34,667 bases of DNA, taken from assembly GCA_905181675.1 (NCBI GenBank), contig CAJIYZ010000071.1:1-34667 (forward strand). The letters are read 5' to 3'. This DNA is from Bacteroidetes bacterium MED-G20. GTDB lineage: Bacteria > Bacteroidota > Bacteroidia > Flavobacteriales_D > Parvicellaceae. How positions within the stretch are numbered: the stretch's first letter is position 1; each line of letters opens with the position of its first letter. A model generated the notes under the pieces. The model made no database searches, was not told where the DNA came from, and was given only the letters and a program-made list of their open reading frames with translations. This document shows, piece after piece, positions 1 to 34,667 of this stretch. Both the position numbers and the translations under genes were made by a program.

Positions 1-494
1 ATAGACCTTATAAGAGGAAAAGAACCACTCTTATCTTCAATATAGTCCCAGGCAATAGCTGTAACTTTTTTAGCCATTAATTTTTTTAATGCGTTTTCAG
101 GTTGTGCAGTAATCTGCAATGCAGAAAAAAGTATTTGCTTGTGTTTCATTAAAGCAATCTCTTTGTCATTGGGAGGGCTAACCTTAAGAATTATATCTGC
201 CTTATATATTTCCTTAGTGTCATAAATAATTTCTGCACCTGATTCGCTGTAATCAGAATCTGAAAAATTGGCGTTTTCACCAGCACCAGTTTCAACTACA
301 ACTCGATTACCATTAGCAACTAACAAATTTACTGACTCAGGAACTAATGCAACTCGCTGTTCTTGTAATTCTGTTTCTTTAGGAATTCCGATATATAACT
401 TTTGATTCTTCTGGCCAGTTTCTAGCATTTCTTCCTGAGGAGAAAGTGAAGCTTGAAGAGCTAATGATTTAAGTGCATCTCCAGATAAACTCAT
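1..494 (-). CDS. ald: alanine dehydrogenase, N-terminal part (cut by window edge)
   Basis: Partial gene; about 164 N-terminal residues are present and the rest lies beyond the left edge. The product begins MSLSGDALKSLALQ. It then shows the start of the alanine dehydrogenase / transhydrogenase-alpha fold, with IGIPKE near residue 35, RVALVP, and VVVETGAGENANFSD, which are hallmarks of the AlaDh_PNT N-terminal domain. The family reversibly deaminates alanine to pyruvate and ammonia using NAD+. The start codon overlaps the tsaE stop in an ATGA arrangement, so it is probably the fourth gene of the rbfA operon. A proton-translocating transhydrogenase alpha subunit shares this domain. I prefer alanine dehydrogenase because the roughly 30-residue extension before the fold resembles Bacteroidota alanine dehydrogenases from memory, but the NAD-binding domain is not visible here. 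Confidence 0.85.
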   Translation of the reverse strand, partial: MSLSGDALKSLALQASLSPQEEMLETGQKNQKLYIGIPKETELQEQRVALVPESVNLLVANGNRVVVETGAGENANFSDSDYSESGAEIIYDTKEIYKADIILKVSPPNDKEIALMKHKQILFSALQITAQPENALKKLMAKKVTAIAWDYIEDKSGSFPLIRS

Positions 495-910
495 ATCTTA
501 ATATTAATTTCACGTAGACCTTTATCTACTGTTATACTTACCTTTACGCAATTAGACGGTAAAAAGTTATAAATTTTTTGTGGCCATTCTATGAAACAAA
601 GGTTTTGATCATTAATTATTTCTAGTAAACCAATGTTTTCAACCTCATTTTCATCTTCTATTCTATAGCAATCTACATGGTAAATAGTCTGACTATTATC
701 CCCTAAATAAGTGTTTATAATACTAAATGTTGGAGAATTAGAATCTTTAACTCCTAAAGTAGAAACTACAGAGTTTATAAGAGTAGTCTTTCCACTTCCC
801 ATTTCCCCTTCAAATAAAAATAAATTATTAGCTTTTGTTAAGCTAGCTATCTCCTTAGCAACATTATTTACTTCGGAAAGTTTGTTAACAGTGAAGGATT
901 TATTATACAT
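491..910 (-). CDS. tsaE: tRNA threonylcarbamoyladenosine biosynthesis ATPase TsaE
   Basis: 139 residues, the normal size for TsaE (YjeE). The P-loop GEMGSGKTT lies at residues 35-43, followed by SPTFSIINTY (59-68), HVDCYRI (78-84) and FIEWP (106-110), the conserved blocks of the family in the right order. TsaE is the ATPase that works with TsaB and TsaD to make the universal t6A modification at A37 of ANN-decoding tRNAs. It is cytoplasmic. Its start shares one base with the stop of the upstream methyltransferase gene, and its stop overlaps the ald start, so it is translationally linked on both sides. tsaB and tsaD are not in the window. Confidence 0.96.
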   Translation of the reverse strand: MYNKSFTVNKLSEVNNVAKEIASLTKANNLFLFEGEMGSGKTTLINSVVSTLGVKDSNSPTFSIINTYLGDNSQTIYHVDCYRIEDENEVENIGLLEIINDQNLCFIEWPQKIYNFLPSNCVKVSITVDKGLREINIKI

Positions 911-1677
911 TATTTACGAGCTATAAAAATGAGTTCCGAAGAATTCAATCTAAATTTTTCATAATCAATGTCTCCTAAAGCAGTTTTAGGATCAAAAACA
1001 TCTACTTTAAAACCCGCTTTTTCTAGCCTTTTTGGATAATCTAGACCATACAATCTAACATGGTCCTTTTGCCAAAAATGAATTTCTCTTTGCTTGGGGT
1101 CGGTGATAGAAGAGTCTTGATAAGTTTCTTTATTTGTGTAGTCAATTGGAACCTGAAAAATGCCCCAACCACCTTTTTTCATCACTCTATACAACTCCTT
1201 CATACATTGATGGTCATCCTGAACATGCTCCAAAACATGGTTGCAAAAAATAACATCAAATAAATCATCTTCTAAAGGAATCTTATGCAAATCAAAATGT
1301 AAATCAGCAATAGGAGATTCCATATCTGCAGTAGTATAACTTAGGTTTTTTTGCTTTTTAAAAATTGGATAAAAACATTGTTCTGGTGCAACATGAAGTA
1401 CTTTTTGAAGATCATCTTTAAAAAAAGAACTTTGCTTTAAGTAAAGCCACATTAATCTATGTCTTTCTAATGTCAGATCATAAGGACATAAAACATTTTC
1501 TCTATGAGCAGTATTGGAACCATAAGAAAGGAATTTTCTAAAATCTCTCTCACATACCGGACAATGTACTTCGCTTCCATAATAAGCTAATGGAGCAAAA
1601 ACTTTAAATAAATAACTTAACCTTATTAAAAGTGGTCTTGGGAGAGTGTTAAGTAGAAATTTATAAAGCTTTTTCAT
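910..1677 (-). CDS. class I SAM-dependent methyltransferase
   Basis: 255 residues. The N-terminus carries a basic, hydrophobic stretch and a CxxC pair (C39, C42) followed by C64, which looks like a small metal-binding knuckle. A Rossmann methyltransferase core follows: LHVAPE (about 95-99) in the motif I position, then the segment at 129-152 ending FCNHVLEHV, which matches the Methyltransf_11 post-I/II region. The substrate cannot be read from sequence. Motif I lacks the usual GxGxG, as in some methyltransferases of this type. The gene overlaps rbfA by 4 bases upstream and tsaE by 1 base downstream, so it is co-transcribed with translation and tRNA-modification genes. An RNA or ribosomal target is possible but is only an inference from position. 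Confidence 0.85.
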   Translation of the reverse strand: MKKLYKFLLNTLPRPLLIRLSYLFKVFAPLAYYGSEVHCPVCERDFRKFLSYGSNTAHRENVLCPYDLTLERHRLMWLYLKQSSFFKDDLQKVLHVAPEQCFYPIFKKQKNLSYTTADMESPIADLHFDLHKIPLEDDLFDVIFCNHVLEHVQDDHQCMKELYRVMKKGGWGIFQVPIDYTNKETYQDSSITDPKQREIHFWQKDHVRLYGLDYPKRLEKAGFKVDVFDPKTALGDIDYEKFRLNSSELIFIARK

Positions 1678-2006
1678 TTTAAAAGATTGTCAATTTCCTG
1701 GGCATAATCAAAAGAATCGTCTCTGTAAAAATGCAATTCAGGCATTTTCCTTAATTGGTTTCTTACTATTTTACTAATCTCGTATCTTATAGAATTTGAT
1801 TGGGTATGAATATGATCAAATGAATCATCGTTATCTTTACCACCAAAAATACTTATATAAACTTTTGCTATAGATAAATCTGGGCTCATCCTTACTGTCG
1901 TAACTGTAACCATAGCGCCTTTTCCAATGGTAATTGCATTTCTCTGGAAATAAGTTCCCAATTCTTTTTTAATTACACTAGCTATTTTTTCTTGTCTTAC
2001 ACTCAT
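1674..2006 (-). CDS. rbfA: 30S ribosome-binding factor A
   Basis: 110 residues from the chosen start (MSVRQEKIASVIKKEL), which is the canonical RbfA N-terminus. The KH-like core is visible as VTVTTVRMSPDLSIAKVYIS, with PELHFYRDDS near the end; both are typical of the family. RbfA binds the 30S subunit and helps mature the 5' end of 16S rRNA, notably in the cold. The reading frame stays open up to 2078, but that 24-residue extension has no family counterpart, and a promoter-like element at 2015-2022 lies inside it, so I place the start at 2006. It is the first gene of the operon rbfA - methyltransferase - tsaE - ald, and its stop overlaps the next start (ATGA). Confidence 0.95.
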   Translation of the reverse strand: MSVRQEKIASVIKKELGTYFQRNAITIGKGAMVTVTTVRMSPDLSIAKVYISIFGGKDNDDSFDHIHTQSNSIRYEISKIVRNQLRKMPELHFYRDDSFDYAQEIDNLLK

Positions 2007-2014
2007 ATAGAATG

Positions 2015-2046
2015 CAAATTTAGAAAAAGAGATCACTTTAACACAA
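2015..2046 (-). promoter_or_regulatory. Bacteroidota-type promoter of the rbfA operon
   Basis: On the minus strand, TAAATTTG (2022-2015) fits the Bacteroidota -7 consensus TAnnTTTG. ATTG (2047-2044, core TTG 2046-2044) lies 21 bases upstream, in the range expected for the -33 TTTG element. Only 8 bases separate the element from the rbfA ATG, so the leader would be very short. Inferred from pattern only. Confidence 0.5.
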
Positions 2047-2065
2047 TAGTTTAGGATATTGATAG

Positions 2066-2100
2066 TTGATATTACCAATTAAGGAAGTATGTTAACTTTG
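2066..2100 (+). promoter_or_regulatory. Bacteroidota-type promoter of the ABC exporter operon
   Basis: TAACTTTG at 2093-2100 matches TAnnTTTG exactly, 16 bases before the ATG at 2117. A TTG at 2066-2068 could be the -33 element, but the spacer of 24 bases is slightly long. It lies back to back with the rbfA promoter in a 110-base divergent intergenic region. Confidence 0.45.
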
Positions 2101-2116
2101 TAAAAGATAATTAAAG

Positions 2117-3946
2117 ATGAAAAACTTAATTCGAATAGCTAAAATAACCTTGCAATTCAAAAGAACGCTTTTTTTGAATTTAGGATTTAATATTTTAGGA
2201 ATGGTGTTTTCCATCTTTTCCTTTGCTATGATCATTCCTTTGTTAAGAATTATATTTAATTCTTCTACAGCGGTTTTTGAAAAAACAATTAGCTCCTACA
2301 ACGGGAATTTCAACTGGTCAAAAGATGGAGTATTAAGCTATATCAATTATTACTTAGCCAAATATGCAATAAATGAAGGAAGATATTCTACCCTAATATT
2401 GATATGCATATTTTTAGTAGCAATGGTTTTTTTGAAAAATATGTTCACATTTTTGAGCACATTTTTTCTTTCAGATTTAGTCCAAAGTTCTGTAAAAAAA
2501 TTGAGAGAAAGCATGTATCAAAAAATACTGGTTTTGCCCATGTCCTTCTTTTCGGATGAAAAAAAAGGAAATTTATTGTCGACTTTTTCTGCAGATTTAA
2601 AAGAATTTGAACTTGCCATTAAAGCAACTACCAATGCGATTTTCAAAGATCCGTTATATGTTGTTGGCTACTTTGCAACTCTTTTTATAATAAGTTTTAA
2701 GTTGACATTTTTCATTGTATTATTCTTACCTGTAGCAGGAATAATTATTTCAAAAATAAGTAATGGTTTAAAAAAAAGATCTAAACAAGGACAAGAAAAC
2801 TTGGGCGATATTTTATCACTAACAGAAGAAACTTTATTTGGCTTAAGAATTATAAAAAGCTTTAATGCCCAATCATTTATGAATACTAAATTTGAGGGAA
2901 AAAGCAATTCACTTTATTCATTAATGCTTGGCATAAATAGACGAGTTTACTTAGCCTCTCCTATAAGTGAATTTTTAGGAGTTCTAGCAACATCAGGTGT
3001 TCTATTATATGGTGGGAATTTAGTTCTTAACGACTTTATTCAGCCAGATGTTTTTATTGGATATCTGATTTTGTTTTCTCAGCTTATAAGTCCATTTAAG
3101 TCTATTTCTAAGGCAATTTACGATTCTTCTCAAGGTATTGCAGCATTGGAACGTATTGAAAAAATAACATTACAAAATCAATTAATCAAAAATAACCCTA
3201 TAAATCAAGAACCAGTTATTTTTTCAAATGAAATAAGTTTTAACAATGTATCATTTAAGTATAATCAGGAACAGGTTTTAGACAATATATCTTTTAAAAT
3301 AAAAAAAGGTGAAACCGTAGCTATAGTTGGTCATTCTGGAGCAGGAAAATCAACAATAGCAGATTTATTAATCAGATTTTATGACGTTGTTTCAGGCGAA
3401 ATAAATATTGACAATTTAAATGTAAAAGAGATTAATTTAAGTCAGCTTAGGAACTTAATGGGTGTAGTTACTCAAGATTCAATTCTTTTCAACGATAGTG
3501 TTGTAAATAACATTGCTTTTGGAGTTGAAATAGACAATTCTCGTGTTTTGGAATCTGCTAAAATGGCCAATGCTGATGAATTTATTCAAAATCTTGATAA
3601 AAAATACGAAACCTTTATTGGCGATACGGGAAACAAATTATCAGGCGGAGAAAAACAAAGATTAAGTATAGCAAGGGCTATTTATAAAAATCCCGAAATA
3701 CTTGTTCTAGATGAAGCAACCTCTTCGCTAGATACCAAATCTGAAAAAGCTGTTCAAGAAGCTTTAAATAGATTAATGAAAAACAGAACTTCATTGGTTA
3801 TAGCCCATAGACTTTCAACTATTCAAAATGCAGATAAAATTATAGTACTAGATAGTGGAAAAATTGTAGAAATGGGAAATCACAAAGAGTTGGTATCTAA
3901 AAATAGCTTTTACAAAAAATTTATAGATATGCAATCTTTTGAATAA
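2117..3946 (+). CDS. MsbA-like ABC exporter (fused permease and ATPase)
   Basis: 609 residues, the normal size for a homodimeric type IV ABC exporter half-transporter. The N-terminal half is a six-helix ABC membrane domain. The C-terminal half is a full ATPase: Walker A GHSGAGKST (405-413), signature LSGGEKQ (from 508), Walker B LVLDEATSSLD (from 529, catalytic E533) and H-loop H564. All key residues are intact, so it should be active. Related proteins export lipid A-core, lipids, peptides or drugs, and the substrate is not readable from sequence. The stop overlaps the rsmA start by one base (TAATG). Because rsmA, mgtE and two more genes follow closely, it is probably the first gene of a five-gene unit. 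Confidence 0.92.
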   Translation: MKNLIRIAKITLQFKRTLFLNLGFNILGMVFSIFSFAMIIPLLRIIFNSSTAVFEKTISSYNGNFNWSKDGVLSYINYYLAKYAINEGRYSTLILICIFLVAMVFLKNMFTFLSTFFLSDLVQSSVKKLRESMYQKILVLPMSFFSDEKKGNLLSTFSADLKEFELAIKATTNAIFKDPLYVVGYFATLFIISFKLTFFIVLFLPVAGIIISKISNGLKKRSKQGQENLGDILSLTEETLFGLRIIKSFNAQSFMNTKFEGKSNSLYSLMLGINRRVYLASPISEFLGVLATSGVLLYGGNLVLNDFIQPDVFIGYLILFSQLISPFKSISKAIYDSSQGIAALERIEKITLQNQLIKNNPINQEPVIFSNEISFNNVSFKYNQEQVLDNISFKIKKGETVAIVGHSGAGKSTIADLLIRFYDVVSGEINIDNLNVKEINLSQLRNLMGVVTQDSILFNDSVVNNIAFGVEIDNSRVLESAKMANADEFIQNLDKKYETFIGDTGNKLSGGEKQRLSIARAIYKNPEILVLDEATSSLDTKSEKAVQEALNRLMKNRTSLVIAHRLSTIQNADKIIVLDSGKIVEMGNHKELVSKNSFYKKFIDMQSFE

Positions 3947-4725
3947 TGGATGTAAAACCAAAAAAATATTTAGGTCAGCACTTTTTAATTGATGAAAAAA
4001 TAAGCGAGAGAATAGCTGAATCTATTTCACAATCTGATAAAATTAATTTGCTGGAAATTGGACCTGGAACAGGTGCCTTAACTAAGTTTCTATTGCATGA
4101 AAATATTGATTTAATTTCCTATGAACTAGACATTGAATCAATAAAATATTTAAATACTGAATTTCCTGACTTAACAGTCTACAATGAAGATGTTTTAAAG
4201 ATTGACTGGACTAAAATATTTGTGGGGAACTATTCGGTTACTGGAAATTTCCCATACAATATTTCTTCTCAAATACTTTTCAAAATATATGAGAATAGGA
4301 CTATTGTAGATGAAATGGTGGGGATGTTTCAGAAAGAAGTTGCAGAAAGGATTTGTTCAGGTCCGGGGTCAAAAAAATATGGGATTTTATCTGTTTTGAT
4401 TCAAGCATTTTACAATACAGAATATTTATTTACTGTAAATGAAGAGGTTTTTAACCCTCCACCAAAAGTTAAATCTGGTGTTATAAAAATCACTAGAAAT
4501 GAAATAGTTAAACTAGATTGTGATGAGAAATTATTTTTTCGAGTAGTGAAAGCAATTTTTAATCAGCGAAGGAAAATGGCTAGAAACTCACTTAAATCAT
4601 TGTTAGGCGATGAAAAAATTGACCATGTCTTAATGACTAAAAGACCTGAAGAACTTTCCATAAAAAACTTTATTGAAATTACCAATATGTTAGAATCCAA
4701 AATTAACTCGCTAAAAACCAGTTAA
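3946..4725 (+). CDS. rsmA: 16S rRNA dimethyladenosine transferase RsmA (KsgA)
   Basis: 259 residues, full length. It starts MDVKPKKYLGQHFL; the KKYLGQHFL block is diagnostic. SAM-binding motif I is LEIGPGTGALT, the catalytic NFPYNISSQIL fits the NxPY motif of adenine N6-methyltransferases, and the C-terminal RNA-binding part has FNQRRKMARNSLK. The enzyme dimethylates the two adjacent adenines in helix 45 of 16S rRNA late in 30S assembly. It is translationally coupled to the ABC exporter upstream. A 43-base gap with no clear promoter separates it from mgtE. Confidence 0.97.
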   Translation: MDVKPKKYLGQHFLIDEKISERIAESISQSDKINLLEIGPGTGALTKFLLHENIDLISYELDIESIKYLNTEFPDLTVYNEDVLKIDWTKIFVGNYSVTGNFPYNISSQILFKIYENRTIVDEMVGMFQKEVAERICSGPGSKKYGILSVLIQAFYNTEYLFTVNEEVFNPPPKVKSGVIKITRNEIVKLDCDEKLFFRVVKAIFNQRRKMARNSLKSLLGDEKIDHVLMTKRPEELSIKNFIEITNMLESKINSLKTS

Positions 4726-4768
4726 TAATTCATATTTTCGTGTAGATTATATTTCATACTTTTTTTAA

Positions 4769-6118
4769 ATGCAGTTTGAATTAACCAAAGAATTTATAAA
4801 TAATATCATTTCAGCAATTGAAAGTGAAGACAATAGCTATATAGTAGAAGCTATTAACCCTTTGCATCCTGCTGATATTGCCGAAATATTGGAAATAGTT
4901 GAACTTCCACAAGCACAATATCTATATCAACTCTTAGACGAAGAGTTAGCTTCAGAAGTTTTGGTAGAAATCGAGGAGGATACTAGAGAACAATTTCTTG
5001 AATCATTTTCCCCCGAAGAAATTGCCGAGTCCATAGAAAAAATGGATGCGGATGACGCAACAGATGTAATACAAGATTTACCTGAAGATGTCCAAGAAGA
5101 AGTTCTTGAAGCTTTAAAAGACGAAGAACATTCCTCTGACATTACCATGTTAATGAACTATGACGAAGATAGTGCTGGTGGTATTATGGATGTAGACTTT
5201 GTGTCTGCAGATTGGAACTGGACAGTGAAAAATGCACTTCAAAAGCTAAGAGAACAAGTAGAAAATGTAGACCAAGTTTATACTATATACGTTATTGATT
5301 CTACCAAGCAATTAAAAGGAATACTATCTCTTAAAAGATTTCTATATGCATCTGATGAAACTTTAATAAAAGACATCTATAAAAAAGATTCAATTTCAGT
5401 TTTGGTAAATGAAGACTCCGAATCTGTAGCCTTAAAAATGGAGAAATACGATCTAGTTGTTATACCAGTTGTAGATGAAAACAATAAACTAGTTGGAAGA
5501 ATTACAATTGATGATGCACTAGATGTAATCAAAGAAGAAGCAGAAAAAGATTACCAGATGGCCAGTGGAATTTCTGAAAAAGTAGAATCCTCAGATTCAT
5601 TATTTGTAATTAGTAGAGCTAGATTGCCATGGTTGTTAATTGGGCTAGTTGGAGGAATTCTCGGGGCATATGTAATTGGGTTTTTTGAGCATCAGCTAAA
5701 AGAAAATGCTGTAATGGCAACATTTATTCCTTTAATATTAGCTATGGGAGGGAATGTTGGTGTGCAATCTTCGGCAATTATCGTTCAATCCTTGGCCAAT
5801 AACACTTTAAATTATGACTCTATATTTAAAAAACTATTTAAAGAACTTCTTGTAGCCTTATTCAATGGTGTTATTTGTGCAACAATAGCTTTAATATTCT
5901 GTTGGGTAACAAGAAGCGATTTTTATCTTGCTTTAACTATTGGAGTTTCTTTAGTTGCAGTATTTACTTATGCAGGACTTTTTGGAACATTTGTCCCTTT
6001 AATCCTAAATAAATACAAAATTGACCCTGCACTTGCTACAGGCCCATTTATCACCACCACTAACGATATTATTGGATTACTCATCTATTTCTTAATAGGA
6101 ATGGCTCTATACTTTTAG
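4769..6118 (+). CDS. mgtE: magnesium transporter MgtE
   Basis: 449 residues with the full MgtE plan. An acidic superhelical N-domain (about 1-125, with repeated DIAEILE and EEIAES motifs) is followed by a pair of CBS domains (about 126-253, including GGIMDVDFVS) and a five-helix pore domain (about 280-449). The pore part has GGILGAY, MGGNVGVQSS and the terminal TTTNDIIG segment, whose Asp matches the ion-binding Asp in the family pore. MgtE is a homodimeric, Mg2+-gated channel in the inner membrane. The cytoplasmic domains sense Mg2+, so regulation is at the protein level. No M-box riboswitch fits in the 43-base upstream gap. The stop is 2 bases before the next start. Confidence 0.95.
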   Translation: MQFELTKEFINNIISAIESEDNSYIVEAINPLHPADIAEILEIVELPQAQYLYQLLDEELASEVLVEIEEDTREQFLESFSPEEIAESIEKMDADDATDVIQDLPEDVQEEVLEALKDEEHSSDITMLMNYDEDSAGGIMDVDFVSADWNWTVKNALQKLREQVENVDQVYTIYVIDSTKQLKGILSLKRFLYASDETLIKDIYKKDSISVLVNEDSESVALKMEKYDLVVIPVVDENNKLVGRITIDDALDVIKEEAEKDYQMASGISEKVESSDSLFVISRARLPWLLIGLVGGILGAYVIGFFEHQLKENAVMATFIPLILAMGGNVGVQSSAIIVQSLANNTLNYDSIFKKLFKELLVALFNGVICATIALIFCWVTRSDFYLALTIGVSLVAVFTYAGLFGTFVPLILNKYKIDPALATGPFITTTNDIIGLLIYFLIGMALYF

Positions 6119-6120
6119 CT

Positions 6121-7056
6121 ATGAGAGTTGCTCTTCTAGATGATTTTTCCCCACTTATTCAACAAACTCTATCCAATTGGAATTGGCAAGTTATAAATGG
6201 AAAAAATTGGTCCTTAAAAGATTATAAAAAAAATGCCAGCCAATTAGAAGGAATTATAATAAGATCTAAATTCCCATTGAGCAAAGAGCATCTTCTGATG
6301 GCCAAAAAATTAAAGTTTATTGGTCGACCTGGATCTGGATTAGAAAATATTGATTTAAAATATTGCAAGGAAAATAATATAGAAGTTTTTAGAAGTCCTG
6401 AAGGAAATAGAGATGCTTTGGCTGAGCACACATTAGGAATGCTTCTTTCTCTTTTTAACCATTTAAATATTGTAGATATTGAAGTTAGAAACAATATTTG
6501 GGAAAGAGAAAAAAATAGAGGAACGGAGCTCAAAGGAAAAGTAATGGCAATTATTGGCTATGGCTATATGGGAAAAGCTTTTGCACAAAGACTTATGGGA
6601 TTTGAAATGGAAGTTATTGCTTATGACAAATATATTTCAGGATTTGGAAACAGCCATGTTGAAGAAGTTAGTTTGGAAGAAATTTTTCAAAGAGCAGATA
6701 TTGTGAGTTTACATACTCCATTAAGCACTGAAACAATTGGAATGATGAATAGCTCTCTTTTTGAAAAATTTAAAAAGCCTATTGTAGTTATAAATACTGC
6801 TAGAGGAAAATCGCTGGTGGTAGAAGATCTAATCGATTCATTAAATTCTAAAAAAATTATTGGTGCCTGTCTAGATGTTCTGGATATTGAGTCTTCAAAT
6901 TTTAATCTTAATAAGGCTACTAGTCAAAGCTTTGAGAAACTTAAAAAGTTTAACAACGTTATTTTAAGTCCTCATATAGCTGGATGGAGCTATGAATCCA
7001 AAGAAAAAATGGCTCAAGTTATTTTAGAAAAAATTCGACAAAAATTTATATTATAG
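6121..7056 (+). CDS. D-isomer-specific 2-hydroxyacid dehydrogenase
   Basis: 311 residues. The catalytic-domain halves flank an NAD-binding Rossmann domain with IIGYGYMG (145-151, GxGxxG). Catalytic residues expected for the family are visible: R228 in NTARGKSLV, E257 in LDVLDIE and H285 in SPHIAGWS. GRPGSGLENID (69-78) is also typical. The family reduces 2-ketoacids or oxidises D-2-hydroxyacids such as 3-phosphoglycerate, glycerate or lactate. It resembles the short, ACT-less phosphoglycerate dehydrogenase group, but the substrate cannot be fixed, so I give no symbol. It begins 2 bases after mgtE and ends 14 bases before the SLC13-type transporter. That position hints at a link with an imported organic acid, but this is inference. 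Confidence 0.9.
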   Translation: MRVALLDDFSPLIQQTLSNWNWQVINGKNWSLKDYKKNASQLEGIIIRSKFPLSKEHLLMAKKLKFIGRPGSGLENIDLKYCKENNIEVFRSPEGNRDALAEHTLGMLLSLFNHLNIVDIEVRNNIWEREKNRGTELKGKVMAIIGYGYMGKAFAQRLMGFEMEVIAYDKYISGFGNSHVEEVSLEEIFQRADIVSLHTPLSTETIGMMNSSLFEKFKKPIVVINTARGKSLVVEDLIDSLNSKKIIGACLDVLDIESSNFNLNKATSQSFEKLKKFNNVILSPHIAGWSYESKEKMAQVILEKIRQKFIL

Positions 7057-7070
7057 CAACTATTAATAAG

Positions 7071-8510
7071 ATGACTAAATCAACATTATATAAACTTCTA
7101 GGCCCACTTCTATTCATTTCAACTTTATTTTTAAATCACCCAGATGGAATGACTGAAAGTGGTTTTAGGCTATTAGGTATTATTCTATGGATGGCAGTTT
7201 GGTGGATTAGTGAAGTGGTGCCAATAGCTGTTACGGCCTTATTACCAATAATTTTATTCCCTTCAACAAATGTGCTGAATATTCAAGAAACCGGTGCCAA
7301 CTATGGACATAAATATATTTTCTTATTTATTGGTGGGTTTATATTGGCAAATGCTATACAAAAATGGAATCTTCATAAAAGAATTGCTCTAAAAATCATA
7401 TTAAGACTTGGAGGAAGTAACGATAAAATTATATTGGGATTTATGTTGGCAACAGGATTTCTTTCTATGTGGATTTCTAATACAGCAACAACAGTAATGA
7501 TGCTTCCTATAGCTTTATCAGTAATAAATCAAGTAAAAGACCATCCAGATACTGTAAAAAATGAAAATAAAATTTTTGGAAAAGCGTTAATGTTAGGGGT
7601 TGCCTATAGCGCTTCTGCAGGTGGAATAGCTACTTTAATTGGGACACCTCCAAATTTAATATTTGCGGGTTTCGTTCAAGATAATTTCAATATTGAAATT
7701 TCTTTTTTTCAATGGATGAAGATTGGCTTACCAGTATCTATTATTTTAATGTTTTTTATTTGGTGGTTTTTAACAAAAGTAGCCTTCAAACTAAATAAAG
7801 TTGGATTTCCTGGTGGAAAGAATGAGATTATCAGGCTTTTAAAGGATATGGGAGGAATTAGCAATGAAGAAAAGAAAATTCTTGTAGTCTTTTGCGTTAC
7901 TATTTTATGCTGGATATTTAGAAAAAACACCATTAACCTTTTAATACCAAATTTTGACGATAGTATGATTGCTATTTCAAGTGCAATTATATTATTCATT
8001 TTACCTTCCAAAACTAAAAAAGAACCATTAATGAAATGGAAAGATGCAGTATCTATTCCTTGGGGAATACTATTGCTTTTTGGAGGTGGATTGTCCATAG
8101 CTAAAGGATTTCAAGCAACTGGATTAGATAATTGGATTGGTGAACAATTGACATTTATCTCCTTTTCAAGTACATTAATTGTTATTCTTGTTATTGTTGC
8201 TGGTGTAAACTTTCTAACTGAACTCACCTCTAATATGGCAACTACAGCTATGCTTCTACCAGTAATGATTCCTGTATCTTCTTTAATGGGTATTAATCCT
8301 TATCTACTGCTAGTAGGGACAACACTAGCGGCTTCTTGTGCCTTTATGTTACCAGTTGCAACGCCACCCAATGCAGTTGTATTTGGATCAAAACTGTTAA
8401 ACATAGCAGACATGGTAAAAGCTGGAATTCTTATAAACCTGTTTTCAATAATATTAATTATTATAATGGTATATTTTGGCTTGCCCCTGTTATGGGAATT
8501 GAACATTTAG
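7071..8510 (+). CDS. DASS-family (SLC13) sodium/anion symporter
   Basis: 479 residues, strongly hydrophobic, with the inverted-repeat plan of the divalent anion:Na+ symporter family. The two substrate/Na+ sites are recognisable: WISNTATTVMMLP (SNT at 136-138) in the first repeat and TELTSNMATTAMLLP (SNM at 387-389) in the second. ATPPNAVVFGS (430-440) is the second-repeat partner of IGTPPNLIFAG. Family members import succinate, malate, citrate or sulfate with Na+ through an elevator mechanism. The substrate is not determined. It follows the hydroxyacid dehydrogenase by 14 bases in the same operon. Its TAG overlaps the TAA of the convergent beta-helix gene, so there is no room for a terminator between them. 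Confidence 0.92.
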   Translation: MTKSTLYKLLGPLLFISTLFLNHPDGMTESGFRLLGIILWMAVWWISEVVPIAVTALLPIILFPSTNVLNIQETGANYGHKYIFLFIGGFILANAIQKWNLHKRIALKIILRLGGSNDKIILGFMLATGFLSMWISNTATTVMMLPIALSVINQVKDHPDTVKNENKIFGKALMLGVAYSASAGGIATLIGTPPNLIFAGFVQDNFNIEISFFQWMKIGLPVSIILMFFIWWFLTKVAFKLNKVGFPGGKNEIIRLLKDMGGISNEEKKILVVFCVTILCWIFRKNTINLLIPNFDDSMIAISSAIILFILPSKTKKEPLMKWKDAVSIPWGILLLFGGGLSIAKGFQATGLDNWIGEQLTFISFSSTLIVILVIVAGVNFLTELTSNMATTAMLLPVMIPVSSLMGINPYLLLVGTTLAASCAFMLPVATPPNAVVFGSKLLNIADMVKAGILINLFSIILIIIMVYFGLPLLWELNI

Positions 8511-10408
8511 AGTTTTATAACCCTAAGTTTTTCTACTTTATCTCCAAACTTTACTTTTAGTAGATAAATCCCTTTTTTGAAATTTATTAAAGAGATTTTA
8601 TCTCCAATTTGATAAGATATATATTTTCCATTTACATCGTAAATATATGTTTCAAAAGGGCCTTTGGAAGATTTAGATTTTAATTGTAGATAATCAATAG
8701 TTGCCGTAGGGTATGCATATATCAATTGTTCTTTCAATGTATTGTAACCACTTAGGCTCTCTCCATTATATGCACCAATATTTGGAAGTAAACTATTGGA
8801 AACAAGATTTCCAAAATAATCCTTTCCACCATTATTATTTAAATAATTTGTAGAATCATTACTTCCTGAAATTAGTTTTCCATTACCAATGGCTATGCTG
8901 CTATTTTGGATTTTATAAAATAAAGGATTATTTACACCTTGATTAAAAGAATTAACTAGCTGTGGGTTTTCAAATATGGCATTATTCATTAAATCGCTAT
9001 CTAAATCTAATCGGGAAGAATCGTAAAAAATATTGTGACTTATATTTAAAATATTTGAGGTGTTTTGTAAAAGAGTTGGAATTTTATTTCCATAGCTACC
9101 AACGTAAATTAGATTATTATAAAGATGGACATCTCCTATATTTGGCCAAAAATATATTTCAGGATTCAGACTATCATTTACAAATATGGTATTGTTATAA
9201 ATAAAACTTCCTACGTTAGGGCATCTTGGACCCGATCCGCAAAAATTAGATATCCAAAATATTTTTCCTTTTTTATCCCAAGAAGAATTGTTGGGGTCTA
9301 ACCTGTACCCGTCGTTAACACTAATATTGTATCTATAACCACAGTTTATATTATCTCCTAAAATCTCAGCAAAACCTCCTTCGTTATTATAGCTATAGTT
9401 GTACTGAAATACAACATTTTCATTGCCATAATCTATATGAGCACCGTAAGAATCTTGTGGCCCATGTGCATTCATGAAATAATTGTGCTGTACAATTACA
9501 TCTTTACAATCAAAAGTCCATAAGCCACTTCCTCTTTTCCACATTCTCGGATCAATACTTGAGCCAGAATGATTAAATGAAGAATTTTGAACTAGTATAT
9601 TTTTGGACTTATTGGGGACAAAACCAGACCCACCAGTATCTTCAAAATTACACTCCAAAATATTAATGTTTGAATTTTTTACAGAGTCAATCCCGTTTAA
9701 TCCTAAAGATTTTACCCATATTCCATAATGACCTGTTTTAGAAATATCACAATTATAAATTTTCAAATCAGAAATTCTATTATATAAAAAACTTAAGGTA
9801 TCAGACTGTGATTCAATTTTAATTCCATAACCTTTGTGAATATTTTGACTCAATACTGGACTAGGGTAGATATCGTGTATTTTTAAATTATTAAAAGAAA
9901 AACCAGTTAAAGACTTAGATGTTGCAACAATTTTAATTCCAAAACGAACATTTTTTCCAGATCCCCAAGTGTTTGATGCCCCAGAAAAACCAGCAAGCAA
10001 CTTTATATTTCCTAATGAGTCAAGATGGGAGTTTTCATTGAAAATATCTAAGTTATTTATACTAATAAACTCATTATTAAATAACAAAATACAAGATTGA
10101 TAGCCGTCACCATTAATACTAGCTTTATCAAGTCCACCATAAGTATCTACAACAATTGGATGTGATGAATCGCCAGAACCTTTTAACCAGAACATTCCTA
10201 GAAAAGTATCTCCTGACTTAAATAAAATAGAGTCCCCAGGAAAGAAATTAAAAGTATTGAGTCTAGAAATAGATTTTATAGGCGTTTGCGAACTAAGTCC
10301 AGAATTTGTATCGTTTCCCAGAGAATTGCTTACAAAATAAGTAGATGCATTTAGATTTAGACATCTAGAAAGTAAGAAAACAATATATATATATTTTAGA
10401 AATCGCAT
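8507..10408 (-). CDS. secreted right-handed beta-helix protein with T9SS sorting domain
   Basis: 633 residues. The N-terminus (MRFLKYIYIVFLLSRCLNLN) is a signal peptide. The body (about 30-530) has many short strands with recurrent Asn and aromatic residues (e.g. INNLDIFN, IHDIYPSP, NILVQNSSFNHSG, VVFQYNYSYNNEGG), the pattern of parallel beta-helix (PbH1) repeats seen in polysaccharide lyases and epimerases. The last 75 or so residues (YIYDVNGKYIS, FKKGIYLLKV, KLRVIKL) form a T9SS type A sorting domain, so the protein should cross the outer membrane and be surface-attached or released. A polysaccharide target is likely for the fold, but no catalytic residues can be assigned. It is transcribed alone, convergent with the SLC13-type transporter. 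Confidence 0.87.
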   Translation of the reverse strand: MRFLKYIYIVFLLSRCLNLNASTYFVSNSLGNDTNSGLSSQTPIKSISRLNTFNFFPGDSILFKSGDTFLGMFWLKGSGDSSHPIVVDTYGGLDKASINGDGYQSCILLFNNEFISINNLDIFNENSHLDSLGNIKLLAGFSGASNTWGSGKNVRFGIKIVATSKSLTGFSFNNLKIHDIYPSPVLSQNIHKGYGIKIESQSDTLSFLYNRISDLKIYNCDISKTGHYGIWVKSLGLNGIDSVKNSNINILECNFEDTGGSGFVPNKSKNILVQNSSFNHSGSSIDPRMWKRGSGLWTFDCKDVIVQHNYFMNAHGPQDSYGAHIDYGNENVVFQYNYSYNNEGGFAEILGDNINCGYRYNISVNDGYRLDPNNSSWDKKGKIFWISNFCGSGPRCPNVGSFIYNNTIFVNDSLNPEIYFWPNIGDVHLYNNLIYVGSYGNKIPTLLQNTSNILNISHNIFYDSSRLDLDSDLMNNAIFENPQLVNSFNQGVNNPLFYKIQNSSIAIGNGKLISGSNDSTNYLNNNGGKDYFGNLVSNSLLPNIGAYNGESLSGYNTLKEQLIYAYPTATIDYLQLKSKSSKGPFETYIYDVNGKYISYQIGDKISLINFKKGIYLLKVKFGDKVEKLRVIKL

Positions 10409-10519
10409 AATTATTTGAAAAAAGCTTTAATAGTTAGAAAAGCTCATTTGTTTATACTAATATACATAGTTGAAAAGAAATAAGAAGAAGGAAATATTAT
10501 GTGGTTTAAATTATCTGAA

Positions 10520-13500
10520 TTAATTAACCATTTGCCAAGTTCCACTACTAATTAATGGTTCTGCTTGTTTAAACTTCATTTCTTTGGTTTCGCCATTTTG
10601 AAGATTTAAAATTTTAACCCTTTCATTTCTGCCAGGTTTTTTAGCAACCATTACCGGAGCATGTTTTACTGGTTGTCCAGATTGGTTCTGCTGAGCCATT
10701 TCACTATTCATTCTTGTAGATTGAGCAACGTCTTCTCTGCCAGCTTTTAACTTGCTAAAGTCTTGTTTTGGTCTTGGACTACTTTCTGAAGATAGAGTTT
10801 CTTCGTTAGGGTCATGAAGTTGGGCTTTCATTAAAAATGAAATAATATCTCTATTCATTTTGTCCATCATGGACTGAAATAGTTCGTAACCTTCTAACTT
10901 ATATATAAGAAGAGGATCTTTCTGTTCGTACTGAGCATGGTAAACACTTTGCTTAAGAAAATCCATCTCTCTTAAATGTTCTTTCCATTCGTTGTCAATA
11001 AATGCAAGAGTGATATTTCTCTCTAAAGCTTTTAAAGCTTCTGAACCTTCTGTTTCATATACTTTACTAAGTTTTGCAACTACTTTCATTGCTCTTCTCC
11101 CATCTGTAAATGGAATCACAATGTTTTCTATTTTATCAGATGGGTTTTCGTGAATGTTTTTAATTACTGGAAAAACATTTGCTTTGATGTTTTCAGCTTT
11201 TCTTAGATATTTTTCTTTCGCCTCCTTGTACAATTCTTCAGTAAGAATATTGGCATCTTTTTCTAAAAATTCTTTTTCATTAAAAGGAGATTCAATTCCA
11301 AAACTTGTAATGACATTATAATTAAAATCTTCGAAATCAGAGTTTTGTTGCGAATTAACAACTGTTGTATTACAGATATCATATATCATGTTATCTATAT
11401 CAAGATCTAGTTTATCCCCGAACAAAGCATTTTTTCTACGATTGTAAATAGCAGTTCTTTGACTATTCATTACATCGTCAAACTCCAATAATCTTTTTCT
11501 AATACCAAAATTATTTTCCTCCACTTTCTTTTGAGCTCTTTCAATAGATTTGGTAATCATAGAGTGTTGAATTACTTCCCCTTCTTTATGGCCCATTCTG
11601 TCCATCATTTTAGCAATTCTCTCGGAACCAAAAAGTCTCATTAGATTATCTTCAAGTGAAACAAAAAACTGGGTAGAACCTGGGTCACCTTGTCTCCCAG
11701 ACCTTCCTCTAAGCTGTCTATCTACTCTTCTGGAGTCGTGTCTTTCGGTTCCTATTATTGCTAATCCCCCTTGTTCTTTAACTCCATCTCCAAGCTTAAT
11801 ATCTGTTCCTCTTCCCGCCATATTCGTGGCAATAGTTACGGTTCCTGGCTTTCCAGCTTCAGTAACTACCTCTGCTTCTTTTTGGTGCAATTTCGCGTTT
11901 AAAACCTGATGAGGTAATTTTTTTAACTTCAACAATCTTGATAGAAGCTCTGACACTTCAACAGATGTAGTTCCAACTAAAACAGGTCTGCCATTAGAAC
12001 GGATTTTTTCAATTTCTTCAATAATTGCTTGGTACTTTTCTCTAGCAGTTTTATAAACTAAATCATTTTGATCATCTCTTACTAATGGTTTATTAGTTTT
12101 AACTGCAACAACATCTAGTTTGTAAATATCCCAAAGTTCTTTGGCTTCCGTCTCGGCCGTACCAGTCATTCCCGCCAATTTGTGGTACATTCTAAAATAG
12201 TTCTGAAGAGTAATAGTTGCATAGGTTTGAGACGCAGCTTCTACCTTAACATTTTCTTTAGCTTCAATTGCCTGATGAAGACCATCAGAATATCTTCTAC
12301 CATCCATGATTCTTCCAGTCTGTTCATCAACTATCTTCACTTTATTCTCCATTACTACGTACTCGATATCTTTTTCAAATAAGGAATATGCTTTTAGCAA
12401 TTGGTTCATAGAGTGGATTCTTTCGGCTTTTATAGTGTAATCAGACATCATTTGGTCTTTCAACTCTACTCTTTTTTGAGCATCGGGTGTTTTTTGTTCT
12501 ATTTCAACAACTTTTGCACCAATATCTGGAAGAATATAAAATTCAGGATCGTTTTCGCCAGATATTAAATCAATTCCTTTTTCTGTTAAGTCTATGGTAT
12601 TGTTTTTTTCATCAATTACAAAATACAGTAATTCATCTGCTTTAGGCATTTCCTTAGCATTGTCTTGTAAATAAAAATTTTCTGTTTTTTGTAAATGAAT
12701 TTTAACTCCTGGCTCACTTAAATATTTTATTAAAACCTTACTTTTTGGTAGTCCTCTAAATGATCTGAAAAGTGACAAACAACCTTCTTCGAATAAAATT
12801 TTTTGTTGTTTTTTATCTACTCCTTCTTGTTCCGATTTAGCAATCTTAGTTTTTGCTTCGGTTAATAACCCATTGACTAATTTTTTCTGAAAATCAACTA
12901 GCTTCTCTATTTTCGGTTTCAGGGCAACATACTCTTGTTGGTCTCCTTTTGGGACAGGGCCAGAAATAATTAATGGTGTTCTCGCATCGTCAATTAGAAC
13001 AGAATCTACTTCGTCAATAATTGCGTAATGATGCTTTCTCTGAACCAAACCTTCAGTTTCAGAAACCATGTTATCTCTTAAATAATCAAACCCAAATTCA
13101 TTATTAGTTCCAAATGTAATGTCGGCGTTGTAAGCTTTTATTCTTTCTGGAGAATGCGGTTGGTACAAGTCTATACAGTCTACCGTTAAGCCATGAAATT
13201 GATATATAGGTCCCATCCATTGGGCATCTCTTTTAGCCAAATAATCATTTACTGTAATTACATGGACCCCTTTTCCAACCAAAGCATTAAGATAAACAGG
13301 TAAAGTAGCAACTAATGTTTTACCCTCTCCGGTCATCATTTCTGCAATTTTACCTTTATGCAGAGCCGCCCCCCCCATAAGCTGAACATCGTAATGAACC
13401 ATTGACCATTCTACTGGTGTTCCTGCAGCATCCCAAGAATTTTTCCAAATAGCATGGTCTCCATCGATTTCTACAACATCTAATTTTTGAGAAAGTTCAT

Positions 13501-13906
13501 GGTCATTTTCGTTGGCTTTCACTTTTAGATGACCATTTTCAGACAATCTTCTTGCAGTTTCTTTAACCACAGCAAATGCATCTGGCATAATTTCTAAAAG
13601 TGTAGACTCAATTGTTTCATTTTCTTGAATCTCAAGCTCATCAATTTTATCATAAATAGCTTCTTTTTCTGAAATGTCTAAATCAGAATTTGCTTTTACT
13701 TTAAGATCCTTTATTTCGATTTGAATAGATTCACATGAATTAGCTAAAGTTTTTTTGAAATCATCAGTCTTTATTCTAAGCTCATCATCGCTAATGTTAA
13801 TTAGTTTTTCAGAAAATTGATTAGTATCACCAACTACAGGAAAAAGCTCGTCAAGATCTTTTTGATTTTTATCACCAAATAATTTTTTTAGAATACCATC
13901 AAACAT
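10520..13906 (-). CDS. secA: preprotein translocase ATPase SecA
   Basis: 1128 residues, longer than E. coli SecA (901) but usual for Bacteroidota. Walker A is TGEGKT (192-197) and the DEAD-like box is DEVD (298-301), followed by DDARTPLIISG. Later come GRGTDIKLG and the motif VI region with RQLRGRSGRQGDPG. A long insertion follows the DEVD motif (about 320-440, Lys-rich with a helical look). The C-terminus lacks the CxCx8CH zinc knuckle and instead ends in a basic tail beginning GRNERVKI and finishing GTWQMVN, as I recall for flavobacterial SecA. SecA drives Sec-dependent export, the first step for every signal-peptide protein in this window, including the T9SS cargo. It has its own likely promoter at 13926-13958. 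Confidence 0.98.
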   Translation of the reverse strand: MFDGILKKLFGDKNQKDLDELFPVVGDTNQFSEKLINISDDELRIKTDDFKKTLANSCESIQIEIKDLKVKANSDLDISEKEAIYDKIDELEIQENETIESTLLEIMPDAFAVVKETARRLSENGHLKVKANENDHELSQKLDVVEIDGDHAIWKNSWDAAGTPVEWSMVHYDVQLMGGAALHKGKIAEMMTGEGKTLVATLPVYLNALVGKGVHVITVNDYLAKRDAQWMGPIYQFHGLTVDCIDLYQPHSPERIKAYNADITFGTNNEFGFDYLRDNMVSETEGLVQRKHHYAIIDEVDSVLIDDARTPLIISGPVPKGDQQEYVALKPKIEKLVDFQKKLVNGLLTEAKTKIAKSEQEGVDKKQQKILFEEGCLSLFRSFRGLPKSKVLIKYLSEPGVKIHLQKTENFYLQDNAKEMPKADELLYFVIDEKNNTIDLTEKGIDLISGENDPEFYILPDIGAKVVEIEQKTPDAQKRVELKDQMMSDYTIKAERIHSMNQLLKAYSLFEKDIEYVVMENKVKIVDEQTGRIMDGRRYSDGLHQAIEAKENVKVEAASQTYATITLQNYFRMYHKLAGMTGTAETEAKELWDIYKLDVVAVKTNKPLVRDDQNDLVYKTAREKYQAIIEEIEKIRSNGRPVLVGTTSVEVSELLSRLLKLKKLPHQVLNAKLHQKEAEVVTEAGKPGTVTIATNMAGRGTDIKLGDGVKEQGGLAIIGTERHDSRRVDRQLRGRSGRQGDPGSTQFFVSLEDNLMRLFGSERIAKMMDRMGHKEGEVIQHSMITKSIERAQKKVEENNFGIRKRLLEFDDVMNSQRTAIYNRRKNALFGDKLDLDIDNMIYDICNTTVVNSQQNSDFEDFNYNVITSFGIESPFNEKEFLEKDANILTEELYKEAKEKYLRKAENIKANVFPVIKNIHENPSDKIENIVIPFTDGRRAMKVVAKLSKVYETEGSEALKALERNITLAFIDNEWKEHLREMDFLKQSVYHAQYEQKDPLLIYKLEGYELFQSMMDKMNRDIISFLMKAQLHDPNEETLSSESSPRPKQDFSKLKAGREDVAQSTRMNSEMAQQNQSGQPVKHAPVMVAKKPGRNERVKILNLQNGETKEMKFKQAEPLISSGTWQMVN

Positions 13907-13925
13907 TTTACCAATTTTCGGAAAA

Positions 13926-13958
13926 CAAAAATAGTTGAATAGTTGGAACTATTAGCAA
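13926..13958 (-). promoter_or_regulatory. Bacteroidota-type promoter of secA
   Basis: On the minus strand TATTTTTG (13933-13926) matches TAnnTTTG, with a TTG (13958-13956) 22 bases upstream as a possible -33 element. The secA ATG follows 19 bases downstream. It lies between the DUF2795 gene and secA, so secA need not depend on read-through. Confidence 0.45.
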
Positions 13959-14000
13959 GAATAATTTTAAAAAAAACAATGAATAAAAGAAAAGAAGGTT

Positions 14001-14222
14001 TTAGTATTCGTCTTCGTTAAAAAAGAAGTCATCTTTTGTTGGATAATCTGGCCAAATTTCTTCAATTGCATCATAAATTTCACCTTCATCTTCAATTGCT
14101 TGAAGATTCTCAACAACTTCCAACGGGGATCCTGTCCTCATCGCAAAATCAATTAGCTCATCTTTGGCAGCTGGCCAAGGAGCATCTTCTAAATATCTAG
14201 CAAGTTCTAAAGTCCAATACAT
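14001..14222 (-). CDS. DUF2795 family small acidic protein
   Basis: 73 residues from MYWTLELARYLEDAPWPAAK; this start matches how homologues begin. An upstream in-frame extension to 14246 would cross the likely promoter and has no family support. The product is acidic and rich in Glu and Asp, with the DUF2795-type segments WPAAKDELIDFA, PLEVVENLQ and EIWPDYP, and a very acidic tail. No catalytic motif is visible and the function is unknown. From memory, Bacteroidota genomes often carry it near secA and the cobalamin adenosyltransferase, as here. It has the best promoter match in the window just upstream (14244-14273), which suggests substantial expression. Confidence 0.88.
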   Translation of the reverse strand: MYWTLELARYLEDAPWPAAKDELIDFAMRTGSPLEVVENLQAIEDEGEIYDAIEEIWPDYPTKDDFFFNEDEY

Positions 14223-14243
14223 AAAAACGTTTATAAGAATTGC

Positions 14244-14273
14244 CAAAAGTAATTTTTTTAATGACTCAGCAAA
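14244..14273 (-). promoter_or_regulatory. Bacteroidota-type promoter of the DUF2795 gene
   Basis: On the minus strand TTTG (14273-14270), an 18-base spacer and TACTTTTG (14251-14244) match both halves of the Bacteroidota consensus TTTG-N17-23-TAnnTTTG. The ATG is 21 bases downstream. This is the most complete promoter match seen in the window. Confidence 0.6.
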
Positions 14274-14296
14274 GAGTTTTCAAAAAAATTATTTAT

Positions 14297-14857
14297 TTAT
14301 TTACTATTGTTTTTGGTTGGAATCCATGGTTTCTCAGGGATATTTAGGTCAAACAGCACCTTTCTTGATAAAACAAATAAAAAATCAGAAAGCCTATTTA
14401 AGTATTTTATTATGATTGAATTAACTTTTTGAATTTCTGAAGTTTCTATGGTTAATCTTTCTGCTCTTCTACAAACACATCTTGCAAGATGACAGTAAGA
14501 AGATATTGAGTGACCTCCTGGCAAAACAAAATTTTTCATTTCGGGAAGGATTTCTTGCATGCCATCAATAGATTTCTCTAGTTCTAAAATAGGATTTTCA
14601 GTCAGTTTTGGAAGATGTACCATCATTTTTTCATTGTCCCCAGTAGCTAAATAAGATCCTATAGTAAATAATTCTTCTTGAATTTTAACAAGTATTTCAG
14701 CTTCTTTAGTCTCAATATTGTCTTTTATTAACCCAATCCAAGAATTTAGCTCGTCAATGGTTCCATAAGCTTGAATACTTAAATGATGTTTTTTAACTCT
14801 TTCTCCACCAAATAAAGAAGTTTCTCCTTGATCTCCAGATTTTGTATAGATTTTCAT
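14297..14857 (-). CDS. PduO-type ATP:cob(I)alamin adenosyltransferase
   Basis: 186 residues, the usual size for the single-domain PduO-type enzyme. It begins KIYTKSGDQGETSLFGG, the phosphate-binding N-terminal loop. YGTIDELNSWIG and LPGGHSISSYCHLARCVCRR follow, with YLNRLSDFLFVLSR near the end; all are conserved parts of the active-site helical bundle. It transfers the adenosyl group of ATP to cob(I)alamin, making the coenzyme for mutases such as methylmalonyl-CoA mutase. No B12 riboswitch is present. The start codon overlaps the stop of the dusB-like gene (ATGA), so the two are co-translated. Nothing in the sequence links their functions. Confidence 0.95.
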   Translation of the reverse strand: MKIYTKSGDQGETSLFGGERVKKHHLSIQAYGTIDELNSWIGLIKDNIETKEAEILVKIQEELFTIGSYLATGDNEKMMVHLPKLTENPILELEKSIDGMQEILPEMKNFVLPGGHSISSYCHLARCVCRRAERLTIETSEIQKVNSIIIKYLNRLSDFLFVLSRKVLFDLNIPEKPWIPTKNNSK

Positions 14858-15843
14858 ATTAGTTCTAATTCAAATTGATTTACAATTCCGTTTAACACTT
14901 CAAATAATTCATCTTTAGATTCCAAAGTAACTAATTGTGTTCTAATTGGTTTAAAATTGGGTATACCTTTGAAATAATTTGCATAATGTCTTCTCATCTC
15001 GACAATTCCTACCCTATCTCCTTTCCATCTAATGCTAAAATCTAAATGTTCTTTAACAACTTTCACTCTTTCTTCTAGTGAAGGCATAGCCAAATTATTT
15101 CCTGTTTTTAAAAAATGTTTTATTTGATTAAAAAACCAAGGATTCCCAATACTTGCTCTTCCAATCATAATTCCATCAACACCGTAAGTATTTTTATATC
15201 TTAAAGCTTTTTCAGGTGAATTTATATCTCCATTACCAAATACTGGAATATGCATTCTAGGGTTGTTTTTAACTTCCGAAATTAATGACCAATCTGCTTC
15301 TCCCTTATACATTTGAGAACGAGTTCTTCCATGAATGGAAATCGCTTTAATACCTACGTCTTGTAGTCTCTCTGCTGCATCAACAATATACTTTGAATTT
15401 TCATCCCAGCCCAGCCTAGTTTTAACAGTGACTGGGAGACTTGTTGAATTGACAATTTCTTTAGTCATTTCTACCATCTTAGGTATATCTTGAAGAATTC
15501 CTGCTCCAGCACCTTTACATGCTACTTTTTTAACTGGACAACCATAATTTATATCAATAATATCAGGATTTGCCTTCTCACACATTTCTGTTGCTTCACG
15601 CATTGAAGAAATCTCTGAACCAAAAATCTGAATTCCAATTGGTCTTTCATACTCAAAAATATCAAGCTTTTGTACACTTTTAACAGCATCTCTAATTAAA
15701 CCTTCAGAAGATATGAATTCTGTATACATCATATCAGCACCATATTTTTTACATAAAGCTCTAAAAGGGGGATCACTTACGTCCTCCATTGGCGCTAACA
15801 ATAGCGGGAAATCTCCCAAAGATATGTCACCTATTTTTACCAT
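14854..15843 (-). CDS. dusB: tRNA-dihydrouridine synthase (DusB type)
   Basis: 329 residues, full length. An FMN-binding TIM barrel is shown by LLLAPMEDVSDPPFRALC (14-31). The active-site block NYGCPVKKVACKGAGAG carries the catalytic Cys C102. VKTRLGWD, SIHGRTRSQMYKG and GNGDI...GIMIGRASIGNPW follow in family order. The enzyme reduces uridines in the D-loop of tRNA with NADPH. I call it DusB because it resembles the single Dus of Firmicutes and Bacteroidota, but position specificity (U20 or others) is not readable. It is the first gene of a unit with the cobalamin adenosyltransferase and is divergent from the CPBP protease gene across a 48-base gap. Confidence 0.94.
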   Translation of the reverse strand: MVKIGDISLGDFPLLLAPMEDVSDPPFRALCKKYGADMMYTEFISSEGLIRDAVKSVQKLDIFEYERPIGIQIFGSEISSMREATEMCEKANPDIIDINYGCPVKKVACKGAGAGILQDIPKMVEMTKEIVNSTSLPVTVKTRLGWDENSKYIVDAAERLQDVGIKAISIHGRTRSQMYKGEADWSLISEVKNNPRMHIPVFGNGDINSPEKALRYKNTYGVDGIMIGRASIGNPWFFNQIKHFLKTGNNLAMPSLEERVKVVKEHLDFSIRWKGDRVGIVEMRRHYANYFKGIPNFKPIRTQLVTLESKDELFEVLNGIVNQFELELI

Positions 15844-15853
15844 AAGTTTTTTG

Positions 15854-15861
15854 CAAAGTTA
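15854..15861 (-). promoter_or_regulatory. -7 element upstream of dusB
   Basis: TAACTTTG on the minus strand matches TAnnTTTG exactly, with only 10 bases before the dusB ATG. No -33 TTTG is seen at the right spacing. The whole divergent gap is 48 bases, so any promoter must lie here or in the neighbouring gene. Confidence 0.4.
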
Positions 15862-15891
15862 TGCATTAACAACTAATTACTATATTTCGGG

Positions 15892-16800
15892 ATGAAAAAT
15901 AAAAATTTGCTTCCAGTTAGAAATCATATTGGATTAATTTTTTTGTTTATTACCATTGTTCTTACATCATTTATTATTTTTCAAATGATAGCGGTAGGGT
16001 TTATTGATGTAATTTGGGATATAAATACCGCACAAATATCTACAGATATAGAAACTAAAGAGTTTAAATTTATTTATGCTCACAAAGCATGGGCATTTTT
16101 TAGTCAACTAGGAATATTTTTAGTACCATCTGTTATTTTCTTATTTCTTATTAAAACTTTTTCTGTTAATTATAAAAAACCTAGTAAAAAGGACCTTGGA
16201 AAATGTTTAATGTACTTTATTGTTTTATTAGGGTTTGCTCAACTGTTATTGTTAATATCTAGTTATATAGGCTACGATTTTCTTCCATTTGAAATAAAAA
16301 ACTTTCTTAAAGAACAACAGGAATTGAATTCTAAACTTCAAGAAGGTTTTATTTCACAGGGGTTAATAAGTTTTTCATTTAATATTTTATTGCTTTCTAT
16401 CCTGCCTGCGATTGGAGAAGAGTTATTTTTTAGAGGGATTTTACAAAAGATATGCATTGGCATTTTTAAAAATAATATTGCCGGAATTTTAGTTACTTCA
16501 CTAGTTTTTGGAATTCTTCATTTTCAAATTGAGAATTTACTTTCCATAATATTTGCCAGTATTTTGTTGGGGTTAATTTATGACTACAGCAAAAATATTT
16601 TACTGACTATAATATTACATTTTGGATTCAATCTTTTTTCATTAATAAGCATGCAAGCTCTAAAAAATGAATTTATTTCTGAAAATGAACTAGAATATTT
16701 TTTCAATTATATAATGATTCCGCTTGGAATTGGGATGTTGACTTACTTGGTAATAAAAAAAATATTTTGGAAAAAGGATTTACTTCTCTCTGTTGACTGA
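15892..16800 (+). CDS. CPBP-family intramembrane glutamic endopeptidase
   Basis: 302 residues with about eight predicted membrane segments. The three CPBP (Rce1-like, formerly abortive-infection) motifs are present: EELFFRGIL with E176, E177 and R181; FGILHFQ with H210; and ILHFGFNLFSL with H243 and N247. All catalytic positions are intact, so it should be an active membrane protease. Its substrate is unknown. It stands alone on the plus strand, divergent from dusB and tail-to-tail with the second exbD gene, with a 21-base overlap of coding sequence. A TATATTTC box ends 3 bases before its ATG, which may mean a leaderless transcript. Confidence 0.92.
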   Translation: MKNKNLLPVRNHIGLIFLFITIVLTSFIIFQMIAVGFIDVIWDINTAQISTDIETKEFKFIYAHKAWAFFSQLGIFLVPSVIFLFLIKTFSVNYKKPSKKDLGKCLMYFIVLLGFAQLLLLISSYIGYDFLPFEIKNFLKEQQELNSKLQEGFISQGLISFSFNILLLSILPAIGEELFFRGILQKICIGIFKNNIAGILVTSLVFGILHFQIENLLSIIFASILLGLIYDYSKNILLTIILHFGFNLFSLISMQALKNEFISENELEYFFNYIMIPLGIGMLTYLVIKKIFWKKDLLLSVD

Positions 16801-17241
16801 ATAAACAACTTTAAAAGCCTCAGCCTCTTTTAGCTCGTCATGAACTTTTCTAACAATCCTCATCTCAGTTTTTTTATCCACTTTAAAAACATTAAAAAAA
16901 CGGGAGTCCCAAACTTGTGAATACTCAGGGTTTTTTCTAAGTTTTGTTAAGTAATCTTTAATTTCTGAATAGTCGTTTATTAAATCATCGTCTAATTGAA
17001 CTCTAAAATCGTCTACTTTACCGGGAACTCTTCCAATCCAAAAATAAGAAGCTTTAATGTTTTTTTCTAAATCAATAGTTTCTTTAATTGCAACTTTATC
17101 TATCTCCAATTTTTTAGACTCTTTCTCTTTAAAGACTGTAGTTACCATAAAAAAGAAGAGTAACATAAATACAATATCTGGCAATGCCGCTGTTGATATT
17201 GCTGGATCTTTTCTTTTTTTACCTTTTGAAAATTTAGACAT
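16780..17241 (-). CDS. ExbD/TolR-type biopolymer transport protein (second copy)
   Basis: 153 residues. A basic cytoplasmic N-terminus (SKFSKGKKRKD) precedes one membrane helix (about 21-37). That helix carries the conserved Asp D22, which lines the proton path in ExbD/TolR. A periplasmic domain of about 110 residues follows, ending KVVYSVNREK. With ExbB, ExbD uses the proton gradient to energise TonB-like proteins for outer-membrane uptake, or related machines. It starts 8 bases after the larger ExbD gene ends and is last in the cluster. Its 3' end overlaps the convergent CPBP gene. TolR cannot be excluded, but the neighbours favour ExbD. Confidence 0.9.
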   Translation of the reverse strand: MSKFSKGKKRKDPAISTAALPDIVFMLLFFFMVTTVFKEKESKKLEIDKVAIKETIDLEKNIKASYFWIGRVPGKVDDFRVQLDDDLINDYSEIKDYLTKLRKNPEYSQVWDSRFFNVFKVDKKTEMRIVRKVHDELKEAEAFKVVYSVNREK

Positions 17242-17249
17242 AATAAGTT

Positions 17250-17945
17250 TTATTGAACTGATCTATTTTTTTCTTTCATTATTTTTTTTGGATAAACCTG
17301 TCTTATCGCTGATATTTTTTGCTTGTCACTCTCCACTTTGTCATTCAACTTCTCAAAAGAAACACCAAATCTATCTTGGCATAAACTATCTCTTAGAGAA
17401 TTTAGACCCTGCATTATTTGGTCTAAAACACTCATGTAGGTAACATAAGTAGTAGAGTTATCTAACTGAATGGATACCGTGGCATTGTTTGGCAGAGTTT
17501 GAAATCCGCTTCCAAAAGCAACACAAGCATCTAATCTTCTTGTCCATGCGTCTTGTTCTATCTTAAATAATGGAGCATCTGGATAAACGTTTAAAGCATT
17601 TTCTAAAGACTCTAAGGTGTCTTCGCAGATTTTTCTAGTCACTTCAATGTAAGATGGCTGATTTGGAGTTCCATCCTTATGTTGGTAAAACTTTTTTACA
17701 GCACTTTGAATATCAGTTATTTCTGCAAATTCACCTTCTATACCGATTTTGTCATTTTTATTTGCCATGATTTGCAGAACATTTCTTTCATTTAAAAGAA
17801 ATTCTACATCCGACTTTTGAGGTAATCTTTCCTCATGCACCTGAGGCAAATTCATGGTAGTAGTAATAAGAAAGAAAATTAAAAGCAAGAATGCGATGTC
17901 TGCCATCGATCCAGCATTAATTTCTTCAACCTCTCTTTTAGCCAT
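17250..17945 (-). CDS. ExbD/TolR-type biopolymer transport protein (long form)
   Basis: 231 residues, against about 140-150 for a standard ExbD. The N-terminal helix (about 14-31) carries the conserved Asp D16 in GSMADIAFLLLIFF. The periplasmic part is about 195 residues and includes three cysteines (C107, C141, C189), unusual for ExbD and possibly disulfide-forming. In many Bacteroidota a long and a short ExbD sit next to each other behind ExbB, as here, so the two may form a mixed dimer in one energising complex. Its ATG shares one base with the stop of the upstream membrane-protein gene (TAATG). No TonB gene is adjacent. Confidence 0.88.
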   Translation of the reverse strand: MAKREVEEINAGSMADIAFLLLIFFLITTTMNLPQVHEERLPQKSDVEFLLNERNVLQIMANKNDKIGIEGEFAEITDIQSAVKKFYQHKDGTPNQPSYIEVTRKICEDTLESLENALNVYPDAPLFKIEQDAWTRRLDACVAFGSGFQTLPNNATVSIQLDNSTTYVTYMSVLDQIMQGLNSLRDSLCQDRFGVSFEKLNDKVESDKQKISAIRQVYPKKIMKEKNRSVQ

Positions 17946-18487
17946 TACTTTATAAATTTAACTAGAGAACCACCTATCCATCCAAGAATTGCAATAGATG
18001 TTAAAACAGTAGTGGCATTAATTGCAGTACTTGCCAATTTCATATCTGAACCACTATCACCTTCTGAAAACACGTAAACTAAAACCATGAAAACAATAAA
18101 TATTCCAATTCCAGCTAGAGATCTGATTGCTTTTTTAGGATCAATAAAATAAAGATATCCAAATGCTGCTATAACCAATCCGGCTGCAAAATAGATAATG
18201 AACATAGAGAAATTAATTAGTGTAGAGACATCACTCCACAGAGTTTTTTCTTTTTCTAAGGAAATTTCAGAAGTTCTATTTGACAAGTGGGCATTAAGTT
18301 CAGTAGCAGTCATTTCATTTGCCAAGCCCTGACTCTTAGCCTCCACAATCGCCCATTGCTTTTGCTGTTCATAACTCATTTCTGCAGGATTGTCATCTTG
18401 CATAACCCATAGAGTAAAGAGAATTCCAAGAAAAACAATCGAATATGTTACGATTTTTGTAATTAAATTTAGTTTATTATTTTCCAT
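17945..18487 (-). CDS. four-helix membrane protein of the exbB-exbD cluster
   Basis: 180 residues, function not recognised. Four membrane helices can be seen (about 12-28, 91-114, 122-143 and 152-178). A soluble loop between the first and second (about 30-88) is rich in Glu, Gln and Ala and should be helical. The last helix ends in GGSLVKFIK. It lies between exbB (22 bases upstream) and the long exbD (1-base overlap). I recall a similar unnamed membrane protein in this place in other Bacteroidota clusters. An accessory subunit of the ExbB/ExbD motor is the natural guess, based only on context. Confidence 0.82.
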   Translation of the reverse strand: MENNKLNLITKIVTYSIVFLGILFTLWVMQDDNPAEMSYEQQKQWAIVEAKSQGLANEMTATELNAHLSNRTSEISLEKEKTLWSDVSTLINFSMFIIYFAAGLVIAAFGYLYFIDPKKAIRSLAGIGIFIVFMVLVYVFSEGDSGSDMKLASTAINATTVLTSIAILGWIGGSLVKFIK

Positions 18488-18509
18488 TTCTAGAAGCTTA
18501 ATTTAAAGG

Positions 18510-19367
18510 TTATTTTCCCAATTTATGCTTAACCAATACATCTATTAAAGAAATTGAAGCATCTTCCATTTGGTTTACCAAAGAGTCAATTTTAGAAACT
18601 ATATAGTTGTAAAAAATTTGAAGAATAATAGCCACTATTAAACCAGATACAGTAGTAATCAGAGCAACTTTAATACCTCCTGCTAATTCGTCTGGTTTTG
18701 CTTCTCCTTTAAGTTCAATTATATCAAATGCTTGAATCATTCCTATTACTGTCCCCATAAATCCAAGCATTGGAGCAAGAGCAATAAATAATCCAATCCA
18801 AGAAAGACCTCTTTCTAGCAATCCCATTTGAACGCCTCCATAAGCAATAACAGATTTCTCTACCATTTCCACACCTTCCGAACTTCTCTCCAAACCTTGA
18901 AGAAAAATACTGGCTACTGGACCACGAGTATTTCTACAAACATCTTTGGCAGCATCAACACCTCCATTTGAAAGAGCGTTTTCAATATCCTCAAGTAATT
19001 GTTTTGAGTTAGTCGTTGCTAGGTTTAAATAAATGATTCTTTCTATTGAAAGAGCTAAACCTAAAATCAATGCAATCAAAACAAATGACATAAAAAGCGG
19101 GCCACCTTCAATAAATTTTAATTTTAATGATTGGGATACAGAAGTATCTTCTTCTGGTGTTGCATCCAATTCCAATTCTTTATTTACTGATTCTAGTTCC
19201 TCTACTGGTTCTGATTCCATAACTTCTTCTGTTAATGCGGAATCTGGTGTTTCACTCATTTCTTGAGTTGTATCTGAGATTATAGTTTCTGCTGAATCAT
19301 TTTGAGCTGATAGAGGATTTAAAATAAATAATCCTAAAAATCCTAAAATAAAAATTACTTTTTTCAT
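18510..19367 (-). CDS. exbB: MotA/TolQ/ExbB proton channel family protein
   Basis: 285 residues, somewhat longer than classical ExbB. A signal-like hydrophobic N-terminus (MKKVIFILGFLGLFILNPLS) precedes an acidic linker of about 60 residues with Glu, Ser and Thr (about 22-85). Three membrane helices follow (about 93-115, 187-210 and 232-256). The diagnostic segment is IGLFIALAPMLGFMGTVIGM with GGIKVALITTVSGLIVAI. ExbB forms the pentameric proton channel around an ExbD dimer. It is the first gene of exbB - hypothetical - exbD - exbD. The extended acidic periplasmic N-terminus may contact peptidoglycan or partner proteins, but this is speculative. Confidence 0.93.
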   Translation of the reverse strand: MKKVIFILGFLGLFILNPLSAQNDSAETIISDTTQEMSETPDSALTEEVMESEPVEELESVNKELELDATPEEDTSVSQSLKLKFIEGGPLFMSFVLIALILGLALSIERIIYLNLATTNSKQLLEDIENALSNGGVDAAKDVCRNTRGPVASIFLQGLERSSEGVEMVEKSVIAYGGVQMGLLERGLSWIGLFIALAPMLGFMGTVIGMIQAFDIIELKGEAKPDELAGGIKVALITTVSGLIVAIILQIFYNYIVSKIDSLVNQMEDASISLIDVLVKHKLGK

Positions 19368-19473
19368 GTTAAATTTGTATGTCTTGTTTTAAATTTTGGC
19401 TTTTGATTTGGCCAAATTACAAAAAAATATAGCTTTTTTATTAAAATAATATTTAATCTTATTTAAAAAGATA

Positions 19474-20493
19474 TTATTCTGATACCTCTCCTGCAATATT
19501 GGATAGGAAAAGCTCTTTAAATTTATTTTTATCGAGTGGATGTTTTTTAATCAAAAGCATAGATTTAACTATTACGGTTTCTAATGTCATGTCTTTTACA
19601 CCAATAACACCAGCTTTTTTAAGCTGCAATCCAGTTTCATACTTTTCTTGCTCAACTTTTCCGGCTTTACATTGACTAACGTTAAGAAATATTTTATTGG
19701 ATGAATTTAAAAAATCCACAAGTTCGTTTTCTAAAGGAAGATTTCCAGATCCAAAGCTCATTAAAACCACAACTTTTGAAGAATTGCTTTGGATTGATTT
19801 TACTATATTTTTAATTATAATTCCAGGATAAAATAACACTACGTCAACCACTGGGTCAAAACCTTTTACATATTCTAAATTCTTACTCTTGTTTAAAAGC
19901 AAATAATTATGGTTGAAATTTATTTCCACCCCTACATCTGCTAAGGAAGGATAATTGTATGATTTAAAAGCATCAAAATGATCTGAACTAACTTTGGTTG
20001 TTCTATTTCCTCTAAAAAGTTGATTCTCAAAGTAAATAGCAACCTCTTGAATGATAGACTTGTTGTTTCGTTTCTTTGAAGCAATTTCAATTGCCGTAAT
20101 AAGGTTTTCTTTCCCATCTGTCCTCACTTGGCCAAGGGGGAGTTGTGAACCAGTTAATATAATAGGCTTTGACAAGTTTTGAAACATTAGGCTTAATGCA
20201 CTAGCGGTGTAGGACATTGTATCGGTCCCGTGCAAAACAACAAATCCATCGAAATAATCATAATTATTAAATATTTCATCCCCAATCTTAGTCCAGGTTT
20301 CAAAATTCATATTGGATGAGTCGATTGGTTTTTCAAATGCAACGGTTTCAATAGAACAGTTTATTTTATTGAGCTCTGGGACTTCTTCGGTTATTTGACT
20401 AAAATTAAAGGGTTTAAGTGAGGATTCTGCAGGGTCTTCTATCATCCCTATTGTCCCACCAGTATATAAAAGAAGTACCTTGGATTTTTTCAT
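19474..20493 (-). CDS. ansA: type I (cytoplasmic) L-asparaginase
   Basis: 339 residues without a signal peptide, fitting the cytoplasmic type I enzyme. The N-terminus has LLLYTGGTIGMIED with the nucleophile T14, and the second catalytic block is VVLHGTDTMSYTASAL with T90 and D91. PIILTGSQLPLGQ and ENLITAIEIA are also conserved. It hydrolyses L-asparagine to aspartate and ammonia. It is the last gene of a three-gene minus-strand unit and overlaps the UbiA-like gene by 4 bases (ATGA). A link with its membrane-protein neighbours is not evident. Confidence 0.95.
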   Translation of the reverse strand: MKKSKVLLLYTGGTIGMIEDPAESSLKPFNFSQITEEVPELNKINCSIETVAFEKPIDSSNMNFETWTKIGDEIFNNYDYFDGFVVLHGTDTMSYTASALSLMFQNLSKPIILTGSQLPLGQVRTDGKENLITAIEIASKKRNNKSIIQEVAIYFENQLFRGNRTTKVSSDHFDAFKSYNYPSLADVGVEINFNHNYLLLNKSKNLEYVKGFDPVVDVVLFYPGIIIKNIVKSIQSNSSKVVVLMSFGSGNLPLENELVDFLNSSNKIFLNVSQCKAGKVEQEKYETGLQLKKAGVIGVKDMTLETVIVKSMLLIKKHPLDKNKFKELFLSNIAGEVSE

Positions 20494-21281
20494 AAGACAA
20501 ATATTGGAAATATTACTAGTAATCCATCTAATACAAATAAATAATAATATTCAGTTCTGATTTTAAAAGATGGGATTAAAACTAAATTGGTGATAATCAT
20601 GAAAAAACAAAGTGGATAATTTGCAAGGTATAATGAATAAAAAAATAAAAAGAGAATACTTAATTGAGAAATGAAAAAAGCTATTCTTGGGCCTGTAAAT
20701 TGAGGTATTGTGTAAAAATTTTTTTCGTCAATATTTATGTCTCTTATGTCAAAAGGAATGGTTATTGCAAATACATATATAAAAACAATTAAAGCAATAT
20801 CCCAATTAAAACACACACTTGAAACAATCTGAGGCAAAACACAACATGTCCAGCACCAACAAATAGAAATAATTAAAATTTTTAAAAAAGGAATATTTCT
20901 TATTTGAAGTTTACTTGAAAAAGTATTTCTATAAAAAAAAACTAAACCTAAAAACGGAACAGAAAACAAAATCAAATAAAGATTCATAATATATAATGCA
21001 AGAAATGCAGAAATAAGAAATGAAATAAAAATTAACCACTTTATCAGCTTGTTGTTAGACTGACACCACAAAATCTGGTTAGAACGATGATTATGAATTT
21101 CTCTCTGAGGAACATTTTGCAAATTATATCCAAATAAAGTAGAAAAAAAAACCAAGATTAATAACAGCCAATTCAACTCTAATTTGGCGTAAAAAAAAGT
21201 AACTAGAGTAATACCAACAGCACCTAATGAAATCCATACATTAGAAAATACTATAAACTCTATTATTCTTTTTATTTGCAC
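20490..21281 (-). CDS. UbiA-like polytopic membrane protein
   Basis: 263 residues, about seven to eight membrane helices. The segment PFDIRDINIDEKNFYTIPQ (177-195) resembles the second Asp-rich motif of UbiA prenyltransferases (DxRDxxxD: D178, D181, D185). The first motif, normally NDxxDxxxD, is replaced by GYNLQNVPQREIHNH (51-65), without its aspartates. The protein is therefore either a divergent or non-catalytic relative. A cysteine-rich helix CWCWTCCV (141-148) is unusual. The start is GTG: the stop of the preceding gene lies in frame 3 bases upstream, so no earlier start is possible, and no early ATG exists. It is linked to ansA by a 4-base overlap. Function is unknown. Confidence 0.7.
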   Translation of the reverse strand: MQIKRIIEFIVFSNVWISLGAVGITLVTFFYAKLELNWLLLILVFFSTLFGYNLQNVPQREIHNHRSNQILWCQSNNKLIKWLIFISFLISAFLALYIMNLYLILFSVPFLGLVFFYRNTFSSKLQIRNIPFLKILIISICWCWTCCVLPQIVSSVCFNWDIALIVFIYVFAITIPFDIRDINIDEKNFYTIPQFTGPRIAFFISQLSILFLFFYSLYLANYPLCFFMIITNLVLIPSFKIRTEYYYLFVLDGLLVIFPIFVL

Positions 21282-21284
21282 AAA

Positions 21285-21965
21285 CTAACTGCCAATTATA
21301 TTATTTGCAATTATAGCTAATACAACTCCTAATAGACTGCCAGAAGAAGAACCAATATAGTTCTTGGTCTTTTTGACAGAATGAAAGCCTTTTTGATATT
21401 CATTTTTTAAAATGGCTTCTTCATTCATTTTTTTCGAATCTTCATCCTTTAGGTTTTTTGTTCTTACTATTAAGGTGCTAAGTACAGGAACTGCAATTAC
21501 TAATCCAGAGTTTGGATTATTGAAAAACCCTTTAGCATAGCTATCTAATGCACCTAATGCCACTCCGGAAACTAATCCCAAGGCAAAGTGTTTTATTGGA
21601 CGATAATTTTCTTTAGCTTCTCTCTTTCCCATTACATATTGCTCCATAAGTTCTTTAGTCAAAACATTTCCAGTGGAAGAATCGGGAACATAAACCCAGT
21701 TTTTGTTTAAGGTTGACGTACTGTAGTAAAGTATATCAGTATTAGGGTAAATTTTAAGTTTCCAAACATCTCTTTTGTTTTTTTTTTGGTAGCCCGCCAG
21801 GTGATCCTCATTAATTTCAAGTAATTTATAGGTTAAAGTATCCCCTGAAAGAAGGTGAAGTGTTATGTTTTGCAAGTCACTATTTTTATCTTGTGCATTA
21901 AATTGAAATGTTGTAAAAAAGAAGGCAATAAATAAAAATAATAGTTTTGATAATGGTTTGTTCAT
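21285..21965 (-). CDS. secreted or envelope hypothetical protein
   Basis: 226 residues, not recognised. The N-terminus (MNKPLSKLLFLFIAFFFTTF then QFNAQD) is a typical flavobacterial signal peptide with likely cleavage near residue 24. Next comes a small beta-rich region (about 30-85, ITLHLLSGDTLTYKLLEI...) that looks like a short beta-sheet domain. Two hydrophobic, Gly/Ala-rich stretches follow (about 128-165, ALGLVSGVALGALDSYAKG..., and 205-226, SLLGVVLAIIANNIIG), which could insert in a membrane. It is the first gene of a unit with the UbiA-like and ansA genes and is divergent from gcvP across 79 bases. Confidence 0.75.
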   Translation of the reverse strand: MNKPLSKLLFLFIAFFFTTFQFNAQDKNSDLQNITLHLLSGDTLTYKLLEINEDHLAGYQKKNKRDVWKLKIYPNTDILYYSTSTLNKNWVYVPDSSTGNVLTKELMEQYVMGKREAKENYRPIKHFALGLVSGVALGALDSYAKGFFNNPNSGLVIAVPVLSTLIVRTKNLKDEDSKKMNEEAILKNEYQKGFHSVKKTKNYIGSSSGSLLGVVLAIIANNIIGS

Positions 21966-22018
21966 AAAATAAAATTAAACAATTTGTCAACATCATATAG
22001 CAAAACAAGTTGTATATA

Positions 22019-22026
22019 TATATTTG
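22019..22026 (+). promoter_or_regulatory. -7 element upstream of gcvP
   Basis: TATATTTG matches TAnnTTTG, 18 bases before the gcvP ATG at 22045. It sits at the end of a short TA run (22013-22022). No -33 TTTG is found at 17-23 bases, so it is only half a promoter by pattern. The AT run may add DNA flexibility. No glycine riboswitch fits the 79-base gap. Confidence 0.4.
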
Positions 22027-22044
22027 TAACGATAAAAAATTATT

Positions 22045-24915
22045 ATGGATATGAATTCTTTTGAAAACAGGCATATCGGAGCTAATGAAGACGATATTAA
22101 AAAGATGTTGAATACAATTGGTTTAGGATCTGTTGATGAGTTAATACATCAAACTATTCCGAATTCAATTTTAAAAAACAGCCCATTAAAAATTGTAGAT
22201 GCAATAACTGAAAACGATTATTTAAATAATCTCAAAGAAATTGCTGATTTAAATAAAAACTTTGACAATTACATTGGCCAAGGTTACTACGGGACACTCA
22301 CCCCTAGCGTTATCAAAAGAAATATTTTATGTAACCCAGGTTGGTACACTGCTTATACTCCCTATCAGGCAGAAATTGCTCAAGGAAGATTAGAGGCACT
22401 TTTGAATTTTCAAACTTTTGTAACTGAACTTACAGGGATGGAAATGGCAAATGCATCCCTTTTAGATGAATCAACAGCTGCAGCAGAATCTATGTTGATG
22501 TTTTTTCACATGCGGTCGAGGGCACAAGTAAAATCAAATGTGAATAAATTTTTTGTTAGCAACGATTTATACCTACAGACAATTGATGTAATAACTGCAA
22601 GAGCAGAACCTCTTGGAATTGAAATTGTTTTTGGAGATCCAGAGTCTATAGATTTATCCAATGAATTTTTCGGTGCAATTGTTCAGTATCCAAATGCTTA
22701 CGGAGAAATTTACGACTATGGAGAATTTACTAATTCTGCTAAAGATTTAAATATTCAAGTTTCTGTCATAGCAGATGTAATGAGTCTTGTGTTGCTAAAA
22801 AGCCCTGGTAGTTGGGGAGCAGATGTAGTTGTTGGATCAACACAAAGATTTGGCGTACCAATGAGCTATGGTGGGCCTCATGCTGCATTTTTTGCCTGTA
22901 AAGAATCTCACAAAAGATATATTCCCGGAAGGATAATTGGAGTATCCTTAGATGTTCATGGAAATCCAGCATTAAGAATGGCTCTCCAGACAAGGGAACA
23001 ACATATTAAGCGAGGAAAAGCAACCTCTAATATATGTACTGCACAGGCACTTTTAGCTGTTATGGCTAGTATGTATGTTGTTTACCACGGCCCTAAAGGT
23101 TTAAAAAATATTGCTGAAACTATTAGACAGAAAACATCAAGTCTCAAACAAGCTCTTATAGCTCTTGGATACGAAATAAATAACTCTAATCACTTTGACA
23201 CTATATCCTTTAAAGAAAATCTTAATTCTATAAGACTTCATTTAGAAAAAAATGAAATCAATGTAGGTTATTATAAAGATTCTGTAACAATATCTATTGA
23301 TGAAACGACAAGCTGGGAAAGCTTAAATAAACTTGCAAAAATATTGGGCGATTTTAAAAAATCTAATTCAAAAGTAAATCTTGAAAAAGAAATAGAAAAC
23401 CCTCTTTTCTTGCCAAAAAGCAATTCATTTTTAGAACAAAATGTATTTAACTCTTATCATTCTGAGACAGAAATGATGAGGTACATAAAAAAACTTGAAA
23501 ATAAAGATTTATCACTTGTTCATGGAATGATTTCACTTGGATCCTGCACTATGAAGTTAAATGCTGCTACAGAAATGGAACCTATAACTTGGCCTGAATT
23601 TGCTAATTTACACCCGTTTTGTCCTGTGAATCAAACTCAAGGTTATCAACAAATATTTAAAGAATTGGCTGAAGATTTAAGTGAAATTACTGGATTCGAC
23701 CAAGTTTCACTTCAACCAAATAGTGGCGCGCAAGGCGAGTACAGTGGCCTTATGGTCATTAGAGCATATCACATTTCAAATGACGAAGGACATAGAAATA
23801 TATGTCTAATTCCTACTAGTGCTCACGGAACCAATCCTGCGAGCGCAGTTATGGCAGGAATGGAAGTAGTGTTGGTTAAATGTGATGATTTGGGAAATAT
23901 TGACATAGAAGATTTAAGAGAAAAAGCTTCCAATCATGCCGAAAATCTTTCTGCACTTATGGTTACTTACCCATCAACACATGGTGTTTTTGAAAAAGAC
24001 ATTATAGAAATTACTACGATTATTCATGATTTTGGCGGGCAAGTTTATATGGATGGTGCTAATATGAATGCACAAGTTGGTCTTACTTCTCCAGGACTAA
24101 TTGGAGCAGATGTCTGCCACTTAAATCTTCACAAAACTTTTGCCATTCCTCATGGTGGAGGTGGGCCAGGAATGGGGCCTATTGGGGTTGCAAAACATTT
24201 ATCGCCATTTTTACCTGGTAATCCAATTATAAAAACTGGTGGATCCCATGGAATTAAAGCAATCAATGGTGCTCCCTGGGGAAGTGCTTTAATTTTGATA
24301 ATTTCTTACGGTTATATAAAGCTATTAGGAGCTAAAGGATTAAAGAAATCAACTGAAATTGCTATTTTAAATGCCAACTATTTACAATCAAAATTGAAAG
24401 ACCATTACGATGTGCTTTATTGTGGACCTAGTGGTAAAGTTGCCCATGAAATGATTCTTGACTGTAGATCCTTTAAAAAAGATTCTGCCGTTGAAGTTGA
24501 AGATATAGCAAAAAGACTAATGGACTATGGCTTTCATGCACCAACTGTTAGTTTTCCTGTTGCGGGGACCCTAATGGTAGAGCCAACTGAAAGTGAGTCT
24601 TTAAAGGAATTGGATAGATTTGCAGAAGCAATGATTAGTATAAGAAAAGAAATTAAAGAAATAGCTGAAGAAAAATACGATGAAGTTGACAACGTTCTAA
24701 AAAATGCTCCTCATACTGCATTTCAAGCAATTGATGAGAATTGGAATCACAAATATTCAAGAAGAAAAGCTGTCTATCCTAACCTAAGCCAGATAAATAA
24801 TAAGTTTTGGCCACCAGTTGGTAGAGTAGATAATGCATATGGTGATAGAAACTTAATTTGTAGTTGCTTACCTTTGGAAGAATATGAAAAACAAAATGAA
24901 GTGATTGAATCATAA
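22045..24915 (+). CDS. gcvP: glycine dehydrogenase (decarboxylating), P-protein
   Basis: 956 residues, the full fused alpha/beta form. The N-terminus has SFENRHIGANEDDIKKML. The first half carries IGQGYYGTLTPSVIKRNI and NPGWYTAYTPYQAEIAQGRLEALLNFQ (split here only for length; residues about 77-120). The second half has the PLP lysine K697 in HLNLHKTFAIPHGGGGPG, and LMVEPTESES near the end. It decarboxylates glycine and passes the aminomethyl group to the H-protein lipoamide in the glycine cleavage system. gcvT and gcvH are not in the window, so the system is dispersed. A second Met at residue 3 is an equally possible start. The next gene starts 10 bases after its stop. Confidence 0.98.
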   Translation: MDMNSFENRHIGANEDDIKKMLNTIGLGSVDELIHQTIPNSILKNSPLKIVDAITENDYLNNLKEIADLNKNFDNYIGQGYYGTLTPSVIKRNILCNPGWYTAYTPYQAEIAQGRLEALLNFQTFVTELTGMEMANASLLDESTAAAESMLMFFHMRSRAQVKSNVNKFFVSNDLYLQTIDVITARAEPLGIEIVFGDPESIDLSNEFFGAIVQYPNAYGEIYDYGEFTNSAKDLNIQVSVIADVMSLVLLKSPGSWGADVVVGSTQRFGVPMSYGGPHAAFFACKESHKRYIPGRIIGVSLDVHGNPALRMALQTREQHIKRGKATSNICTAQALLAVMASMYVVYHGPKGLKNIAETIRQKTSSLKQALIALGYEINNSNHFDTISFKENLNSIRLHLEKNEINVGYYKDSVTISIDETTSWESLNKLAKILGDFKKSNSKVNLEKEIENPLFLPKSNSFLEQNVFNSYHSETEMMRYIKKLENKDLSLVHGMISLGSCTMKLNAATEMEPITWPEFANLHPFCPVNQTQGYQQIFKELAEDLSEITGFDQVSLQPNSGAQGEYSGLMVIRAYHISNDEGHRNICLIPTSAHGTNPASAVMAGMEVVLVKCDDLGNIDIEDLREKASNHAENLSALMVTYPSTHGVFEKDIIEITTIIHDFGGQVYMDGANMNAQVGLTSPGLIGADVCHLNLHKTFAIPHGGGGPGMGPIGVAKHLSPFLPGNPIIKTGGSHGIKAINGAPWGSALILIISYGYIKLLGAKGLKKSTEIAILNANYLQSKLKDHYDVLYCGPSGKVAHEMILDCRSFKKDSAVEVEDIAKRLMDYGFHAPTVSFPVAGTLMVEPTESESLKELDRFAEAMISIRKEIKEIAEEKYDEVDNVLKNAPHTAFQAIDENWNHKYSRRKAVYPNLSQINNKFWPPVGRVDNAYGDRNLICSCLPLEEYEKQNEVIES

Positions 24916-24925
24916 AAGAAATAAA

Positions 24926-26785
24926 ATGAAAAAAATACAATTAACTATACTTTACTTTTGCTTCTGTGGCATTTTCAATGCTCAAGTAAAATCAGATAAA
25001 AACTTTAACACTTGTGATTTTAAACCACTTGTTAATCAAAATTTAAACTTTTCTAAATCTAGTTTTGACACTATTGCATACAATACTTTCAATAATGTTG
25101 CAGATTGGACAATTAGTGCTGCGAATTTACAAGGACAATGGGAAGTTGTTACAACAACTCCTGCCGATGTTGTAACCTATATGGGGACAATGGCCTCCAC
25201 TTCAGTCTCAGATGGTTTTGCTGTTTTTAACGGGATTCAGTATTTGCTCACTGGAAGTGTTGATTTTCAAGATGCTGCTATTGAACTAAATGACACACTA
25301 GATTTAAGCAACTATCCTAGTGTCACTTTAGAGTTTGAACAAATGTATAAAGCTTTTAATTACGATAAAACTTTCGTGGAGCTATCTACTGATTATGGAA
25401 CAACCTGGACTGCCATAGAACTTAACGATCAAGTGACAACGAACGACCCTGCAATTCAAGAACTTGTTGGAATCAACATATCTTCCTATGTTGGTGGACA
25501 ACAAGGGGTTAAAATTAGGTTTAGATGGACCAGTGACAGCGACGATGATTCCTTCGGGTCTGGGTATGGATGGTTAATTGATGATTTAAAAATAACAGTT
25601 CCACCGGAAAATGACATTCAAAATATTTCCTCTTGGATATTTGGTGAGAATAGTGGAGGAGCTGAGTATGGGAGAACTCCTATTTCACAAGTTGAACAAA
25701 ATTATTATATAGGATCATCAGTTTATAATTACGGTTCTATGGATCAATTAAATGTTGTTTCAAATGGAGATTTTAATGGGCCGACTACTATTTCAAGTTC
25801 TGCTTCAAGTACTATTATAGAAAGTGATTCTACAAAATCTATTGAAAGCCTAAATCCTGTCAGTTTGTCGGTAGGAAATTACACAGGATCTGTAACAGTA
25901 ACTTCTATGGGAGACACTTTAGGATCGGGGAATTTTGACGATAATACCTTTTTAAGAAATTTTGAAATCACCAATGATATATATTCCTTAGATGGGCTTG
26001 GAAACCACCCTGCAGGTTATGAAGCAATTGGATCGTTAGGGTCTAATTCTTGGTCAGATGCTTCGGATGGATTAGTTTGTGGAACATATTACCCAATTAA
26101 ACAAGAAGAAATTTTAAATTCTGTAAGAGCTTACATAACGAGTTCTACTATGGCCCAAAGTGAGGTGATTTTATATATATTGGATTCTTTAAGCTTCACA
26201 AGTGGTCTATTTAGCAACTCTATTTTCACATCTGAACTTTACACTGTTACTGCTCAGGATGTAAATAATGGATATATAGAAATTCCAGTTGCAAACAATA
26301 TTGGTTGGGATCCAATCAATAATATTTCAACTTGGGAAAATGTTACATTAGGAATTGGAAGTTACTATGCTGCAATTGAACTATACAGCGGGGGCAATAC
26401 TTACGATATTAGAATTCTTGATGACAATACTGTAGGACAGCCTGCTTGGTCAAGCGCAATATGGTATCCTGGAGATCAAGCTTACTCAAATGGAAATGCA
26501 TTTGCAATAAGAATGAATTTGGGGTCTAATGTGAATTTAATGGAGAATACAATAAATAAATTGGAAGTTTTTCCAAACCCATCCAATGATTTTGTGAATA
26601 TTAAACTAGAAAATAACTTGCAAAGTGAATTAACGCTAATGGATGTTTCTGGAAAAGTTGTTCTTGAAAAAACATTTACAAACACCTCAAATATTATTCT
26701 TTCTTCTCTTAAATGTGGAATTTACATGCTTTCTGTTAAAAATAATTCTCAAATTATAACCAAGAGAGTTAACGTTGTTAAATAG
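24926..26785 (+). CDS. T9SS cargo protein with jelly-roll domain (paralog A)
   Basis: 619 residues from the ATG at 24926 (MKKIQLTILYFCFCGIFNAQ, a signal peptide). The frame is open further upstream into gcvP, but only the 24926 start gives a clean signal sequence. About 40-225 is an adhesin/MAM-like jelly roll (EFEQMYKAFNYDKTFVELST, GWLIDDLKI). About 229-540 is a second module nearly shared with the gene at 28239 (e.g. HPAGYEAIGSLGSNSW, DGLVCGTYY, PAWSSAIWYP). About 545-619 is a T9SS type A sorting domain (VFPNPSNDFVNIKL, LMDVSGKVV, CGIYMLSVK). Such proteins are exported by Sec, then T9SS, and displayed or released. Adhesion or matrix binding is plausible but not shown. The SH3b/MORN-like gene overlaps its 3' end. 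Confidence 0.88.
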   Translation: MKKIQLTILYFCFCGIFNAQVKSDKNFNTCDFKPLVNQNLNFSKSSFDTIAYNTFNNVADWTISAANLQGQWEVVTTTPADVVTYMGTMASTSVSDGFAVFNGIQYLLTGSVDFQDAAIELNDTLDLSNYPSVTLEFEQMYKAFNYDKTFVELSTDYGTTWTAIELNDQVTTNDPAIQELVGINISSYVGGQQGVKIRFRWTSDSDDDSFGSGYGWLIDDLKITVPPENDIQNISSWIFGENSGGAEYGRTPISQVEQNYYIGSSVYNYGSMDQLNVVSNGDFNGPTTISSSASSTIIESDSTKSIESLNPVSLSVGNYTGSVTVTSMGDTLGSGNFDDNTFLRNFEITNDIYSLDGLGNHPAGYEAIGSLGSNSWSDASDGLVCGTYYPIKQEEILNSVRAYITSSTMAQSEVILYILDSLSFTSGLFSNSIFTSELYTVTAQDVNNGYIEIPVANNIGWDPINNISTWENVTLGIGSYYAAIELYSGGNTYDIRILDDNTVGQPAWSSAIWYPGDQAYSNGNAFAIRMNLGSNVNLMENTINKLEVFPNPSNDFVNIKLENNLQSELTLMDVSGKVVLEKTFTNTSNIILSSLKCGIYMLSVKNNSQIITKRVNVVK

Positions 26786-27896
26786 AATCACAATTAAAAA
26801 GCTACTTCTTGTTTTATTGATAGTTCCAACTGTTTCTTTTGGTCAAAAAGTAATTGATCAGATTTATTTTGTAGCCTCATCAGGCGGATTAAATGTTAGA
26901 GATAAGCCTGGAAGTGAAGGAAATAAAATAGCAACGCTGTTGCTGGATGATTTTGTAATCTTAAAACAAAAAACAGATAAATCTTTAATCATAAATGATT
27001 TCAACAAGGCGACCGGAAAAACTAAAGAAATTTCGGGGCACTGGGCTAAAATTGAAACCTTAAACCCGCCTAAACTCAAAGGCAATAAAGTTTTATGGGA
27101 AGATAACTATGAAAATATAGAAGGCTATGTTTTTAATGGGTTTTTGAAAAAAACAAACATAACAGATACAATTAACTCTGTGGAACTTTTAAACAAGAAC
27201 AATTTATTTTATCACCAAAAAAAACTATTTACAGGTAAAACAATAACAGTTAAATCGACCTTAGTTGACGAAAATAAAATTGAAGTTCCCAATTATGTTC
27301 TTATTAAAACTTATTTAAATGGATTAAAGTATAGAGAAACTGAGTATAATCAATATTGGACTAATCCTTGTTTAGTATTGGATAATATTTATTACAAAAA
27401 TGGAAATATAATGCAAGGCGGAATTCATAAAGATTGTTTTATATGGGATTATAACTATTATTATGAAAACGGTCAAATAAAGTCTCAAAATACAGATTTA
27501 TGTGCATATTGTGGACGACACGAACATACAGAATGGTACGATAATGGTCAGCTTAAATTTGGTTTTGGCAAGACTAATGGAAGCATTGAAATTATGAATG
27601 CTAATGATCAAGATGCTCATGCAACAAAATATTTTGATATTAATCCTGATAATTTAAAAAAATATAACATCAAACGATTTGTGATAAATTTCTTAAGTGA
27701 AAAAAGGTGGTTTTACAGAAATGGTGAAAAAGAAAAAACCGTTAAATTCATTGACTATACTAGTTTGGAGAATTATGGAGATATGGGTAGTCAATTTTTT
27801 ATTGAAATAAATGGCAAGGCTATTAATTTAGATAAACCTCACATATTTGAATCTGAATGTTGGGATGAAAAAGGAATCAAAATTAAATGTCCTTGA
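26775..27896 (+). CDS. secreted SH3b and MORN-like repeat protein
   Basis: 373 residues, with a TTG start that overlaps the stop of paralog A by 11 bases. This start gives a complete signal peptide (NRITIKKLLLVLLIVPTVSFGQ); no ATG lies nearby. Residues about 28-115 form a bacterial SH3 domain (GGLNVRDKPGSEGNKIATLL, with a later WAKIE and GYVFNGFL). Residues about 205-260 hold MORN/YwqK-like repeats (YYKNGNIMQGG, YYYENGQIKSQ, WYDNGQLKFG), and a last repeat-like ECWDEKGIKIKCP ends the protein. It lacks a T9SS sorting domain, so it probably stays in the periplasm or outer membrane. Function is unknown; SH3b domains often bind peptidoglycan. The gene is flanked by two copies of a T9SS sorting-domain sequence, one of them broken. 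Confidence 0.8.
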   Translation: MLNRITIKKLLLVLLIVPTVSFGQKVIDQIYFVASSGGLNVRDKPGSEGNKIATLLLDDFVILKQKTDKSLIINDFNKATGKTKEISGHWAKIETLNPPKLKGNKVLWEDNYENIEGYVFNGFLKKTNITDTINSVELLNKNNLFYHQKKLFTGKTITVKSTLVDENKIEVPNYVLIKTYLNGLKYRETEYNQYWTNPCLVLDNIYYKNGNIMQGGIHKDCFIWDYNYYYENGQIKSQNTDLCAYCGRHEHTEWYDNGQLKFGFGKTNGSIEIMNANDQDAHATKYFDINPDNLKKYNIKRFVINFLSEKRWFYRNGEKEKTVKFIDYTSLENYGDMGSQFFIEINGKAINLDKPHIFESECWDEKGIKIKCP

Positions 27897-27931
27897 ATCA
27901 TCATCGGCATATCCTCCTTTTTAATTTCAGA

Positions 27932-28130
27932 GATTTTATGAATATTAAAGTTGTAAAAAACTTGCCAAGTGAATTATCAATCATAAATGTTTCTGGAAAA
28001 ATTGTTCTTGAAAAAAATATTTACAAATATATCAAATCTTAATCTTTCTTCTCTTAAAAGTTGGACTTACATACTATTTGTTAAAAACCATTCTCAAATT
28101 ATCCCAATTAGAGATAACCTATGTAAATAG
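27932..28130 (+). pseudogene. decayed T9SS sorting-domain remnant
   Basis: About 200 bases that align with the 3' end of paralog A (26587-26785), roughly 80% identical by hand count with a single 1-base insertion near 28015. Conceptual reading in the first frame gives FMNIKVVKNLPSELSI and INVSGKIVLEKN. After the frameshift, FTNISNLNLSSLK, FVKNHSQIIPIRD and a stop at 28128-28130 follow, matching residue by residue the tail of paralog A. The similarity starts abruptly at about 27932 and stops just after the TAG (AAATAGAAT shared). No start codon, signal peptide or body of a gene precedes it. It fills most of the 342-base gap between the SH3b/MORN-like gene and paralog B; the rest shows nothing I can name. 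Confidence 0.85.
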
Positions 28131-28238
28131 AATTCTTGCTCAAAGAGTTTTGTTTAAACTAAAAGCGAAATACTTAAATATTTGAACTAAATAAATTATT
28201 TTTTCTTATTATTGTTATATAATCTTAATGACAATAAA

Positions 28239-30200
28239 ATGAAAAAAATTTACTTATTACTCTTTTGTATAACTACTAGTTTTTTAGCAAGTGCACAAAG
28301 CTCTTCGAGTCAAATGTCTAAAAAACATGAATTTATAGAAGAAAAAATTAAACCTGACTTTTCAAGCCAACCTAAAGGTGTAGTGCTTTGGGAAAATCAA
28401 TTTGACAACGCAAGTGACTGGGTTACTGATAACAGTTGTTCTTATGCATCTTACAATATAGTTGGCGGGTATGATTACACTAACCAAACTCCAATCACCT
28501 CAACTTCAGTTTGTGCTGGTACTGGTACTGGTGCCACAGATCCTGGAACAGGAACTACAGCTCAATGGAGATTCGAAACAGATGCTAACTTAATACCTGT
28601 AGCTGCTCTTGCGCCGTTTGGATCTGCTTCGGCATCTAATGGCTTTCTATTTATAAATTCTGACGCATGTGGTGGTGGTGATGGCGATGGTACTCCGATA
28701 TACGTTACTGCAACTATTGCAACTCCTATAGATTTAACTGGCGAAAACAGTGTTGTTTTGTCTTTTTCACATAACTACAGATGGTGGCAAGATACGAGAG
28801 GGGTAAGAGTTTCTGGAGATAACGGAGCTACTTGGGTTCAATATGAAATCACTAACAATTCTGGATATCCAAATGATCAAAACTCAGGAAATCCTGAAAT
28901 TACAAGTATCGATGTTTCTTCTGATGTTGGTGGACAATCACAAGTTTTGGTACAGTTTTATTACGAAGATAATGACTTTTGGGCATGGTATTGGGCTGTA
29001 GATGATGTAAAAATATCTAGAAAAGATTTAAACAATATTCAAGCAAATTCTTCTTGGATTTATGGTGAAACACATTTTGGTGCTGAATATGGTAGAGTTC
29101 CAATTACTGAAATAGATCAAAATTGGGTAGTTGGCGCACAAGTAACTAACGATGGTGTTAATGATCAAACAAATGTGAGTTTAGCTGCTGATTTTGGCTC
29201 ATTCAACACAACATCTTCCCTTGGAATTGTTGAAGCTGATTCAACATCAGTTATTGAATCTTTAGAACCCTTAACTTTAACAGCTGGAGTTTACCAAGGA
29301 ACATTTACTGTAAGTTCAGATTCTGATCAGGTTGGTGGAGCTAATTTTTCAGATAATACCTACGAAAGAAATTTTGAGATAACCAACGATGTATACTCTT
29401 TAGACGGCATTGGATTACACCCAGCTGGATACGAAGCACTTGGGTCACTTGGAAGTAATTCATGGGCAGATGCTGCAGATGGTCTGGTATGTGGTACTTA
29501 CTATAATTTAAAACAAACTCAAGTTGTAAACTCTGTAAGAACTTATATAACTTCTTCATCTGTTGCTCAAGCAGAAGTCATTTTATATATTATTGATTCG
29601 CTAAGTTTCTCTACTGGTGCTTTTGGAAATGCAACATATACATCTGATTTATATCCTTTAACTGCTACAGATGTTGCCAATGGCTACTTTGATATGTCTA
29701 TAGCAACACTTTCTGGTTGGGATCCATCAACAAATAGCAATACTTGGGAAAACTTAACTTTAAGTGCAGGTGGCTATTATTTAGCTGTTGAATTATTTAG
29801 TGGTGGTAATACTTTTGATGTAAGAATTGTAGATGATGCTACAGTAACTCAACCTGCATGGTCAAGTGCAATTTGGTATCCTGCACCAACAAGTACTTTT
29901 TATTCAAATGGTAATGCTTTTGCTATTAGAATGAATATGGGAGCAAATGTTGGAATAAATGAAAAAGTCAAAAACAAGGTTTCTATTTATCCAAATCCAA
30001 CTTCCGATGTTTTAAATATATCTACAAACTCTAACAATATCAGTGAGTTAATGATAAAAGATATTACGGGGAAAATAATTTTAACTCAACAGTTTAATTC
30101 TAAGGTTACTATTAACACTGAAAATTATGCCAAAGGGGTTTATTTAATAGATGTCAAAAATAACCTTGGTACAGTTTCTCAAAAGATATCTGTGCAGTAA
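28239..30200 (+). CDS. T9SS cargo protein with jelly-roll domain (paralog B)
   Basis: 653 residues from the ATG at 28239 (MKKIYLLLFCITTSFLASAQ, a signal peptide). An open frame extends 27 bases upstream but adds nothing useful. About 45-260 is a jelly-roll-like domain (SFSHNYRWWQDTRGVRVSG, WYWAVDDVKI), longer and more divergent than in paralog A, with a Gly/Thr-rich insert near 98-105 and a GGGDGDG loop that could bind calcium. About 264-575 closely matches paralog A (HPAGYEALGSLGSNSW, DGLVCGTYY, PAWSSAIWYP). The end is a T9SS type A sorting domain (SIYPNPTSDVLNIS, ITGKIIL, KGVYLIDVK). A clear hairpin terminator follows at 30222. The family function is unknown; surface binding is likely. Confidence 0.88.
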   Translation: MKKIYLLLFCITTSFLASAQSSSSQMSKKHEFIEEKIKPDFSSQPKGVVLWENQFDNASDWVTDNSCSYASYNIVGGYDYTNQTPITSTSVCAGTGTGATDPGTGTTAQWRFETDANLIPVAALAPFGSASASNGFLFINSDACGGGDGDGTPIYVTATIATPIDLTGENSVVLSFSHNYRWWQDTRGVRVSGDNGATWVQYEITNNSGYPNDQNSGNPEITSIDVSSDVGGQSQVLVQFYYEDNDFWAWYWAVDDVKISRKDLNNIQANSSWIYGETHFGAEYGRVPITEIDQNWVVGAQVTNDGVNDQTNVSLAADFGSFNTTSSLGIVEADSTSVIESLEPLTLTAGVYQGTFTVSSDSDQVGGANFSDNTYERNFEITNDVYSLDGIGLHPAGYEALGSLGSNSWADAADGLVCGTYYNLKQTQVVNSVRTYITSSSVAQAEVILYIIDSLSFSTGAFGNATYTSDLYPLTATDVANGYFDMSIATLSGWDPSTNSNTWENLTLSAGGYYLAVELFSGGNTFDVRIVDDATVTQPAWSSAIWYPAPTSTFYSNGNAFAIRMNMGANVGINEKVKNKVSIYPNPTSDVLNISTNSNNISELMIKDITGKIILTQQFNSKVTINTENYAKGVYLIDVKNNLGTVSQKISVQ

Positions 30201-30221
30201 GGTATTTAACACAATAATTAC

Positions 30222-30247
30222 AAAGGGGAGTTTACTCCCCTTTTTTT
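30222..30247 (+). terminator. rho-independent terminator after paralog B
   Basis: A nine-pair stem AAAGGGGAG/CTCCCCTTT with a TTTA loop (stem arms 30222-30230 and 30235-30243) runs into a T tract ending at 30247. It lies 22 bases after the stop of paralog B and separates it from the next gene. Confidence 0.85.
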
Positions 30248-30326
30248 ATGCTTTGTAGTGAAAAAAACTTTTTTTTAGAGGATTATTTTCTTACATTTAA
30301 GCTTACTAATAATTTAAATTCACGAC

Positions 30327-32039
30327 ATGAAAAAACTAATACTAAGTACATTCATTCTATTATTTGCTTGCATAAGCAGCTTTGCTCAACAGATTGAGTT
30401 CACAGTAGAAGCTCCTGCTTCAATTGCTGGAGCCTATGGTTTCTCATCAACTAACGATGTTGCCGGTTGGGGTAGCCCAGATTTAACTGATACTGCGAAT
30501 GCTGTAGTAGATACTTTAATGTTTGTAGAAGATGGTACTACAGGTACTAATCCTCAAGGAAATCCAATTTCGCAAGAAGGTTGCTTCCCATTAATCAACG
30601 ATTTAACAGGAAAAATTGCTGTTATTTGGAGAAACACTTGTCAATTTGGAACTAAAGTCCAATTTGCAGAACAAGCAGGTGCTAGAGCCGTAATAATTAT
30701 TAACAGAGAACCAGGATTGGTAAATATGGCCCCAGGAGATAGTGGAGCAGTATGTACTATTCCAGCAATTTTTATTGAAGATGCAACAGGTGCTATTATA
30801 ACTGCTGAAATGGCTAATGGTCCAGTTGTTGCTTTTATAGGTTCAAGAAATTTTGACAATAATTTATCTGTTACCGCTTCAGATGTAATTCTTCCAGAGG
30901 CAAGTTCTATTCCTTCAGCATTAGCCCAAGACAATTCAGAATACGAAGTGCAAATTGGAAGTTGGGTAATAAATTCAGGAAATATTGATAACAACGCTGT
31001 TTTAAATGCTACGATAACTTCTGGCGGCACTACACTATACGATCAATCTACTGCATCTACTCCTATTTTAGCTGGTGATAGCGCATATTTTTCTTTGCCT
31101 ACATTTAGTCAAGCATCCTACAGTACTGGAATGTATAATCTTACTTATTCTGTAGATACAACTGGAGATGAGTTTCAAAGTGATAATTCTGTAAGCGCTG
31201 ATTTTCATATTAGTAGTACAAAGTTCTCAAACGTTCCTTTAGATAGTAATGAAAACATGGTGTTAAGTCCACATTACAGACCAAACAGTGCTACTGGGAG
31301 TGTAAGTGTTTGTGCTCCATTTATGGACCCAAATGCAAGTAGAATGGCTGCAATGGGATTAAGCTTTTCTGCTGTTGTAAGTGGTGGAGATTTATCTAAT
31401 AGATATTTTACTACCTATGCTCATGAGTGGGGAGATGTATTTGCTGACTTAGACGATCCTGCAGCAGCAATAAGCATTATAAATACAATTGGAACTGGAG
31501 AATTTACTTATCCGAATGATTCAGCCTATCAAGAGGTTTACGTACCATTTGTAGATCCTGTAACTTTAGTTGATAATCAGAGATATTTGTTTTGTGTTAA
31601 TACTTTTGATACAGATGTTTATATTGGGTTTGATGATAAATTAGATTACAATCAGAATATGACAAATGTATATAAGCAACCTGTAAGTTGTGTTGAGAAT
31701 AATGGTTCATGGTACTTAACTGGATTTGGTTCAGATGTTACTGCTGGAATATCAGTTGAACTTACTACCAATTTAAATGTTGAAGACAATGAGTTATCAA
31801 ATATTGATGCTTTTCCTAACCCAGCAAATAATATAGTTACTATACCTTTAAAAGGTTATAATGGAAAAGGCAGTATAAATATTATGGACGTTACTGGAAA
31901 AATAATATCCTCTAAGACTGTAAATGCTAATGACCTAATATCAGTTGATGTAAGTGATATAGCTAACGGAAATTATATATTTGATTTGAAATTACAAGAT
32001 GGAAGATCTACTAAGTTTAATATTGTAATTAGTAAATAG
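30327..32039 (+). CDS. T9SS cargo protein with PA (protease-associated) domain
   Basis: 570 residues. A signal peptide (MKKLILSTFILLFACISSFAQQ) is followed by a PA domain at about 65-165: GKIAVIWRNTCQFGTKVQFA then AEQAGARAVIIINREPG and IPAIFIEDATG, the standard PA blocks. No peptidase catalytic domain is visible. The middle (about 190-470) is beta-rich and resembles unassigned flavobacterial secreted proteins. The last 75 or so residues are a T9SS type A sorting domain (IDAFPNPANNIVTIPL, MDVTGKIISS, ANGNYIFDLKL). PA domains usually mediate protein contacts or cap protease sites, so here it may bind substrate at the surface. It is preceded and followed by hairpin terminators, so it is probably a single-gene unit. 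Confidence 0.88.
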   Translation: MKKLILSTFILLFACISSFAQQIEFTVEAPASIAGAYGFSSTNDVAGWGSPDLTDTANAVVDTLMFVEDGTTGTNPQGNPISQEGCFPLINDLTGKIAVIWRNTCQFGTKVQFAEQAGARAVIIINREPGLVNMAPGDSGAVCTIPAIFIEDATGAIITAEMANGPVVAFIGSRNFDNNLSVTASDVILPEASSIPSALAQDNSEYEVQIGSWVINSGNIDNNAVLNATITSGGTTLYDQSTASTPILAGDSAYFSLPTFSQASYSTGMYNLTYSVDTTGDEFQSDNSVSADFHISSTKFSNVPLDSNENMVLSPHYRPNSATGSVSVCAPFMDPNASRMAAMGLSFSAVVSGGDLSNRYFTTYAHEWGDVFADLDDPAAAISIINTIGTGEFTYPNDSAYQEVYVPFVDPVTLVDNQRYLFCVNTFDTDVYIGFDDKLDYNQNMTNVYKQPVSCVENNGSWYLTGFGSDVTAGISVELTTNLNVEDNELSNIDAFPNPANNIVTIPLKGYNGKGSINIMDVTGKIISSKTVNANDLISVDVSDIANGNYIFDLKLQDGRSTKFNIVISK

Positions 32040-32060
32040 CAGTATTATTTAAATAAGTTA

Positions 32061-32087
32061 AAGGCCTCAGTTGAGGCCTTTTTTTTT
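32061..32087 (+). terminator. rho-independent terminator after the PA-domain gene
   Basis: AAGGCCTCA and TGAGGCCTT form a perfect nine-base inverted repeat (32061-32069 with 32072-32080), closed by a tight loop, with a T tract to 32087. It lies between convergent genes. On the minus strand the tract after the stem is poorer in T, so it mainly serves the plus-strand gene. Confidence 0.85.
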
Positions 32088-32089
32088 GA

Positions 32090-32836
32090 CTATTTTTTCA
32101 TCTTTTGTAAGAACTTGGATACGTATACAAAGTCGTACAACTCTTTTACTTTAACATCTAAAATTTCTTCTTTATTACCTTCCCACTTTTTAACTCCACC
32201 ATCAATAAACAAAATATTTTCACCAATTTCTAAAACCGAGTTCATGTCATGGGTAATTACAATTGTTGTCATTTGATACTCCTTAGTTATCTCATGTATT
32301 AATTCGTCAATAATGATAGCAGTAACTGGATCTAGACCAGAATTAGGCTCATCACAGAATAAATACTTTGGTTTCATAGAAATAGCTCTAGCAATGGCAA
32401 CTCTTTTCTGCATTCCACCACTAATATCGGATGGGTACATAGAATTCTTATTTAGAATATTTACTCTTTGCAAACAAAAATTTACTCTTTCAATGACTTC
32501 TTCTTCAGACATACTAGTAAACATTCTTAATGGAAATGCAACATTTTCCTCCACAGATAAAGAATCAAAAAGTGCACTTCCTTGAAACAACATTCCTATT
32601 TCTTTTCTAACTTTCTTAGTCTCTTTGGGTTTCAAACTTGAAAACTTAATGTCATCAAAATAAACGTCTCCAATGTCTGGCTCTAATAAACCAACTATAC
32701 ATTTTGTTAGAACAGATTTTCCAGAACCACTTTTACCAATAATTAAATTAGTCTTACCCTTTTCAAAAACAAAGGAAATATCTTTTAAAACTTCTACACC
32801 AGAAAAAGATTTAGATATATTTTTAACTGTTATCAA
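32090..32836 (-). CDS. MlaF-like ABC transporter ATP-binding protein
   Basis: 248 residues. Walker A is GKSGSGKS (34-41), the signature is SGGMQKR (139-145), which is the Mla/Ttg2A form rather than LSGGQ, and Walker B ends FCDEPNSGLDP (160-170) with E163. TTIVITHDM supplies the H-loop. MlaF-type ATPases drive phospholipid or sterol/organic solvent transport between the membranes with the permease MlaE and an MCE-domain protein MlaD. The permease is encoded just upstream with a 4-base overlap (ATGA). No MCE-domain gene is adjacent. Symbol withheld because the substrate in this lineage is not known. Confidence 0.92.
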   Translation of the reverse strand: MITVKNISKSFSGVEVLKDISFVFEKGKTNLIIGKSGSGKSVLTKCIVGLLEPDIGDVYFDDIKFSSLKPKETKKVRKEIGMLFQGSALFDSLSVEENVAFPLRMFTSMSEEEVIERVNFCLQRVNILNKNSMYPSDISGGMQKRVAIARAISMKPKYLFCDEPNSGLDPVTAIIIDELIHEITKEYQMTTIVITHDMNSVLEIGENILFIDGGVKKWEGNKEEILDVKVKELYDFVYVSKFLQKMKK

Positions 32837-33573
32837 ATTAAAAGCAATTGAGTCAATATATAATTAGCAAAAAGGATGAAAACACTACTGTAGACTACAG
32901 CATTGGTACTTGCCTTACCAACTTCTAGAGCCCCACCCTTGAGATAATAACCGTAGTAACTAGAAATACTAGTAATAATAAATGCAAAAACTATTGTTTT
33001 GGTAAGTGCATAACGTATGAAAACAAAATTGTCTTCTGAAAAAGTTCTAATACCTAATAAATATTGCTTTACTGGAATTATTTCTGTGAAATAACAAACT
33101 AAACCACCGCCAAAAAAGCCAAAAAACATACTGTACATAATTACGATTGGAAAAATAAATAGAGCTGCTAATATTTTAGGCCCAATCAAATAGCCTATTG
33201 AATTTACCCCCATAACTTCTAATGCATCAATTTGCTCAGTTACTCTCATAGAGCCCAACTCAGAGGCAATATTAGACCCTACTTTACCTGCTAATATTAA
33301 AGATATAATTGTTGGACAAAACTCTAAAAGCATGGATTGCTTTACTGTAAATCCTACTGTGTAGTCTGGAATCCATGCAGATTCTATAGCTGTAGCAGTT
33401 TGAATTACTAGGACAGCACCCATAAATGCAGACATTAAAGACACTATAAATAATGATTTGACGCCCAATTGGATAACTTCATCCAGAAATCTTCTCCAGT
33501 AAACACTAAATTTTTCAGGCTTGAAAAAGATGTGGTAGAGCATAAACATGTATTTACCTAAATTCCCTATCAT
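32833..33573 (-). CDS. MlaE-like ABC transporter permease
   Basis: 246 residues, the typical MlaE size. About five to six membrane helices are seen. The family core is clear: SLMSAFMGAVLVIQTATAIE, then PTIISLILAGKVGSNIASELGSMRVTEQIDALEVMG, given here only by its parts RVTEQIDALEVMG and AGKVGSNIASELG. The C-terminal half has TSISSYYGYYLKGGALEVGK, typical of MlaE. The protein forms the membrane channel of an Mla-type lipid transporter with the MlaF-like ATPase encoded next. It is the first of the two genes. No convincing promoter is visible in the 79 bases before it, although a TTATTTTG box is close to consensus. Confidence 0.92.
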   Translation of the reverse strand: MIGNLGKYMFMLYHIFFKPEKFSVYWRRFLDEVIQLGVKSLFIVSLMSAFMGAVLVIQTATAIESAWIPDYTVGFTVKQSMLLEFCPTIISLILAGKVGSNIASELGSMRVTEQIDALEVMGVNSIGYLIGPKILAALFIFPIVIMYSMFFGFFGGGLVCYFTEIIPVKQYLLGIRTFSEDNFVFIRYALTKTIVFAFIITSISSYYGYYLKGGALEVGKASTNAVVYSSVFILFANYILTQLLLI

Positions 33574-33605
33574 ATATTTATATTAACCAAAATAAACAAT
33601 AATAA

Positions 33606-33637
33606 TTGTGAATCCATGAATGCAATCATTAATTTTG
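33606..33637 (+). promoter_or_regulatory. Bacteroidota-type promoter of the small lipoprotein gene
   Basis: TTG (33606-33608), a 21-base spacer and TAATTTTG (33630-33637) fit the Bacteroidota promoter pattern. The lipoprotein ATG at 33653 is 15 bases downstream. It supports the reality of this short gene and probably also serves the cytidylyltransferase-like gene. Confidence 0.55.
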
Positions 33638-33652
33638 GAAGAATTATACATA

Positions 33653-33799
33653 ATGAGAAAAAGTATTGTTTTAAAATATGGATTAATACTATTGCTTTTA
33701 GGGTTTTTTTTGAGCTGTAGTATTCTTAAAAAGAAGAAAAAATGTGACTGTCCTGAGTGGTCAAAAACTAAAACAGAAAAATCTCACAAATTAACTTAA
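33653..33799 (+). CDS. small lipoprotein, 48 residues
   Basis: 48 residues: a basic start (MRKSIVLKYG), a hydrophobic stretch (LILLLLGFFL) and a lipobox-like L-S-C with C22, so it should be lipidated and cleaved to a 27-residue mature peptide. The mature part is very basic (SILKKKKK), then has CDCPEW with two cysteines (C31, C33) and a Lys/Thr-rich tail. No family function is known to me; similar short KKKCDCP lipoproteins occur in flavobacteria, from memory. A promoter-like element lies upstream, and the next gene starts 10 bases after its stop, so it looks like the leading gene of a two-gene unit. Outer-membrane or periplasmic location is inferred. Confidence 0.65.
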   Translation: MRKSIVLKYGLILLLLGFFLSCSILKKKKKCDCPEWSKTKTEKSHKLT

Positions 33800-33809
33800 C
33801 ATAAATAAA

Positions 33810-34232
33810 ATGAAAAAAAAAGCGATTATTGTTAGTGGCTATTTCAACCCTATACACAAAGGGCATTTAGAATACTTTCACAATGCAAAAGCAGTTTCAG
33901 AAGAGCTTTTTGTAATTGTCAATTCTGATTTTCAAAGAGAACTAAAAGGTAGTAAGGAGTTTCAAGACGAGGAAGAAAGAATGATAATTGTAAGTCAAAT
34001 TAAAAGTGTAAACAAGGCCATTTTATCTGTAGACAAAGACAGAACTGTTTGTGAAACTATCAAAAAAATTGTTGGAGATTTTGGCCAAAAATATGAATTT
34101 TCTTTTGCCAATGGTGGAGATCAAAACAATAACACAATTCCTGAAAAGCCTATTTGTAATGAATTAGGAGTAAAACTAGTAGATGGATTGGGTGAAAAAA
34201 TTCAATCTTCAAGTTGGTTACTTAATAAATAA
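33810..34232 (+). CDS. cytidylyltransferase-like nucleotidyltransferase
   Basis: 140 residues, a single-domain member of the HxGH nucleotidyltransferase superfamily. The N-terminal GYFNPIHKGHLEYF (10-23) carries the nucleotide-binding H16-K-G-H19. FANGGDQNNNTIPE (99-112) is the second conserved region, and KIQSSSWLL near the end stands in for the usual SSSxxR motif, with no Arg in the expected place. Such enzymes activate glycerol-3-phosphate, ethanolamine phosphate or heptose-1-phosphate with CTP or ATP. The substrate here is not readable. It lies 10 bases after the small lipoprotein gene. A role in envelope or polysaccharide synthesis is inferred from the family. Confidence 0.85.
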   Translation: MKKKAIIVSGYFNPIHKGHLEYFHNAKAVSEELFVIVNSDFQRELKGSKEFQDEEERMIIVSQIKSVNKAILSVDKDRTVCETIKKIVGDFGQKYEFSFANGGDQNNNTIPEKPICNELGVKLVDGLGEKIQSSSWLLNK

Positions 34233-34358
34233 CGGAATTGTAAATTAAGCTATCTTTTTGATTTATCTAGGTCATTAATTTTACCTTTATCCACACTAAT
34301 TTCCAATTTCACAAATTTCTTTTGGAATTGCTGCCTTTAGAAAAATCATAATATTAAA

Positions 34359-34667
34359 TCATCTTAAAACTACCTTCCTTTCAGAATCTAATCTTAATAG
34401 AATAAAAATCATTAAGCCAAATGAAAGAATTGCAGAGCCTCCCTTACTAAAGAAAGGAAGTGGTATTCCAATTACCGGAGCTAATCCAATAACCATTGCA
34501 ATATTTATCATGAAATGGAAAAATAAAATACCTGAGACACAGTAACCATAAATTCTGGTGAATTTACTTCTTTGCCTTTCTGCAATCATAATCATTCTTA
34601 TCAAAGTAGTTAAGTACAATAAGATAAATACAAAAGACCCTAAAAACCCCCACTCTTCTGCTAAAAC
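34359..34667 (-). CDS. rodA: rod shape-determining protein RodA, C-terminal part (cut by window edge)
   Basis: The last 102 residues of a SEDS-family protein; the rest lies beyond the right edge. The visible part begins VLAEEWGFLGSFVF, the SEDS segment with the functional Glu and Trp. It continues through MIAERQRSKFTRIYGY and the pore motif GLAPVIGIPLPFFSKGG, ending LLRLDSERKVVLR. RodA polymerises lipid II into glycan strands during cell elongation with PBP2. I favour RodA over FtsW because of the short tail and IGIPLPFFSKGG, as in flavobacterial RodA. The open frame runs to the window end, so any apparent start inside it is not the real one. The 126 bases between it and the cytidylyltransferase-like gene show no feature I can name. 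Confidence 0.9.
   Translation of the reverse strand, partial: VLAEEWGFLGSFVFILLYLTTLIRMIMIAERQRSKFTRIYGYCVSGILFFHFMINIAMVIGLAPVIGIPLPFFSKGGSAILSFGLMIFILLRLDSERKVVLR

Follow-up and report, generated by a model that had tools for sequence, protein, structure and literature searches.

The window, the whole stretch of 34,667 nucleotides that was analysed, carries two tandem paralogs, A and B, which encode proteins with T9SS sorting domains (in the case of paralog A, Por_Secre_tail PF18962 at 5e-13 and TIGR04183 at 2e-14). Between them lies an SH3b/MORN-like open reading frame of 373 codons, which is preceded by the 3' end, or tail, of paralog A and followed by a short repeat, R, and by a second copy of the same tail (Table 1). 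The SH3_3 and MORN_2 matches of this ORF are weak, both being under the Pfam cut-offs, and a Pfam search of it found no sorting domain.

Table 1. Features of the A-B locus, in positions of the window
Feature	Position	Strand	Description
Paralog A	24926..26785	+	intact secreted protein with a T9SS type A sorting domain; conserved in the genus
Tail copy 1 (W1)	26588..26788	+	in-frame 3' end of A, with the stop codon and 3 further bases; joined to the A body
SH3b/MORN-like ORF, putative cargo gene	26775..27896	+	373 aa, signal peptide; TTG start overlaps the A stop
Net inserted unit, ~1,345 bp	26789..28133	+	gained over the empty site of congeners; made up of the gene, R and one copy of the tail
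R repeat, 35 bp	27896..27930	+	cassette-end sequence; in kind the 3' end (reverse complement) of a tyrosine-integrase gene
Tail copy 2 (W2)	27932..28133	+	decaying duplicate of the A tail; joined to the native A-B intergenic sequence
Native A-B intergenic sequence	28134..28238	+	continuous with copy 2; aligned with G008, G003, G010, G006 and G009
Paralog B	28239..30200	+	T9SS sorting-domain protein; neighbour, outside the insertion

An insertion with a duplicated gene end

An initial annotation of this DNA had described positions 27932-28130 as a repeat of 26587-26785 at about 80% identity with one single-base insertion, the second copy being broken, and had placed the gene at 26775-27896 between these direct repeats with paralog B next. 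Each of these points was borne out. In a global alignment the two segments shared 160 identities over 198 aligned bases (80.8%) with one internal single-base insertion, and the coordinates proved accurate. Since the match continues for 3 bases beyond the stop codon of paralog A, to 26788 and 28133, the repeat unit measures ~202 bp and the spacing is 1,344-1,345. When the 1.73-Mb genome was searched with the A tail by BLAST, it was found in two places only (E = 1.2e-117 for the self-match and 4.1e-48 for copy 2). The tail of paralog B, which aligns with that of A at 64% identity with 32 gap columns, was not recovered by this DNA search of the whole genome, implying that the match between the two copies lies far above the background among T9SS domains. 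Copy 1 runs on from the body of paralog A and keeps the gene intact; copy 2 has stops in all three forward frames, none of which is open, and runs on into the native downstream sequence.

Because the two copies are sisters in a tree of tails (W1 and W2, UFBoot 99), the tree shows that the tail was duplicated within the lineage of the window. To judge from its sequence, copy 2 has since been decaying as non-coding DNA, with a branch length of 0.23 vs 0.04 for copy 1, and the changes found in W2 only are spread evenly over the codon positions (5/5/3). Between species, the tail and the body of paralog A have diverged in proportion (84.0% for the body and 78.8% for the tail between the window and the congener G008; 89.8% and 85.9% between G008 and a further congener, G003), so that there is no sign of import of the tail from afar, and its acquisition from a distant lineage was rejected. 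An assembly artefact is unlikely at this locus, given that the two tails differ by 19% and that both flanks match relatives.

The genome of the window (G000) was compared with ten other genomes of the same genus, and we counted those eight in which A and B were readable on one contig at normal spacing; the nearest genomes are draft MAGs. In all eight (G002, G003, G004, G006, G007, G008, G009 and G010) B comes next after A, the SH3b/MORN-like gene and a second tail both being absent, and the match to B begins ~430 nt past the end of A in these congeners vs 1,772 nt past it in the window. When aligned, the congeners have a single tail, and the intergenic sequence behind it is the one that lies behind copy 2 in the window. 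Given eight congeners with A and B only and with one tail, the alignments show that the window holds a lineage-specific insertion of ~1,345 bp. The insert comprises one ORF and has no similarity to integrases. In the congener G001, paralog A lies in two open frames (L043, G001:C2, 228314-230171), which match 1-392 and 393-617 of the query and possibly represent a frameshift or a gene split.

The inserted gene has few relatives. None was found among 395 genomes of the phylum at 1e-8, and a search of 399 genomes of the order yielded one, at 4e-14, in G003, which can be aligned only over the N-terminal ~116 aa (39% over 116 aa); three more matches in the order sample had E values of about 5e-4 over 40-60 residues. 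This N-terminal relative excepted, searches of the 39 genomes of the family recovered the gene in no other. The ATG of the G003 relative opens MKKLLLLLFVPIVSLGQ, and the aligned codon of the window is ATT, at about 26796; the window ORF now opens within the last codons of A, and its position makes a joint transcript with A likely. A phage or plasmid origin was rejected after searches of 50,697 phage records, 72,556 plasmid records and IMG/VR gave no match at the sensitivity used, as was membership of a defence system, there being no PADLOC match; PHROGs gave no match for the gene either. No tRNA target was found in the window. A match to the Rfam histone 3' UTR stem-loop (Histone3) at 27684-27745 on the minus strand reached 23.4 bits, under the gathering score of 34; we took it as chance and rejected an RNA element in the window.

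R-bounded cassettes in marine Flavobacteriia

The G003 contig that carries the SH3b relative has a repeat of ~35 bp, R, at every gene boundary. The relative itself sits between R copies and beside an integrase, and one of the R copies is the 3' end of the tyrosine-integrase gene (...ELNEDDMPMV). Between the integrase start and the SH3b cassette (L046, G003:C68, 3310-3405) there is a tRNA-Met-like sequence whose D-arm holds an insertion of ~36 nt and for which ARAGORN makes no call; it is possibly an old attachment target.

A scan of one genome per species, using a pattern made from the G003 copies, matched at least 120 stretches, with counts of R being lower bounds. Among the matches listed, nearly all stretches come from MAGs or single-cell genomes of marine Flavobacteriia, and at least 281 copies of R lie in at least 123 stretches, in arrays that reach 9 copies in 8 kb. 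Within the order of the window R was matched in 16 of 399 genomes, vs one for a reversed control pattern, so the system is patchy in its distribution. The pattern also matched once in each of four Alteromonas genomes (L108, L115, L118 and L149); these matches are probably one conserved chromosomal sequence, found by chance.

Among the matches listed, the left edge of R is sharp and lies at the integrase stop codon, and conservation fades after ~33 bases, extending further in those copies that have a longer integrase fragment; seeding with G003 inflates conservation at the seed positions and leaves the edges of R and the flanking arrays unaffected. Full-length integrases (~345 aa) end in R, which encodes their last codons, after the catalytic tyrosine, and they conserve the residues around the catalytic arginines, lysine, histidine and tyrosine. 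To the right of R, the repeats in arrays are integrase fragments or leaders. In L092 (1480-8000) several R copies extend into integrase fragments, up to near full length, indicating that integrases can be arranged in tandem, separated by cargo. A leader (AATTTGTATATTG...TATTAACCATAAATCAATTTAAA-ATG) is common to the sequences right of R in L112, L185, L126 and L046, and its resemblance to a Bacteroidetes promoter suggests that cassettes may bring their own promoter.

The units that run from one R to the next number at least 142, with a median of 862 bp, among the matches listed, where the main ORF points in the direction of R in 90 of 115 and the opposite way in 25. Among their cargo are serine beta-lactamase-family and metallo-beta-lactamase-fold proteins, a sulfatase, a GDSL lipase, an AraC regulator and a T9SS kelch protein, besides many unknowns. 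A near-identical signal peptide (MKKLLLLLFIPLVSFGQ) stands ahead of unrelated bodies in the cassette ORFs of L046, L082 and L216 and at 26796-26850 of the window. Five cassettes are common to two genomes each, at 85-91% DNA identity (L094/L127, L141/L153, L122/L151, L185/L187 and L137/L171). Their homology begins at or after one R and ends at, or within about 15 bp of, the end of an R, and they sit in different neighbourhoods in unrelated genomes. Cassettes therefore appear to be individually mobile between genomes. We found no description of this R/integrase system in the open-access papers searched, and this widespread, integron-like cassette system is apparently undescribed.

The SH3b/MORN-like gene of the window carries R at its 3' end, just after the stop codon, as do other R-bounded cassettes. 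This site scored 24.3 bits with a weight matrix built from 236 sites, from which it was itself excluded; the second-best score in the window was -1.4, and 4 Mb of simulated sequence of like composition gave 10.0 at most. By these comparisons, the gained gene is shown to end in the repeat that bounds single-gene cassettes in marine flavobacterial arrays. Homology to the A tail picks up again 0-3 bases after the end of R. On the left side, W1 and its stop codon are followed by AAT and then by the cassette gene without a leader, the codon that matches the relative's ATG in the alignment lying only ~7 bases past W1. An integrase is present in G003, G016 and G013; none was found in G000 (84% complete), and the A tails of relatives have no R-like site. 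The initial annotation had suggested, as speculation, a cassette system operating at the tail repeats. A cassette system does exist, with its probable recombination site at the R of the gene's 3' end and not in the sorting-domain sequence.

A second solitary cassette was found in G001, where an insertion of ~600 bp, consisting of a leader, a 111-aa ORF, R and an integrase 3' fragment, lies between GNAT and DEAD-box helicase genes (L083, G001:C4:270000-289000, about 8901-9505). The same site is empty in G006 (two contigs) and in G003, with 10-36 bp between the genes. Together with the window, this implies that solitary R-ended cassettes arose at least twice in the genus. The G001 cassette retains its leader and its flanks are not duplicated, so that the tail duplication seen in the window is no regular by-product of insertion, and we rejected a general rule of flank duplication.

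Origin of the SH3b/MORN-like insertion

It is probable, on the evidence of these comparisons, that the SH3b/MORN-like gene reached the A-B locus as a single mobile gene cassette, and did so in the lineage of the window only. An integrase supplied in trans would excise cassettes as circles ending in R, and these would be inserted mostly at the R sites of arrays and occasionally off-target. In the window, an integrase acting in trans would have joined R to the start of the sorting domain of A; with no integrase found in G000 and no R-like site in the A tails of relatives, such a joining would be off-target, as has been suggested for integron cassettes that lie outside arrays (PMC8618304). Unlike the G001 case, the left junction differs from that of a plain cassette insertion, in that the leader is gone and the gene stands behind a full A tail, and it would need an additional step. 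Paralog A may have been cut at the sorting domain and then repaired by an intact allele, with a microhomology join before the SH3b gene; the inserted molecule may have carried an A tail and integrated by homology, supplying the new 3' end; or a template switch may have taken place. The cassette gene would have lost both its leader and the start codon of its own; probably it is now read as a gene downstream of A, from the TTG in A's last codons.

Several other histories bear on this reading, of which one departs from it only in the origin of copy 1. If the inserted circle already carried the A tail (tail-SH3b-R), homologous or site-specific recombination at the tail of A would have supplied A with a new 3' end and displaced the old one downstream, as happens with e14 and phage 21 in icd, and a single integration step would yield the observed order of A body, tail, SH3b-R, tail and native downstream sequence. 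This requires, however, an earlier chromosome with SH3b-R already behind A, and since copies 1 and 2 are sisters the tail must have come from the same lineage; we hold it to be possible, if tentative. We think it unlikely that a linear SH3b-R fragment came in through template switching at replication or through a staggered break, events that would have copied ~200 bp of flanking sequence to either side without an integrase acting at the locus. The two copies do share both ends, and possible microhomologies exist at the left (AGAAT) and right (AGA/GAT) junctions, but the right junction coincides with the end of R, where cassettes end elsewhere, and chance breakage predicts no such thing. For the arrays as a whole, it seems rather doubtful that they are mere scars of successive island integrations, formed by tandem accretion with subsequent loss of integrases, and hold no individually mobile cassettes. 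Many R copies extend into longer integrase 3' fragments, and some arrays have several integrase remnants, as such scars would; yet single cassettes are common to unrelated genomes with different neighbours, their homology ending at R on both sides, and solitary single-gene insertions occur.

The readings offered by the initial annotation fared differently. One of them, that a 200-base unit was duplicated together with its neighbour, comes close to the evidence from relatives, which is for a duplication with the arrival of the neighbouring gene. The loss of a third tandem paralog between A and B, except for its tail, would account for a T9SS tail as a remnant beside two tandem paralogs; it is very improbable, since the eight readable relatives of the genus have A and B only and no full third gene, the two tails are sisters that were duplicated inside the window's lineage and do not come from separate paralog lineages, and copy 2 precedes the A-B intergenic sequence that directly follows A in relatives. 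We give still less credence, and indeed scarcely any, to the proposal that interchangeable sorting domains act as recombination sites that swap the bodies of surface proteins. A gene flanked by two tails in direct orientation would fit it, but no other tail in the genome matches at the DNA level, which leaves T9SS tails unsupported as recombination sites; moreover, the flanked gene has no sorting domain, and the repeats arose together with the insertion.

Comparison with known cassette systems

On balance, we lean towards the view that marine Flavobacteriia possess a second system of mobile single-gene cassettes, one that is independent of integrons and has a non-IntI tyrosine integrase whose recombination site is its own 3' coding end. 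This site would be copied to the end of each cassette, and the system would build arrays and also place solitary cassettes at other chromosomal sites, the window being one case. The closest cases all come from MAG or single-cell assemblies. If true, the combination of an independent recombinase with another type of site would represent convergent evolution of gene capture, and would provide a vehicle for small accessory genes in ocean bacteria, including beta-lactamase-fold hydrolases, sulfatases, lipases, acetyltransferases and surface proteins. With R and the integrase defined, the system is directly testable. The window illustrates how a cassette can come to stand by itself behind a host gene, in an operon-like position, with the duplicated, decaying tail of that gene as its only other trace.

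Marine flavobacteria exchange accessory genes heavily, although integrons are very rare in Bacteroidetes according to IntegronFinder 2.0 (PMC9024848). As in integrons, a tyrosine recombinase lies near tandem single-ORF cassettes, and a short site stands at the 3' end of each gene, mostly in the same orientation. The sharing of cassettes between genomes, arrays without an integrase and solitary insertions are likewise known from integrons and CALINs (PMC8618304, PMC9024848). The integrase, however, is different: seven full-length R-system integrases scored 19-28 bits against TIGR02249 (cut-off 265), and the best model for them was XerA_Arch, at 47-54 bits (cut-off 220). The site differs as well, being the 3' coding end of the integrase gene and not an attI or attC, and it does not lie in front of the integrase gene. 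When nine R sites were folded, two did better than shuffled sequences (z = -2.97 and -2.18) and seven did not, with no shared structure; with no consistent fold in the nine sites, an attC hairpin in R was rejected. The R system works like an integron, but it is not one, because the integrase falls far below the IntI model and R lacks an attC hairpin.

Duplicated 3' ends of the target gene are present at the A locus, where copy 1 may have come with the insert as in icd/e14-type elements. The elements e14 and phage 21 in icd are integrative elements that replace the 3' end of their target gene. They too leave the target intact with one 3' end and displace a decaying copy of that end beyond the insert. 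The insert in the window differs in being one gene without an integrase, and the site of its cassette derives from the integrase gene, not from the target gene. Tycheposons are tRNA-targeted integrative elements of marine bacteria. They are named in PMC12416821, and they and other tRNA-targeted elements share with the R system tyrosine recombinases that move small cargo in ocean bacteria, and a tRNA-like stretch lies beside the G003 integrase, but R units are single genes bounded by repeats of the integrase 3' end in tandem arrays.
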